A stretch of 64,000 bases of DNA from an uncultured Pelagibacteraceae bacterium (GTDB lineage: Bacteria; Pseudomonadota; Alphaproteobacteria; Pelagibacterales; Pelagibacteraceae): NCBI GenBank assembly GCA_902624535.1, contig CACNYF010000003.1:1-64000 (forward strand), given 5' to 3'. The position numbers and the translations under genes are program-made. This document shows, one piece after another, positions 1 to 64,000 of the stretch (positions within the stretch are counted from its first letter, which is position 1; the number at the start of each line of letters is the position of its first letter). A model generated the notes under the pieces. It did no database searches. It was not told the origin of the DNA and worked only from the letters and a program-made list of their open reading frames with translations.

Positions 1-1047
1 TTTTTTTGAACACTGTTCTGTATCACTAGAGCCTTGAAGATCTTTTGTTCGACTATCTTTATCTTTAAGAGTTAATTCAATTGATTTTACTATTCTATTA
101 GAAGCTTCTTTTTCACCTAAGTAATCTAACATCATTGCAGCTGACCAAATTTGTCCCACCGGATTAGCTATACCTTGACCCGCAATATCTGGCGCTGATC
201 CATGAACGGGTTCAAACAAAGATGGATATTTATTTGTTGGATTTATATTTCCAGAAGGAGCAATTCCAATAGTTCCAGTACAAGCCGGACCTAGATCTGA
301 TAAAATATCTCCAAAAAGGTTTGATGCGACTATCACATCAAAACGTTCAGGACTTAGAACAAATCTAGCAGCTAATATATCAATATGGTACTGATCAGTT
401 TCCACATCAGAATATTTCTTTTTGTTCTCATTAAATCTTTCATCCCAATAAGGCATTGTAATTGATATTCCATTTGATTTTGTTGCACTTGTTAATTTTT
501 TTCTTTTTCTTTTTTTAGCTAATTCAAAAGCAAATTTTTGAACTCTATCTATTCCATATTTTGACATTACTGTTTCTTGGATAACAACTTCTCTATCAGT
601 TCCTTGATACATTCTTCCACCAACTGATGAATATTCTCCTTCAGTATTTTCTCTAACAATTATCATATCAATATCACCTGGCTTTTTATTAGCTAATGGT
701 GCATTTACACCGTCAAAAAGTTTTACTGGTCTTAAATTAATAAATTGATCAAATTCTCGTCTAAATTTTAATAATGAACCCCAAAGTGTAATATGATCTG
801 GATATTTATCTGGCATCCCAACTGCACCAAAGAAAATTGCATCATGTTTAATTAATTTATCTTTCCAATCATTTGGCATCATTTTTCCATGTTTTTCGTA
901 ATAATCACATGATGCAAAATCATAATCTTCTATATTTAATTTAAATTGATGTTGTTGAGAAATTTCTTTTAATATTTTTTGTGCCTCAGGTACAACTTCT
1001 TTACCAATACCGTCGCCAGCAATTGACGCTATAGAATACTCTTTCAT
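1..1047 (-). CDS. Tartrate/D-malate dehydrogenase-like isocitrate/isopropylmalate dehydrogenase family protein, 3' end cut by window edge
   Basis: Read on minus strand from ATG at 1047: MKEYSIASIAGDGIGKEVVPEAQKIL...FFGAVGMPDKYPDHITLW...RENTEGEYSSVGGRMYQGTDREVVIQ...ASNLFGDILSDLGPACTGTIGIAPSGNINP...FEPVHGSAPDIAGQGIANP; open to position 1. Missing from the ORF track because it runs off the window. Confidence 0.85.
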   Translation of the reverse strand, partial: MKEYSIASIAGDGIGKEVVPEAQKILKEISQQHQFKLNIEDYDFASCDYYEKHGKMMPNDWKDKLIKHDAIFFGAVGMPDKYPDHITLWGSLLKFRREFDQFINLRPVKLFDGVNAPLANKKPGDIDMIIVRENTEGEYSSVGGRMYQGTDREVVIQETVMSKYGIDRVQKFAFELAKKRKRKKLTSATKSNGISITMPYWDERFNENKKKYSDVETDQYHIDILAARFVLSPERFDVIVASNLFGDILSDLGPACTGTIGIAPSGNINPTNKYPSLFEPVHGSAPDIAGQGIANPVGQIWSAAMMLDYLGEKEASNRIVKSIELTLKDKDSRTKDLQGSSDTEQCSKK

Positions 1048-2082
1048 TTATTTTACAAATGTATCGTTAAATTGCTTTGTAACTCTTACAAAAGTTGTAC
1101 ATTTACTTAATTGTTTTAATGAGGGTGCTCCAACATATGTGCAACTACTTCTTACACCACCTAAAATATTTAAAATTGTATCATTAATTTTACCACGATA
1201 CCTAACTCTTACTGTTCTACCTTCACTGCTTCTATAATCAGATAAACCACCATAATGTTTTTTGTTAGCTGTTTCAGAACTTGATCCATAAAATTCTATA
1301 TACTTTGAACCGTTAGATTTTACTAATCTTCCTTTACCTTCATCGTGACCCGCAAACATTCCTCCAAGCATAACAAAATCAGCTCCACCGCCAAATGCTT
1401 TAGCAACATCACCTGGACATGTACATCCACCATCTGCAATTATATGTGCACCTAATCCATGAGCAGCATCAGCACATTCTATAACTGCACTTAACTGTGG
1501 ATAGCCAACTCCAGTTTGTATTCGTGTAGTACAGACGCTTCCGGGTCCAATTCCAACTTTAACAATATCTGCACCTGATAAAATTAATTCTTGAGTCATA
1601 TCAGCAGTAACAACATTACCTGCTATAATTGTTTTTGTTGGATATTTATCTCTTACAGATTTTAAAAATTTACTAAAATGCTCTGAATAACCGTTTGCAA
1701 CATCAATACAAATGAATTTAATGAAACTAAATTCTTTTAAAACTTTATCTAAATTTTGAAAATCTTCTTTTTTTGTTCCAATACTTAAAGCTACATTTGG
1801 ATATATTGATTTAATCTTTTTAAATTGTTTGATTTTTTTAACATCATGCTGTTTTGTTAAGCATGTAATCATTCCGTATTCAGATAATTTTTCAGCAACA
1901 CCAAGCACGCCTACACCATCCATATTAGCTGCCATTATAGGAATCCCAGACCATTCATTTTTACTGTATTTAAAACGGTAAGTTCGTTTTAAATTAACAT
2001 CTTTTCTACTTTTAAGAGTGCTTCTTTTAGGTCTAAAAAGTACGTCGGAATAATCTAGTTTTAGCTCTTCTTCAATTCTCAC
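1048..2082 (-). CDS. guaC: GMP reductase (probable GTG start at 2082; the track's ATG at 2100 adds an unlikely 6-aa extension)
   Basis: [61 protein letters not shown]. coli GuaC begins MRIEEDLKLGFKDVL, supporting the GTG start. Confidence 0.9.
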
Positions 2083-2204
2083 AAAAATGAAGGTATACAT
2101 TCAATGAATGATAATTCAATTTAATAATTGAACTTATTAACGTTGTATTTTAACAATTTTAAAATTACTGATTGAATTATTAATATATAAATTAAAATAA
2201 ATAA

Positions 2205-3080
2205 ATGTTTGAAGGTTTTAAAAGTAAATACGTCAATGTTAAAAAGGGAAAAGTCTTTTGCAGAGTTAAAGGAGATGGTCCTCCTTTATTATTACTTCAT
2301 GGTTATCCACAAACACATTTAATGTGGCACAAAACAGCTCCCGAGTTGTCGAAATACTTTACAGTTGTTGCAGCAGACCTAAGAGGTTATGGAAATAGTT
2401 TAGCTCCACAATCTGATAGTAAACATTTTAATTATTCAAAAAGAGAAATGGCAAATGACATGAAACAAATGATGGTAAAATTAGGATATGCAAATTTTTT
2501 TGTTGCAGGTCATGATAGAGGTGGAAGAGTTGCTCATAGATTGGCAAGAGACCACAGAAAAAACGTGCTTGCTATTAGTGTATTAGATATTTGTCCAACA
2601 TTAGATATGTATGAACTAACAACTAGACATTTTGCAAAAGCATACTTCCATTGGTTTTTTTTAATTCAGCCAAAATGGTTACCTGAAAGAATGATAATGA
2701 GTGATCCAAAAAAATGGATGAAGAATTGCTTAGATAAATGGTCTGGTAATCATAAATTTGGAAAAGTTGAAGAGGGTTATCTAAAGTGCTTTAAACAACC
2801 AAATAGAATACACGGATCATGCGAGGATTATAGAGCATCTGCTACTATTGATCTTGATCATGACAGATACGACCGAAAGAAAAAATTAAATATCCCTGTT
2901 CAAGTTTTATGGGGAAAAAATGGAGTTATAGGCAAACAATTTAAACCAATTAAAATTTGGCAAAAATATTCAAATAAAAAAGTTGTTGGAGTTGCTGTTA
3001 AATCTGGACATTTTATACCAGAGCAAAATCCCAAAGAAACTATTAAACAATTAAAAAGTTTCTTTTTAAAAAATGCTTAA
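2205..3080 (+). CDS. Alpha/beta hydrolase, fluoroacetate/haloacetate dehalogenase-like
   Basis: GHDRGGRVAHRLARDH nucleophile region, AYFHWFFLIQP, LDKWSG, CEDYRA, SGHFIPEQNP, all matching the fluoroacetate dehalogenase pattern. Confidence 0.8.
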   Translation: MFEGFKSKYVNVKKGKVFCRVKGDGPPLLLLHGYPQTHLMWHKTAPELSKYFTVVAADLRGYGNSLAPQSDSKHFNYSKREMANDMKQMMVKLGYANFFVAGHDRGGRVAHRLARDHRKNVLAISVLDICPTLDMYELTTRHFAKAYFHWFFLIQPKWLPERMIMSDPKKWMKNCLDKWSGNHKFGKVEEGYLKCFKQPNRIHGSCEDYRASATIDLDHDRYDRKKKLNIPVQVLWGKNGVIGKQFKPIKIWQKYSNKKVVGVAVKSGHFIPEQNPKETIKQLKSFFLKNA

Positions 3081-3861
3081 AATTATTCCTAATAAAAAAA
3101 ATATAGGCGCAGAATTAGTTTGTGATTTAAATAAAATTAATAATTCTACATTAAAAAAAATTAAATCTGCCTTATCGAAATATGGAATGATTTATTTTAG
3201 AAACCAAAAATTAAGCTCTGATTATTATGTAAAATTTGCAAAAAAATTTGGAAAACTAGCAAACTATCCAAGACTTAAAGGATTGAATAAAAAATATCCT
3301 CAAATAACTGTTGTTCAAAGAAAATCGACTGACAAAGGCCCTAGTTTTGGTGAGCAATTTCATACTGATTCAATTTATACTAAAAAACCACCTAGGTTTA
3401 CTATGTTGCTTTCTAAATTAGTTCCAAAAAAAGGTCAGGCAAACACAGATTTTTGTTCACAATATTTAGCTTATGAAAAATTACCAGCTAACTTTAAAAG
3501 AAAGTTTAAAAACGAAAAATGTATATTTTCATCAGAAGGACCTATTTCTGTAACGAGATTGGAAAGAGAGAAAGAAAAAGGGAAAAAAGCGAAAGAACTT
3601 ATTTCAAAGCATAAATTAATTAGAAAAATAAACAGTAAATACACTTTATATTGTAGTCCAGGACATTTTATTCGTTTTAATAACAGTAAAATTGACAAAA
3701 AATTAAAAGCTTATTTATTTAAACACCAATTAAAAAAAAGTTTTCAATATTCTTTAGAGTGGGAAAAGAACCAACTAGCCATTTGGGATAATAGATCTAT
3801 GCTTCATCAAGCAACTGCTTTTAAAGGAGATAGAATTATGCATAGAATTACTGTCCAATAA
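3073..3861 (+). CDS. TauD/TfdA-family 2-oxoglutarate/Fe(II) dioxygenase
   Basis: QFHTDSIYTKKPPRFTMLLSKLVP (HxD) and WDNRSMLHQATAFKGDRIMHRITVQ distal His/Arg; overlaps the preceding gene by 8 nt. Confidence 0.85.
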   Translation: MLKIIPNKKNIGAELVCDLNKINNSTLKKIKSALSKYGMIYFRNQKLSSDYYVKFAKKFGKLANYPRLKGLNKKYPQITVVQRKSTDKGPSFGEQFHTDSIYTKKPPRFTMLLSKLVPKKGQANTDFCSQYLAYEKLPANFKRKFKNEKCIFSSEGPISVTRLEREKEKGKKAKELISKHKLIRKINSKYTLYCSPGHFIRFNNSKIDKKLKAYLFKHQLKKSFQYSLEWEKNQLAIWDNRSMLHQATAFKGDRIMHRITVQ

Positions 3862-4784
3862 TGTTCCAGGTATTTCTAGGGTTAACACCATTTATAGGAA
3901 TTACTCTTATTGGTTATATTTTGGGATATATTAAAATATTTGATTTACAAAAGGCTAAAATATTTAATTTATTTTCATTTTATATAGCAGTACCAGCTTT
4001 AATCATAAAACTAGTTGCACAAAGTGATGTTGGTGAAATAGATGTATCTCAAATTTCATCATATTTTTTTATGCAATTAACAAGTGGAATATTTGCTTTC
4101 TTATTAACCAAAAATACTTTCAAAAGATCAATACAAGAATCTATTATTTGGGCTCTAACAGTTGCTTTATCCAATCACGTAATATTAGTTTTACCTATTG
4201 CTGAAATATTCTTTGCTGGAAGTACTATAACTCAAATATCAGGCATTATTTTAATGGATAGCGTTGTGTTATTATCCATAGTTAGTTTCTTTTTAGAACT
4301 TACAGTAAAAAAAAAAATTAAATTATTTCATTTTTTAAGAAATTTAATATTAAACCCGATGATATTAGCAATATTAATTGGATTGATAATAAGAATTTCA
4401 AAAATCAATATAGACGAAACACCGTTTGAGTATATTCTTCAAAGATTGGCAGCATGTGTTATGCCAGTTGGTCTATTTGCAATCGGTATTATTCTCTCTT
4501 TTTACTCAAAAAAAGTTTTTAATAAATTAACAATCACTATTTCAATATTAAAACTTATTATATCACCATTGATTTTGCTATTTTTAGGGTACACAATCTT
4601 TAGCTTATCAAATCCAATAAATTTTGCTGGAGCTTTGTTGGTGAGTGTTGGCCCTTGTGGAGCCACCTCAATTGTTATGTGCTCTGCATATAATGTAAGT
4701 CCAGAAAATATTATTAAAGCAATATTTATTTCAACATTTGCTTCAATATTTACTTTTTTATTTACTATAAATTTATTAAATTAA
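3861..4784 (+). CDS. AEC (auxin efflux carrier) family transporter
   Basis: 307-aa hydrophobic protein, LIGYILGYIKIFDLQKAKIFNLFSFYIAVPALIIKLVAQ...VSVGPCGATSIVMCSAYN; TAATG overlap with previous gene. Confidence 0.75.
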   Translation: MFQVFLGLTPFIGITLIGYILGYIKIFDLQKAKIFNLFSFYIAVPALIIKLVAQSDVGEIDVSQISSYFFMQLTSGIFAFLLTKNTFKRSIQESIIWALTVALSNHVILVLPIAEIFFAGSTITQISGIILMDSVVLLSIVSFFLELTVKKKIKLFHFLRNLILNPMILAILIGLIIRISKINIDETPFEYILQRLAACVMPVGLFAIGIILSFYSKKVFNKLTITISILKLIISPLILLFLGYTIFSLSNPINFAGALLVSVGPCGATSIVMCSAYNVSPENIIKAIFISTFASIFTFLFTINLLN

Positions 4785-4788
4785 AATA

Positions 4789-5238
4789 ATGTTTAAAAAA
4801 ATATTTAGTATTGTTTTTATTTCTGTTTTTTTATCATCTATTTCGTTAGCTAAAGATAAAATAGATCAAACAATTGATAAAACCACTGACTTTTTGAAAT
4901 CTTTAACTAAGAAAAGTTTAAATAAATCTCAAACAGCAGAATTTTTGAATAATTATGCAATAACTTTGGAAGATGAAAGAAATCAAGGTGTTGTAACCTA
5001 TATATTTGACGAAAAGAATTACAAAAGATACCAAGCTGGAAAAGTTATTTCAGAAGATGGATGGAGATTTACAAACTTAGGTAAGTTAAGAGTATTTTCA
5101 GGTGATATTAAATTAACATGGAAATTTAAACTTGATAAGCAAAACGTAATAGTAATCAAGACTAAATTCCAACCAATTGGGAAAGAATATCCTTTTACTT
5201 ATCAACTAAAAGATAAGTTTTTTGAAAAGATCAATTAA
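4789..5238 (+). CDS. Hypothetical exported protein
   Basis: 149 aa with N-terminal signal-like segment MFKKIFSIVFISVFLSSISLA. Confidence 0.6.
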   Translation: MFKKIFSIVFISVFLSSISLAKDKIDQTIDKTTDFLKSLTKKSLNKSQTAEFLNNYAITLEDERNQGVVTYIFDEKNYKRYQAGKVISEDGWRFTNLGKLRVFSGDIKLTWKFKLDKQNVIVIKTKFQPIGKEYPFTYQLKDKFFEKIN

Positions 5239-5351
5239 TGTCTAAAAGATATAGTGGAAAATCATTCAAAGACTCTAGTGTAATGAAAAAAGCTAAACTT
5301 TCTTTGAAGGAAAAAAGAAAAATTAAAAAAGATAAGAAAAAGAACAAGTGA
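5238..5351 (+). CDS. Small lysine-rich basic protein (37 aa)
   Basis: Read directly: MSKRYSGKSFKDSSVMKKAKLSLKEKRKIKKDKKKNK*; TAATG coupling with 4789..5238; below the size cutoff of the track. Confidence 0.5.
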   Translation: MSKRYSGKSFKDSSVMKKAKLSLKEKRKIKKDKKKNK

Positions 5352-5451
5352 AATCTTGTTTGCAACAAAAAATAAAAGTAGTATAAACCAACAATTATTT
5401 ACGGCGGGGTAGCTCAGTTGGTTAGAGCGCGGGACTCATAAGCCCGAGGTC
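5351..5451 (+). repeat. Left copy of a 101-bp direct repeat (tRNA-Met upstream region + 5' part of tRNA-Met)
   Basis: aaatcttgtttgca[a]caaaaaataaaagtagtataaaccaacaattatttacggcggggtagctcag...agcccgaggtc; one mismatch to 6741..6841. Confidence 0.95.
5403..5451 (+). pseudogene. Truncated tRNA-Met (5' part through the anticodon arm and variable region; no intact T arm or acceptor 3' strand)
   Basis: Identical to 6793..6841, then diverges to cattgttaaatagcc... with no T-arm or CCA end. Confidence 0.9.
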
Positions 5452-5503
5452 CATTGTTAAATAGCCTTGAAACACAATCATTATTTATAATTAATAAAAT
5501 ATT

Positions 5504-5523
5504 GATCACAAATAGATCACACT
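5504..5523 (+). repeat. Inner 20-bp direct repeat, left copy GATCACAAATAGATCACACT
   Basis: 19/20 identical to 6704..6723 (GATCACAATTAGATCACACT). Confidence 0.85.
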
Positions 5524-5539
5524 GATAATATCTTTTTAT

Positions 5540-6511
5540 ATGAAAAAAAAGCTGATCACAAAAATATTAGCTATAATTTTTCTGAAATTAATATTTAATC
5601 TTAATACATTTGCTGCAGAACAAACAAAGGCTAGATATGAAAAAATAGCTCAAGAATTTACAAAGAACACTAATGTAAAGATAAAACCAAGCATGTTAAA
5701 AATGAAAGGTCTATCGTTTAAAGAATCTATAGGCTATCTTGGTAAAGGTGAGATGGCTGTTGTCAAAGGTTCTCCGGAGTCAGCATTTAAAGGTAAAGAG
5801 TTTTATCAAATTGTAATTGACTATTCGAATTGTGTTAAAGATTACTACGGACATAATGATTGCAATCATTCTGGAGGTGTAACTAGATCTGAAGTTAGAG
5901 ATAAAAATAAGCCAACTTTTAGTAAAGGAACTGAGAAATGGATCCATTATGCTGTAAGACCAATGCAAAATTTTTTTGATAGTAGAAAAAAACATATAAG
6001 TCAGTGTTATGCCAAGATACCTGGTAGAGGCGGTGGATACCCAACATTTTTTTTGACGTTCAGAGATAACTATTTATGGGTTAACTTACAACAAGCCGGC
6101 ATTCTAAATTCATCTACAGGGAATTATAACCAAAAATCAATTTGGGCTAAATTAAAAAATTTTGAGGGAAAAATAACTAATAATCTTGGAGCAACTGAAT
6201 GGACTAGTATTTTAGTTCACATGATAAATAGGTCAGACAAAAAAGGATTAATTGAAATTTTTATCGATGGATCTGAAAAACCTACATATAAATTTGAAGG
6301 ACCATTATATTCATCTCATCCTAAAGATAGACCAACAACAAAATGTTATTTAAAAATTGGAGCAGTAGCAGAAAATAATAAAAGAGCATTACAAGATGAT
6401 ATTAAAGAAAAATTTGGAGACATAACTGAGAATATGGTTGTATGGTACGATTCTCTAGTAATTGGAAAAACAAGAAAAAAAGTTATGGATAATGTAGAAA
6501 AAGATAAATGA
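5540..6511 (+). CDS. Exported heparin-lyase-I-like/polysaccharide-lyase-like protein, island cargo
   Basis: Signal-like N-terminus; GGVTRSEVRDKNKPTF...WIHYAVRP...LQQAGILN...WTSILVHMINRSDKKGLIEIFIDG...YLKIGAVAE...MVVWYDSLVIG, a jelly-roll lyase-like pattern; family call tentative. Confidence 0.55.
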   Translation: MKKKLITKILAIIFLKLIFNLNTFAAEQTKARYEKIAQEFTKNTNVKIKPSMLKMKGLSFKESIGYLGKGEMAVVKGSPESAFKGKEFYQIVIDYSNCVKDYYGHNDCNHSGGVTRSEVRDKNKPTFSKGTEKWIHYAVRPMQNFFDSRKKHISQCYAKIPGRGGGYPTFFLTFRDNYLWVNLQQAGILNSSTGNYNQKSIWAKLKNFEGKITNNLGATEWTSILVHMINRSDKKGLIEIFIDGSEKPTYKFEGPLYSSHPKDRPTTKCYLKIGAVAENNKRALQDDIKEKFGDITENMVVWYDSLVIGKTRKKVMDNVEKDK

Positions 6512-6660
6512 AAAAACTTTTAGGGATAATTTTTATTTTAATTTTACTGGTGATATTAGCCCAAACATACGAGTCAGTATCTTGTAGAGAGCACGTAGAA
6601 AGATTAAAACTGACTGGTTCTGAGGCTGAAAATGAATTCAAAAAATGTAAAAGCTTTTAA
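6508..6660 (+). CDS. Small membrane-anchored or exported protein (50 aa)
   Basis: Read directly: MKKLLGIIFILILLVILAQTYESVSCREHVERLKLTGSEAENEFKKCKSF*; ATGA overlap with the preceding gene. Confidence 0.5.
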   Translation: MKKLLGIIFILILLVILAQTYESVSCREHVERLKLTGSEAENEFKKCKSF

Positions 6661-6703
6661 TACTAGACGCGGGACAGAAACCAAATTTTATCTTTGAAAA
6701 AAC

Positions 6704-6723
6704 GATCACAATTAGATCACACT
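6704..6723 (+). repeat. Inner 20-bp direct repeat, right copy
   Basis: GATCACAATTAGATCACACT. Confidence 0.85.
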
Positions 6724-6740
6724 CAGATCAGAAATTACAT

Positions 6741-6841
6741 AAATCTTGTTTGCATCAAAAAATAAAAGTAGTATAAACCAACAATTATTTACGGCGGGGT
6801 AGCTCAGTTGGTTAGAGCGCGGGACTCATAAGCCCGAGGTC
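6741..6841 (+). repeat. Right copy of the 101-bp direct repeat
   Basis: 100/101 identical to 5351..5451 by eye. Confidence 0.95.
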
Positions 6842-6869
6842 AGTGGTTCGATCCCACTTCCCGCTACCA
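6793..6869 (+). tRNA. tRNA-Met (CAT anticodon), CCA encoded
   Basis: 77-nt cloverleaf: GGCGGGG acceptor, GCTC/GAGC D stem, CTCATAA anticodon loop, AGTGG TTCGATC CCACT T arm, TCCCGCT-A-CCA end. Confidence 0.93.
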
Positions 6870-7397
6870 TCAGTGGCCTGGAAAATCTAATAAGTTTTCT
6901 ACTTTATAACCTTTTTTTAAAAGATTATCTGTTCCACCGAGATCAAATAAATTAATTACAAATATAAATCCAGCTACATTACTTTTAGAAATTTCAATCA
7001 GTTTTGCTGCAGCTTCTGCTGTGCCTCCAGTTGCAATTAAATCATCAATAATTAATATATTTTCATTTTCATCAAATGAATCTTTATGTACTTCAATAGT
7101 TGCTGTTCCGTATTCTAATTCAAAATCAACAGAATGGACTTCAGCAGGAAGTTTATTTTTTTTTCTTAGCATTATAAAGGGCTTGTCTAAAATATATGAA
7201 ATTGCTGAAGCAAAAACAAACCCTCTAGATTCTACAGCTGCTATTTTATCAAATTTGAATTTTTTTGATCTTTCCACTATTTGATTAATACATTCTTTGA
7301 ATGCTTTTTCATCTTTTATAAGTGTTGTAATATCTCTAAATAAAATTCCTTTTTTAGGGTAATCTTGAATTGACCTAATATGTTCTTTTAAATCCAT
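6870..7397 (-). CDS. apt: Adenine phosphoribosyltransferase
   Basis: IRSIQDYPKKGILFRDITTLI, AVESRGFVFASAIS, ILIIDDLIATGGTAEAAAKLI. Confidence 0.93.
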   Translation of the reverse strand: MDLKEHIRSIQDYPKKGILFRDITTLIKDEKAFKECINQIVERSKKFKFDKIAAVESRGFVFASAISYILDKPFIMLRKKNKLPAEVHSVDFELEYGTATIEVHKDSFDENENILIIDDLIATGGTAEAAAKLIEISKSNVAGFIFVINLFDLGGTDNLLKKGYKVENLLDFPGH

Positions 7398-7425
7398 TAA
7401 TCTTAAATATAATCTAAATAAATAT

Positions 7426-8298
7426 ATGGCAAATAATAAATTAGCAATTATAGGTGGGAGTGGTTTATATGACGTTGAAGAGTTTAAAGATAGAGAAACT
7501 CTTGATTTAAATACTCCGTGGGGAAAACCCTCGGACTTAATATTAAAGGCAAATTATAATAATAAAGAGATTTATTTTCTGCCAAGACATGGAAAAGGAC
7601 ATTTCATATCCCCATCAAAAATAAATTTTAGAGCTAACATTGATGCTCTTAAACAACTTGGTATTACTGATATAGTTTCTGTTTCAGCCGTAGGATCTTT
7701 AAAGGAAGATTTGCCTCCAGGAAAATTTGTAATTGTTGATCAGTTTATAGATAGAACTTTTGCTCGGAATAAAACCTTTTTTGATGATGAAATTGTAGCT
7801 CATGTATCAATGGCCCACCCAACTTCAATTGGTCTGATGAAAGCTTGTGAAGATGCTATTAAAAAAGAAAATATTCCATTTCAAATGGGTGGAACTTATG
7901 TTGTAATGGAAGGTCCACAATTCTCTACATTAGCAGAGTCAAATCTATATAGATCATGGAAAGCGGATGTTATTGGAATGACAAATATGCCAGAGGCTAA
8001 ACTAGCAAGAGAAGCTGAAATCAGATATGCTTCGGTTTCTATGGTAACAGACTATGATTGCTGGCATCCAGATCATGAAAATGTTGACGTTCAACAAGTT
8101 ATAAAAGTACTTTTGGATAATGCAGCGAAAGCAAAAAATATGATTAAAAACTTGATAGAGAACTTTCAAAATCATATTGATCCAAATGATCCAACTAATA
8201 ATTGTTTAGATGTAGCAATAATTACGGCTCCAGAAAAAAGAACTCAAAAAACTAAAGATAAATTAAAAACAATTGCAGGTAGGGTACTTAATAATTGA
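7426..8298 (+). CDS. mtnP: S-methyl-5'-thioadenosine phosphorylase
   Basis: LAIIGGSGLYDVEEF, FLPRHGKGHFISPSKINFRANI, GGTYVVMEGPQFSTLAESNLYRSW, VIGMTNMPEAKLAREAEI. Confidence 0.92.
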   Translation: MANNKLAIIGGSGLYDVEEFKDRETLDLNTPWGKPSDLILKANYNNKEIYFLPRHGKGHFISPSKINFRANIDALKQLGITDIVSVSAVGSLKEDLPPGKFVIVDQFIDRTFARNKTFFDDEIVAHVSMAHPTSIGLMKACEDAIKKENIPFQMGGTYVVMEGPQFSTLAESNLYRSWKADVIGMTNMPEAKLAREAEIRYASVSMVTDYDCWHPDHENVDVQQVIKVLLDNAAKAKNMIKNLIENFQNHIDPNDPTNNCLDVAIITAPEKRTQKTKDKLKTIAGRVLNN

Positions 8299-8303
8299 AA
8301 ATA

Positions 8304-9383
8304 ATGAAAATTAATGGTGTTGAATATAAAACAATCTGGTTTGATGAAGAAAAACAAGTTGTAAAAATAATAGATCAAACAAAGCTTCCACATAAATTTA
8401 TAATAAAAGAATTAAGTTCAGTTAAAGACGCGATAAATGCTATAAAAACAATGGAAGTGAGAGGTGCTCCATTAATCGGAGGTACAGCTGCATTTGGATT
8501 AGTTCTAGCTATAAAAGAAAATAATAGTTTAGATTTTATAAAAAAAAGTTCAGAAGAATTAGTTGCATCTAGACCAACAGCAATAAATCTTCAGTGGGCA
8601 GTTCATAGAATGAATAACAAATTGTCATTTGTTGAAACTGGAGATTTATTTAATGTTGCACTCAATGAAGCTAAAGAAATTTGTAAAGAAGACGAGGGCT
8701 TTTGTGAAAGTATTGGTAAAAATGGACTAAATATTATTGAAGACATATATAATAAAAAGAAAGATACCGTAAATATTCTAACACATTGTAATGCTGGTTG
8801 GTTAGCTACTATAGATTGGGGAACAGCAACTTCGCCTATTTATCATGCACATAAAAAAGGAATACCAATACATGTTTGGGTAGATGAGACTAGACCAAGA
8901 AATCAAGGTGCGAACCTTACATCATATGAACTTAATGAAGAGGAAATTTCAAATACAATTATAGCAGATAATACTGGTGGAATTTTAATGCAGAGGGGAC
9001 AGGTTGATATGTGTATTGTTGGAACAGATAGAACATTATCTAACGGAGATGTGTGTAATAAAATTGGAACATATTTAAAAGCTCTTGCAGCACATGATAA
9101 TAAAGTGCCCTTTTATGTTGCTCTACCTAGTTCGACAATAGATTGGAATTTAAAAAACTCAAAAGATATTCCAATAGAAGAAAGAGATCCAAGAGAACTT
9201 TCTCATGTGGATGGAATTAACAAAGATAATATAGTTGATAAAGTTTTAATATATCCTGAAAAAAGTAAATCATTAAATTTAGCCTTTGATGTAACACCTG
9301 CTAAATATGTAACTGCGTTAATAACTGAAAAAGGAGTTTGTAATGCTTCAACTGAAGGATTAGAAAACTTATTTAAGAAATAA
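8304..9383 (+). CDS. mtnA: S-methyl-5-thioribose-1-phosphate isomerase (ATG at 8304; track start at 8295 is TTG)
   Basis: TMEVRGAPLIGGTAAFGLVLA, ILTHCNAGWLATIDWGTATSPIYHAH, VWVDETRPRNQGANLTSYEL, IVGTDRTLSNGDVCNKIGTY. Confidence 0.93.
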   Translation: MKINGVEYKTIWFDEEKQVVKIIDQTKLPHKFIIKELSSVKDAINAIKTMEVRGAPLIGGTAAFGLVLAIKENNSLDFIKKSSEELVASRPTAINLQWAVHRMNNKLSFVETGDLFNVALNEAKEICKEDEGFCESIGKNGLNIIEDIYNKKKDTVNILTHCNAGWLATIDWGTATSPIYHAHKKGIPIHVWVDETRPRNQGANLTSYELNEEEISNTIIADNTGGILMQRGQVDMCIVGTDRTLSNGDVCNKIGTYLKALAAHDNKVPFYVALPSSTIDWNLKNSKDIPIEERDPRELSHVDGINKDNIVDKVLIYPEKSKSLNLAFDVTPAKYVTALITEKGVCNASTEGLENLFKK

Positions 9384-10473
9384 CTTTTGACAATATTAAA
9401 CCATCAAGTGGTTTTGGATGAAACCAAGTGGATTTTTGAGGCATATACTTTTTCTTCTCAGCAAATGACATTACTTGTAAAAGATTTGTAGGATTTAATT
9501 TAAATGCAACATTAAATTTGCCTGAATTAACAAGTTTTTTTAATATATCATCTCCTTTAATACCAGATACATAATTTATATTTTTTTTATTTTTTAAAAT
9601 TTTATCGATAATAAATTTTTTAAGAATAGTAATATTTAAATCTTTAGATTTTTTTAGGTATTTAATAATATACCATGTATTATTTATATACATTCCAATT
9701 TCATTTTTTTTTAGTTTTTTAGTTTTCTTTATTTTAACAGAAAAAGATTTTGAAATTATATTATGTATTTGTTTAAAACTTAAATTTGATTTTACAACTC
9801 TGTTGTAATCTAATATTTCAACTTGCTTATCTGGAAAAGCTACAATCATAGGTGAAATTTTTTCTTTACTTTTTAACATCGCTTGAAGTCTATGATGTCC
9901 ATCACAAATGTATATTTTGTTAATTTTATTTAAATATTTTTGTACTTTAAACTGTTTATCTTTATCTTCAATTACCCATAATTCATGTCTACATTTATCA
10001 TTTGAAATAAATTTATAATTAGGTTTTGATTTAAAAAGTTTTCTTAACTTTGATAAAGATAATTTATTTAATTTATATGTAGTATATATTGGACTAATTT
10101 GTGTGTTAAATCTTATTAATTGCTGTTTTCTTTTCCTTATTCTATCAGGAAATGTCTCTTCATGTCCTAAAATCTTTTTGTCGTCATAATTTTTTAAATT
10201 TATTTTACCTACTATTCCTAACAAGCATTTTTTTTGAAATGTAATTCTGTAAAGATAATAGTTATTTTTTTTATCTTGAAATATGATTTTGTTTTTCTTT
10301 AATTTTTTAAGTATTTTATTTGCGTAAGATATATTTGGATTATTTAAAATATTAAGAAAGTTTTTGTCTTTGCTAAATTTAAAATTATTTAAGTAACTTA
10401 TATTTGGTGATGAGATTTTTTTAGCAAACTTAACCTGTGGTCTTATTCCTCTAAATGGTGTTATGAGGTTCAA
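9373..10473 (-). CDS. DUF1015-family protein (ParB/Srx-type serine-kinase-like candidate)
   Basis: N-term TPFRGIRPQVKFAKKISSPN, IYICDGHHRLQAMLKSK, C-term KKYMPQKSTWFHPKPLDGLILSKV typical of DUF1015. Confidence 0.85.
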   Translation of the reverse strand: MNLITPFRGIRPQVKFAKKISSPNISYLNNFKFSKDKNFLNILNNPNISYANKILKKLKKNKIIFQDKKNNYYLYRITFQKKCLLGIVGKINLKNYDDKKILGHEETFPDRIRKRKQQLIRFNTQISPIYTTYKLNKLSLSKLRKLFKSKPNYKFISNDKCRHELWVIEDKDKQFKVQKYLNKINKIYICDGHHRLQAMLKSKEKISPMIVAFPDKQVEILDYNRVVKSNLSFKQIHNIISKSFSVKIKKTKKLKKNEIGMYINNTWYIIKYLKKSKDLNITILKKFIIDKILKNKKNINYVSGIKGDDILKKLVNSGKFNVAFKLNPTNLLQVMSFAEKKKYMPQKSTWFHPKPLDGLILSKVIS

Positions 10474-10478
10474 AATAA

Positions 10479-11840
10479 TTATGCGATTTTCGGCAATTCC
10501 TCAAGAGCCTTATCCATACTTCCTTTATCAAATTTATCTTCTGCTAAATTTCCCTCGAAGTAATCTCCGTATGCTTTCATATCAAAATGACCATGACCAC
10601 ATAAGTTGAATAAAATTGTTTTAGACTCTCCATTTTTCTTACATTCCAAAGCAGCATCTATAGCTCCCTTAACAGCGTGAGTAGCCTCTGGTGCTGGAAC
10701 AATTCCCTCTGTTCTAGCAAAATTAACACCAGCTTCAAAACATTCTTTTTGACCATAAGCTTTAGCTTCAAGAGCATTTATTTCTTTTAAATGACTAACT
10801 AAAGGAGCCATACCATGATATCTTAAACCTCCAGAGTGTGTTGCTGGCGGAATAAATTGAGACCCAAGTGTATGCATTTTCACTAATGGTGTTAATTTAC
10901 CAGTATCACCAAAATCATATACATATTTACCCTCAGTTAAAGTAGGGCATGACTTAGGTTCACAAGCAATCACTCTTGTTTTTTTACCTTCTCTAAAATT
11001 TTTACCTAAAAATGGATTTGCTAAACCTGAAAAATTACTTCCTCCACCTGTGCAACCAACTAAAATGTCAGGATAATCGTCAGCCATTTCCATTTGTAAC
11101 AATGCTTCATTACCAACAATAGTTTGGTGCATTAAGACGTGATTTAATACACTCCCTAATGCATATTTTGTATCTGGGTTTTTTGCTGCCATTTCAACTG
11201 CTTCAGATATTGCAATACCTAAACTACCAGTGTTATCTGGATTTTTAGCTAAAATTGCCTTCCCACTATCTGTTTCATTAGATGGACTAGCAACACATCT
11301 TGCTCCGTATGTTTGCATAACAAGTTTTCTATAAGGTTTTTGTTCAAAACTTACTTTCACCATGTAGACGTCTAATTCAATTCCAAATAATTTACATGCA
11401 AAAGCTAATGAAGTTCCCCACTGTCCGGCGCCAGTCTCAGTAGTTATTTTTTTAGTACCTTCTTCTTTGTTATAGAAAGCTTGCGCTACTGCAGTGTTTG
11501 GTTTGTGACTGCCAGATGGACTAACACCTTCATATTTATAATAAATTTTTGCTGGTGTATCTAAATGCTTTTCTAATTTTCTTGCTCGGTATAATGGAGA
11601 TGGTCTCCACTGTTTATAAATTTGTCTTACTGGATCAGGAATTTCTATTTCTCTATCTTGAGAAACTTCTTGACCAATTAAAGCCATAGGAAACAACGGA
11701 GCTAAATCATCAGGGCCAATAGGTTTTAAAGTACCCGGATGAAGAGGTGGTTCCATTGGTTTTGGTAAATCAGCAGCAATATTATACCAAGTTTTAGGCA
11801 TTTTGCTTTCATCAAGAAAATATTTTATTGTATCTGACAT
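10479..11840 (-). CDS. trpB2: Tryptophan synthase beta-like PLP enzyme, TrpB2 type
   Basis: YEGVSPSGSHKPNTAVAQAFYNKEEG, TTETGAGQWGTSLAFACKLFG, GCTGGGSNFSGLANPF; long N-terminus and ~450 aa typical of TrpB2. Confidence 0.9.
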   Translation of the reverse strand: MSDTIKYFLDESKMPKTWYNIAADLPKPMEPPLHPGTLKPIGPDDLAPLFPMALIGQEVSQDREIEIPDPVRQIYKQWRPSPLYRARKLEKHLDTPAKIYYKYEGVSPSGSHKPNTAVAQAFYNKEEGTKKITTETGAGQWGTSLAFACKLFGIELDVYMVKVSFEQKPYRKLVMQTYGARCVASPSNETDSGKAILAKNPDNTGSLGIAISEAVEMAAKNPDTKYALGSVLNHVLMHQTIVGNEALLQMEMADDYPDILVGCTGGGSNFSGLANPFLGKNFREGKKTRVIACEPKSCPTLTEGKYVYDFGDTGKLTPLVKMHTLGSQFIPPATHSGGLRYHGMAPLVSHLKEINALEAKAYGQKECFEAGVNFARTEGIVPAPEATHAVKGAIDAALECKKNGESKTILFNLCGHGHFDMKAYGDYFEGNLAEDKFDKGSMDKALEELPKIA

Positions 11841-11894
11841 TTTTTTTTTAATATAGTTTGATCTTTATCAAAATTAAAATCAAGCATTTATTTA

Positions 11895-12524
11895 ATGAGA
11901 GCTATAAAAAAAAATATAATAAAATACTCAAAAAAGTTAAATAAAATTGGATTATCTACTCTAAGATCTGGTAATATTTCAGTAAGAGTTGAAAATGGAT
12001 TTTATATTACCCCTTCAGGATTGAAGTATTCCTCATTAAAAACTAAAGATATTGTTTACGTTAAACTTGATGGAACATTTAACAAAAAACAAAAACCTTC
12101 ATCAGAATGGAGATTTCATCAAGATATTTATTTGAGAAAAAAAGATGCTAGAGCCATTGTTCATGCTCATTCTACTAATGCAACAGCTATATCGGTTCAT
12201 AATAAAAAGATACCAGCATTTCATTACATGGTAGCTTTAGCAGGAGGTCATGATATCAAATGCGCCAAATACGCAACTTTTGGAACAAGAGAGCTTTCCA
12301 AAAATATATTAAAAGCTTTAAAAAACAGAAAGGCTTGCCTAATTTCTAATCACGGTCAGATTGTATACGACAGTGACTTGCCTAAAGCTTTTGAATTGGC
12401 TGAAGAGGTTGAAAATCTTTCTTTACAGTATATAACCGCTTTAAAACTTGGAAAGCCAAAGATTCTTAGTGTAAAGAAAATACAAAAAGTTTTGGCTAAG
12501 GCTAAAAATTATAAAAGAGGTTAG
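11895..12524 (+). CDS. Class II aldolase/adducin family protein (FucA/Ald2-like)
   Basis: TLRSGNISVRVENGFYITPSGLKYSSL, AIVHAHSTNATAIS, AFHYMVALAGGHDIKCAKYATFGTRELS, KACLISNHGQIV. Confidence 0.85.
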   Translation: MRAIKKNIIKYSKKLNKIGLSTLRSGNISVRVENGFYITPSGLKYSSLKTKDIVYVKLDGTFNKKQKPSSEWRFHQDIYLRKKDARAIVHAHSTNATAISVHNKKIPAFHYMVALAGGHDIKCAKYATFGTRELSKNILKALKNRKACLISNHGQIVYDSDLPKAFELAEEVENLSLQYITALKLGKPKILSVKKIQKVLAKAKNYKRG

Positions 12525-12528
12525 TTTC

Positions 12529-13569
12529 ATGACTAAAGTAGGTGAACACATAACTCTAGACATCATTGGGACCAAAAAAGAATATGATCCATCTTTTTAC
12601 GAAAAGTTGGTTTATAAAATTGCAAAATTAGCAAAAGTAACAGTTTTAAAAATATCAAAATATAAATTTGAGCCCCAAGGTTTTACATTGGTAGCTCTGT
12701 TAGCAGAAAGCCATATAAGCTTTCACACTTTCCCGGAAAATGAAATTATAAGCTTTGATTTTTTTACTTGTGGTAAAGTTTCACCATCAGTTGCTCTTAA
12801 AGTAATTAAAGAAGAAATAGAACACAAACAAATTATTATTAAGGAATTTAACAGAGATACGATTGATCTATATCATGATAACTATAGTTCACCAGGATTA
12901 AAAAAATCTTATGTTGTAAATAAAGTATTAGAAAATTTTAAATCCAAAGCAGGGCAATATATTGAAATATTAGATTTAGAACAGTTTGGAAAAGCTTTAT
13001 TTATTGATAATGAGATACAAGTTGCTGAGAGTGATGAACATTTATATAGCTCAACCTTTGTAAATTCTGGTCTTAATTTAAATTCAAACAAAGAGAAAGC
13101 CGCAATTATTGGTGGAGGTGATGGTGGTGTAGCAAGAGAATGTATTTCACAAAATTTTGGATTTATAGATTGGTATGAATTAGATCACGAGGTTGTTGAT
13201 GTGTGTGATAAACATTTAAGCAAGATAGGAGAAAAGGCTACAGAAAAAAATTCAGTTAAATGTGTTTGGGGTGATGCATTTGAGAGCATAAAATCGGTCA
13301 AAGATAATACATATGATCAAATCTTTGTTGATCTTAACGATGATCAATTTTGTATAGATTTGGCTGCAAAAAATATGTCATCTTTAGAAAGAATATTAAA
13401 ACCCAAAGGTGTAATTACTGCTCAAGTTGGAAGCCAAGATAAAAAACCAAAACAAGTCGAAAATTGGTTAAATGTTTTTAACAAAAATTTTGGAAATACA
13501 AAACTTTCAAGAGTTTACATACCGAGTTTTGATTGTTCATGGAATTTTTCCTCATCAATAAATCATTAA
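12529..13569 (+). CDS. Fusion: S-adenosylmethionine decarboxylase (SpeD) N-terminal domain + spermidine synthase (SpeE) domain
   Basis: LLAESHISFHTFPENEIISFDFFTCG (pyruvoyl Ser, His, Cys) followed by GQYIEILDLEQFGKALFIDNEIQVAESDEHLYSS...AAIIGGGDGGVARE. Confidence 0.9.
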   Translation: MTKVGEHITLDIIGTKKEYDPSFYEKLVYKIAKLAKVTVLKISKYKFEPQGFTLVALLAESHISFHTFPENEIISFDFFTCGKVSPSVALKVIKEEIEHKQIIIKEFNRDTIDLYHDNYSSPGLKKSYVVNKVLENFKSKAGQYIEILDLEQFGKALFIDNEIQVAESDEHLYSSTFVNSGLNLNSNKEKAAIIGGGDGGVARECISQNFGFIDWYELDHEVVDVCDKHLSKIGEKATEKNSVKCVWGDAFESIKSVKDNTYDQIFVDLNDDQFCIDLAAKNMSSLERILKPKGVITAQVGSQDKKPKQVENWLNVFNKNFGNTKLSRVYIPSFDCSWNFSSSINH

Positions 13570-13628
13570 TTTTTCTTTTTAAATCAATAAATTTATGAAA
13601 TAATCTTCTTAAATTTTAGGAGGAAAAA

Positions 13629-14456
13629 ATGAAAAAATTTAAAGTATTGGGATTAGGTATTTTAATATCATCATTTCTAACAATTTCTTCAATTGCAGAT
13701 CAAATTAAAATTGGAACAGAAGGTGCATATCCGCCTTGGAATTCTAAAGACTCAGCAGGAAATTTGATTGGTTTTGAAGTCGAATTAGCAAATGAATTAT
13801 GTAAAATAATGAAACATGATTGCACTATTGTAGAGCAAGACTGGGACGGAATGATACCAGCTTTAGTTTCAAGGAAATTTGATGCTATAATGGCTGGAAT
13901 GTCAATAACTGGTGAGAGAATGAAAACAATAAACTTTTCTCAAGGTTATGCTGATGAAGTTGCATCATTAGCTGTTATGAAAGGATCAAAAAACGAAGGT
14001 CTTAAAACAATGTCAGCTATAAATTTATCTGACGTAAGTGCTGATGAACAAGCAACACTAGATGTTTTGACTAAAGCATTCAAAGGTAAAACTATTGGTG
14101 TGCAAACAGCAACAATCCACCAGAACTTTTTAGAGTCAGGTTTAATGGGTAATGTAAAAATTAGAACTTACAAAACTCAAGATGAAGTAAACTTAGATTT
14201 ATCTGCTGGTAGAATAGATGCAGCTTTAGCGGCAGCCGTTGCTTTTACTGACTATGCAGAAAAATCTGGTAAAGGAGTTGTATTGACTGGACCAACATTT
14301 GCAGGTGGAGATTTCGGTAATGGAGTTGGTGTAGGTATTAGAAAAGGTGACTCTAAACTTTTAAATGATTTTAATGCAGCAATTGATAAAGCTAGAGATG
14401 ACGGCATTATTAGTAAGCTTGCTATAAAACATTTTGGTTTTGACGCTTCTATGTAA
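13629..14456 (+). CDS. Polar (basic) amino-acid ABC transporter substrate-binding protein, HisJ/ArgT-like
   Basis: KIGTEGAYPPWNSKDSAGNLIGFEVELANELCKIM...DWDGMIPALVSRKFDAIMAGMSIT; RBS taggagg upstream. Confidence 0.88.
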   Translation: MKKFKVLGLGILISSFLTISSIADQIKIGTEGAYPPWNSKDSAGNLIGFEVELANELCKIMKHDCTIVEQDWDGMIPALVSRKFDAIMAGMSITGERMKTINFSQGYADEVASLAVMKGSKNEGLKTMSAINLSDVSADEQATLDVLTKAFKGKTIGVQTATIHQNFLESGLMGNVKIRTYKTQDEVNLDLSAGRIDAALAAAVAFTDYAEKSGKGVVLTGPTFAGGDFGNGVGVGIRKGDSKLLNDFNAAIDKARDDGIISKLAIKHFGFDASM

Positions 14457-14468
14457 TAAATTATTTAT

Positions 14469-14490
14469 GGGTGGCTATAATTAGCCACCT
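14469..14490 (+). promoter_or_regulatory. Hairpin between substrate-binding protein and permease genes
   Basis: GGTGGCTA-TAAT-TAGCCACC perfect 8-bp stem (14470-14477/14482-14489, plus G.T at 14469/14490), ending 5 nt before ATG 14496; no T tract. Confidence 0.7.
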
Positions 14491-14495
14491 ATATT

Positions 14496-15188
14496 ATGGA
14501 ACTTCTGTATTTTGGTGATAAGGGTTGGGGAGACGAGTTATTCTTTGCAACCTTAATGACAATTGCGGTTTCAATAACCGCAATGGTAATTGGTTTTATA
14601 TTTGCCGCTTTATTTACTCCATTAAAATTATCTAATAATAAATTTCTTAACTCTATAGGCAATGCTTACACCACAGTTATTAGAGGTGTGCCTGAACTTC
14701 TTGTAATTTATTTATTTTTCTTTGGTGGAAGTGGAGCAATTATGTTTGTTGCTTCTATATTTGGATACAATGATTACATCGAAATTAATGCTTTTTTAAC
14801 TGGTTCATTTTCGATAGGGATAATATCGGGAGCATACTCGACTGAAGTTTTTAGAGGGGCCTTACAATCAATTGATAAGGGTCAGTTCGAAGCTGCAAAA
14901 GTTTTAGGTTTTAATAAAAATATATACTTCTTTAAAATTATTTTGCCTCAAATGCTAAGACTAGCAATACCAAACTTAAGCAATGTTTGGCAAATTACAT
15001 TAAAAGATACATCTCTCATATCAGTAACTGGTCTAGTTGAAATAATGAGACAATCCTATATTGCAGCTGGCTCGACTAGAGATCCATTATTTTTTTACTC
15101 ATTTGCGGCAGTTTTATACTTAATTCTCACATTTTTAAGTATGCAATTATTAAACAGATTAGAAATAAAATATAGCAAAGGTTATTAA
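14496..15188 (+). CDS. Amino-acid ABC transporter permease (HisQ-like)
   Basis: TVIRGVPELLVIYLFFFGG, YSTEVFRGALQSIDKGQFEAAKVLGF. Confidence 0.88.
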   Translation: MELLYFGDKGWGDELFFATLMTIAVSITAMVIGFIFAALFTPLKLSNNKFLNSIGNAYTTVIRGVPELLVIYLFFFGGSGAIMFVASIFGYNDYIEINAFLTGSFSIGIISGAYSTEVFRGALQSIDKGQFEAAKVLGFNKNIYFFKIILPQMLRLAIPNLSNVWQITLKDTSLISVTGLVEIMRQSYIAAGSTRDPLFFYSFAAVLYLILTFLSMQLLNRLEIKYSKGY

Positions 15189-15865
15189 TGGATTTTGAAT
15201 TAATGGTAAATAGTTTTCCAAAGTTGCTAAATGCTACTTTGATTACCCTTAAACTATTATCTTCATCCCTTATTCTAGGACTTTTTATTGGATTAGGATT
15301 TGCAATCATGAGAATGAATAATAATAAAATAATTAATAAATTTGCTTATGGATATTCTTATATTTTTAGAGGGACACCTCTATTGGTTCAAATATTCATA
15401 ATTTATTTTGGTTTAGGTCAAATTGAATATTTAAGAACAACTTTTTTGTGGGTAATATTAAAAGAACCTTATTGGTGTGCGATAATAGCATTTTCGTTAA
15501 ATACTGGCGCTTATACATCAGAAATATTGAGATCAGCTTTTCAAACTATAAAACTAGGATATTTAGAAGCTGGAAGAAGCCTAGGAATACCTTCTAAAAT
15601 TATTTTTACAAAAATACAAATTCCTATTGCAATTAAACAATCTTTACCAGCTTATGGTAATGAAATTATTTTAATGCTTAAAGGAACATCTCTAGCAAGC
15701 ACAGTCACACTTATGGACTTAACAGGTGTTGCTAAGTATATAATCTCAACAACATTTAAGCCTGTTGAAGTATTTATTGTGGCAGGAGGTATTTACTTGT
15801 TTATGACTTTTATAATTCATAATGTAATTAAATATTTAGAAAAAAAATATGGATTTCAAACATGA
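15188..15865 (+). CDS. Amino-acid ABC transporter permease (HisM-like)
   Basis: YIFRGTPLLVQIFIIYFGLGQ, GAYTSEILRSAFQTIKLGYLEAGRSLG. Confidence 0.88.
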   Translation: MDFELMVNSFPKLLNATLITLKLLSSSLILGLFIGLGFAIMRMNNNKIINKFAYGYSYIFRGTPLLVQIFIIYFGLGQIEYLRTTFLWVILKEPYWCAIIAFSLNTGAYTSEILRSAFQTIKLGYLEAGRSLGIPSKIIFTKIQIPIAIKQSLPAYGNEIILMLKGTSLASTVTLMDLTGVAKYIISTTFKPVEVFIVAGGIYLFMTFIIHNVIKYLEKKYGFQT

Positions 15866-16647
15866 AAATAGCATGCATACAATTATCAAGTGGAGAAAAT
15901 TATGATAGTAATTTTAAAGATATTATTAAATATGTATATCAAGCTATAAAAAATAAATCTGATTTAATTATTACACCTGAAACTTCTTCTTTGATGTCTA
16001 GTAGTAGAGAAACACTTTTTAAATATTCATTTGAAATGAATAAAGATCCAATTTTGAAGAAAATTAAAGAAGTATCAAAAAAATATAAGAAATGGATTTT
16101 ACTTGGATCAATTTGCGTTAAGGTTAAAAACAAACTCAGAAATAGATCGATATTAGTTGGACCGAATGGAAAAATTGTAAAATTTTATGATAAAATTAAT
16201 ATGTTCGATGTTAAAATTCCAAATAAAGAGCAACATAAAGAAAGTAAAACTTTTAAAGCAGGAAATAAATTAGTCACTGCCAATTTACCTTGGGGCAAAA
16301 TAGGTTTTACAATCTGTTTTGATCTGAGATTTCCTGAACTTTATAGGAATTTATCAAAAAAAAATTTAAGCTTTATAGCTGTTCCATCAGCTTTCACAAA
16401 GTTTACGGGACAAAAACATTGGATAACACTTTTAAGAGCAAGAGCTATTGAAAATTTTTGTTATATTTTTGCACCAGCTCAAACTGGTAAAAATACTCCT
16501 AAAAGAGAAACATTTGGTCATACAGCAATTATTTCACCAGATGGAAAAGTATTAGCATTAAAAAAATTTGGGAAAGGAGTGATATATTCAAAAATTAATC
16601 CAAAACATTCCATGGATTTAAGAAAAATAATACCAAGTTTAGTTTAA
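15862..16647 (+). CDS. Carbon-nitrogen hydrolase (nitrilase superfamily, Nit-like amidase)
   Basis: TPETSSLMS (Glu), YDKINMFDV (Lys), GFTICFDLRFPELYRNL (Cys). Confidence 0.88.
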   Translation: MKIACIQLSSGENYDSNFKDIIKYVYQAIKNKSDLIITPETSSLMSSSRETLFKYSFEMNKDPILKKIKEVSKKYKKWILLGSICVKVKNKLRNRSILVGPNGKIVKFYDKINMFDVKIPNKEQHKESKTFKAGNKLVTANLPWGKIGFTICFDLRFPELYRNLSKKNLSFIAVPSAFTKFTGQKHWITLLRARAIENFCYIFAPAQTGKNTPKRETFGHTAIISPDGKVLALKKFGKGVIYSKINPKHSMDLRKIIPSLV

Positions 16648-16674
16648 TTTAAGTTAAAAAATTAATTAGTAATA

Positions 16675-17064
16675 TTAATATTTGGTATACTCTTTAATCT
16701 CTTTAATTTTAGAACCAGTTTTATTGTTTATTTCTAATTTTAATTTTGCTCTCTCATCGTTTAGGAAGTGAACATCCCTTGATAATTTAATGAATTTTTC
16801 TCCAAACTCCGAATTTTTTTCACAAAGTCTCTTATCATCTTCTATTACCCAAAGTTTTGAATTTATTTCTTTTAGCGAGTTATATAAACTTATAATTTCA
16901 CTGTAATCTTTAATATTTGTATTTAATTGATCTTTTAAAATTTTATACTCATCTTTTATATAATTTAGTTTCTCAGGATCTTTAATTTTTTCAGATTTAA
17001 TTTCTAAAATCGAAATTTTATCTAACAATTCACCAACTGAAACTTCTACTAAAATTTTATTCAT
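16675..17064 (-). CDS. DUF6165-like small protein
   Basis: NKILVEVSVGELLDKISILEIKSEKIKD...LKEINSKLWVIEDDKR. Confidence 0.65.
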   Translation of the reverse strand: MNKILVEVSVGELLDKISILEIKSEKIKDPEKLNYIKDEYKILKDQLNTNIKDYSEIISLYNSLKEINSKLWVIEDDKRLCEKNSEFGEKFIKLSRDVHFLNDERAKLKLEINNKTGSKIKEIKEYTKY

Positions 17065-17096
17065 ATAAATTTATATTATGTTAAGTTGTTAAAAAT

Positions 17097-18038
17097 ATGT
17101 CTAACATTCTTGTAATTAAACATGGATCTTTAGGAGATATAGCTCAAGCAAGTGGTGCAATTCAAGACATATCTGACAATCACAGATCTGATAATTTATA
17201 CTTATTAACAACTAAGCCTTTTATAAATTTATTTAAAAAAAATCATAATTTTAAAGATATAATTTTAGATAAAAGACTTTCTAGATTTAACTTAATTTAT
17301 TTGTATTTATTAATGAGAAGATTAAAAAAATATAAATTTACAAAAGTATATGATCTTCAAAATTCTAATCGAACAAATTTTTATAAAAAAATTCTTTTTC
17401 CTAAATCGGGATTAGATATTTGGTCCTCCACAGAAACAACTTTACCTGAAGGAATTAGTAAAAAACAGTTTGATCAAGATGGAGTTTTAAAAAGATTTGA
17501 TCATCAGTTAAAATCATCAGGTATAAGCACTAAAAATGTGTTGAAACCTGATTTTTCCTGGAGTTGTGAAGATATAAGTGATTTAAAAACTAAATATAAT
17601 TTAAAAAAATATATTATTTTATTTCCATTTTCATCTCCAGGCTTAACTATCAAAAGATGGCCTTACTTTAATAATTTAATTGAGAAAATAAATTCACAAT
17701 ATTCTAATGAATTTCAAATTATAGTTGCACCAGGACCAAATGAAATAAAGTTAGCAAGTGAATTTGATGCAGTATGCATTTTAGACAATGGAGTTGCAGT
17801 CAATATTTGTAAATTAGCTTCTCTTATTAAAGAAAGTTCATTTGTTGTTTCAAATGATACAGGACCAGCTCATATGGCTGCTCATTTAAATAAGAAAGGT
17901 TTAGTATTATTTGGATCTCATACGACTGCAGAAAAAGTTAGCATTGAAACTGAATATTTTAAAGCAATCCAGGTTTCAGATTTAAGCAAACTATCTCCAG
18001 AAAATGTTTTTGAAAAACTAAAATCGTCTATTTCTTAA
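17097..18038 (+). CDS. Glycosyltransferase family 9 (ADP-heptose:LPS heptosyltransferase-like)
   Basis: ILVIKHGSLGDIAQASGAIQDI, FPFSSPGLTIKRWPYFNNLIEKI, VSNDTGPAHMAAHLNKKGLVLFG. Confidence 0.85.
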   Translation: MSNILVIKHGSLGDIAQASGAIQDISDNHRSDNLYLLTTKPFINLFKKNHNFKDIILDKRLSRFNLIYLYLLMRRLKKYKFTKVYDLQNSNRTNFYKKILFPKSGLDIWSSTETTLPEGISKKQFDQDGVLKRFDHQLKSSGISTKNVLKPDFSWSCEDISDLKTKYNLKKYIILFPFSSPGLTIKRWPYFNNLIEKINSQYSNEFQIIVAPGPNEIKLASEFDAVCILDNGVAVNICKLASLIKESSFVVSNDTGPAHMAAHLNKKGLVLFGSHTTAEKVSIETEYFKAIQVSDLSKLSPENVFEKLKSSIS

Positions 18039-19110
18039 ACTTTTCAATTACTTTTAAAAAAACAGGAACAGTAAATAGAATAAACAAAAGTCTAATGATA
18101 TGATGAAAGGCCACAAAATCTGGCTCTAAATCAAATGCAATAGCAATAACTGCAACTTCATAAATACCTCCAGGACAAAAAGCTAATATCAAAGTCATAA
18201 GACTATTCTCTACAAAAAAATTTGCAAAGTATGCTGCTAATAAACCAAGTATTACTAAAATGACTGTAGCAACTATGCTATGAAGAGAGTTATTTGCAAT
18301 TTCTTTTATAGTTTTGTTTGCAAATCTGCACCCAACGGATGCCCCCAAAACTAACAAACAAAAGTTGATGGTTGTTTCTGGTAACTTATAAGAAGCAATT
18401 TCTGTTATTTGTAAAATTCCGCTTGCCACTAAAGTCCCCGATAGTAAAGCAGCAGGAACTTTAATCTTATCAAATATAAATATTAAAATTAATGACCCAA
18501 CAATTAATAAAGCTAAATTGAAATGATCCTGAGCCATATAATTATAATCATTAATAATTAAAGCCTCTTGATTAGACGAACTCACAATTATAAATGGAAA
18601 AACTGTAATAATAATAATTAATCTAATTAAATGAGATGTAGCAACTTGGGACAAATCTGATTTTTCATATTCAGCTAAAATTATTAATGGACCTAATGCT
18701 CCGGGTGCTGCAGAAAATATTGATGCTTTTTTTTGATATCCTGAAAATTTCTGTAGATATTTTGAAACTACATAAATACTTATTATTATATAAATAAGCA
18801 TTATCAAAGTTGTCCATATCCAATCTAACATTTGATTAAATAAATTTTGATCAATATAATTTCCTATATAAAGACCCAGAATTATTAAAACTGAGCTTAA
18901 AGCTAAACGAGGCATAATTATTTTAAGACCAGCTAATGCGGCTATTGAAGTTATAATCATAGGTCCGATCATCCAAGCAAGTGGTACATTAAAATAATCA
19001 GCGATAATTGCACTTGGTATCGATACTAGAATTACAAGAAAAAATTTCGGTGAAATCAATAATTTAAATTCTTTTTTGTTTATTGGTATATCTCTTACAA
19101 AGTTTATCAT
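18028..19110 (-). CDS. AbrB-family membrane transporter/regulator
   Basis: LAWMIGPMIITSIAAL, ILGLYIGNYIDQ, SAAPGALGPLIILAEYE, LAFCPGGIYEVAVIAIAFDLEPDFVAFHHIIRLL. Confidence 0.82.
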   Translation of the reverse strand: MINFVRDIPINKKEFKLLISPKFFLVILVSIPSAIIADYFNVPLAWMIGPMIITSIAALAGLKIIMPRLALSSVLIILGLYIGNYIDQNLFNQMLDWIWTTLIMLIYIIISIYVVSKYLQKFSGYQKKASIFSAAPGALGPLIILAEYEKSDLSQVATSHLIRLIIIITVFPFIIVSSSNQEALIINDYNYMAQDHFNLALLIVGSLILIFIFDKIKVPAALLSGTLVASGILQITEIASYKLPETTINFCLLVLGASVGCRFANKTIKEIANNSLHSIVATVILVILGLLAAYFANFFVENSLMTLILAFCPGGIYEVAVIAIAFDLEPDFVAFHHIIRLLFILFTVPVFLKVIEKFKK

Positions 19111-19119
19111 TATTCTTCA

Positions 19120-19148
19120 TTGACACTAAATCTTAATATATGTTTAAT
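19120..19148 (+). promoter_or_regulatory. Putative sigma-70 promoter for tctC
   Basis: TTGACA (19120-19125) - 17 bp - TTTAAT (19143-19148); 34 nt before ATG 19183. Confidence 0.5.
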
Positions 19149-19182
19149 CAGTATAATTATAATTATAATAAGAGAGGAAATA

Positions 19183-20157
19183 ATGAAACTAATTAAAACT
19201 TTTATTTCAGTTTTATTTTCTGCAGCTCTTCTTTTTTCATCTACAAGCTCATTTGCGGTTGATAAGTTACACTTCTTAATCGGTGGTGGTGCTGGTGGTG
19301 GTTGGGATGGAACTGCTAGAGGTACTGGAGAAGCATTGACTAAAGCTGGCTTTTTAAAAAGCGCATCATTTGAAAATATGTCAGGTGGTGGAGGTGGTAA
19401 GGCTTTAGCTTACTTAATAAATAATGCCCCAAAAGATACTGTTTTAGTTCAATCAACACCTTTGGTTTTAAGATCAATCACAAGACATAAAGGATATGTT
19501 AAAGGTAGTGGAACTTTATCTTACAAAGATGTTAAACCGATTGCAGGAGTAATTGGAGATTATGGTGCAATAGTAGTTGCTAAAAATTCACCAATTAAAA
19601 ATTTTAAAGATGCTGTAGATCAATACAAAAAAGATCCAAAATCAATTAAAATGGCTGGTGGATCTGTAAGAGGAAGTATGGACCATTTAATTGGAGCATT
19701 AGCATTTCAAGCTGCTGGAGCAAATCCAAATGATGTGATTTACGTTCCTTATGATGCAGGTGGAAAAGCTTTAGCTGGACTTTTATCTGGTGAAACTCAA
19801 ATTCTTTCAACTGGTTTGGGAGAAGTAATGGGAGCAAGAGACCAAGTTAGAATTATTGGTATTACTGCGCCAAGTAGAGTAGGTGATGCACCTGATGCAC
19901 CAACTTTAAAAGAGCAAGGTTATGACGTGCAATTTGTTAACTGGAGAGGTTTCTTTGCACCAAAAAGCATGAGTATGAGTGACTACAATAAAATCTCTAA
20001 AATGCTTGGCGATGTTCAAAAAACACCAGAGTGGGAAGCGGTTAGAAAAAGAAATGCATGGGTAAATATATATAACCCAGGTTCTAAATTTGATGCTTTC
20101 TTAGAGAAACAAACTGTTGAAATGACAGCTCTTATGAAAAAATTAGGAGTAATATAA
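19183..20157 (+). CDS. tctC: Tripartite tricarboxylate transporter substrate-binding protein (start refined from 19120 to 19183)
   Basis: agagagga RBS then MKLIKTFISVLFSAALLFSSTSSFA signal peptide; LIGGGAGGGWDGTARGTGEAL, GGSVRGSMDHLI. Confidence 0.85.
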   Translation: MKLIKTFISVLFSAALLFSSTSSFAVDKLHFLIGGGAGGGWDGTARGTGEALTKAGFLKSASFENMSGGGGGKALAYLINNAPKDTVLVQSTPLVLRSITRHKGYVKGSGTLSYKDVKPIAGVIGDYGAIVVAKNSPIKNFKDAVDQYKKDPKSIKMAGGSVRGSMDHLIGALAFQAAGANPNDVIYVPYDAGGKALAGLLSGETQILSTGLGEVMGARDQVRIIGITAPSRVGDAPDAPTLKEQGYDVQFVNWRGFFAPKSMSMSDYNKISKMLGDVQKTPEWEAVRKRNAWVNIYNPGSKFDAFLEKQTVEMTALMKKLGVI

Positions 20158-20178
20158 TCTTTCGAGATTATTTAAATT

Positions 20179-20225
20179 AGAGCAGTGAGAATTAGTCCAA
20201 CTAAATTTATCTCACTGCTCTTTTT
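20179..20225 (+). terminator. Terminator-like hairpin containing the tctB start codon
   Basis: AGAGCAGTGAGA (20179-20190) / TCTCACTGCTCT (20210-20221), perfect 12-bp stem, 19-nt loop, followed by TTTTT; GTG start of tctB (20185) lies in the 5' arm. Confidence 0.75.
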
Positions 20226-20655
20226 AGTTTTATCAGTTCTTTACTTATATTCAGCTTATAATATTCAAGTATTTGCATTTGATGAAAATGCACCTTTTAA
20301 TGCTAGAACGTTTCCAATTTATTTAGGTTATGCTGGTATCTTTTTATCTTCGTTAAAAATAATTTTACCTGAAAAAACTACAGTTATTGTTGATCACAAA
20401 GTTCTAGATTATAAAAGTATAATTTACTTAATCATAGTTTCAGTAATTTATGGCGCTGTGATTTTAAAAATAGGTTATTTCTTATCAACTTCATTATTTT
20501 TAATATCTTCTTATTATTTACTGGGTGAAAGACGTTGGATTTGGATGTTTACATTATCCTTTCCATTTGTTGCTATATTTATGTATCTGCTACATGGAGT
20601 TTTAAATATTTATTTAAGAGATCCACTTCTTCAATATTTAGGAATTATAGGATGA
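20185..20655 (+). CDS. tctB: Tripartite tricarboxylate transporter small membrane subunit (GTG start)
   Basis: 156-aa four-helix membrane protein between tctC and tctA; ENAPFNARTFPIYLGYAGIFLSSLKI. Confidence 0.8.
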   Translation: MRISPTKFISLLFLVLSVLYLYSAYNIQVFAFDENAPFNARTFPIYLGYAGIFLSSLKIILPEKTTVIVDHKVLDYKSIIYLIIVSVIYGAVILKIGYFLSTSLFLISSYYLLGERRWIWMFTLSFPFVAIFMYLLHGVLNIYLRDPLLQYLGIIG

Positions 20656-22151
20656 TTGAGGGAATACTAATAGGTTTATCTACAGCTTTATCTTTTACAA
20701 ACATACTTATGGTAATGGTCGGTTGTTTTGCAGGGACCATAATTGGAATGTTGCCAGGGTTAGGTCCGATGACTGCAATTGCTTTGATGATACCTATAAC
20801 TTATGGCTTTGATCCATCAACAGGTTTAATTTTAATGGCAGGAGTTTATTATGGTGCTGTCTTTGGTGGCTCAACATCATCAATATTATTAAATGCTCCA
20901 GGTGTACCAGGAACTGTTGCAACTGCCTTTGATGGCTATCCAATGGCACAACAGGGTAAAGCTGGAAAAGCGCTAGCTATTGCTGCTTATAGTTCATTTG
21001 CTGGTGGAACTATTTCTGCAATATTTTTACTTATAGCGGCACCAAGTTTATCTAAAGTAAGTTTATCTTTTCAGTCCCCTGATTATTTTGCTCTAATGAT
21101 TTTAGGGTTAACAGCAATTTCAGCTTTTTCATCAAAAGGCCAATTTTTAAAAGCAATGATGATGGTTATTTTAGGATTAATGCTTGCAACTGTAGGTCAA
21201 GACTCTTTATCAGATATTACAAGATTTACTTTTAATAATATGAATTTAACTGATGGAATAAGTTTTGTGCTTATAGTAATGGCAACTTTTGCAATGAGTG
21301 AGGCTTTAACAATAATATTTAGAGGAAAAGATCCAAATAGAGCCGCTAAACAAATTTCTTTAACCGAACTAGGTTCAATTAAAGTGAATAAAGAAGAAAC
21401 AATTAAAATGGCAAAAACAATACCAAGATCATCAATATTAGGTTTTTTAATTGGAGTTTTACCTGGCGCTGGTGCAACGATTGCCTCTTTTTTAGCTTAT
21501 GGAATGGAAAGAAATTACGTTAACGAAGAAGAGAAAAAGAAATTTGGAAAAGGAAGTGTACATGGTCTTTCTGCTCCAGAAACAGCGAATAATGCTGCGT
21601 GTTCTGGATCATTTGTTCCATTATTAACTTTAGGAATTCCAGGAAGTGGTACTACTGCTGTAATGTTAGGAGCGCTGTTAGGATTTGGTATTCAACCTGG
21701 TCCAAGACTTTATCAAACTAATCCTGAAATTTTTTGGTCAGTTATAATGTCTATGTATATCGGAATGGTAATACTACTAATACTTAACCTTCCTTTAATT
21801 CCATATATTGCTAGAATTTTAGCTGTTCCTAGAAACTTTTTAATTCCATTGATATTATTTTTCTCCGTTACAGGAATTTATTTAATGTCTTTTAATAATT
21901 TTGATATTTTTTTGATGATTGGAATTGCGTTAGTTGCAACATTCCTTCGGCTTTATGATTTTCCAATGCCACCCTTAATTTTAGCTTTTGTTTTAGGAGG
22001 ACTTATGGAGGAAACATTAAGAAGATCGTTGTTGATCAGTGATGGGTCTCCTAGTTTTCTGTGGGAAAGACCAATAACACTTATTATCTTATTGGTAACA
22101 ACTATTATTGTTGGCTGGCAAATATTTTCAACTTTTAGAAAAAAAAACTAA
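20652..22151 (+). CDS. tctA: Tripartite tricarboxylate transporter large membrane subunit (start refined from 20535 to ATG 20652)
   Basis: MIEGILIGLSTALSFTNILMVMVGCFAGTIIGMLPGLGPMTAIALMIPITYGFDPSTGLILMAGVYYGAVFGGSTSSILLNAPG; ATGA overlap with tctB stop. Confidence 0.92.
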   Translation: MIEGILIGLSTALSFTNILMVMVGCFAGTIIGMLPGLGPMTAIALMIPITYGFDPSTGLILMAGVYYGAVFGGSTSSILLNAPGVPGTVATAFDGYPMAQQGKAGKALAIAAYSSFAGGTISAIFLLIAAPSLSKVSLSFQSPDYFALMILGLTAISAFSSKGQFLKAMMMVILGLMLATVGQDSLSDITRFTFNNMNLTDGISFVLIVMATFAMSEALTIIFRGKDPNRAAKQISLTELGSIKVNKEETIKMAKTIPRSSILGFLIGVLPGAGATIASFLAYGMERNYVNEEEKKKFGKGSVHGLSAPETANNAACSGSFVPLLTLGIPGSGTTAVMLGALLGFGIQPGPRLYQTNPEIFWSVIMSMYIGMVILLILNLPLIPYIARILAVPRNFLIPLILFFSVTGIYLMSFNNFDIFLMIGIALVATFLRLYDFPMPPLILAFVLGGLMEETLRRSLLISDGSPSFLWERPITLIILLVTTIIVGWQIFSTFRKKN

Positions 22152-22564
22152 ACGTATATTTTATCAGCCAAACCATAACATAGTGCCGCGCTTAATATCG
22201 TTAAAATCCCAGAAGCTATAACTCCTTCACTATTTGTTTTTTCGTTATGGCCAAGTTTATTTATATAAATTGTATAAACCCCTACAAAAAAATAAAATAT
22301 ATTTTGAGCAAAAATTAATGTGAAGAAACCCCAGGTGCCAGTTAATCCATCACTTTTAATGAACATAATATATATAGCAACTAATACTGAGGCTATAAAT
22401 GGTGCTCCAAAAAATCTAACCATAACAGCTGCTGAATGATCTATATTATATTTATCTAAAAATGATTTAGTACCTATAACAGTTCTAAAAGCGTAAACTG
22501 CATAAACAATAAAGTGCAGAATGAAAATAACTAGATAAATTATTCCGTTAAATTTTTCGATCAT
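22148..22564 (-). CDS. Hypothetical membrane protein
   Basis: 138 aa, several hydrophobic helices. Confidence 0.6.
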   Translation of the reverse strand: MIEKFNGIIYLVIFILHFIVYAVYAFRTVIGTKSFLDKYNIDHSAAVMVRFFGAPFIASVLVAIYIMFIKSDGLTGTWGFFTLIFAQNIFYFFVGVYTIYINKLGHNEKTNSEGVIASGILTILSAALCYGLADKIYV

Positions 22565-22574
22565 TTAAAAAACC

Positions 22575-23657
22575 TTATAAGATTCTCTTATAGCTTTCAA
22601 TTATCTTGTCCCAGTGAAAATTTTCTGAATGAATTTTGGCTTCTTTGCCTAGATTTAAATATTTACTTTTTTCTAATAAATTATCTATACTTGTATAAAT
22701 ATCATCAAGATTATTTCCATCACATATTAATCCTGTTTTATCATGAATTATGGCATCTGACGCTCCACCGTCTTTTCCACCAATTGAAGGAATTCCGTAT
22801 TGAGCTGCTTCTATAAAAGAAATACCAAAACCTTCCACTGAAGATTTATAAATTATTGAAGGCATAATAAAAATATTAGATTTTGCAACCAACGCATTTT
22901 TAAGTTCGTTTGAAATATCACTTAAAAATACTACATAATTATCAAGTTTTAATTCTATGACTAATTTTTTTAAATTCTCTTCTTCATCACCATATCCAAT
23001 ACATGTATAAGTAATATCAGGGTATTTTTCTTTTAGATTTCTGATTGCCATAATGACTTTTTCATGATTTTTTCTTTTATCAAATCTAGAAACTGTAATT
23101 AGTCTTTGTTTTTTTCCTTTAAGCATTTCATCAGCCTGTTTAAGATCATCTTTTGGAATTTCTTCAACTGGATCTACACCAGGATTAATCACTATTAGTC
23201 TTCTTTCCTCAACACCGAGATTAATAGCTAAATTTTTTGTAAAATTTGAATTTGCAACAACATGATCTACATTATTTAAAACTTCGAGTACTTTTTTATT
23301 TAATCTTGAACCTTTTGGGTGATTAATTTCTTTTGAATGAATTAAACAAATTTTTTTCTTTGGTGACTTTATAAGTTCTAAACTTTTCCAATGATCTGCT
23401 ATTATACAATTGACATTCTTATTTTCCTTTAAATATTCGTTAATCAACAATGATTTTCTATATTTTCTTAAAAGCTTTACTCCACTAACTCTTTCAATTG
23501 TGAAAGAAACTTTATCATCAAATTTTTTATGATCTTCATGATAATCAGCAAATACTTTAACTAAATCAAGTTTAGACAACGATCTAGCCAGTCCCCACAT
23601 CAGATTTTGCATGCCACCAACGTCGGGTGGAAAAGTTCTAGTTATTATTAAATACAT
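22575..23657 (-). CDS. Glycosyltransferase family 4
   Basis: FPPDVGGMQNLMWGLARSL, NPGVDPVEEIP, RLITVSRFDKRKNHEKVIMAI, SVEGFGISFIEAAQYGIPSIGGKDGGASDAI. Confidence 0.88.
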   Translation of the reverse strand: MYLIITRTFPPDVGGMQNLMWGLARSLSKLDLVKVFADYHEDHKKFDDKVSFTIERVSGVKLLRKYRKSLLINEYLKENKNVNCIIADHWKSLELIKSPKKKICLIHSKEINHPKGSRLNKKVLEVLNNVDHVVANSNFTKNLAINLGVEERRLIVINPGVDPVEEIPKDDLKQADEMLKGKKQRLITVSRFDKRKNHEKVIMAIRNLKEKYPDITYTCIGYGDEEENLKKLVIELKLDNYVVFLSDISNELKNALVAKSNIFIMPSIIYKSSVEGFGISFIEAAQYGIPSIGGKDGGASDAIIHDKTGLICDGNNLDDIYTSIDNLLEKSKYLNLGKEAKIHSENFHWDKIIESYKRIL

Positions 23658-24211
23658 TAATTAGATGACCACTTAATACCACAACCCATACTTGGAAATT
23701 GTTCTTCTGGACCTTTACCAGTTTCAGATACTTGCTTCATTGCTATAAACAAATCGCTATCTCCTGATCTTATGGGTTTTAATTCTCTTAATTCTCTTAT
23801 TCTTCCTCTGTATTGGAGACCAAAATCTTTATCGTAACCAAAAAAATCAGGTGTACAAACAGCATCATATTTTCTTGCAATATCTTGAGTTTCATCAATT
23901 AGATAAGGAAAATTAAATTTATGTTTTCTTGCAAATTCTATCATGTTTTCAAATGAATCTTCTGGATAGTTAATTGGATCATTAGAGCATATGGCCACAG
24001 ATTTAATTCCTAAATCATTTAATTTATTACAGTCTTCAACTACATCTTTAATTATAGCTTTAACATAAGGACAGTGATTACAAATGAACATGACTAATGT
24101 TCCATTTTCACCTTTCATATCATTTAATGATATCATTTTATTTTCAGTGGATTTTAATTGGAAATCTTCTGCTTTTTTTCCAAAATCACATATTGGTGTT
24201 TTAATTGGCAT
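23657..24211 (-). CDS. Thioredoxin/AhpC-TSA-family redoxin
   Basis: LVMFICNHCPYVKAIIKDVVEDCNKL, DETQDIARKYDAVCTPDFFGYD. Confidence 0.8.
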   Translation of the reverse strand: MPIKTPICDFGKKAEDFQLKSTENKMISLNDMKGENGTLVMFICNHCPYVKAIIKDVVEDCNKLNDLGIKSVAICSNDPINYPEDSFENMIEFARKHKFNFPYLIDETQDIARKYDAVCTPDFFGYDKDFGLQYRGRIRELRELKPIRSGDSDLFIAMKQVSETGKGPEEQFPSMGCGIKWSSN

Positions 24212-24231
24212 AGTGTGTTAATATATAAATT

Positions 24232-24744
24232 ATGTTTTACGATTTGGAAGATAAAAAACCAAAAAACTCTGGCGAAAATTGGGTGGCCTCAAATGCAACT
24301 GTAATTGGCGATGTTACATTAGAAAATAATTCTAGTGTTTGGTTTAATGCTGTTATTAGGGGTGATAACGAAAACATTCACATTGGAGAGGGATCAAATG
24401 TTCAAGATGGTAGTGTTCTTCACACTGATCCAGGCTGTCCTTTAAAAATTGGAAAAGATGTTACTATAGGGCATTTAGTAATGCTACATGGATGTACTAT
24501 TGGTAATAATAGTCTTATAGGAATAGGGGCAGTTATTTTAAATAACGCAAAAATTGGAAATAATTGTATCATTGGAGCAAAAGCTTTAATCACAGAGAAT
24601 AAAGAAATCCCAGATAACTCACTAGTAGTTGGAGCACCAGGAAGAAGAATTAGAGAAGTTACAGAAGAAGAAATTAAGAAAATTGCAGAAAACGCCAAAC
24701 ATTATCAAGACAATTGGAAACGATATTCAAAATCAATATTCTAA
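24232..24744 (+). CDS. Gamma-class carbonic anhydrase-like protein (YrdA/PaaY type)
   Basis: Hexapeptide repeats; VIRGDNENIHIGEGSNVQDGSVLHTDPGCPLKIGKDVTIGHLVMLHGCTIGNNSLIGIGA. Confidence 0.85.
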   Translation: MFYDLEDKKPKNSGENWVASNATVIGDVTLENNSSVWFNAVIRGDNENIHIGEGSNVQDGSVLHTDPGCPLKIGKDVTIGHLVMLHGCTIGNNSLIGIGAVILNNAKIGNNCIIGAKALITENKEIPDNSLVVGAPGRRIREVTEEEIKKIAENAKHYQDNWKRYSKSIF

Positions 24745-24745
24745 T

Positions 24746-25036
24746 ATGTCAGCAGGATATGTAATTGCACAATTAAGAGTAACCAATCCAGAAAATTATA
24801 AAGAGTATATTGAAAAAGTTAATCCAATTGTAAAAAAATTTGATGGAGAATTCTTAGTTAGAAATGGTGAATATCAAATATTTGATGGTGAAACTAAATT
24901 TCCAAGAATAATAGTTTTAAAATTTCCAAGTTATGAGAGAGCACTAGAGTGGTATAATTCAGAAGAATACAAACCAATTAAACAAATAAGATTAGATAAT
25001 TCTGAAGGAACTAATATAATAATAAGGGGATTATGA
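24746..25036 (+). CDS. DUF1330-family protein (start refined from 24629 to ATG 24746)
   Basis: MSAGYVIAQLRVTNPENYKEYIEKVNPIVKKFDGEFLVRNG...RIIVLKFPSYERALEWYNSEEYKPIKQIR. Confidence 0.8.
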   Translation: MSAGYVIAQLRVTNPENYKEYIEKVNPIVKKFDGEFLVRNGEYQIFDGETKFPRIIVLKFPSYERALEWYNSEEYKPIKQIRLDNSEGTNIIIRGL

Positions 25037-25980
25037 GAAAAATATTATTTGCATTATTAATTACATTATTTAGTTCATCATTATTCGCATCAGATGAAAA
25101 ACCAGGTAGATTTTTTGAGGATCAACCAGATGTAACTGATGATTATCAAATTCATTTCATATACATGCTGACAGCCAGTGATAAAGATCGTGAGCTAGAT
25201 ATAAATGGTAAAATTGAAGAATACGCTAACAAAATGAACGCTCTTGTTGAAAAGTTTAGTAAAAAAACAAAAGGATCTTCAGGTGTAAAAAAATATAAAT
25301 ACGATTATCGAAAAGATGGAAAATTAGATGTTACCTTTATAAGGTTAGATAAAAAAAGAAAAGAACTTCATAAACATATAAATAATAATTATCGTGCTTA
25401 CCTCTGGTTAAATGGATTTAATAATCCAAAAAAAGTTTATTTTACCTTTGCTGATGTAACGAGTGTTGATGGTGGAGAAGGTGGTGTTGGAATGGCATCA
25501 ATGTTTCTTAAAAATAAACATAATAAAAATATAAATAATATGGTTAAAACAGCTCTTCATGAAGTGCATCATGCGATGGGAGGAGGTTTTGCTTGTGTCC
25601 CAGGTATGAATAAAAAAGCTCATTTTTCAAGCGGCCAAGATACTGATGCAAAACATATGTTTTTTGGAAAAGCTTATGTTCATGATGTTGAAGGTTGTCC
25701 AAAAGGAGAGGATAGTGTTTATTTAACCCCAACATCAAAAGATCCTTACGATCCTTTTAAGCTAATATGTCTAAATGAATGGGGAAAATATAATCATAAA
25801 AAACTTGTTAAACTTAGAGAAAAACAATTGAGCGATCTTAAAAAAGGTAAGTGGAACTACAGGAGTGGTGGATCTGGATGTAAGTTTACTTATTGGGATA
25901 GAAACGGCACTGGGGTTATGAAATTATTTAATAACGAACAAGCTAATAGAGAGTATAATAGAGATCCAAAAGGTCATTAA
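25033..25980 (+). CDS. Exported protein with HExxH motif (putative zinc-dependent protease-like)
   Basis: Signal peptide MRKILFALLITLFSSSLFA; VKTALHEVHHAMGGGFACVPG. Confidence 0.55.
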   Translation: MRKILFALLITLFSSSLFASDEKPGRFFEDQPDVTDDYQIHFIYMLTASDKDRELDINGKIEEYANKMNALVEKFSKKTKGSSGVKKYKYDYRKDGKLDVTFIRLDKKRKELHKHINNNYRAYLWLNGFNNPKKVYFTFADVTSVDGGEGGVGMASMFLKNKHNKNINNMVKTALHEVHHAMGGGFACVPGMNKKAHFSSGQDTDAKHMFFGKAYVHDVEGCPKGEDSVYLTPTSKDPYDPFKLICLNEWGKYNHKKLVKLREKQLSDLKKGKWNYRSGGSGCKFTYWDRNGTGVMKLFNNEQANREYNRDPKGH

Positions 25981-25985
25981 ATAAT

Positions 25986-26381
25986 CTAATCTCTTAATGT
26001 TAATATTTTAAAAGATAATTTTAATTTAGGGAATTTTTTACTTAAAGTTAACTTAATTTTTTTAAAAGAATCCTTGTGAATTTTCTTTTCAATAGTTGAA
26101 TTAAATATTTTCTTTCCATTTACTATTTTAGCTGCACCACAATCTTCGTGATTAATTACTATTAATTTATTAATATTATGCAACTTTATTGAAGTTGATA
26201 AATTATCCAAAAATGTTGATTGCCATTTTTTAAATTTTTTAGAAGTTATACCAATGGCTGCTCCAGCTATAGTAAATGAGCTATATTTTCCAGTTAATTT
26301 TTTTTTCTTTAAATAATTAAAAACTTTTGGCTGAAACCTTGGATCCATACATGACAAAACCATAGCTTCATATTTTTTCAT
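25986..26381 (-). CDS. Short beta-carbonic-anhydrase-like protein
   Basis: LSCMDPRF (CxDxR) and VINHEDCGAAKI (HxxC); ATG 26381 gives a TAATG overlap with the upstream gene. Confidence 0.6.
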   Translation of the reverse strand: MKKYEAMVLSCMDPRFQPKVFNYLKKKKLTGKYSSFTIAGAAIGITSKKFKKWQSTFLDNLSTSIKLHNINKLIVINHEDCGAAKIVNGKKIFNSTIEKKIHKDSFKKIKLTLSKKFPKLKLSFKILTLRD

Positions 26382-26986
26382 TAAGGTACCAACCAAGTAT
26401 CTTTACTATTATCAATGTCAAATCTAGCTCTTCTATGACCTTTTGCAGCTAAATATAACCACTCAATAGATTTAATTTTACACTGTATAACAGTAAAGTT
26501 TTTATATCCTTCTTCGCTTTGTTCTTTTGTATAATCAAAATTATCTAATTCAGGTTTTAAACCAGATGTTGGAATATTAGACTCTGTACCTGGTCCATTA
26601 TCTACTAAGTAACATTTACGACTTATATGTTGAGTTTTTTCCCAAGATTGTTTTGTTATATCATTATCGTGATTAATTATTGCTTCAACTTTTAATCTCA
26701 CCTGAATTTTTTCTTCTTTATCGTAAAATAACATAGATGAATTAGGATTTTTTTCTAATATTTTAATTTTATCAGATCTAATATCACTGTGGAATTGTAC
26801 TATATTATTTTGTTCATCTGATTTTCTAAGAACAACAATTCTACTTTCAATATTGTCTTCATTTCCACATGAAAATACAGGTATTCTAAAAGGAGAAGAT
26901 CTATTAGTAACCGCATCATTTAACATTAACCAAATTTTCTTTTTTATTTCGGAAAAATCCTCGTAGTAGGGAACAGCGGTAGACAC
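26381..26986 (-). CDS. Pyridoxamine 5'-phosphate oxidase-family flavin-binding protein
   Basis: ESRIVVLRKSDEQNNIVQFHSDIRSDKIKILEKNPNSSMLFYDKEEKIQVRLKVEA. Confidence 0.75.
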   Translation of the reverse strand: MSTAVPYYEDFSEIKKKIWLMLNDAVTNRSSPFRIPVFSCGNEDNIESRIVVLRKSDEQNNIVQFHSDIRSDKIKILEKNPNSSMLFYDKEEKIQVRLKVEAIINHDNDITKQSWEKTQHISRKCYLVDNGPGTESNIPTSGLKPELDNFDYTKEQSEEGYKNFTVIQCKIKSIEWLYLAAKGHRRARFDIDNSKDTWLVP

Positions 26987-26988
26987 AA

Positions 26989-27864
26989 TTACTTTTTCTT
27001 TTTTAATCTAGCTATTAAACTTGAGCTATCCCAACGGTTTCCACCCATTTTTTGAACTTCAGCATAATAACCATCAACAATTTCAGTTACTGGTACAGGT
27101 GAACCATTTCTTTTTGCTTCTTCAATACAAATTTTTAAATCTTTTCTCATCCAATCTACAGCAAATCCATAATCAAATTTATCAGCTACCATAGTTTTAT
27201 ATCTATTCTCCATTTGCCAAGATTGAGCAGCACCTTTTGAAATAGTTTCCATAACTTTATCCATATCTAAACCTGCATTAATTCCAAAATTTACCGCTTC
27301 AGATAAACCTTGAACTAAACCTCCTATACACATTTGATTAACCATCTTAGTTAATTGTCCACTGCCTGATGGTCCAATCAAAGTTATTTTTTTACTATAA
27401 CAATCAATTATTGGCTCTGCATTTTTAAAATCACCATCATCTCCACCAACCATGACAGTTAAAATCCCACCTTCAGCACCTGATTGTCCTCCAGAAATAG
27501 GAGCATCTAAAAAACCAAATCCTTTATCTTTTGCGGCTTTATAAAGTTCTCTAGAAATTTCAGCAGACACTGTTGAATTATCTATGTATACACATCCTTC
27601 TTTAGCATTATGAAATAATCCATTATCGCCTAAAGTGACTTGTCTTAAATCATCGTCATTCCCAACACAGGTAAAAATAAAATCAGCATCTTTAGCAGCT
27701 TCAGATGGTGTATCAGCCATATTACCTTTGTATTCACCAATCCACCTTTCTGCTTTTGATTTTGTTCTGTTAAAAACAGTTACATTATGTCCTGCTTTTG
27801 ATATATATCCTGCCATTGGATAACCCATTACACCAAGACCTATGAAAGCAACTTTAGAAGTCAT
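26989..27864 (-). CDS. 3-hydroxyisobutyrate dehydrogenase/2-hydroxy-3-oxopropionate reductase family
   Basis: KVAFIGLGVMGYPMAGYISKAGHNVTVFNRT, FLDAPISGGQSGAEGGILTVMVGG, SGQLTKMVNQMCIGGLVQGLSEAV. Confidence 0.88.
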   Translation of the reverse strand: MTSKVAFIGLGVMGYPMAGYISKAGHNVTVFNRTKSKAERWIGEYKGNMADTPSEAAKDADFIFTCVGNDDDLRQVTLGDNGLFHNAKEGCVYIDNSTVSAEISRELYKAAKDKGFGFLDAPISGGQSGAEGGILTVMVGGDDGDFKNAEPIIDCYSKKITLIGPSGSGQLTKMVNQMCIGGLVQGLSEAVNFGINAGLDMDKVMETISKGAAQSWQMENRYKTMVADKFDYGFAVDWMRKDLKICIEEAKRNGSPVPVTEIVDGYYAEVQKMGGNRWDSSSLIARLKKKK

Positions 27865-27872
27865 ATTTTTTT

Positions 27873-29081
27873 ATGTTTAAAAATTTAAGTTTAAAAGTAA
27901 TTGTATTTGGATTTATATTTACATTTTTTTCAAGCTTTGGACAGAGTTTTTTTCTTGGAATATTTAATACCAGTATAAGAGAAACACTTTCTATTACTCA
28001 TGGACAATTTGGCTCTATATATGCTGCCGCAACACTTTGTAGTAGTTTATTATTAATTTGGTTAGGAAAAAAGATAGACGATATAAATATTTTTAGATTT
28101 TCAATTTATGTAACTTTATTATTATCATTCTCATGCTTTTTCTTTTCAAAAGTTTCTTCAGTTATTATTTTATTTATAGCAGTCTTTTTAATGAGATTTT
28201 CAGGTCAAGGAATGATGTCTCATACTGCAACAACAACAGTTTCAAGATATTTTACTAAATCTAGAGGGAAAGCGCTGAGTATATGTTGGTTTGGATTATC
28301 ATCATCAGAATTTATCTTACCGGTATTGATAGTTTTTTTATTATCATTAACTACTTGGCAAAATATATGGATGATAATTTCCTTGGTTATTTTAATTTTT
28401 TTACCTTTAGCATCATATATTTTAGTTAGGTCTGTTAAATTAGACACAAGGGAACAAACAGATGATCAGGAATTTAAAGAAGAAAATATCAAACAATGGA
28501 AGCGTATAGAAGTCGTTAAAGATTTTAAGTTTTATGTTGTCAGCATGAATATGCTTGCAATGCCATGGATAGCAACTGGTGTATTTGTATATCAATCTTT
28601 TATAACAACCTCAAAAAATTGGGGACCTTTTGTAATCGCACAATCTTTCATGTCTTATTCGGTATTCTCAGTTTTAACTCTTTTAATATCTGGAATTTTA
28701 ATTGACAAATTTACAAGCCGAAAATTATTGATTTTTATGAACATTCCACTTTTTTTATCTACATTTGTTATAATTAATTTTGATGCCCCAATAACTGCTT
28801 TTGTATTTCTTGGTTTAATTGGTATTTCTAATGGATTAGCAAACGTATTAGGATCTTCTACTTGGGCTGAAATTTATGGAGTTAAGCATATTGGTTCAAT
28901 TAAAGCTCTTACAACAGCCTTAATGGTATTTTCAACAGCTTTTGGTACAGCTTTATTTGGTGTTTTAATTGATATTGGATTTTCTATAGAGAAAATAGCT
29001 ATAATTTCAGCAATTTATATATTCTTATCATTTGTTCTCTTATTTTTTACTAGAAAGAAATTAAATCCTGTAACAATATAA
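27873..29081 (+). CDS. MFS transporter
   Basis: 402 aa, ~12 hydrophobic segments; FTSRKLLIFMN, GSIKALTTALMVFSTAFGTALFGVLIDIG. Confidence 0.8.
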   Translation: MFKNLSLKVIVFGFIFTFFSSFGQSFFLGIFNTSIRETLSITHGQFGSIYAAATLCSSLLLIWLGKKIDDINIFRFSIYVTLLLSFSCFFFSKVSSVIILFIAVFLMRFSGQGMMSHTATTTVSRYFTKSRGKALSICWFGLSSSEFILPVLIVFLLSLTTWQNIWMIISLVILIFLPLASYILVRSVKLDTREQTDDQEFKEENIKQWKRIEVVKDFKFYVVSMNMLAMPWIATGVFVYQSFITTSKNWGPFVIAQSFMSYSVFSVLTLLISGILIDKFTSRKLLIFMNIPLFLSTFVIINFDAPITAFVFLGLIGISNGLANVLGSSTWAEIYGVKHIGSIKALTTALMVFSTAFGTALFGVLIDIGFSIEKIAIISAIYIFLSFVLLFFTRKKLNPVTI

Positions 29082-29123
29082 AATCACTTGATTTTATTTC
29101 ATTCGAAGTATAAATAATCGCGC

Positions 29124-29651
29124 ATGGCAAGAGTTACCGTTGAAGATTGTATTGATAAAGTAGATAGCCCGTACGAATTGGTGTTGGTTGCAAAAGAAAG
29201 AGCCACACAATTAAATTCAGGTATAGAACCTACTTTAGATAGAGACAATGATAAGCACACAGTAATTGCATTGAGAGAAATTGCAGAAGAAACAATTAAA
29301 GTTCCAGATTTGACAGATGCAGCAGTCTACAAATTAAGAAAACATGTAGAGCAAGTAGATGACACTGCTGAAGAAGATGAAGATATTGGTGATGATTTTG
29401 AAAACCTTTACAAAGGTGAAATTTCAAAAAGTGGTGTACCAATATTACCTTCTAAAAGAGCAAGAAAAATTCCAGAAAAAATCCAAGTTTCAAAAGATGA
29501 CCTTGCTGAACTGTCTCCGTCTGCACAACCAGATGTTAGTGTAGAAAGTAACGACGATGCTGAAGATGAAGGTGATGTTTCTTTAGATCAAGTTTCTGAA
29601 GCTGAGGAACAAGCTTCGGAAGTCTCTAGTGAAGAAGAGACTAACAGTTAA
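29124..29651 (+). CDS. rpoZ: RNA polymerase omega subunit with acidic C-terminal extension
   Basis: [33 protein letters not shown]...[18 protein letters not shown], then a long Asp/Glu/Ser-rich tail. Confidence 0.85.
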
Positions 29652-30794
29652 TTAAGTAAATTCTTTTAAAATTTTTTCCCTGTGTTCATCTAAGTCAGGT
29701 ATATCTCCTCTTGATTTTTTATCTTCATAAGAAGACATTTTTATAGGGTTACCTGCTGTTCTAAAATCTCCAACAACTTTATGATAAGCGTTAACTATCA
29801 TATTTCTTGCTTCGACTTGAGGGTTCTCTACTGCTTCTTTAATATTAAAAATTGGTCCACATGGTATTTTCAATTCTTCCATTTGTCTTACCCAATCTGA
29901 AGTATTCTTATTTTTAAGTTGATTTTCAAAAATTTCTTTTAACTCATTCATGTTTTCACATCTAAGTGAATTAGTATTAAATCTTTTATCGGTAATCATC
30001 TCTGGTATTTCTAAAACATTACATAGTTTTTCGTACAATTTATCATTACCTGCAGCAATAATAATGTAACTATCTTTTGTTTTAAAAGCTTCAAATGGCG
30101 CTATAGAGGGATGTCTTGATCCCATTGGTTTTGGTATTTCATTTTTTGATAAATATCTTGCAATTGCATTTTCTAAAATTGCAATTTGGCAGTCTAGCAT
30201 AGAAACATCTATAAACATTCCCTTGCCTGTTTTTTGTCTATCATACAAAGCTGCATTAATTCCAATTGCAGTAAAAAGGCCTGCTGTAATATCACCAATT
30301 GATGTTCCAACTCTAGTTGGCTCGCTATTTGGATGACCTGTAACACTCATCAGTCCACCCATTCCTTGAACTACCATGTCATAAGCGGGTAATTCTTTTA
30401 AAGGTCCAGTCTGACCAAAACCAGATGCAGATGCGTATATTAATTTTGGATATTTTTTACTTACATCTTTCCAACCATATCCCCATTTTTCCAAAGTACC
30501 TGGCTTAAAATTTTCTACTAAAATATCTGCTTTAGCTAAAATTTTATCGAAGATTTTTTTGTCATCTTCATTTTTTAAATTAAGTGCAATACTTTCTTTT
30601 CCTCTATTGAGTGACATAAAATATGCTGAATAATCTTTAACAAAAGGTCCAAATTTTCTTGAGTCATCACCAATTTCTGGTGCCTCTATTTTTATTACAC
30701 GTGCACCGAGATCAGACAAGATCATTGTACAATATGGACCCACTAAAACCCTAGTAAGATCAACAACTAATAAATTTTTTAATGGACCATCCAT
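29652..30794 (-). CDS. CaiB/BaiF family (family III) CoA-transferase
   Basis: VVDLTRVLVGPYCTMILSDLGARVIKIEAPEIGDDSRKFGP, SLNRGKESIALNLK, NFKPGTLEKWGYGWKDVSKKYP. Confidence 0.92.
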   Translation of the reverse strand: MDGPLKNLLVVDLTRVLVGPYCTMILSDLGARVIKIEAPEIGDDSRKFGPFVKDYSAYFMSLNRGKESIALNLKNEDDKKIFDKILAKADILVENFKPGTLEKWGYGWKDVSKKYPKLIYASASGFGQTGPLKELPAYDMVVQGMGGLMSVTGHPNSEPTRVGTSIGDITAGLFTAIGINAALYDRQKTGKGMFIDVSMLDCQIAILENAIARYLSKNEIPKPMGSRHPSIAPFEAFKTKDSYIIIAAGNDKLYEKLCNVLEIPEMITDKRFNTNSLRCENMNELKEIFENQLKNKNTSDWVRQMEELKIPCGPIFNIKEAVENPQVEARNMIVNAYHKVVGDFRTAGNPIKMSSYEDKKSRGDIPDLDEHREKILKEFT

Positions 30795-30820
30795 AATAAT
30801 AAGTATGTCATTTCCTTATA

Positions 30821-30849
30821 TTGACTCTTCCTTTCAAGTTCAATTTAAT
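30821..30849 (+). promoter_or_regulatory. Putative sigma-70 promoter for dctP
   Basis: TTGACT (30821-30826) - 17 bp - TTTAAT (30844-30849); 30 nt before ATG 30880. Confidence 0.5.
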
Positions 30850-30879
30850 ATCATCATTATAAATAAAAAGGGGAAAACT

Positions 30880-31890
30880 ATGTTAAGAAAAATAACATTA
30901 TATTTGTCTTCAATAATTTTAGCTTTTTCAATAGTAGGTTCTGCATATGCAGTTACATTAAAAGCAAGTCACCAATGGCCAGGAACACCTAGAGCTGATG
31001 GCTCTTTTGACCCACGTCATGAAATGGTACAAATTATTGCTGATGAAGTGAAAAAAGCAAACGTTGATTTAGAAATTAGAATTTATCCAGCTAAGTCACT
31101 TTATAAGCCTAAAGAACAGTGGAAACCTATGACTACAGGTCAATTAGATATTTCCGCTTTCCCATTAGCTTATGCATCAAAATTCCATCCAGAGTTTGAT
31201 GCTACATTAATGCCAGGAACTGTAAAAAATCATGATCATGCATTGAGATTTAATAAAGGTCCAATGATGACAGAGATTAAAAAAATAATCAGTGATGCTG
31301 GTGTTGTAGTATTATCTGATGCATGGCTAGGTGGTGGTTTTGCATCAAAAACTAAATGTATCAAAAATCCAAAAGATGCTAAAGGACAAGTGATGAGAGC
31401 TGCAGGAAAAGCTTTCAATCAAATGTTAGAGGCTGCTGGTGCAGGTATTCAAAGTATGCCATCATCTGAAATTTACACTGGATTACAAACTGGTGTATTA
31501 ACAGGTGCAAATACTAGCTCAGGAAGTTTTGTAAGTTACAAAATTTACGAACAAGTAAAATGTGCAACTCCTCCAGGGAAATTTGGTTTATGGTTTATGT
31601 ATGAGCCAATTTTAATGTCTAAGAAAAGCTACAATGCTTTAAATTCAAGCCAACAAGTGGCTTTAATGAAAGCTGGAAAAGTTGCTGAGAAATATATGAC
31701 AGCTCAAGTAGAAAACTTAGATAAAAAGTTTGAAGAAGCATACAAAGCTGCAGGTGTTAAATTAGTGTATATGGATGCTGATGATCATGCTGCTTGGGTT
31801 GATATTGCAATAAAATCATCTCACAAAGCTTTTGCTGAAAAAGTTCCAGGTGGCGATAAGCTAATGGAAATGGCTTTAGCAGTTAAATAA
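30880..31890 (+). CDS. dctP: TRAP transporter substrate-binding protein (start refined from 30805 to ATG 30880)
   Basis: MLRKITLYLSSIILAFSIVGSAYA signal peptide; KASHQWPGTPRADGSFDPRHEMVQIIADEV...MPSSEIYTGLQTGVLTGANTSS. Confidence 0.88.
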   Translation: MLRKITLYLSSIILAFSIVGSAYAVTLKASHQWPGTPRADGSFDPRHEMVQIIADEVKKANVDLEIRIYPAKSLYKPKEQWKPMTTGQLDISAFPLAYASKFHPEFDATLMPGTVKNHDHALRFNKGPMMTEIKKIISDAGVVVLSDAWLGGGFASKTKCIKNPKDAKGQVMRAAGKAFNQMLEAAGAGIQSMPSSEIYTGLQTGVLTGANTSSGSFVSYKIYEQVKCATPPGKFGLWFMYEPILMSKKSYNALNSSQQVALMKAGKVAEKYMTAQVENLDKKFEEAYKAAGVKLVYMDADDHAAWVDIAIKSSHKAFAEKVPGGDKLMEMALAVK

Positions 31891-31904
31891 AATAATATAT
31901 AAAG

Positions 31905-31940
31905 AACCCCTATTTATTCTCTATAAGTAGGGGTTTTTTT
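31905..31940 (+). terminator. Rho-independent terminator-like hairpin between dctP and dctQ
   Basis: AACCCCTA (31905-31912) / TAGGGGTT (31928-31935) plus T tract to 31940; dctQ ATG starts at 31941. Confidence 0.85.
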
Positions 31941-32435
31941 ATGAAAGAAAAATACTTAAAATTCTGTGATTATATTGCAAGAGCTTGTGGTGCTTTTGCT
32001 GTATTAGCTTTACTTTTATCAATTCTTGTTATTGTAGAATTAGTTTTTGAAAGATACTTTTTTCAAAGAGCAATAACGTGGCAAACAGAACTTGTCACAA
32101 TGCTTCTAGTTGCTTCAACATTTATAGGTAGTGCTTACGTTTTAAGTGAAAAAGCTCATGTTAGCATGGAGTGGATTTACGATTTTTTATCAAAAAAAAA
32201 TATTTTAAGACTTAAAATTTTTACCTCATTAGTCAGTTTATTATTCTTTTTAATTTTATTTTACTTTGGTTTTTTAATGGTTGAGGAAGCGTTTACTAAA
32301 AATTATTCAACAGGAACAGTTTGGGACCCTCCTTTGTGGGTACCATATTCTTCAATGATGATAGGGGCTGCGTTAATGATTTTACAATATATAGCAGAGA
32401 TAATTAAGCTTGCAGACGAAAAGGATACTAACTAA
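31941..32435 (+). CDS. dctQ: TRAP transporter small permease subunit
   Basis: TWQTELVTMLLVASTFIGSAYVLSEKAHVSMEWIYDFLS; position between dctP and dctM. Confidence 0.85.
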   Translation: MKEKYLKFCDYIARACGAFAVLALLLSILVIVELVFERYFFQRAITWQTELVTMLLVASTFIGSAYVLSEKAHVSMEWIYDFLSKKNILRLKIFTSLVSLLFFLILFYFGFLMVEEAFTKNYSTGTVWDPPLWVPYSSMMIGAALMILQYIAEIIKLADEKDTN

Positions 32436-33766
32436 TGGATCCATTAATAATTGCAATAATCGTTGCTGTTTTTACCTTGATAGTTTTATTTTCGGGAATA
32501 CCAATTGCCTTTGGTTTAAGCTTTGTATCAATAACTCTTTTAGTTGCTTTTGAAGGTTTCCAAATGCTAGATGTTTTTGCTGAAACTTTCTATGCAGGAT
32601 TAAATTCGTTTGTTCTACTTTCAATACCAATGTTTATTTTAATGGGAATGGCAGTAGCAAATTCTCCAGCAGGAAAAGATTTATATACAGGATTGGACAG
32701 ATGGTTATGGAGAGTACCTGGAGGTTTAGTTATTTCTAATATAGGAGCTTGTTCAATTTTTGCTGCACTAAGTGGATCAAGTCCTGCGACTTGTGCTGCA
32801 ATTGGCACCATGGGAATTCCTGAAATGAGAAAACGAGGATATTCTGATCAAATTGCAACTGGAACTATTGCAGCTGGCGGAACATTAGGAGTTTTAATTC
32901 CTCCAAGCATTGTTCTAATAGTTTATGGAATTGCGACTGGAACATCCATTGGAAGATTATTCTTAAGCGGATTGATACCAGGATTTATGCTTGCAGGTAT
33001 GTTTGCTATCTGGGCACTGATACACAGTTATTTTATAGATAAAGACTCTGCCAAAGCTCTAAAGAATAGAACACCCCCAACTTTCAAAGAAAAAATTGAA
33101 GTTTTACCAAGGATACTTCCTTTCTTAGCAATCATAGCTGGTGTTTTATATGTTTTATACGGAGGTGTTGCCACTCCATCAGAAGCTTCAGGAGTTGGAG
33201 CTTTTTTAGTTTTTGTTTTGATTGCAGTTGTCTACAAAATTTATCAACCAAAAAAAATATGGAATATTGTTAAAGTATCCATGAAAGAAAGTGTGATGAT
33301 AATGTTTATCATCGCAGCATCTTATCTATTTGCATTTACATTATCACAACTTTACGTAACTCAATCATTAGCTCAAAGCATGGTAGAGATGAGTTCTAAT
33401 AAATGGGTAGTATTTATTTTAATAAATATATTTCTGTTGATTGCAGGTTTCTTTTTACCTCCAGTTGCCGTAATTGTTATGACTTCAGCAATATTATTGC
33501 CAGTTATAACTCAACTTGGATTTGATCCGTATTGGTTTGCAATTGTATTTACAATTAATATGGAAATTGGCCTTATTACTCCACCCGTTGGATTAAACCT
33601 TTATATAATCAAAGGTATAACACCAGATGTTAGTTTGTCAGAAATCTTAAAGGGATCCATACCATTTATGATAATTATGGCCTTAGCTATATTTATTTTG
33701 TGTGTTTTTCCTGAGATTGTGACCTGGTTGCCTGACAAAATAATGGGAAAAAGTTTAGGTTTTTAA
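32435..33766 (+). CDS. dctM: TRAP transporter large permease subunit
   Basis: SIPMFILMGMAVANSPAGKDLYTGLDRWLWRVPGGLVISNIGACSIFAALSGSSPATCAAIGTMGIPEMRKRGY. Confidence 0.93.
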   Translation: MDPLIIAIIVAVFTLIVLFSGIPIAFGLSFVSITLLVAFEGFQMLDVFAETFYAGLNSFVLLSIPMFILMGMAVANSPAGKDLYTGLDRWLWRVPGGLVISNIGACSIFAALSGSSPATCAAIGTMGIPEMRKRGYSDQIATGTIAAGGTLGVLIPPSIVLIVYGIATGTSIGRLFLSGLIPGFMLAGMFAIWALIHSYFIDKDSAKALKNRTPPTFKEKIEVLPRILPFLAIIAGVLYVLYGGVATPSEASGVGAFLVFVLIAVVYKIYQPKKIWNIVKVSMKESVMIMFIIAASYLFAFTLSQLYVTQSLAQSMVEMSSNKWVVFILINIFLLIAGFFLPPVAVIVMTSAILLPVITQLGFDPYWFAIVFTINMEIGLITPPVGLNLYIIKGITPDVSLSEILKGSIPFMIIMALAIFILCVFPEIVTWLPDKIMGKSLGF

Positions 33767-33781
33767 TATATAAAAAATACC

Positions 33782-35089
33782 ATGCTAAATATAAAAAGAA
33801 TATTCGAGACGATTGCTGATGCTGGTCAAAAAATTTTAGAGAAAAATTCTTTAAGAAAATTCTCAAAGAAGAGGGATCTGATCGAGTTATGTGATGATTT
33901 GCTTTCATCAAAGGGAGCAGCATTTGGAATTACATTAGCAAGAGATATTTTGTTTCGATATCATAATTTATCTAATGAAGATAAATTAAAATTCTTACTT
34001 CATGTAAATGAAAAATACAAACCTGATACAGCAAATATTGATAAAGCTATTAAAGACTATACTGAAAATAAAAACAGTAGATCAATTTTAAATTTATCAA
34101 GAATTACATCAGGAATTAGAAAAGAATTGTTTGTTAGACTAAACATGGCACCAAATGGAACTGCTGAGATTGTTTCTTTGAGAGAAGATCTACAAATGTT
34201 TTTATTAAAAAATCCTGAATTAAAAGAATTAGATTATGATTTGATTGATATTTTTAAAAATTGGTTCAATCCTGGATTTTTAAAATTAAGAAAAATAACT
34301 TGGGACACAAAAGCTGCAATATTAGAAAAATTACTAAAATATGAAAAAGTTCATTCGATGAAAGATATGAATGAATTGAAGATTAGATTAGGTGAAAATA
34401 GAAGATTTTTTGCATATTTTCATCCAGCATTAGAAGATGAGCCGATAATTTTCGTTGAGATTGCATTAACTAAAGGACTAGCTAAATCGATACAAGAATT
34501 GACAAGACCTAATGATGGAAAAAAAGAAGATTATGATACAGCTACTTTTTATTCAATTAGTAACTGTCAAGAGGGACTTTCAAGAGTAACATTAGGTAAT
34601 TTTTTAATCAAAAGAGTTGTATATGAATTACAAGAAGAGTTACCTGATGTAAAATATTTTGGAACTCTATCACCCATACAAGGTTTTGCTGATTGGGTTA
34701 AATCATCAGAAAATGAGAAAATAAGTGAGGTCGTTCAAAAAGATAATTTTGTAAAAGTTGAGTTTTTAAAGTCATTAGATCTTAAAATTGGAGATAGAAA
34801 ATTTATTGATAATAAAGATTTACTTACAAAACTTGCTTTAAATTACTTGGCTGTACAAAAAAATGATCTAGGTTTTCCCATTAATGATGTTTGTAGGTTC
34901 CATTTAAAAAATGGAGCTGAAATTGATGATATAGTAATTAATGCCAATGTTTCTGATGTAGGTTTTAAAAGATCGTTTGGAATAATGGTTAATTATAAAT
35001 ACGAACTTGGAAAAATTGAGCAAAATCATCAAGAGTATGTAAACGAAAAGAAAATTAATATATCAAGCAAACTTAAAAAATATGTCTAG
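33782..35089 (+). CDS. Malonyl-CoA decarboxylase
   Basis: GAAFGITLARDILFRYHNLSNEDKLKFLLHV...RRFFAYFHPALEDEPIIFVEIALTKGLAKSIQEL...FYSISNCQEGLSRVTLGNFLIKRVV...LSPIQGFADWV. Confidence 0.9.
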   Translation: MLNIKRIFETIADAGQKILEKNSLRKFSKKRDLIELCDDLLSSKGAAFGITLARDILFRYHNLSNEDKLKFLLHVNEKYKPDTANIDKAIKDYTENKNSRSILNLSRITSGIRKELFVRLNMAPNGTAEIVSLREDLQMFLLKNPELKELDYDLIDIFKNWFNPGFLKLRKITWDTKAAILEKLLKYEKVHSMKDMNELKIRLGENRRFFAYFHPALEDEPIIFVEIALTKGLAKSIQELTRPNDGKKEDYDTATFYSISNCQEGLSRVTLGNFLIKRVVYELQEELPDVKYFGTLSPIQGFADWVKSSENEKISEVVQKDNFVKVEFLKSLDLKIGDRKFIDNKDLLTKLALNYLAVQKNDLGFPINDVCRFHLKNGAEIDDIVINANVSDVGFKRSFGIMVNYKYELGKIEQNHQEYVNEKKINISSKLKKYV

Positions 35090-36083
35090 ATTAAATAGAA
35101 CTGTTTCTGTTGCTCCTATGATGGATTGCACAGACAAACATGAAAGATTTTTCTTAAGACTAATTAGTAAAAACGTACTTCTCTATACTGAAATGATTGT
35201 CTCAGAAGCTATTGATAGAGGAGATAAAAAGAAACTATTAGAATTTGATATGAGGGAAAAACCTGTAGCTTTGCAGCTTGGTGGTTCTTCTCCAAAATTG
35301 TTAGCAAATGCAAGCAAAACTGGTGAAAATTTTGGTTATGATGAAATAAATTTAAATCTTGGTTGTCCAAGTAAAAAAGTGCAGAAAAATAAATTTGGAG
35401 CTTGTCTTATAAAAGAACCAAATTTAGTAGCTGATTGTTTAAGTGAAATGGTTAATGCAACTTCACTGCCAGTTACTGTGAAGACTAGAATTGGTTATGA
35501 TAATGTAGATCATTATGAGAACTTATACAATTTTGTAAATATTCTAAAAAGAACTGGAGTAAAAACATTTATCATACATGCAAGAAAAGCTATGTTAGGC
35601 AAGTTCACACCAAAACAAAATTTAAATATTCCACCACTAAAATATGATTACGTGTATAAACTTAAGAGAGATTTTAGTGACTTAGAAATAATTATAAATG
35701 GTGGAGTAACTTCTGTCTCAGAAGTTGAAAACCATTTAGAAAAAGTTGATGGTGTTATGATAGGAAGGTCAGTTTATCACTCTCCATATTTATTAGCAGA
35801 AATCGAAAATCAAATATTCAATAACTTTGATGTTTTAAGTAGGCAAGATATAATTGAAAAACTGATCGTATATGTAAAACAGGAGATAAAAAAAGGAACT
35901 AGATTAAATCAGATTATGAGACATACATTAGGTTTATTTCATGGTCAAAATGGATCGAGTTATTGGAAGCGTTATTTGAGTGAAAATATGTGTGTAAGAG
36001 ATGCAGATATTAGTAAAATTGATCACATTATGGATAAAGTAAAGCCAAACTCTCAAAATATATCAGCAGGACAGATTGACTAA
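35082..36083 (+). CDS. dusA: tRNA-dihydrouridine synthase A
   Basis: SVAPMMDCTDKHERFFLRLIS, LQLGGSSPKLLANASK, INLNLGCPSKKVQKNKFGACLIKEP, GVMIGRSVYHSPYLL. Confidence 0.9.
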   Translation: MSRLNRTVSVAPMMDCTDKHERFFLRLISKNVLLYTEMIVSEAIDRGDKKKLLEFDMREKPVALQLGGSSPKLLANASKTGENFGYDEINLNLGCPSKKVQKNKFGACLIKEPNLVADCLSEMVNATSLPVTVKTRIGYDNVDHYENLYNFVNILKRTGVKTFIIHARKAMLGKFTPKQNLNIPPLKYDYVYKLKRDFSDLEIIINGGVTSVSEVENHLEKVDGVMIGRSVYHSPYLLAEIENQIFNNFDVLSRQDIIEKLIVYVKQEIKKGTRLNQIMRHTLGLFHGQNGSSYWKRYLSENMCVRDADISKIDHIMDKVKPNSQNISAGQID

Positions 36084-36909
36084 TAGTTTGTTAGAGATAA
36101 ACAATTTCTATTTTATTTTTATAATGTTGTTGGCTGCTATACCTGTTGGATTTTTTGCAGGCTTTTTTGGCATTGGTGGTGGATTAATTTCTGTTCCTTT
36201 CTTATTTTTTTTATTTGAAACATATGGAGTAGATAGAGATTACATTATGCACCTTTCTGTTGGAACTGCTTTTTCAATAATTATTCCAACATCTATTGCT
36301 TCAGTTATGACACATAGTAAATACAAAGCTGTTGATTTTAATATTTTAAAAAATTATGGAACTTTTGTAATTTTTGGAGTTTTGGCAGGCACTTATATGG
36401 CCGCTTTAATGAATACACAAAAATTATTACTTTTTTTTTCAATAGCTGTATTTTTTTTTGGAGCTTATCTTTTGCTATTAAGTGAAAATAAAAAAAAAGT
36501 TGTAAAAAAATTTGACTTATTACCTAGAATAATATGTGGATTTATTGCAGGATTTATATCTGCCCCCATGGGAATAACTGGTGCAATGATGAATGTTCCT
36601 ATATTGAGATATTTTGGCTATTCTATTAATCTTGCAATAGGGAGTTCAGCTGCGATAGGGTTTATAATAGCCTTATTTGGATCAATAGGTTTTTTTACAT
36701 CAGGAATAATATTAGATATTAAAATACCTTACAGTATTGGTTTTATTAATATTCCAGCTTTTCTAATTTTTGTGCCAGTTACCACATTTATGGCTAGGGT
36801 AGGCGCCAAAACTGTTCAGAAATTAGATAAACCAAAAACCCAAAGATTATTTGGTATTTTTTTATACGTGGTTGGACTTTTATTTCTTTACAGGTATCTG
36901 GAGACTTAA
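36076..36909 (+). CDS. TauE/SafE (sulfite exporter-like) family permease, TTG start
   Basis: PVGFFAGFFGIGGGLISVPFLFFLFE...GFISAPMGITGAMMNVPILRYFGYSINLAIGSSAAIGF. Confidence 0.85.
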   Translation: MTNSLLEINNFYFIFIMLLAAIPVGFFAGFFGIGGGLISVPFLFFLFETYGVDRDYIMHLSVGTAFSIIIPTSIASVMTHSKYKAVDFNILKNYGTFVIFGVLAGTYMAALMNTQKLLLFFSIAVFFFGAYLLLLSENKKKVVKKFDLLPRIICGFIAGFISAPMGITGAMMNVPILRYFGYSINLAIGSSAAIGFIIALFGSIGFFTSGIILDIKIPYSIGFINIPAFLIFVPVTTFMARVGAKTVQKLDKPKTQRLFGIFLYVVGLLFLYRYLET

Positions 36910-36942
36910 GACGAGGTGGTTTCAGTCTCCCTCCGCCACCTC
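36900..36942. other. Two interlocked perfect 7-bp inverted repeats (H-type pseudoknot topology)
   Basis: GGAGACT 36900-36906 with AGTCTCC 36924-36930; GAGGTGG 36913-36919 with CCACCTC 36936-36942. Confidence 0.75.
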
Positions 36943-36995
36943 AGTTACATATTAATCGATTCTCTTTAATTTTCTTAACTCTTTATGGTTGAATT

Positions 36996-38450
36996 TTAGA
37001 TTTTTTGATCGTAATCCCCAACTTTACCAGTTTGCTGAAGTAAATTATCAATAAAATCAAAAACTTTCATTTTTCTGCCTTCTGAGGTAGGGCTTTCAGT
37101 AACTACAACTAAAGAGGGTTTATTCGAAGATGCTCTTATTAATCCCCAAGACCCATCATTAAAAGAAAATCTTATTCCATTAACAGTTAATATCTCTGTA
37201 ATTTCTTGACCATCTACTTTAGTTTTATTTTCTTTAATATTTGTAATTTCTTTAACTAAATTCTCAACTACTTCATATTTTTCATTATCTCTACAATAAG
37301 GAGCCATAGTTGGGCTTTGATAAGTTATTGGTAGTTCAGCAATTACCTCACTCATTTTTTTTTTATTTTTATCAAGTAACTTACAGACCTGTATTGCTGA
37401 ATTTATTCCATCATCATAGCCATACCCTAGAGGTTTATTAAAAAAGAAATGACCACTTTTTTCAAATCCAGCTAAAGCGTTATCGGTATTTACCTTCCTT
37501 TTGATGTGAGAGTGACCAGTTTTCCAATAAATTGTTTGACATTTATTTTCTTTTAATACTTTGTCATTTGAATAAAGTCCTGTCGATTTTACATCAACAA
37601 TAAATTTACTATTTTTGTGATCTTTTGAAAGATTTCTAGCAATTAATAGCCCTATTTTATCTGAAAAGATTTCATTACCTTTGTCATCGATAACCCCAAC
37701 TCTATCTCCATCTCCATCAAAACCAAATCCTATGTCTGCGTTATTGTTTTTTACAGCTTTTGAAATTGCATGTAACATTTCTAAATCTTCAGGATTTGGG
37801 TTATATTTTGGAAAAGTCCAATCAAGTTCACAATCAAGTTCAATTACTTCGCACCCAATACCTCTTAAAATTTCTGGTGCAAATATTCCCGCTGTTCCAT
37901 TGCCACAAGCAACTACTGCTTTAATTTTTTTATTTAATGGGTTTTTTGTTATTAAATCATTTTTATAAATATTCTGAAAACCATCAATTTTTTTTACATT
38001 ACCTTCACCATTAATAAAATTTTGATTTAGAGTAATATCTTTTAATTCTTTCATTTCTTCTGGTGCATGAGTTAATCCTTTTTTGATGCCCATTTTTACA
38101 CCTGTCCAACCATTTTCATTATGACTAGCTGTAACCATTGCAATTGCATCTGAGTCTAAATTAAATTGTGCAAAGTAAACCATGGGCGATAATGACAATC
38201 CTATATCTTCAATATTACATCCAGTAGATATCAAACCTTCTTTTAATTTTTTTTTAATATGTTCGCTGTAAGACCTGTAATCTTGGCCTATTATAATTCT
38301 AGGATTGTTTTTTTTTGTATGTTTAATTATTTGAGTTCCAAGACCTTTACCAAGTTGAACGATTCCCTCATCATTGATGTCTTTTTCGTAAACCCATCGT
38401 GCGTCATATTCCCGAAAACCGTATGGATCAATTTTTGCTGAATATTCCAT
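36996..38450 (-). CDS. Phosphomannomutase/phosphoglucomutase
   Basis: FREYDARWVYEKDIND, MVTASHNENGWTGVKMG, GFGFDGDGDRVGVIDDKGNEIFSDKIG, GFEKSGHFFFN. Confidence 0.9.
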   Translation of the reverse strand: MEYSAKIDPYGFREYDARWVYEKDINDEGIVQLGKGLGTQIIKHTKKNNPRIIIGQDYRSYSEHIKKKLKEGLISTGCNIEDIGLSLSPMVYFAQFNLDSDAIAMVTASHNENGWTGVKMGIKKGLTHAPEEMKELKDITLNQNFINGEGNVKKIDGFQNIYKNDLITKNPLNKKIKAVVACGNGTAGIFAPEILRGIGCEVIELDCELDWTFPKYNPNPEDLEMLHAISKAVKNNNADIGFGFDGDGDRVGVIDDKGNEIFSDKIGLLIARNLSKDHKNSKFIVDVKSTGLYSNDKVLKENKCQTIYWKTGHSHIKRKVNTDNALAGFEKSGHFFFNKPLGYGYDDGINSAIQVCKLLDKNKKKMSEVIAELPITYQSPTMAPYCRDNEKYEVVENLVKEITNIKENKTKVDGQEITEILTVNGIRFSFNDGSWGLIRASSNKPSLVVVTESPTSEGRKMKVFDFIDNLLQQTGKVGDYDQKI

Positions 38451-38562
38451 GTGGATATATGTACATTTTTTTAAAATTTTTATTGATAAATATTTCCTAA
38501 GTTCTATAAATGTTCTATTGATTTACTATTTATATAGTATATGAAGTAAATCTACACACAAC

Positions 38563-38586
38563 ATCTAGTAATTTGCTAGATTTTTT
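38563..38586 (+). promoter_or_regulatory. Small terminator-like hairpin in the nrdA leader
   Basis: ATCTAG-TAATTTG-CTAGAT followed by T run, 18 nt before nrdA ATG. Confidence 0.35.
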
Positions 38587-38604
38587 GATAAAAAAGGGAG
38601 TTTA

Positions 38605-40542
38605 ATGAACAAAATATTGTCTCAGGCAATCAGGAAAGCTGTCTCTGATTATAAACCAGCGGAAAAAATCAGCAACAATGACAAAAGACCAGACTTATTT
38701 TCACTAAATAACAACACAGAGTTGTTTCAAAATTCAAAAGGGATAACTATAAAAATTGATAGATCTAGAGATAACAATTTAACAGATTTTGGAAGAGCAA
38801 CATTAAGCGATAGATATCTTGGGGAAAACGAGTCTTTCCAAGATTTATTTGCAAGAGTTGCAAGTCATTATGCAGATGACAACTTACACGCGCAAAGACT
38901 TTACAACTACATAAGTAACTTATGGTTCATGCCAGCAACACCGGTTTTATCAAATGGTGGAACTAAAAGAGGTTTACCGATTTCTTGTTTCTTAAATGAA
39001 GCAGGGGATAGCTTAACTGGGATATTAGATCTTTGGAGCGAAAATGTTTGGTTAGCTGCTAAAGGTGGTGGTATTGGAAGTTACTGGGGTAATCTAAGAT
39101 CTATTGGAGAAAAAATTGGTAGAGTTGGAAAAACTTCAGGAATAATTCCTTTTATTAAAGTTATGGACTCTTTGACAATGGCAATTAGTCAAGGCTCTTT
39201 AAGAAGAGGATCAGCGGCATGTTATCTCCCAATTGATCATCCAGAAATAGAAGAATTTATTGAAATGAGAAGACCAACAGGTGGTGATCCAAATAGAAGA
39301 TCATTAAATTTGCACCACGGTGTTTTAGTTTCAGATGCATTTATGAGAGCTGTTGAGCTAGATGAACAATGGGCATTAAAAAGTCCAAAAGATCAATCAG
39401 TTCAAGCAACTGTTTCAGCAAGAAATTTATGGATAAGATTATTAACTGCTAGAATTGAAACTGGAGAACCTTATATTGTTTTCATTGATACTGTTAATAG
39501 AATGATACCCCAACATCACAAGCTCGCTGGTTTAACTGTTAAGACATCTAACTTGTGCAGTGAAATAACTTTACCAACAGGAATTGACAAAGAGGGTAGA
39601 GATCGAACAGCAGTATGTTGTTTGTCATCTTTAAATTTAGAAACTTATGATGAATGGAAAGATGATGAAAATTTTGTTCCTGATGTAATGAGATTTTTAG
39701 ACAATGTATTAACTGACTTTACTGAAAAAGCACCAGAGTCATTTAGCGATGCAGTTTATTCAGCATTGAAAGAAAGAAGTGTTGGTCTGGGTGTCATGGG
39801 ACTTCATTCATTCTTTCAACAAAAAATGATTCCTTTTGAGTCTGTGATGAGTAAAGTTTGGAATAAAAAAATATTTGAAAGCATCCAAAAACAGGTTGAC
39901 CAAGCTTCAAAAGATTTGGCCGATGAAAGAGGAGCATGTCCAGATGCAGCTGATTATGGTATTAATGAAAGATTTTCAAATAAGACAGCTATAGCTCCTA
40001 CTGCTTCAATTTCAATTATTTGTGGTGGAACTTCCCCAGGAGTTGAACCAATTGCAGCAAATAGCTACACTCACAAAACTTTGTCAGGATCTTTTAATGT
40101 TAGAAACAAATATCTATCTAAGCTTTTAGAAAAACATGGAAAGAATGATGATGAAACTTGGTCAAGTATTACTACTAATCAAGGTTCAGTTTCTCATCTT
40201 GATTTTTTAACACAACAAGAAAAAGATGTATTTAAAACAGCTTTCGAGTTAGATCAAAGATGGATAGTTGATCTAGGTGCTGATAGAACACCTCACATTT
40301 CACAAGCACAATCGATAAATATATTTATACCTGCAGATATTCACAAAAGAGACCTGCACCAAATTCATTTCCAAGCATGGAAAAAAGGTTTGAAAAGTCT
40401 TTATTACTGCAGATCTAAATCAATACAAAGAGCGGAAAATGTAAACGACGCAAGATCTACAGATGTAACTGCTAATGTTTACAAATCTAAAAAACAAGAA
40501 AATCAACAACCAGAATACGAGGAGTGTTTATCATGTCAGTAG
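38605..40542 (+). CDS. nrdA: Ribonucleoside-diphosphate reductase alpha subunit (class I)
   Basis: MPATPVLSNGGTKRGLPISCFLNEAGDS, GGGIGSYWGNLRSIG, SNLCSEITLP, APTASISIICGGTSPGVEP, C-terminal CLSC. Confidence 0.93.
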   Translation: MNKILSQAIRKAVSDYKPAEKISNNDKRPDLFSLNNNTELFQNSKGITIKIDRSRDNNLTDFGRATLSDRYLGENESFQDLFARVASHYADDNLHAQRLYNYISNLWFMPATPVLSNGGTKRGLPISCFLNEAGDSLTGILDLWSENVWLAAKGGGIGSYWGNLRSIGEKIGRVGKTSGIIPFIKVMDSLTMAISQGSLRRGSAACYLPIDHPEIEEFIEMRRPTGGDPNRRSLNLHHGVLVSDAFMRAVELDEQWALKSPKDQSVQATVSARNLWIRLLTARIETGEPYIVFIDTVNRMIPQHHKLAGLTVKTSNLCSEITLPTGIDKEGRDRTAVCCLSSLNLETYDEWKDDENFVPDVMRFLDNVLTDFTEKAPESFSDAVYSALKERSVGLGVMGLHSFFQQKMIPFESVMSKVWNKKIFESIQKQVDQASKDLADERGACPDAADYGINERFSNKTAIAPTASISIICGGTSPGVEPIAANSYTHKTLSGSFNVRNKYLSKLLEKHGKNDDETWSSITTNQGSVSHLDFLTQQEKDVFKTAFELDQRWIVDLGADRTPHISQAQSINIFIPADIHKRDLHQIHFQAWKKGLKSLYYCRSKSIQRAENVNDARSTDVTANVYKSKKQENQQPEYEECLSCQ

Positions 40543-41546
40543 AAAATCTAAAAGAAACAAAACAAAAAGTTATTGAACCAAAAAAAATGGGTTTATTAGT
40601 AGAGAATCCAGTGTACAAACCTTTCAGATATCCATGGTGCTATGATGCATGGTTAACTCAACAAAGAATTCACTGGTTACCAGAAGAGGTACCACTCGGT
40701 GATGATGTTAGAGACTGGCAAAAAAATTTATCTGAGTCAGAAAAAAATTTATTAACTCAAATCTTTAGGTTTTTCACCCAAGCAGATGTAGAAGTTAATA
40801 ACTGTTATTTAAGACATTACACTTCAGTATTTAAACCAACCGAAGTTTTGATGATGATGACAGCATTTGCATCTATGGAAACAGTTCACGTAGCAGCTTA
40901 CTCTCATTTATTAGATACCATCGGCATGCCAGAGTCAGAATATTCTGCGTTCATGAAGTATAAAGAGATGAAAGATAAATATGATTACATGCAAAATTTT
41001 AATGTAAATTCAAAAGAAGATATTGCAAAAACTGTAGCAGTATTTAGTGCATTTACTGAAGGCCTTCAGCTGTTTGCAAGTTTTGCAATTTTATTAAACT
41101 TTCCAAGACATAACAAATTAAAAGGAATGGGTCAGATAGTTACTTGGTCGGTAAGAGATGAAACTCTTCATTGTAATTCTATGATAAGAATTTTTAAAGA
41201 ATTCATTAAAGAAAACCCAGAAATATGGACACCTCAACTTAAAAAAGAGCTTTACGAAGCTTGCAGAACAATCATAGAGCATGAAGATGCTTTTATAGAT
41301 TTAGCTTTTGAAATGGGTCCAATGCAAGGTTTAACTGCACAAGAAGTTAAGGATTATATAAGATTTATTGGAAATAGAAGGTTAACGCAGTTAGGTCTTG
41401 AGCCGATATATGACATCCAAAAAAATCCATTGGGATGGTTAGATACAATGTTAAATGCAGTAGAACATATGAACTTTTTTGAAGGAAGGGCTACTGAATA
41501 TTCAAAAGCATCTACACAAGGTAGCTGGATAGACGCATTTAGTTAA
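40533..41546 (+). CDS. nrdB: Ribonucleoside-diphosphate reductase beta subunit (start refined from GTG 40524 to ATG 40533)
   Basis: DVRDWQKNLSESEKNLLTQIFRFFTQADVEVNN, ETVHVAAYSHLLDTIG, SVRDETLHCNSMIRIF. Confidence 0.93.
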   Translation: MSVENLKETKQKVIEPKKMGLLVENPVYKPFRYPWCYDAWLTQQRIHWLPEEVPLGDDVRDWQKNLSESEKNLLTQIFRFFTQADVEVNNCYLRHYTSVFKPTEVLMMMTAFASMETVHVAAYSHLLDTIGMPESEYSAFMKYKEMKDKYDYMQNFNVNSKEDIAKTVAVFSAFTEGLQLFASFAILLNFPRHNKLKGMGQIVTWSVRDETLHCNSMIRIFKEFIKENPEIWTPQLKKELYEACRTIIEHEDAFIDLAFEMGPMQGLTAQEVKDYIRFIGNRRLTQLGLEPIYDIQKNPLGWLDTMLNAVEHMNFFEGRATEYSKASTQGSWIDAFS

Positions 41547-41579
41547 TCAAAAACACATGTGCGGAAGAAAGATAGTTGA

Positions 41580-42149
41580 ATGGGCACAAGTGACGACTTC
41601 TATTTAAAAAGAAGATCTGTTTTAGTAAGAAAGATGTCTAATAAAGACATCCCCAAGGCCGATTTAGATAAAATTTTAGCAGCAGGGATAAGGGTACCAG
41701 ATCATGGTGCCCTCAACCCTTGGAAAATAAAAGTAATAGTTGGTGAAAAGTTAAAAACATTAGATGAAGAAATTATTCTTAATGAATATAAAAGACAAAA
41801 TCCAGAGGCAGATCAATCACAATTAGATATAGAGTCTAAAAGACTTCAAAGAGCAGGGGCTGTTTTAGCAGTAATATCTTCACCTGTAGAACATCCAAAA
41901 ATACCAGACTGGGAAATGAGATTATCTTCAGGAGCTGTTTGCATGAACCTACTATCTTGCGCACAGTCAATGGGATATGCAGCTCAATGGCTTACTGAAT
42001 GGTATGCTTATAACGAAAAAATGCTCCAATATTTAGGTGGAGATCTAAATAAAGACCGTATAGCAGGGTTTATCTACTTAGGTCATAAAACAGAGGAACC
42101 AAACGAAAGAAGAAGACCAGATCCTCAGAAAGTTATATCTTATTTATAA
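41580..42149 (+). CDS. Nitroreductase-family protein
   Basis: KRRSVLVRKMSNKDIPKADLDKILAAGIRVPDHGALNPWKIKVIVG...GAVCMNLLSCAQSMGYAAQWLTEW. Confidence 0.85.
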   Translation: MGTSDDFYLKRRSVLVRKMSNKDIPKADLDKILAAGIRVPDHGALNPWKIKVIVGEKLKTLDEEIILNEYKRQNPEADQSQLDIESKRLQRAGAVLAVISSPVEHPKIPDWEMRLSSGAVCMNLLSCAQSMGYAAQWLTEWYAYNEKMLQYLGGDLNKDRIAGFIYLGHKTEEPNERRRPDPQKVISYL

Positions 42150-42151
42150 AT

Positions 42152-42454
42152 ATGTTTATAGCAATGAACAGATTCAAAATTATTCCTGGAAAGGAAAACG
42201 AATTCGAAAAAGTTTGGAGAGAGCGAGATACTCATCTCAGTAAGGTACCTGGTTTTAAAGAATTTCATTTAGTTAAAGGAGAAAAAACTGATGAATTTTC
42301 CTTATACGCTTCACATAGTATTTGGAATTCAAAAGCTGATTTTATTAACTGGACTAAATCTGAAGCATTTAAGTTAGCTCATAAAAATGCAGGTCAACAC
42401 AAAGATCTATATTTGGGGGCACCAAATTTTGAAGGTTTTGAAGTAGTTTTATAA
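42152..42454 (+). CDS. Antibiotic biosynthesis monooxygenase/IsdG-like dimeric ferredoxin-fold protein (possible heme-degrading monooxygenase)
   Basis: AMNRFKIIPGKENEFEKVWRERDTHLSKVPGFKEFHLV; N6, W67 and H77 at IsdG-type catalytic positions. Confidence 0.7.
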   Translation: MFIAMNRFKIIPGKENEFEKVWRERDTHLSKVPGFKEFHLVKGEKTDEFSLYASHSIWNSKADFINWTKSEAFKLAHKNAGQHKDLYLGAPNFEGFEVVL

Positions 42455-43057
42455 ACTCTTTGCTAATTTTCTAACCCTTTGCATATGTTTATCAAAAACT
42501 TTTTTTTCCATATTAGGTAATACTGAATAAAATCTAATATATTTAGTTTTTAAACCACCTAATTTGAAAACGATTTTCTTTATTCTTCTAAAAGGAATAT
42601 TATCAAATATAGAGAAGCTTTGATAACTTATCATTGGCCCTCCATATGTAATAGATACAATTCCAAGCTTACCCTTCATGGCACCTGGTACAGGATAACC
42701 ATAATTTTTAAAATACTTATTCCCTGGAATTAAAGATCTATAAGAAAAGAACCATTTTGGATGCAATACCCAATCAACCCAATTTTCTAAAATTGCATTT
42801 AACCTTAAATTATGACAACTACCAATTAACATCATAACGTCACATTCTTCTAATCTTTTTCTATAATCTAAAACTAGTTTAGGTGGGGGGTTTACATTTT
42901 GATTATAAAAAGGAAGTTGTTCTTTTTCTTCAAAAAGGTTAAGTAAATCAATAGTGTGGCCTAGTTTTTTTGCTTCTTCTATAAATGTATCTCTAATTGC
43001 AGCATTGAATGAATTGTTAGTGTTATGATGGCCGTAAGCAATAAATATTTTTTTCAT
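42449..43057 (-). CDS. Flavodoxin-fold NAD(P)H dehydrogenase (quinone)-like protein
   Basis: FIAYGHHNTNNSFNAAIRDTFIEEAKKLGHTIDLLNLFEE...LEECDVMMLIG...ENWVDWVLHPKWFFSY. Confidence 0.75.
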   Translation of the reverse strand: MKKIFIAYGHHNTNNSFNAAIRDTFIEEAKKLGHTIDLLNLFEEKEQLPFYNQNVNPPPKLVLDYRKRLEECDVMMLIGSCHNLRLNAILENWVDWVLHPKWFFSYRSLIPGNKYFKNYGYPVPGAMKGKLGIVSITYGGPMISYQSFSIFDNIPFRRIKKIVFKLGGLKTKYIRFYSVLPNMEKKVFDKHMQRVRKLAKSL

Positions 43058-43072
43058 ATAGACAGATATGTC

Positions 43073-43735
43073 TTAAATTTTTTCTTTTTCTTTTTCATCC
43101 TCCTCTTCAAAAACTTTTTTATTTTTTTTAGCATTTAAAATATCTGCAAAACTATGGTTAACATCTCTATGTCCAGCCTCATCATCTCTAATAACTTTTA
43201 CAACTTCTTTCAATCTAGAATTTAATGGAAGATTCCAATAATTTATTGCTATTTCTGGCGCTTTAATATTTTCAATTTTTCCCGCCTCTATTTCATTTAA
43301 ATATTCTGTATAACTAATTACTGCTTCTTCTTCAAAATACCCAACAATTCTATGAGCAGTTTTTTGTGAAATTAAATATATAAATAGATACATCAAAATA
43401 AATATGAATTGTGCGATCATTATAATAAATCTTTCAATTAATGTAGGTTGAGCAATTTTGATAAAAGTCATTAAATGCATTCTTTCATTTGCGGCTTCAT
43501 CAAGAAGAATTTTAATCCAACCTTTGTCATCTTGCATTTTTCTTAAAGATTTTAAATGTAACAACATTCCTGCTACCATGCCTGGTACCGCAGCAACAGT
43601 TTCTAAAACTACAGCTCTATGCCCATATTTTTTTTTAAAAAAGGTATCAGCTAAGAATCTTAAAAATTTTGTAAAAGCAAAAGCAATCTTATCACTTAAA
43701 TCTTGGGGTTTATGATGCCTGTTTAAATTTTCCAT
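43073..43735 (-). CDS. Alternative oxidase
   Basis: RAVVLETVAAVPGMVAGMLLHL, DEAANERMHLMTF, GYFEEEAVISYTEYL, VIRDDEAGHRDVNH. Confidence 0.93.
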   Translation of the reverse strand: MENLNRHHKPQDLSDKIAFAFTKFLRFLADTFFKKKYGHRAVVLETVAAVPGMVAGMLLHLKSLRKMQDDKGWIKILLDEAANERMHLMTFIKIAQPTLIERFIIMIAQFIFILMYLFIYLISQKTAHRIVGYFEEEAVISYTEYLNEIEAGKIENIKAPEIAINYWNLPLNSRLKEVVKVIRDDEAGHRDVNHSFADILNAKKNKKVFEEEDEKEKEKI

Positions 43736-43784
43736 ACATTATATATGGCAATAATTAAATATTTTTAAATGGGTAAAATTAGAC

Positions 43785-44909
43785 CTATCTTTGGTTTAAA
43801 AGCATTACTTTTCTATATTTACTGCCTTTATATTTGGCGAGTGGTCTAATTAATTTATTTGATGCATGTTGTTCCATTATGTGTGCTGACCATCCGGTAA
43901 TTCTAGAAATTACAAATATTGGTGTAAAGAAATCAGTATCAAATCCCATAAGATGATAAGTAGGTCCAGTTGGGTAATCTACGTTTGGATGAATATTTTT
44001 TCTACTAATCATTACTTTTTCAACAATATCGTAAATCTTTAAAAATTTTTTATCTTTTTTAATTTTTGCAACTTTTTTAAAGTACTCTTTCATGGTTGGA
44101 ACTCTAGAGTCTCCACTTTTATAGACTCTGTGCCCAAAACCCATCACAACCTCTTTTTTCTTTAATGCGTTATTGATCCACTTTAATGCATTCTCAGGTT
44201 TTTTGATTTTATTCATCATATGCATTACTTCTTCATTAGCTCCACCATGTAATGGTCCTTTTAAACTAGCTATGGCACCTGTTATAGCGCCATGAATATC
44301 AGATAAACTACTTGTTATAGTTCTAGCTGTAAAAGTTGAAACATTAAAACTATGTTCTGCATATAAAATTAAAGATACATCAAATGCTTTTACAATTTCT
44401 TTTTGTGGAACCTTTCCAAAACACATATAGAAAAAGTTTTCTGCAAAAGTTAGTTCTTTTTTTGGTTTAATAATCTTTTTACCTTTTCGAATTCTGTAAA
44501 ATGCTGCTAAAGCAGTTGGGGTTTTAGCTAAAATTCTCAAAGCTTTTCTAGTATTTGCTTCTTGAGAATTATCTGTAGTTTCTTTATCTTCTAATCCCAT
44601 AACACTCACTGCCGTTCTAGCAACATCCATAGGATGAGATTTTTTTGGCATGTGTTTAATTATTTCGTAGAGATTTTTTGATAAATCTCTATGTCCTCGC
44701 TCAATTTTTTCAAATTGTCTTAGTTCAATACTATTTGGTAAATCGCCTTTTAAAATAAGATATGCAGCTTCTTCAAATCTACAAAATTCACATAGGTCTT
44801 GAACAGCATAACCTCTATAAGTTAATGAGTTAATTTCAGGCATAACTTTAGAAACTTCTGTTTCATCAACAACAATTCCTAATAAACCTTTTTTTACTTC
44901 TTCACTCAT
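43785..44909 (-). CDS. prpC: 2-methylcitrate synthase/citrate synthase
   Basis: LTYRGYAVQDLCEFCRFEEAAYLILKGDLP, EHSFNVSTFTARTITSSLSDIHGAITGAIASLKGPLHGGANEEVM, MGFGHRVYKSGDSR; next to prpB and prpD. Confidence 0.88.
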   Translation of the reverse strand: MSEEVKKGLLGIVVDETEVSKVMPEINSLTYRGYAVQDLCEFCRFEEAAYLILKGDLPNSIELRQFEKIERGHRDLSKNLYEIIKHMPKKSHPMDVARTAVSVMGLEDKETTDNSQEANTRKALRILAKTPTALAAFYRIRKGKKIIKPKKELTFAENFFYMCFGKVPQKEIVKAFDVSLILYAEHSFNVSTFTARTITSSLSDIHGAITGAIASLKGPLHGGANEEVMHMMNKIKKPENALKWINNALKKKEVVMGFGHRVYKSGDSRVPTMKEYFKKVAKIKKDKKFLKIYDIVEKVMISRKNIHPNVDYPTGPTYHLMGFDTDFFTPIFVISRITGWSAHIMEQHASNKLIRPLAKYKGSKYRKVMLLNQR

Positions 44910-45805
44910 TATTCATGACCCTCTGTACTAAAATTATATATCTTTTCGTCTAAAGAGTTATATTTTTCATACTCAACTAGATCATATAATCTTTTTCTGG
45001 TTTGCATCTTATCTATAATATTATTTTGATGTCCATCCGCAAAAATGGCACGCAGACCATCCTCAACACTTTTCATCGCTAATCTCTGAGTAGTCACTGG
45101 ATAAATTACAATATTGTAACCAAGCCCTTCCAATTGTTTAAAATCTAACAACTTCGATTTACCAAACTCAGTCATATTAGCTAAAAGATAACAATTTAAT
45201 GATTTTCTAACTTTTTCAAACTCAGACTCATCTTTTAATGCTTCTGGAAAAATAATTTCTGCACCTGCATCAACATAAGATTTGCAACGTTCAATCATTT
45301 TATCAATACCCTCTACACTTTTAGCATCAGAACGTGCAATAATTTTAAAATTGTTATCTGATCTTGCTTCTACACATTCTTTAATTTTTTTCGTCATATC
45401 CTCTTTTGATATCAATTCTTTATTTTCTAGATGACCACACCTTTTCTGTTCTATCTGATCTTCTAAATGAATTGCTGAAATACCAAAATTTTCAAATGTT
45501 TGAACAGTTTCTTTACAAGATTTAAAACCTGTATCGACATCGACAATTGTTGGAAGATTTGTAACACGTGCAATTTGCTTTGATCTATTGCTCACATCAT
45601 TAAGGGTTGTTAATCCTATATCTGGATAACCTAAATCATTAGACATAACACCTCCAGATACATAAACTCCATCGTATCCAATTTCTTCAATAACTTTTGC
45701 TGTTAATGGATTATATGCACCAGGTATTCTTAAAATTTTATTAGATTTAAGTTTATTATCTAAATTAATTCTTTTTTCTTCAGGTTTTTTTTCAACAAAG
45801 TGCAC
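44909..45805 (-). CDS. prpB: 2-methylisocitrate lyase (GTG start)
   Basis: RIPGAYNPLTAKVIEEIGYDGVYVSGG, VDVDTGFKSCKETVQTFENFGISAIHLEDQIEQKRCGHLENKELI. Confidence 0.9.
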   Translation of the reverse strand: MHFVEKKPEEKRINLDNKLKSNKILRIPGAYNPLTAKVIEEIGYDGVYVSGGVMSNDLGYPDIGLTTLNDVSNRSKQIARVTNLPTIVDVDTGFKSCKETVQTFENFGISAIHLEDQIEQKRCGHLENKELISKEDMTKKIKECVEARSDNNFKIIARSDAKSVEGIDKMIERCKSYVDAGAEIIFPEALKDESEFEKVRKSLNCYLLANMTEFGKSKLLDFKQLEGLGYNIVIYPVTTQRLAMKSVEDGLRAIFADGHQNNIIDKMQTRKRLYDLVEYEKYNSLDEKIYNFSTEGHE

Positions 45806-47307
45806 TAAAATATTCCTCTTTTATTATTCGATTTTAAATATCTTTTACTTACTTCAATATTTAGTTTTGTAAGCTGATTATTTTTTAATTTTTTTAAATT
45901 TTGAACATCTTTTAAAAATCTATCGCTTTCTTTTTTTGAAATTATATTTTCTGTTAAAATTTTAAATTTATTTATATAATCTATTCTTTCAAAAGGTCTA
46001 TTGCCGTAGGGATGAGCATCTGCTCTTTCTAATTCTTCAATTACTTTTTTCCCATTATTTAATGTTACAACAACCCTTGCACCAAAAGATTTCTTTTTTG
46101 GATCAGGATCATGATATTTCTTCGTCCATTTTTTATCCTCATGAGTTTTAATAGATCTCCATATTTTAATTGTGCTTTTTTTGTTAGCTCTCTTTTTAGT
46201 ATAAGACTTTACATGATGCCAATCTGCATCTTCTAAAGCTACTGCAAAAATATACATTATTGAGTGATCTAAAGTTTCTCTACTTGCATTTGGATCCATT
46301 TTTTGTGGATCATTAGCTCCAGTTCCTATTACATAATGAGTATGATGGCTTGTATATATATCTATTTTTTTAATTGTATTTAAATTATTAATTTTTTTAT
46401 TAAGTGACTTTGCAATATCAATTAATGCTTGAGCTTGATATTCTGCAGAATACTCTTTTGTATATGTTTCAAGAATAGCTTTCTTTTCTTCGTTTTTTTT
46501 AGGTAAAGGAACAAAATATTTAGCATTTTTTCCATCTAATATCCTTGCAATTACACTGTCTTCACCTTCGTAAATAGGACTTGGAGCTCCTTCACCTCGC
46601 ATGGTTCTATCAACAGCTTCAATTGCTAATTTTCCTGCATGAGCTGGAGCATATGCCTTCCAACTTGAAATCTCACCTTTTCTTGATTGTCTTGTTGAAA
46701 CACTTACATGTAATGCTTGTTGAACAGCTTGATAAATAGTTTCTGTATTTAATTTTAACATTGATCCAATGCCAGCAGCAACACTTGGTCCTAAGTGAGC
46801 GATATGATCGACTTTATGTTTATGAAGACAAATAGCTTTTACAAGATTAACTTGAATTTCATAAGCAGTTATAATTCCTCTTAATAAATCATTTCCATTT
46901 TTTTTTAATTGTTGTGCGACTGCTAATAAAGCAGGAATATTATCACCAGGATGGCTGTAATCAGCCGCTAGAAATGTATCATGAAAATCTAATTCTCTAA
47001 CAGCAGTTCCATTTGCCCACGCAGCCCATTCACAATCAAATTTAAGTTTTGAATTTATGCCAAAAAGATTAGCTCCATTTTTTCTAACATGCTTTTTTGC
47101 CATTTCTCTTGCAGATATTACAGGTCCTCTATTTAAGGAAGCTATAGCAACAGAAGCGTTATCAATAATTCTATTAATAACCATTTCTATTGAATTTTTA
47201 TTTAATTTAGCATTATCACTTGCTATCTCTGCTATTTTCCAAGCAAGCTGTTTCTTCTTTGGAAGATTCATTTTTGATGGATATACTTTAATTGTATGTA
47301 ATAACAA
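45805..47307 (-). CDS. prpD: 2-methylcitrate dehydratase (MmgE/PrpD family)
   Basis: ELDFHDTFLAADYSHPGDNIPALLAVAQQL, WKAYAPAHAGKLAIEAVDRTMRGEGAPSPIYEG. Confidence 0.92.
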   Translation of the reverse strand: MLLHTIKVYPSKMNLPKKKQLAWKIAEIASDNAKLNKNSIEMVINRIIDNASVAIASLNRGPVISAREMAKKHVRKNGANLFGINSKLKFDCEWAAWANGTAVRELDFHDTFLAADYSHPGDNIPALLAVAQQLKKNGNDLLRGIITAYEIQVNLVKAICLHKHKVDHIAHLGPSVAAGIGSMLKLNTETIYQAVQQALHVSVSTRQSRKGEISSWKAYAPAHAGKLAIEAVDRTMRGEGAPSPIYEGEDSVIARILDGKNAKYFVPLPKKNEEKKAILETYTKEYSAEYQAQALIDIAKSLNKKINNLNTIKKIDIYTSHHTHYVIGTGANDPQKMDPNASRETLDHSIMYIFAVALEDADWHHVKSYTKKRANKKSTIKIWRSIKTHEDKKWTKKYHDPDPKKKSFGARVVVTLNNGKKVIEELERADAHPYGNRPFERIDYINKFKILTENIISKKESDRFLKDVQNLKKLKNNQLTKLNIEVSKRYLKSNNKRGIF

Positions 47308-47360
47308 AATAACTCCTAATTTGTGATTTTGTTTTAATAGTTAAAATAAATTAATCAATA

Positions 47361-48041
47361 TTAAAGATATTGAGATACAATTTTTTCAATACCTACAAAG
47401 TCTTTTATTAAGTGATTATGATAAATTTCATCAATTTTTTTTTCAGTATATCCATCCTCTAATAAAATCATTGGAATTTCTGCCGCTTTAGCAGCATTTG
47501 CATCCGACTCACTATCACCAATCATAATTGATTTATTTTTACTACCATCTATAATTTCTATAATTGTTGTTATATGTCTAGGATCAGGTTTACAATAATC
47601 AAAAGTATTATAACCAGCAACATACTCGAAGTAATCATATATCCCAATTTTTTTTAGAAGATCTACTGCAAGATGTTCTGTTTTATTCGTACATACAGCC
47701 ATTGATATATTTTCTTTTCTACACCAATTTAAAAAATCTTTTACACCAGGCATCAGAGTACTTTCATTCAAAATATTATTTCCATAATAAGAAATAAATT
47801 CATCTGTCATTTCATTTTTAATTTTCTCATTAATCGAAGTTAATTCTTTTTTAGCCTGGCTCCATATAGATCTACCAATCATAGCCCCAGCTCCTTGACC
47901 AACAGTATTTTTAAGTTCATCAAGAGATTTTGTGGGGTATCCAAATTTCTTCATAACATGGTTATGAGCAAGCATTAGATCAGGTGCTGTGTCTACTAAC
48001 GTGCCATCTAAATCAAAAAGAATTGTGAATTTTTGTGTCAT
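47361..48041 (-). CDS. gph: HAD-family phosphatase, phosphoglycolate phosphatase-like
   Basis: ILFDLDGTLVDTAPDLMLAHNHVM, MAVCTNKTEHLAVDLLKKIGI, SIMIGDSESDANAAKAAEIPMI. Confidence 0.85.
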   Translation of the reverse strand: MTQKFTILFDLDGTLVDTAPDLMLAHNHVMKKFGYPTKSLDELKNTVGQGAGAMIGRSIWSQAKKELTSINEKIKNEMTDEFISYYGNNILNESTLMPGVKDFLNWCRKENISMAVCTNKTEHLAVDLLKKIGIYDYFEYVAGYNTFDYCKPDPRHITTIIEIIDGSKNKSIMIGDSESDANAAKAAEIPMILLEDGYTEKKIDEIYHNHLIKDFVGIEKIVSQYL

Positions 48042-48110
48042 TTAAAAAGTATTAATAAGAAATAAATTGTGAATTAATTAAACTAATACTCAGTTATATA
48101 CAACTATCTA

Positions 48111-48719
48111 ATGAATAGTCAAAATTTACAAAATAAACTTCGAGATAAATTTTTAAAAAAAGGTGTCAAAATGAAGGGGCCAGAGACAGTTTTTTTTTCT
48201 AAAGATACTAAAATTGGAAAGAATGTAGAGATAGAACCTTATGTTGTCTTTGCTGATAAAGTTCAAATAGGAAACAACGTTAAAATTCTGTCTTTCTCTC
48301 ATCTTGAGGGTGTTAAAATAGATAATAATGTGAGTGTTGGTCCATACGCTCGTTTAAGACCTGGTACAAAAATTAAATCTGGATCAAAGATAGGAAATTT
48401 TGTTGAAGTAAAAAAAAGTATAATAAATAAAAATTCTAAAGTTAATCATTTATCTTATATTGGAGATGCTCTAGTGGGGAAGAACGTGAATATTGGAGCT
48501 GGAACAATAACTTGTAATTATGATGGAAGAAAAAAAAGTAAAACAAACATTAAAGATAAAGTGTTCGTAGGTTCAAATACATCTTTAGTGGCGCCAGTTA
48601 CTTTAAATCAAAAAAGCGTTATAGGTGCGGGCTCAGTGATCACAAAAAATGTAGCTAAAGGGTCACTAGCACTAACAAGACCAAAGCAACAAGAAAAAAA
48701 AAATTACAAAAGGAGATAA
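48111..48719 (+). CDS. Stand-alone GlmU C-terminal (glucosamine-1-phosphate N-acetyltransferase) domain protein
   Basis: DPETVFFS-type linker ([25 protein letters not shown]), [60 protein letters not shown]; no N-terminal uridylyltransferase domain. Confidence 0.85.
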
Positions 48720-48725
48720 GAGGTA

Positions 48726-50546
48726 ATGTGTGGAATAGTTGGAATTACAAGCTCTAAAGAGGTAACTCCTAGAATTATAAATTCATTAAAAAAACTTGAA
48801 TATAGAGGATACGACTCTGCAGGTATAGCAACTCTTTCTAATGGAAATATAAATGAGGTAAAATGTGAGGGCAGAGTAGACGCTTTAGAGAAAAACATTA
48901 TACAAACAAAAATATCTGGCTCTATTGGTATAGGACACGTTAGATGGGCTACGCATGGAAAACCTAGTTCAATAAATGCACACCCTCATTCATCAGAAGA
49001 TGTATCCGTAGTTCATAATGGTATAATTGAAAATTCAACTATTCTCAAAAAATTATTAGAGAAAAAAGGTTATAAATTTAAATCTCAAACAGACACAGAA
49101 GTAATAGTTCATTTAGTTACTGATTATTTAAAAAAAAATAACCTTAAAAATACAATTATAAAAGTTTTAAAAAAATTGCATGGTAGTTTCGCGTTAGGCA
49201 TAATATTTAAATATCAACCAGACTTAATAGTTGGAGCAAGAAGAGGCTCTCCGCTAGCAGTTGGATATGGACCAAATGAACACTACCTTGGCTCAGATTC
49301 TTACGCATTAAAGTCAATGACTAATAAAATTTCATATTTAAATGATGGAGAATTTTGCATATTAAAAAAAGATCAAGTTGAATTTTTTGATGCTGATGGA
49401 ACTAAAGTAAACAAAAAAATTTTAAATCTTTCTAAAGATGATCAAAATTATGAAAAAGGAGATTACAAATATTATATGGCTAAAGAAATAGACGAGCAGC
49501 CAATTACTTTAAAAAATTGTGTCAATGAGTACATTGACAAATATAACAAAGAAATAAACATTTACAATTTTCCTTGGAAAATAAGTGAAATTTCATCAGT
49601 GGTTTTAATTGGATGCGGAACAGCATACCACTCATGCCTTGTTGCTAAGTATTGGTTTGAACAAAATACAAGTTTAGATGTCAGTGTTGATATAGCCTCT
49701 GAGTTTAGATATCGAAAAACTAAATTTAAAAAAGATTGTCTATACGTGTTTGTTTCTCAATCTGGAGAAACTGCAGATACATTTGCGGCATTAGATTTGT
49801 GCAAAAAGAATAATGTTAAAACATGTGCTGTCGTAAATGTTGTTGAAAGTTCAATTGCAAGAGATTCTGATCTAGTTTTGCCTATTCATTGTGGTCCAGA
49901 AGTAGGTGTTGCATCGACAAAGGCTTTTTTGGGACAAATGTTAGTCCTTTATTTATTATGCACTAAGCTTTCTTATGAACAAAAATCAATTAATAAAAAG
50001 GATTACCAAAAAAAGATAAAAGATTTACTGTCTTTATCTAAATCTGCAAAAAATACATTGAATATTGAAGATAAAATTCAAACTCTTGGAAAAGATTTTG
50101 CAAATTCTAAAGGATCAATGTTTCTAGGTAGAGGCTATTCATATCCAATTGCACTAGAAGGCGCTTTAAAACTAAAAGAGCTTGCTTATGTTCATGCCGA
50201 AGGTTATCCAGCAGGGGAAATGAAACATGGACCTCTTGCACTCATAGAGGAAGGTATGCCGGTAGTAGTAATTGCTCCAAGAGATGAGCATTATAAAAAA
50301 ACCATTTCAAATATGCAAGAAGTCATATCTAGAGGTGCAAAAGTTTTACTAATAACAAATAAAAGTACTGATGAAATTTATTCAGAAAATATTTGGGAGC
50401 AAATAGAAGTTGATACTATATCTGATGAACTCATTCCTTTTTTGACCACTATACCTTTGCAAAAGTTAGCTTATTACTCTGCATTAGATAAAGGATACGA
50501 TATAGATAAACCAAGAAACTTAGCTAAATCTGTCACTGTTGAATAA
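48726..50546 (+). CDS. glmS: Glutamine--fructose-6-phosphate aminotransferase
   Basis: CGIVGITSSKEVTPRIINSLKKLEYRGYDSAGI, HVRWATHGKPS, KELAYVHAEGYPAGEMKHGPLALIE, PRNLAKSVTVE end. Confidence 0.96.
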   Translation: MCGIVGITSSKEVTPRIINSLKKLEYRGYDSAGIATLSNGNINEVKCEGRVDALEKNIIQTKISGSIGIGHVRWATHGKPSSINAHPHSSEDVSVVHNGIIENSTILKKLLEKKGYKFKSQTDTEVIVHLVTDYLKKNNLKNTIIKVLKKLHGSFALGIIFKYQPDLIVGARRGSPLAVGYGPNEHYLGSDSYALKSMTNKISYLNDGEFCILKKDQVEFFDADGTKVNKKILNLSKDDQNYEKGDYKYYMAKEIDEQPITLKNCVNEYIDKYNKEINIYNFPWKISEISSVVLIGCGTAYHSCLVAKYWFEQNTSLDVSVDIASEFRYRKTKFKKDCLYVFVSQSGETADTFAALDLCKKNNVKTCAVVNVVESSIARDSDLVLPIHCGPEVGVASTKAFLGQMLVLYLLCTKLSYEQKSINKKDYQKKIKDLLSLSKSAKNTLNIEDKIQTLGKDFANSKGSMFLGRGYSYPIALEGALKLKELAYVHAEGYPAGEMKHGPLALIEEGMPVVVIAPRDEHYKKTISNMQEVISRGAKVLLITNKSTDEIYSENIWEQIEVDTISDELIPFLTTIPLQKLAYYSALDKGYDIDKPRNLAKSVTVE

Positions 50547-50580
50547 ATAATAAAGTCTGTTAAAACAATTCTGAGTTGAA

Positions 50581-51960
50581 ATGAAAAATTGGAAAATAAA
50601 TAGCTGGAGAAAACACCCCGTCAAACATATTCCTCAATATGAAGATGAAAAGGAATTAGAGATGGTTTTAAATAAATTGAAAACCTTTCCTCCATTAGTT
50701 TTTGCGGGTGAAACAAGACATTTGAAAGATCAGTTGGCAATGGTCAATGATGGGAAAGCTTTTCTTTTGCAAGGCGGTGATTGTGCGGAAAGTTTTGCAG
50801 AATTCCACCCTGACAATATAAGAGATACTTTTAAGGTTATTCTTCAAATGGCTTTAGTGATGACTTACTCAGCTTCTTTACCTATTGTAAAACTTGGAAG
50901 AATTGCTGGACAATTTTCAAAACCAAGAAGTGCACCAACTGAAAAACAAGGTGATAAAGAATTACCAAGTTATTTGGGAGACAATATAAATGCAATTGAT
51001 TTTAATGAAAAAGCTAGAAGACCTGATCCAAAAAGAATGTTTAAGGCTTATTCTCAATCTGCATCAACTTTAAACCTTTTAAGAGCATTTTCAAAAGGTG
51101 GTTTTGCTGACCTTAATAAGGTTCACTTATGGAATTTAGATTATATTAAGAAAAGTCCTCAAGCTAAGAAATTTAAAGAATTAGAAGATAAAATAGCAGA
51201 TGCATTAGCTTTTATGGATGCTTGTGGAATTACATCTGATTTTAATAATAGATTATACACAGTTAATTTTTGGACTTCTCATGAAGCCTTACACTTACCT
51301 TTTGAAGAAAGCATGACAAGAGTAGACTCAACCACGGGTGAATATCACGATACTTCAGCTCACTTTGTCTGGATAGGAGATAGAACAAGACAATTAGATG
51401 GAGGACATGTAGAGTTTTGTAAAGGTATAGAAAATCCAATTGGCATTAAATGTGGCCCAACTTCAAAACCTGATGAGATTGCAAAAATATGTGAAGTTAT
51501 AAATCCTAAAAATGAAAAAGGAAAAATAACTTTAATCTCAAGATTTGGTCATCAAAATGTTGAAAAATTCTTACCAAAATTAATTAGAGGGATTAAAAAA
51601 GAGGGATTAAATGTTGTTTGGTCATGTGATCCAATGCATGGCAATACAATTAAATCAACTACTGGTTTTAAAACGAGACCGTTTAATGATGTTGTAAGCG
51701 AAGTTAAAAATGTATTTGCAGTTCATCAAGCTGAAGGTTCCTATGCAGGGGGTCTTCATGTTGAAATGACAGGACAAGATGTGACAGAGTGTACTGGTGG
51801 AGCAAAAAAAATATCAGATGCAGATTTATCAAGCAGATATCATACGCACTGTGATCCAAGATTGAACTCTGATCAAGCTATAGAATTAGCGTTTTTAATT
51901 TCTGATGAGATAAAAAAGAATAGTTTGTATTCTAAATCTGCAATTAAAGCGGCATCTTAA
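50581..51960 (+). CDS. Class II 3-deoxy-7-phosphoheptulonate synthase
   Basis: GKAFLLQGGDCAESFAEFHPDNIRDTFKVILQMALVMTYSASLPIVKLGRIAGQFSKPRS, VWSCDPMHGNTI, GLHVEMTGQDVTECTGG. Confidence 0.95.
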   Translation: MKNWKINSWRKHPVKHIPQYEDEKELEMVLNKLKTFPPLVFAGETRHLKDQLAMVNDGKAFLLQGGDCAESFAEFHPDNIRDTFKVILQMALVMTYSASLPIVKLGRIAGQFSKPRSAPTEKQGDKELPSYLGDNINAIDFNEKARRPDPKRMFKAYSQSASTLNLLRAFSKGGFADLNKVHLWNLDYIKKSPQAKKFKELEDKIADALAFMDACGITSDFNNRLYTVNFWTSHEALHLPFEESMTRVDSTTGEYHDTSAHFVWIGDRTRQLDGGHVEFCKGIENPIGIKCGPTSKPDEIAKICEVINPKNEKGKITLISRFGHQNVEKFLPKLIRGIKKEGLNVVWSCDPMHGNTIKSTTGFKTRPFNDVVSEVKNVFAVHQAEGSYAGGLHVEMTGQDVTECTGGAKKISDADLSSRYHTHCDPRLNSDQAIELAFLISDEIKKNSLYSKSAIKAAS

Positions 51961-51997
51961 CAGTTTAAAAATAAATTTTTTTTCATATATTCAAATT

Positions 51998-52735
51998 ATG
52001 ACACCCAAAGATAAAGTGCATCACATTAAAAACTGGATTTCAGATTATGTGAATTCCATGCCAAAAAAAGCTCAATCTTTAGTGATTGGTATTTCTGGTG
52101 GAATAGACTCTTCTGTGTCAAGTACATTAAGTGCAATGACTGGTTTAAAAACAATTGTTTTATCAATGCCTATTAAACAGAAATCTGCACAACATGATCT
52201 AAGTTTGGCACATCAAGAATGGTTAAAGAAGAATTTTAGCAATGTAGAGGGACACACATTAGAATTAGATAGTTTATTCAAAACATTTGAAGGAACACTA
52301 AACAATTTTGGTAGTGAACACGGAATGGCAAACTCTAGAGCAAGATTAAGAATGACAACTCTTTATCAAGTAGCTGCTGCAAACAATGGAATTGTTGTTG
52401 GAACAGGAAATAAAGTAGAAGATTTTGGAGTTGGTTTTTATACAAAATATGGTGATGGTGGAGTAGATATTTCTCCAATAGCAGATTGTAATAAAACTGA
52501 GGTATGGGAACTTGGTAAAGAACTTGGAATTTTAAAAGAGATTATTAATGCTCCTCCTACAGATGGTTTATGGGATGATGGTCGTACTGATGAGGGACAG
52601 CTTGGTTTGTCATATAAAGAACTAGAAGAAGCAATGGATAATGAAAATTCTGTAAATAGAGATAAATATAATTCAATTCGAAGTGCAAATTTGCATAAAA
52701 TGGAACCTATTCCAGTATGCAAAATTCCTAATTAA
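51998..52735 (+). CDS. nadE: NAD+ synthase (ammonia-dependent type)
   Basis: LVIGISGGIDSSVSSTLSAM, GTGNKVEDFGVGFYTKYGDGGVDISPIADCNKTEVWELGK. Confidence 0.93.
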   Translation: MTPKDKVHHIKNWISDYVNSMPKKAQSLVIGISGGIDSSVSSTLSAMTGLKTIVLSMPIKQKSAQHDLSLAHQEWLKKNFSNVEGHTLELDSLFKTFEGTLNNFGSEHGMANSRARLRMTTLYQVAAANNGIVVGTGNKVEDFGVGFYTKYGDGGVDISPIADCNKTEVWELGKELGILKEIINAPPTDGLWDDGRTDEGQLGLSYKELEEAMDNENSVNRDKYNSIRSANLHKMEPIPVCKIPN

Positions 52736-52780
52736 TCAAATAGATTCACAAATCTACAATTTAAGTATATTCCTAGTTGT

Positions 52781-54142
52781 ATGACTAAAGATATATTTTT
52801 AACTAATAGTCTAGGTGGTAAGAAAGAAAAATTTACACCCAAAAATGAAAAATCCATAGGCATGTATGTTTGTGGTCCTACTGTTTATGATGACCCACAT
52901 ATTGGTAATGCCAGACCATTAGTTGTTTTTGATATTCTGTATAAAATTTTAAAAAATAGATATGGATCAACATCTGTAAAATATATCAGAAATATAACAG
53001 ACATAGATGACAAAATAATCAAAGCATCTAATGATCAAAATATTTCTATAAACGACTTAACTTCAAAAATTACTGAAAATTTTCATAAGGATTGCAATTA
53101 CTTAAAATGTGAAACACCAAACAGCGAACCAAAGGCAACAGAAAATATAAAACAAATGATTGAAATGATCACAGTACTAGAGAAAAAAGGGTTTGCATAT
53201 TCAAAGGATAAGCATGTTTTTTTTGAAGTTAAAAAGTTTAATGATTATGGAAAACTATCTAATAAAAAGTTAGATGAATTAATAGCTGGTTCACGAGTAG
53301 ATGTTTCAGAAATAAAAAAAAATCCTGAAGATTTTGTATTATGGAAACCATCAACTGATAATGAACCTTCATGGGAATCTCCTTGGAGTAAAGGTAGACC
53401 AGGTTGGCACTTAGAATGTTCGGTTATGTCTAAAAGATATTTGGGTGAAGAATTTGATATTCATGGAGGTGGTAGAGACTTGATTTTTCCTCATCATGAA
53501 AACGAGATTGCTCAATCAAGATGTGCAAATGAAACAAATTCATTTGCAAATTATTGGGTTCATAACGGATTTATAACTCTTTCTAATGAAAAAATGGCAA
53601 AATCTCAGGGAAACATATTAAAAATAAAAGATTTTAAAAATAAATATAATGGTCAAGTTTTAAGATTAGCATTAATTAGTGCTCATTATAGACAAGGATT
53701 AGATTGGAATGAAAAACTAATATCAGAATGTGAAAAGACTTTAAGTAAATGGTATTCAGTCTACTATGAAGTCAATAAAAGTACAATTTTACCAGATGAA
53801 CTATTAGCTCCTCTATATGACGATTTAAACACTCCTGGTTATATTGCTAATTTACATTCTTTATATAGTAAAGCTTCCACTGGAACGAACGAAGATAAAG
53901 CAACTTTTGTAAAAGCTTGTAACTTTATAGGCCTATTGACTGATACTTCTGAAGAGTGGCTACTAACAAAGAAAAATACAATTTCTCTTTCAGAAAATGA
54001 AATCAATTCAAAAATAGATGAGAGAAATAAAGCAAGAGATGAAAAAAATTATGAGTTAGCTGACAAAATTAGGAAAGATCTTTCAGATAAGGGTATTTTA
54101 ATTGAAGATAAAGATGGTACAACCTCGTGGAAATTGAAATGA
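52781..54142 (+). CDS. cysS: Cysteinyl-tRNA synthetase
   Basis: YVCGPTVYDDPHIGNARPLVVFDIL, RPGWHLECSVMSKRYLGEEFDIHGGGRDLIFPHHENEIAQS, KMAKSQGN. Confidence 0.96.
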   Translation: MTKDIFLTNSLGGKKEKFTPKNEKSIGMYVCGPTVYDDPHIGNARPLVVFDILYKILKNRYGSTSVKYIRNITDIDDKIIKASNDQNISINDLTSKITENFHKDCNYLKCETPNSEPKATENIKQMIEMITVLEKKGFAYSKDKHVFFEVKKFNDYGKLSNKKLDELIAGSRVDVSEIKKNPEDFVLWKPSTDNEPSWESPWSKGRPGWHLECSVMSKRYLGEEFDIHGGGRDLIFPHHENEIAQSRCANETNSFANYWVHNGFITLSNEKMAKSQGNILKIKDFKNKYNGQVLRLALISAHYRQGLDWNEKLISECEKTLSKWYSVYYEVNKSTILPDELLAPLYDDLNTPGYIANLHSLYSKASTGTNEDKATFVKACNFIGLLTDTSEEWLLTKKNTISLSENEINSKIDERNKARDEKNYELADKIRKDLSDKGILIEDKDGTTSWKLK

Positions 54143-55740
54143 GTAAAGAAAAAATCTATATATTTGATACTACACTTAGAGATGGGGCACAAACTCAAGG
54201 AGTTGACTTTTCATTAAATGAAAAAGAAAAAATCGCTAAATCTTTGGACAACTTAGGAGTTGATTATATAGAAGGTGGTTGGCCAGGAGCAAATCCAACA
54301 GATACAGAATTTTTTAACAAGGATCAGAATTTCAAAAATTCAAATCTTACAGCTTTTGGTATGACTAAAAAATCAGAGCATAGCGCAAAAAATGACCCTA
54401 TGTTGTCATCTTTGATTAACTCAAAGAGTTCATCTGTTTGTATATTTGGTAAAAGTTGGGATTTTCATGTGGATGTTGCACTAGGTATTTCAAACGATCA
54501 AAATTTAGAAAATATAAGCGAAAGTGCAAAGCATATAGTTAATTCGGGTAAAGAATTTATGTTTGATGCTGAACATTTTTTTGATGGATATAAATCAAAT
54601 CCTGAATATGCATTATCATGTTTAAAAGCAGCATATGACAATGGCGCAAGATGGATTATTTTATGTGATACTAATGGAGGGACATTACCCCACGAAATTT
54701 CTAAAATTGTTGAGGAAGTAACAAAGCATATACCTGGTAAAAATCTTGGAATTCATGCTCACAACGATACCGAAAATGCAGTTGCTAATAGTTTAGTTGC
54801 TGTACAAGCAGGAGTTAGACAGGTTCAAGGTACAATAAATGGACTAGGTGAAAGATGTGGTAATGCAAATTTAATGTCCTTGATCCCAACTTTTTTTTTA
54901 AAAAAAGATTTTTCAGACAAATATGAAATTAATATTAAACCTGAAAACATTAAAAATTTAACCCAATGTTCAAGATTATTAGATGAAATATTGAATAGAA
55001 AACCAAATAAACATTTACCTTATGTAGGTGCATCTGCATTTTCACACAAAGGTGGAATGCATGTATCAGCTGTACAAAAAGATCCAAAAACTTATGAACA
55101 TATTAATCCTAATGAAATAGGTAATGCTAGGAATATAGTTGTTTCTGATCAATCAGGACAATCTAATATAATGTCTAGATTAAATGCAATTGGAATTATT
55201 ATTGAAAAAGACGATCCAAAAATTAAAAAACTTCTTCATGAAGTAAAAGATAGAGAGTTTATAGGATATAGTTATGATGGTGCTGATGCATCTTTTGAAC
55301 TTTTAGCTAGAAGATTGATGGGAGAAATACCAAGATATATTTCAATTAACGAATATGATGTTTCTGTTAAGAAAGATTCTACTGGAGAAGTAATATCATT
55401 TGCAAAAGCAAAACTAGAGGTGGATGGTCATGAAATATTATGTGAAGGGGAAGGTAATGGACCTGTTAATGCTTTAGATAATGCAATCAGAAAAAATGTA
55501 AACAAACTTGAAAAATACTCAGAGTACTTAAAAGATTTAAAATTAGTTGATTATAAAGTTAGAATATTAAATACAGGAACAGGCGCTGTAACTAGAGTTT
55601 CAATAGAAAGTGCAGACTCAAAACATGGTAATTGGTTCACAATAGGAGTTTCTCCAAATATTATTGATGCATCTTTTAAAGCTTTAGTTGATAGTTTGGA
55701 TTATAAGCTTTTTAAGGATAATGCTCCCGCAAGTACTTGA
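54139..55740 (+). CDS. cimA: Citramalate synthase (start refined from 54127 to ATG 54139)
   Basis: IFDTTLRDGAQTQGVDFSLNEKEKIAKSLDNLGVDYIEGGWPGANPTDTEFF, GLGERCGNANLMSLIP. Confidence 0.9.
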   Translation: MSKEKIYIFDTTLRDGAQTQGVDFSLNEKEKIAKSLDNLGVDYIEGGWPGANPTDTEFFNKDQNFKNSNLTAFGMTKKSEHSAKNDPMLSSLINSKSSSVCIFGKSWDFHVDVALGISNDQNLENISESAKHIVNSGKEFMFDAEHFFDGYKSNPEYALSCLKAAYDNGARWIILCDTNGGTLPHEISKIVEEVTKHIPGKNLGIHAHNDTENAVANSLVAVQAGVRQVQGTINGLGERCGNANLMSLIPTFFLKKDFSDKYEINIKPENIKNLTQCSRLLDEILNRKPNKHLPYVGASAFSHKGGMHVSAVQKDPKTYEHINPNEIGNARNIVVSDQSGQSNIMSRLNAIGIIIEKDDPKIKKLLHEVKDREFIGYSYDGADASFELLARRLMGEIPRYISINEYDVSVKKDSTGEVISFAKAKLEVDGHEILCEGEGNGPVNALDNAIRKNVNKLEKYSEYLKDLKLVDYKVRILNTGTGAVTRVSIESADSKHGNWFTIGVSPNIIDASFKALVDSLDYKLFKDNAPAST

Positions 55741-56459
55741 TGTCATTAAGAAATATAACTTTCATTTTACATAAACCTCAGTTGTCAGAAAATATAGGAG
55801 CCTGTGCTAGAGCTTTAAAAAACTTTAATTTTACCAATCTATCAGTTGTTAGTCCTAAACCATCATTTCCAAATGACAAAATTATTGCAACATCTGTTGG
55901 TGCAAAAGATGTGATTAAAAAAGCAAAAGTATATGAAAATTTAGAAACATCATTAAGCAATTTGGATATATTAGTTGCAACATCTGCGAGATTTAGAAAT
56001 AAAAATATTAAACATATATCAATTACCGATCTCAATAAGATTAATTACAAAAAAAAAGTTGGTTTTCTTTTTGGATCCGAAGCATCAGGATTATCAAATA
56101 ATGAAGTAAGTTATGCTGATTATACTTTACAAATTCCAAGTAATAAAAATTTTAGATCTTTAAATTTGTCTCACAGTCTTATTATAGTAGCTCAAATAGT
56201 AAGTGGCCTAATTTTAAGCAAAAAGTTTACCTTTGAAAAGTCAAAAAAAATTAAAAGTGCAAATAAAACTGATATTCAAAGAATGTTAAATTTATGTATC
56301 AATAATTTAGAAAATAAGAATTTTTTTCACCCACCTGAAAAAAAACCAATCATGATGGAAAATTTAAGAAGTATTTTCTATAAACTCAATCTATCAGAAA
56401 AAGAAACTCGTATTTTATCAAGCGTATTTGCTGGTTTAAGCAAGGAAAAGGTTGATTGA
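55740..56459 (+). CDS. trmJ: SpoU/TrmJ-family tRNA/rRNA methyltransferase (ATG 55740)
   Basis: FILHKPQLSENIGACARALKNF, GFLFGSEASGLSNNEVSYADYTLQIPSNKNFRSLNLSHSLII. Confidence 0.87.
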   Translation: MSLRNITFILHKPQLSENIGACARALKNFNFTNLSVVSPKPSFPNDKIIATSVGAKDVIKKAKVYENLETSLSNLDILVATSARFRNKNIKHISITDLNKINYKKKVGFLFGSEASGLSNNEVSYADYTLQIPSNKNFRSLNLSHSLIIVAQIVSGLILSKKFTFEKSKKIKSANKTDIQRMLNLCINNLENKNFFHPPEKKPIMMENLRSIFYKLNLSEKETRILSSVFAGLSKEKVD

Positions 56460-56494
56460 CAAAGCATAACTTAGGCTTATAAGACCTTCTATTA

Positions 56495-57112
56495 ATGACA
56501 AAAAGATTAAACTCTAAACATAAAGTTGATAGAAGATTAAAAGTAAATTTATGGGGGAGACCCAAAAGTCCTTTTAATACAAGAGCTTATCCTCCAGGAC
56601 AACATGGACAAACAAAAGCTGGCAAACCTTCAGACTATGGAATTCAACTTCAGGCAAAACAAAAATTAAAGTCTTACTATGGAAACATGAATGAAAGACA
56701 GTTTAGAAATGTTTATAAGAAAGCAATCATGAAAAAAGGTGATACTGCTGAAAACTTAATTGGATTATTAGAGAGAAGATTAGATGCTGTAATTTATAGA
56801 TCAAAGTTATCAAACACTATCTTTTCATCAAGACAATTGGTTAATCACGGTCATGTTAAAGTAAATGGAAAAAAAGTTAATATTGCAAGTTACCAGGTTA
56901 AAGAAGAAGACACGATTGAAATTAGAGATAAATCTAAACAACTTGCTTTAATTGATATTGCTCTTGCTAACAAAGAAAGAGAAGTTCCAGAATATCTACA
57001 ATTAGACGAAAAGAATAAAAAAGTTAAATTTGTAAGAGTTCCATCTTTTGAAGAAGTCCCTTACCCAGTTGTAATGGAGCCAAACTTAGTAATCGAATAT
57101 TACTCTAGATAA
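56495..57112 (+). CDS. rpsD: 30S ribosomal protein S4
   Basis: [84 protein letters not shown]. Confidence 0.97.
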
Positions 57113-57451
57113 TTAATTCTTAGCTTTAAAATTTATTCCTTTAGACTCAAAGAGTTTAGCAAGTTCTCCACTCTCATACATTTCTTTTACGATATCGCAT
57201 CCACCAATAAACTCATTTTTAACATATAATTGAGGAATGGTTGGCCAATCACTAAATATTTTTATACCTTCTCTTAGCTTTTGATCTGCTAAAACATTTA
57301 CACCTTTAAAATTTACTTCAAGAACTTTTAAAATATTTGATGTAGCCATTGAAAATCCACATTGGGGTGCATCAGGTGTACCTTTCATAAAAAGACACAC
57401 ATCGTTGTTTTCAATTTCACTTTTTATTAAATCATTTGTTTCTTGTTCCAT
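57113..57451 (-). CDS. grxD: Monothiol glutaredoxin Grx4 family
   Basis: VCLFMKGTPDAPQCGFSMATSNIL, DWPTIPQLYVKNEFIGGCDIVKEMYESGEL. Confidence 0.95.
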   Translation of the reverse strand: MEQETNDLIKSEIENNDVCLFMKGTPDAPQCGFSMATSNILKVLEVNFKGVNVLADQKLREGIKIFSDWPTIPQLYVKNEFIGGCDIVKEMYESGELAKLFESKGINFKAKN

Positions 57452-57682
57452 TTAAATTTCCTTTGTTTTAATTGCTAAAGCGTGAAGTTCGTTTCCCATT
57501 TTACCTTTTAAAGAATTATATACCATTTTATGTTGTTCTATTTTACTTTTACCTGAAAATTCAGATGATGTCACTGTAGCAGAATAGTGATTTCCATCAC
57601 CTGCTAAATCTTGAATTTCAACTTTTGCGTCAGGTAATCCTTCTTTAATTAAATTCTCAATTTCTTTTAAATCCATTGCCAT
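57452..57682 (-). CDS. BolA family protein
   Basis: IENLIKEGLPDAKVEIQDLAGDGNHYSATVTSSEFSGKSKIEQHKMVYNSL; adjacent to grxD. Confidence 0.93.
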   Translation of the reverse strand: MAMDLKEIENLIKEGLPDAKVEIQDLAGDGNHYSATVTSSEFSGKSKIEQHKMVYNSLKGKMGNELHALAIKTKEI

Positions 57683-59874
57683 TAGCTATCCATATACTTC
57701 TTTAACCAATATTTATGTGCATCTGCCAATTCTTCAATAGATAAATTGATATCATCTTTATATGCGATTGATTGTCCATTAACTGTCCCCAATTCATCAA
57801 AATGTACTGAATATTTGTTTAAAATCTCTTTTACTTTCTTCAAACTAGCTTCAGGTATTTCTACAATATATCTAGCCTGATCTTCACCAAAGAAATATTC
57901 ATATTTATTTGTTAAACCTTTAAGTGAATTAATTTTTATTCCCCTTTTTCCTTTAATACACATTTTTGATACTGCTGTTAAAATTCCACCTAATGACACA
58001 TCATGGCAACTCACAATAAGATTTTTTCTTGATAAATCTAATATAGTTTCACCAATGTTTTTTTCATTAAATAAATTAACAGTTGGTGGAGGACCTTTTT
58101 TTTCATTTAAAAGCTCTCTTGCAAAAATACTTTGATCTAAATGCCCATCAGTTTTACCAATTACATAAACCAAGTTTCCTTCAGTTTTAAAATCCATAGT
58201 AAGCATTTGTTGATAGTCAGAGATTAGTCCAACACCTCCAATTGTTGGTGTAGGCTTTATACCTTTATCTTTTGTTTCGTTATAAAATGAAACATTTCCA
58301 GATACGACTGGAAAATCTAGATACTTGCTTGCTTCTGTAATTCCTTCAACACATTCTACGAATTCACCCATATTTTTTTCTTTTTCTGGATTTCCAAAGT
58401 TTAAACAATTTGTAATAGCAATTGGTTTAGCTCCTACCGAAATAAGATTTCTATAGCTTTCACAAACAATTTGTTTTCCTCCAGTTAATGGATGCGAGAA
58501 ACAATATAATGCAGAAGAATCTACTGATGCTGCAATTGCTTTATTGGTCCCATGTACCCTCACAACACCAGCATCACCTCCAGGTTTTTGAATTGTATCA
58601 CCCATTACTGTATGATCATATTGATCCCATATCCATTTTTTATCTGAAATATTTGAATTACTTAAGATCTTCTTTAGAGAGTCTGATAATTTTATCGATT
58701 TAAATTCATCTTTATCAAATTTTAATTTTTGTGGTAATTTAGTTTTTTTCCAAGGGCGATCATAAATTGGAGCGTTTTCAGCAAGGAGATTAATTGGTAT
58801 TTCAGCAACTTTTTTATAATCAAATATCAATTCTATTTTTTTTGTGTCTGTTGTTCTACCTATAACTGCAAAATCTAGGTTCCATTTATCAAATATTTTC
58901 TTTGCATGTTCTTCTTTTCCTTTTTCAAGAACTATAAGCATTCTCTCTTGACTTTCAGACAACATTATTTCATATGGAGTCATTTTTTCTTCCCTACAAG
59001 GAACCTCACTAAGATTTAATTCAATTCCAAGGTTTCCTTTTGATGCCATTTCAACGCTTGAAGATGTTAATCCTGCTGCACCCATATCTTGAATTGCAAT
59101 GATTGAGTTATCAGCCATTAATTCTAAGCACGCTTCAAGTAACAATTTTTCAGTAAATGGGTCTCCGACTTGAACTGTTGGTTTTTTTTCTTCAATTTTG
59201 TCATCGAAAGTTGCAGATGCCATACTGGCACCATGAATTCCATCTCTCCCAGTTTTTGAACCTACGTATATTACTGGTTTATTTAATCCAGCTGCTTTTG
59301 AGTAAAAAATCTTATTTTTATTTACTAAGCCAAGAGTCATGGCATTTACTAATATATTGCCATTGTAAGACTCATCAAATGTTGTTTGACCAGCAATTGT
59401 TGGAACTCCAATACAATTTCCATATCCACCTATCCCTTTAACAACTCCTCTTAATAAGTTTCTTGTTTTTTTATGTTGTGGTGAACCAAAATGAATTGAA
59501 TTTAGATTTGCTATTGGTCTTGCTCCCATTGTAAATACATCACGCATGATCCCACCAACTCCAGTCGCCGCACCTTGATAAGGTTCAATAAATGAAGGGT
59601 GATTGTGACTTTCAATTTTAAATACAATTGCATCGTCATCTCCAATATCAATGATACCAGCATTTTCTCCAGGTCCTTGGATGACCTGTTTTCCTTTGGT
59701 GTGCATTTTTTTTAAATGTTTTCTAGAAGACTTATAGGAGCAATGTTCGTTCCACATTGCAGAAAATATTGCAAGCTCAGTTAAATTAGGTATTCTCTTA
59801 AGAAGTTCACATATTTTAGAAAATTCTTCTTTTTTTAATCCGTGGTCTATTGCAACTGCTTCTGTAACTTCCAT
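57682..59874 (-). CDS. purL: Phosphoribosylformylglycinamidine synthase, large subunit
   Basis: [53 protein letters not shown]. Confidence 0.96.
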
Positions 59875-60557
59875 TATTTAAAATTATCTAAAATATTTTT
59901 GAAAAATAATGAACCATCTTCACCTGACAAATATTTATCTATCATTCTCTCTGGATGAGGCATCATTCCAAGAACATTTTTATTTTTATTAAATATTCCA
60001 GCTATATTTTTAATTGCTCCGTTTGGATTAGTTGCTTCATTTTCTGCACCATCTTCTCCACAATACGTTACAGCTATTTGATTATTATCTTCCAATAATT
60101 TTAATTCATCATCACTACAAAAGTAATTTCCCTCATTATGAGCAATATGAAGCTCTAAAATATCTTTTTTTAAATCTCTGAAATATTTATTTTGTTTATC
60201 CTTAACTTTAATAAAAACATTGCTGCATATAAAATTAAGAAACTTATTCTGTTGTAGTATTCCATTAAGCAAGCCTGTTTCAGTTAAGATTTGAAAACCA
60301 TTACAAATTCCCAGAACTAATCCCCCTGAATTAGCAAAATCAATTACTGATTTTATAATTTTTGATTTAGAGGCTATACTTCCACACCTTAAGTAATCAC
60401 CATATGAAAAGCCACCAGGCAATACAATTAAATCTGATTTTGGAATAGATTGATCATTGTGCCAAACCATTTGATTTTTAAATCCAAATTTTTTAAGAGC
60501 TACATCCATGTCTCTATCACAATTTGATCCTGGAAAAATAATGACTGATGATCTCAT
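59874..60557 (-). CDS. purQ: Phosphoribosylformylglycinamidine synthase, glutaminase subunit
   Basis: [57 protein letters not shown]. Confidence 0.96.
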
Positions 60558-60560
60558 TTA

Positions 60561-60794
60561 TTAAACTATTTTGTAATCCTCAATAACTAGATTAGCCAAT
60601 AGCTTTTTACACATATCATCTACTAAAGACTTTGCTTTCTTTTCATCTTTCTCTTTTACCTCAATTTCAAAATATTTACCTTGTCTCACATCCTCTACAT
60701 TTCCAAAATTCATTCCATTAAGGGTTTGTTGAATAGCCTTTCCCTGAGGATCTAAAACTCCATTTTTAAGAGTTACAATTACTTTAATTTTCAT
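60561..60794 (-). CDS. purS: Phosphoribosylformylglycinamidine synthase subunit PurS
   Basis: KVIVTLKNGVLDPQGKAIQQTLNGMNFGNVEDVRQGKYFEIEV. Confidence 0.94.
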   Translation of the reverse strand: MKIKVIVTLKNGVLDPQGKAIQQTLNGMNFGNVEDVRQGKYFEIEVKEKDEKKAKSLVDDMCKKLLANLVIEDYKIV

Positions 60795-61579
60795 TACTTC
60801 TTTTTAATCTTTACTGCTTGTGGTTTGGTATATTTTAATGGCCTTATATTTGATTGTTCATGAAGTATATCTAATCTTCTCGCAACTTCTTGATAAGCCT
60901 CAATTAGATTTCCAAGGCCTTTTCTAAATCTATCTTTATCTAATTTTTTATCACTATTTACATCCCATAGTCTGCAGGTATCTGGACTTATTTCATCTGC
61001 GAGTATGATCTCTTTTTTTCCATTTTTCTCATATCTTCCAAATTCTACTTTAAAATCTACAAGTTTAATTCCAACACCCCTAAACATGCCTTGAAGAAAA
61101 TCATTAATTCTATTTAATTCTTTGTTAATTAAGTTTAATTCATCTTTTTCCATCCACTTAAAAGCTAAGATATGTTCAGTGCTTACTAAGGGATCTCCTA
61201 AATCATCATCTTTTAAGCAATACTCTATTAATGGATTATCTAAGACTGTCCCATCTTCAATACCCAATCTTTTAGTTAATGATCCAGTTGCAATATTTCT
61301 AACAATAAATTCAATAGGTATGATTTCAACGTGTTGAACTAATTGCTCTCTCATATTTAAACGTTTAACTAAATGATTTTTGATACCAACATTGTTTAAT
61401 TGAGTTAATATATGTTCAGAAATTCTATTGTTTAAAATTCCTTTACCATCCATCACTGCTTTTTTTTGATTATTAAATGCGGTTGCATCATCTTTAAAAT
61501 GTTGGATAACATATTTTTTATCGTTACTTGCAAAAATTATTTTTGCTTTACCTTCGTATAATTTTTTTCCTTTTTTCAT
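60794..61579 (-). CDS. purC: SAICAR synthase
   Basis: KLYEGKAKIIFASNDKKYVIQHFKDDATAFN, EFIVRNIATGSLTKRLGIEDG, LADEISPDTCRLWD. Confidence 0.96.
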   Translation of the reverse strand: MKKGKKLYEGKAKIIFASNDKKYVIQHFKDDATAFNNQKKAVMDGKGILNNRISEHILTQLNNVGIKNHLVKRLNMREQLVQHVEIIPIEFIVRNIATGSLTKRLGIEDGTVLDNPLIEYCLKDDDLGDPLVSTEHILAFKWMEKDELNLINKELNRINDFLQGMFRGVGIKLVDFKVEFGRYEKNGKKEIILADEISPDTCRLWDVNSDKKLDKDRFRKGLGNLIEAYQEVARRLDILHEQSNIRPLKYTKPQAVKIKKK

Positions 61580-62871
61580 TATTTGAATACTCTTTTAAAT
61601 ATATAATTTACATTTTTTAAATGTTTGTCATATGTAAAGATTTTATCTAATCTTTTTTCACTTATTTTACCAGTGATTGATTTATCACTTTTTAAAAGTG
61701 TTAATAGATTTGTATTTTTTGCAAAACTAGCTTTTGCATGAGACTGAACTAATCTATACGCTTTCTCTCTAGCGATACCTGATTTAGTTAGTTCTAACAT
61801 TACCTCTTGAGAAAAAACAAGACCTCTTGTTAAGTTTAAATTTTTTATCATCGTTTTTGGATAAACAATCATTTTCTCTAAAATTCCTGACAGTCTAACT
61901 AAAGCAAAATCTAAAGTAATATTTGCATCTGGACCAATATTTCTTTCAACACTAGAATGAGAAATATCTCTTTCATGCCATAAAGAAATATTTTCTAAAG
62001 CTGGAATTACATAGCTTCTTACCATTCTTGCAAGTCCGGTGAGATTTTCACTTAATATTGGATTTTTTTTATGAGGCATAGCAGATGAGCCCTTTTGATC
62101 TTTTGAAAAGTATTCCTGTAATTCATAAACTTCTGATCTTTGTAAATGCCTTATTTCTGTCGCTACTCTTTCAATAGATCCAGCAATAATCCCAAGAACT
62201 GCAAAATAATGTGCATGTCTGTCTCTCGGTATAATTTGAGTTGAAATTGGCTCAGCTTTTAATTTTAATTTCTTTGCAACATAAGTTTCAATTTTAGGAT
62301 TTATATTAGCAAACGTTCCTACAGCTCCAGAAATTGCACATGTTGATACATTTTCTATTGCATCTTTTAATCTTAATTTGTTTCTTTTAAATTCTTCATA
62401 AAATGATGCTAATTTTAGTCCAAATGTAATTGGTTCCGCATGAATACCATGACTTCTTCCAATACATGGAGTTAATTTATATTTTTTAGCCTGTTTTTTT
62501 AAAACATATAAAATTTTATCAATGTCTTTTAATAAAATATTTCCTGACTGAACCAATTGAATATTTAAAGTTGTATCTAAAACATCAGATGAGGTCATGC
62601 CTTGATGAAGATATCTTGCTTTAAGACCCGCTTGTTCGGTAATTGATGTTAAAAAAGCAATTACATCATGCTTAACTTTTGCTTCTATATCATGAATTCT
62701 TTTAACTTTGATTTTGCCTTTTTTTTTAACTAATGATGCAACTCCTTTAGGAATAATTTTATATTTTTCCATTGCCTCAGCCGCAGCAATTTCTACATCT
62801 AACCAAATCTTATATTTGTTTTCTTCAGACCAAATACTGACAAGCTCTTTTCTAGAATATCTTGATATCAT
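61579..62871 (-). CDS. purB: Adenylosuccinate lyase
   Basis: MISRYSRKELVSIWSEENKYKIWLDVEIAAAEAM, SSDVLDTTLNIQL, GRSHGIHAEPITFGLK, GSSAMPHKKNPILSENLTGLARM. Confidence 0.96.
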   Translation of the reverse strand: MISRYSRKELVSIWSEENKYKIWLDVEIAAAEAMEKYKIIPKGVASLVKKKGKIKVKRIHDIEAKVKHDVIAFLTSITEQAGLKARYLHQGMTSSDVLDTTLNIQLVQSGNILLKDIDKILYVLKKQAKKYKLTPCIGRSHGIHAEPITFGLKLASFYEEFKRNKLRLKDAIENVSTCAISGAVGTFANINPKIETYVAKKLKLKAEPISTQIIPRDRHAHYFAVLGIIAGSIERVATEIRHLQRSEVYELQEYFSKDQKGSSAMPHKKNPILSENLTGLARMVRSYVIPALENISLWHERDISHSSVERNIGPDANITLDFALVRLSGILEKMIVYPKTMIKNLNLTRGLVFSQEVMLELTKSGIAREKAYRLVQSHAKASFAKNTNLLTLLKSDKSITGKISEKRLDKIFTYDKHLKNVNYIFKRVFK

Positions 62872-63641
62872 TAATTATATGGGGGCCTCGTATAACCTTT
62901 AACAGATTCTGTAAAAATTTCATATGAATCTTCAGTAATACCAACAGTGTGCTCAAATTGTGCTGATAAAGATTTATCTTTAGTTACTGCTGTCCAACCA
63001 TCATTTAAAACTTTTGTGTCATATTTTCCGTAATTTATCATTGGTTCAATTGTAAAAGTCATACCAGGTATTAGTTCTTTGCCAGTATTTTTAGATCCAT
63101 AATGAAGTATATTTGGAGGTTCATGAAATAAATTGCTTATTCCATGCCCACAAAAATCTCTTACAACTGAATAACCTTTGCTTTCAACATAAGATTGAAT
63201 TTCAAATCCTATATCACCAAGTTTTTTACCTGGCTCTAAAATAGATATTGCTTTCATCAATGAGTCATAGGTTGCTTCAATTAAATTTTTTGCCTTAACT
63301 GGAACATTTCCAATTTCATACATTCTACTTGTATCTCCATAATAATTATCAATGACCGCTGTCACATCAACATTAACTGCATCACCATCTTCTAAAATTC
63401 TCTCAGAGGGTATTCCATGACAAACTACATGATTTAATGATGTGCAGAGTGATTTTTCAAAACCTCTATAAAATAATGGAGCTGAATAACCACCATTATC
63501 TTTTATAAATTCATAGCCTAATTTATCAATCTTATCTGTTGATATTCCAGGTTTAATATAATCTGTAAGCATGTCTAAAGTTTTAGATGCAAGCTTTCCA
63601 GCTACTCTCATCTTTTCAAATTTTTCTTTATAATCACTCAT
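62871..63641 (-). CDS. map: Methionine aminopeptidase type I
   Basis: MRVAGKLASKTLDMLTDYIKPGIST, SLNHVVCHGIPSERIL, GDAVNVDVTAVIDNYYGDTSRMY, FTIEPMIN. Confidence 0.96.
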   Translation of the reverse strand: MSDYKEKFEKMRVAGKLASKTLDMLTDYIKPGISTDKIDKLGYEFIKDNGGYSAPLFYRGFEKSLCTSLNHVVCHGIPSERILEDGDAVNVDVTAVIDNYYGDTSRMYEIGNVPVKAKNLIEATYDSLMKAISILEPGKKLGDIGFEIQSYVESKGYSVVRDFCGHGISNLFHEPPNILHYGSKNTGKELIPGMTFTIEPMINYGKYDTKVLNDGWTAVTKDKSLSAQFEHTVGITEDSYEIFTESVKGYTRPPYN

Positions 63642-64000
63642 CTATAATATTAATTTTTTTTTCAATTTTAATCTCTTTAGAACTAAGTTTGCATCTATAA
63701 GCGAGAAATTTTACTCCTGCTTTTTTTGCTTTTTTATAGTTTTCAAAATAAATATGATCAATATCTTTTGCAATTCTAAAATTATTTATATTTTGAATTT
63801 GCGTTAAAAATAAGACATATGGTTTATAACCTTTTTTAATTGATTTAATTAACATATTTAGATGTTTTGTTCCTCTTGATGTTACCGCATCAGGAAATTC
63901 AGCAACATCTTTTTCTCTAAATAATGTTACATTTTTTACTTCTATTAAATTATTATCACATAAAAAGTCAAATCTTGTATCATCACTGAATTTAAATTCT
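63634..64000 (-). CDS. sfsA: SfsA family (sugar fermentation stimulation) protein, 5' end beyond window
   Basis: Minus-strand frame stays open to 64000: EFKFSDDTRFDFLCDNNLIEVKNVTLFREKDVAEFPDAVTSRGTKHLNMLIKSIKKGYKPYVLFL; the track lists only the part after an internal Met. Confidence 0.87.
   Translation of the reverse strand, partial: EFKFSDDTRFDFLCDNNLIEVKNVTLFREKDVAEFPDAVTSRGTKHLNMLIKSIKKGYKPYVLFLTQIQNINNFRIAKDIDHIYFENYKKAKKAGVKFLAYRCKLSSKEIKIEKKINIIDE

Follow-up and report, generated by a model that had tools for sequence, protein, structure and literature searches.

A 1,390-bp insertion without an integrase at the tRNA-Met gene of a SAR11 bacterium, probably a cassette on the att ends of a satellite-like element

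Tycheposons and VEIMEs, two kinds of marine phage satellites, were reportedly described by Hackl in 2023 and by Eppley in 2022, respectively. The PICMIs are also known marine phage satellites, and VEIMEs and tycheposons are cited in the account of them (PMC10803314). Islands that lie between att sites and lack an integrase are termed CIMEs in Streptococcus (PMC7563491), and integrase-less islands occupy ssrA in Dehalococcoides (PMC3146451). Cassettes associated with tRNA repeats appear in other streamlined plankton, i.e., the Actinomarinales (PMC7771536) and the Methylophilaceae (PMC10872708). SAR11 genomes are small and streamlined as well, and the gain and loss of single genes in them is poorly explained.

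The DNA analyzed here is a stretch of 64,000 nucleotides (the window) from a SAR11 bacterium. Positions 5351-5451 and 6741-6841 form a 101-bp direct repeat that is identical at 100 of 101 positions (the sole difference is A at 5365 and T at 6755) and bounds a unit of 1,390 bp. The earlier note had described this repeat as the region upstream of tRNA-Met plus the first 49 nucleotides of the gene, with one mismatch, and had stated that only the right copy continues into a complete tRNA. Both descriptions hold: ARAGORN calls one tRNA in the 64-kb window, a tRNA-Met(CAT) at 6793-6869, and the match of the left copy ends after nt 49, with a score of 27.0 bits against the Rfam tRNA threshold of 29. 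Beyond short tRNA-like stretches, the repeat has no other match in its own assembly. The features of the locus are as follows.

4789..5238, plus strand: 149-aa gene of the left flank, kept beside the site in many relatives (ORF list and relatives)
5351..5402, plus strand: upstream (promoter) region of tRNA-Met, displaced left copy (98% identical to the right copy)
5403..5451, plus strand: displaced 5' fragment of tRNA-Met, nt 1-49, attL side (repeat comparison and Rfam score)
5502..5529, plus strand: possible promoter, TTGATC-16-GATAAT, overlapping the arm sites (consensus match only)
5504..5521, plus strand: left arm-site pair, GATCACA-AATA-GATCACA (matches satellite L094)
5540..6511, plus strand: cargo gene, 323-aa polysaccharide lyase (Pfam search)
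5554..5560, plus strand: third GATCACA unit, within the first codons of the cargo gene (sequence reading)
6508..6660, plus strand: 50-aa ORF, uncertain as a gene
6704..6732, plus strand: right arm sites, GATCACA-ATTA-GATCACA-CTCA-GATCAGA (pattern scan)
6741..6792, plus strand: upstream (promoter) region of tRNA-Met, borne by the element (right-end copies 97% alike, six GATCACA elements)
6793..6869, plus strand: intact elongator tRNA-Met(CAT) (ARAGORN)
6870..7397, minus strand: apt-like gene (phosphoribosyltransferase), core-gene right flank (family search and relatives)

The flanks satisfy the corresponding part of the Islander test, with an intact tRNA and a displaced 5' fragment upstream of it in the same orientation. 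The part that calls for an integrase and at least 2 kb is not met: as the earlier note had remarked, no integrase is present among the genes of the 1,390-bp insert. Islander rejects candidates that have no integrase or are shorter than 2 kb, so standard island finders can miss such cassettes (PMC4383910). The use of the 5' half of the gene, which had been singled out as unusual, is an uncommon but known type, since a 5' tDNA fragment is found in 159 of 3919 Islander islands (PMC4383910), and 5'-type tRNA insertions are also on record elsewhere (PMC8371274). On the other side of the gene, L058, L061, L062, L063, and L064 have approximately 0.7-2 kb of extra DNA between tRNA-Met and apt; in several relatives the tRNA-Met gene is a hot spot on its 3' side too.

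The genomes compared in this study are mostly incomplete single-cell or metagenome assemblies. Strains with a single intact tRNA-Met and no insert, which the earlier note had proposed to look for, were found: in four close relatives (L056, L057, L059, and L060) one tRNA-Met is present with apt directly after it. When 5452-6841 is taken out of the window and the flanks are joined, 769 bp align over their full length to these four genomes with 88-93% identity, and the 252 bp around the joined junction align to them with 232-236 matching positions. The displaced upstream copy (5351-5402) is similar or identical to the sequence of empty-site genomes. Because the joined flanks align ungapped to the four empty-site SAR11 genomes, the 1,390-bp unit is a real insertion, and both the insert and its empty sites are observed directly.

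Inside the unit, a 20-bp direct repeat at 5504 and 6704 had been noticed earlier. It is real and is better read as a pair of 7-mers, GATCACA-N4-GATCACA, with an 11-bp period and one pair at each insert end; a degenerate third unit (GATCAGA) follows on the right at 6726-6732. L049, L091, L092, and L093 likewise have a third GATCACA in the opening codons of the cargo gene. The two offsets, 1390 bp for the tRNA repeat and 1200 bp for the inner one, had both been given correctly, and the difference arises from the position of the iterons, 52 bp inside the left tRNA fragment and approximately 60-70 bp outside the right tRNA start. Within the 0.99-Mb assembly to which the window belongs, the exact GATCACA pair has no occurrence besides 5504 and 6704, and the control, the reversed pattern, is absent. 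A blind scan for any 7-mer with at least three G/C repeated at 11 bp, for which no sequence was assumed, gave exactly those two sites across the 64-kb window and no site across 81 kb from twelve related loci. Six of 250 genomes sampled from the genus (the window's own included) contain the GATCACA pair, exactly twice each and 1.2-5.2 kb apart; the reversed control gave scattered matches in four other genomes of the same sample. The pattern GGTCCAC-N4-GGTCCAC was detected in 8 of 294 and 13 of 399 genomes, with zero control matches. The pairs and their specificity are thus observed, and the inner repeat is best read as putative arm-type sites of an integrase, whose binding to them is inferred without binding data. 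The iteron pair provides a simple sequence handle for counting cassettes and pairing each with its helper.

More than 15 similar cassettes occur in related genomes, with lengths of 1.0-3.8 kb, varied cargo, and no integrase, mostly at the same tRNA-Met; an intact tRNA-Met preceded at a distance of 1.2-3.8 kb by a tRNA-Met fragment was seen in several of the 297 SAR11-family genomes searched. Cassettes with GATCACA pairs (type A) are located at tRNA-Met in the window, L048, L049, and L092 (the latter three with window-like ends, other cargo among them), at a non-tRNA site in L091 and L093, and at tRNA-Val in L095. The L048 cassette (1633-3115) carries the lyase and is 97% identical to that of the window, but its left tRNA fragment is lost and the 50-aa ORF is absent; a 441-aa ORF is placed before its left arms, and the junctions are at short TGAAAAAAC-type repeats. 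Cassettes with GGTCCAC pairs (type B) comprise nine complete loci (L050-L053, L140, L142, L144, L146, and L148) besides partial ones. In all nine, the left side carries tRNA-Met nt 1-63 and the length is 998-3795 bp; no integrase like that of L094, an element described below, or that of L050 was found in them, and the ORF lists between the tRNA copies of L050-L053 include no evident integrase. Each of three GGTCCAC loci (L051, L079, and L142) has a head-to-tail arrangement of two gene units and an arm pair of the left type in its interior. A DUF6804-type gene is the first unit in L051 (4114-4758) and L079 (4561-5205), and the second units differ, which suggests unit-wise exchange. A 55-aa ORF of unknown function (MKIIIQSIKNYF...) recurs near cassette right ends (L050 4536-4703, L052 4304-4471, L081, L117, and L123) and is also found beside the hisE/TRAP locus of other genomes.

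The right promoters, i.e., those beside the intact tRNA, are 97% alike in the six type A elements and 90% alike in type B, while the displaced left promoters are only 74% and 65% alike, respectively. Within a single locus, the two copies are only 62-65% alike in L049, L052, and L053, and the range over the cassettes other than the window's at the same tRNA-Met is 62-83%, as against 98% in the window. No tRNA hosts the element of L091 and L093, which is inserted between hisE and a TRAP-transporter gene, yet the tRNA-Met promoter and the 5' part of the tRNA again make up its right end; in another genome (L118), hisE and the TRAP-transporter gene are directly adjacent, with no insert. On these comparisons, the right end with its promoter and tRNA 5' part belongs to the mobile DNA, and the intact tRNA-Met at 6793-6869 is composite by the same reading, its 5' part coming from the element and its 3' part past the crossover being resident. 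The tRNA stretches at the junctions of L091 and L093 (nt 22-56 at the left and nt 1-40 or 1-51 at the right) overlap around the anticodon loop, where the crossover is inferred to lie; the exact pre-insertion sequence of this secondary site was not found, and the crossover point is not fixed exactly. The 98% identity of the window's promoter copies is what would be expected from local duplication or from homologous recombination at the tRNA without site-specific recombination, but such an event would not predict paired iterons at both ends, the copies differ in other cassettes at the same tRNA, and the same ends are also found at tRNA-Val and at the non-tRNA site, so that we give this explanation hardly any credence. 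One simple tandem duplication, which had already been held insufficient before this analysis, is ruled out by the divergent promoter copies in relatives together with the insertion outside a tRNA.

An element with its own integrase is observed in the same tRNA-Met in another species of the genus (L094). This 5.5-kb element is arranged in the order tRNA nt 1-58, GATCACA-CATT-GATCACA, a 329-aa tyrosine integrase (PF00589, 2.1e-17), an AAA_25 protein of the primase/helicase kind (PF13481), a small terminase (PF03592 / phrog_51), six GATCACA units, and the intact tRNA-Met. The R, K, H-x-x-R, H, and Y positions of tyrosine recombinases are kept in the integrase alignment. The gene set is typical of phage satellites, with no helper phage known, and no relaxase or conjugation gene is present among the genes annotated. 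L094 is the only GATCACA satellite found; its right-end sequence outside the arms is unlike that of the cassettes, and the left end of cassette L092 is like that of L094 past the tRNA (0 of 20,000 shuffles). Homologous integrases were located at nine loci from 397 genomes, all but one or two of which possess a 7-mer pair of their own with the 11-bp spacing, placed near the integrase start, near the tRNA, or near the far end (TTGGAGC, CCGGCAC, CGACGAC, GGCGTCA, CGGACAC, TGCGACC, TCGTCAT, and TGACACA); L111 has only a degenerate pair before the integrase. The integrase of L153 is 71% identical to that of L094 and is located at the same tRNA-Met, with GGGCACA pairs. The arm sequence changes quickly, and it is therefore informative that L094 and the window cassette match exactly in GATCACA. 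The closest phage relatives of the L094 integrase in the collection searched are Pseudomonas phages (approximately 31% identical), which do not explain the 5' type, because one of them, YA3, has as its attB the final 63 bp of tRNA-Ser, a 3'-type site (PMC7326022). A satellite-like GGTCCAC element in L078 is cut by the contig end, its integrase part being unseen, and one of its proteins had no match in the phage collection. In L078 (2377-2568), four GGTCCAC units end the satellite-like genes beside a tRNA-Met whose first 18 nt are mismatched; ARAGORN makes no call there, and the gene may be damaged or misassembled.

The lyase-like gene noticed earlier at 5540 is assigned to the polysaccharide lyases (PF14099, E 4.6e-11); its N-terminus is signal-peptide-like as judged by eye, and a sequence search against the PDB gave no match. 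Of the 50-aa ORF at 6508 only the open frame stands; as a gene it is unsupported, i.e., it has no family and is absent from the closest relative, L048. The ATG of the lyase is 18 nt past the left arm pair, and a first start codon is found 15-23 nt past nearly all left arm pairs checked, including that of L094; in nearly all cassettes the distance to the first cargo gene is 15-19 nt. Right arm pairs have no such ORF start, except in L095, the tRNA-Val element, which is the exception to the left-end layout. Since the L094 integrase starts 16 nt past its left pair and the cargo genes start likewise close, the cargo, by this spacing, sits in place of the integrase gene. A TGATAA-like motif usually precedes the first cargo start codon in other cassettes. 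Expression of the cargo from the left end remains only a proposal without expression data, because a promoter scan at the left arms showed no excess over shuffles in the region.

The cargo also has a history that differs from that of its surroundings. When the window is compared with L048, the difference at fourfold sites is 7% for the lyase and 24-53% for four flanking genes, from which the lyase is read as younger in this place than its core-gene flanks and movement of the cargo is inferred. An absence of any empty allele, with cargo that tracks the core genome, would have refuted the element interpretation; empty sites exist, and the cargo is far less diverged. Exchange of cargo is observed as well: L040, L044, and L047 contain lyase homologues (62-66%) adjacent to tRNA-Thr, where the iterons are different, a lyase-like ORF is seen by eye, without a family search, in the integrase-bearing element L106, and the other cassettes carry trypsin-like proteases, a restriction-like helicase, and small secreted or membrane proteins, whose common theme is unsettled. 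An immobile remnant, i.e., a former satellite or integrative element whose integrase was deleted and which is now fixed, could account for the lack of an integrase in both the insert and its own assembly, and erosion does happen, as in L048, where the left tRNA fragment and the 50-aa ORF are missing. It fits poorly with the low divergence of the lyase between hosts relative to the flanking core genes, with the empty sites of close relatives, and with the recurrence of intact-ended cassettes that have varied cargo and the same start-codon spacing in many genomes, and we consider it quite improbable.

These features are probably best explained if the 1,390-bp unit is a non-autonomous cassette that uses the att ends of a SAR11 satellite and whose integration and excision are carried out in trans by the satellite's integrase, an interpretation drawn from sequence comparison without any circle data. 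The earlier note had offered a decayed or non-autonomous element, or one mobilized in trans, for example, by a phage. The non-autonomous nature and mobilization in trans are supported, the movement itself being inferred; decay is not, because neither end is damaged and their layout is a fixed one common to many cassettes, and a satellite-like element with its own integrase, as in L094, is a likelier helper than a phage. The cassette ends would correspond to the att ends of the satellite, i.e., the tRNA-Met core and the paired 7-bp arms (GATCACA, 11-bp period), to which the satellite's tyrosine integrase would bind. In the cassettes an unrelated cargo gene, here the polysaccharide lyase, would take the position of the integrase gene. 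A satellite present in the same cell would provide the integrase in trans, and the cassette, as a circle, would be recombined into the tRNA-Met gene, with the anticodon region as the most likely place of exchange. The insertion would displace the resident promoter and the 5' half of the tRNA in the upstream direction, and the essential tRNA would be kept intact by a new promoter and 5' half from the right end of the cassette. Transfer between cells may come about through packaging together with the satellite or with its helper phage, which is also inferred.

The identity of the helper and its mode of action leave room for two other proposals. The helper may be the integrase of a pelagiphage: in L050, a separate phage-like element with a tyrosine integrase (1-4300, on the 3' side of the same tRNA-Met) shares one genome with a GGTCCAC cassette on the 5' side. 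We regard this proposal as improbable, given that the L050 integrase is only 19% identical to that of L094 and the closest phage match, HTVC028P, is distant (24%), even though phages with GATCACA arms are not excluded. The L050 integrase itself was discarded as the helper on this 19% identity to the L094 kind. A helper encoded in the window's own genome was also sought; this genome is approximately 71% complete and contains no integrase of the L094 kind (best match, 42% over 53 aa), and the cassette and the candidate helper L094 are in different genomes. Alternatively, mobilization may take place only in cis, with a full satellite that integrates alongside the cassette and is excised together with it (accretion), as has been proposed for CIMEs and for the integrase-less ssrA islands of Dehalococcoides (PMC7563491, PMC3146451). 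L114, in which a complete satellite and a cargo-only unit stand in tandem between tRNA repeats with common TGACACA arms, fits such an arrangement, but in the window and most relatives the cassette is alone with both ends intact. Use in cis and in trans is not exclusive, and this proposal overlaps with the satellite cassette mobilized in trans; as the sole mode it is unlikely, though it carries more weight than the other alternatives.

A wider interpretation of the satellite cassettes may equally well prove right or wrong. SAR11 would have a standardized gene-cassette system on phage satellites, in which the cargo lies at the integrase start, 15-19 nt past the left arms, and may use the integrase promoter, the right end rebuilds the tRNA with its own promoter, units are added head to tail, and iteron types are compatibility groups, each with its own helper integrase. 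One- or few-gene cassettes that use satellite integrases to enter an essential tRNA would be a compact and testable route for the gain and loss of genes.

No published description was found of one- or few-gene cassettes that are tied to satellite integrases by arm iterons and carry cargo in place of the integrase; the original tycheposon and VEIME papers were outside this comparison, and novelty is claimed with caution. The CIMEs and the integrase-less tRNA or tmRNA islands are similar in that cargo lies between att sites with no recombinase, at a common site and at times in tandem with a full element. The window element agrees with CIMEs in having kept att sites (recognized by sequence, with function inferred) and no recombination or transfer genes, but not in an ICE/IME origin with conjugation: the related full element L094 has satellite-type genes and is not conjugative, and the start codon of the cassette cargo, which replaces the integrase gene, is at a fixed distance from the left arms. 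L094, L114, and others resemble tycheposons, VEIMEs, and PICMIs as small tRNA-integrated elements with a tyrosine integrase, an AAA/primase-like gene, and a small terminase. The window element has none of those genes and is not a member of the satellite, VEIME, or tycheposon class, for which an own tyrosine integrase with replication or packaging genes, as present in L094, is required. It does qualify as a non-autonomous, MITE-like partner of a satellite, i.e., its ends have sites common to an autonomous relative at the same target, on the basis of the GATCACA pairs in the window and L094 at tRNA-Met, the action of the recombinase on the cassette ends being inferred. The additive flexible islands of Actinomarinales and Methylophilaceae are likewise small cassettes at tRNA genes with partial tRNA repeats, although arm sites, a helper integrase, or a fixed gene-start layout are not named in the available portions of those papers (PMC7771536, PMC10872708). 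Integron cassettes and CALIN arrays are also gene cassettes without an integrase, to which the head-to-tail pairs in L051, L079, and L142 are comparable; the att ends of the SAR11 cassettes, in contrast, consist of a tRNA core with 11-bp arm iterons.
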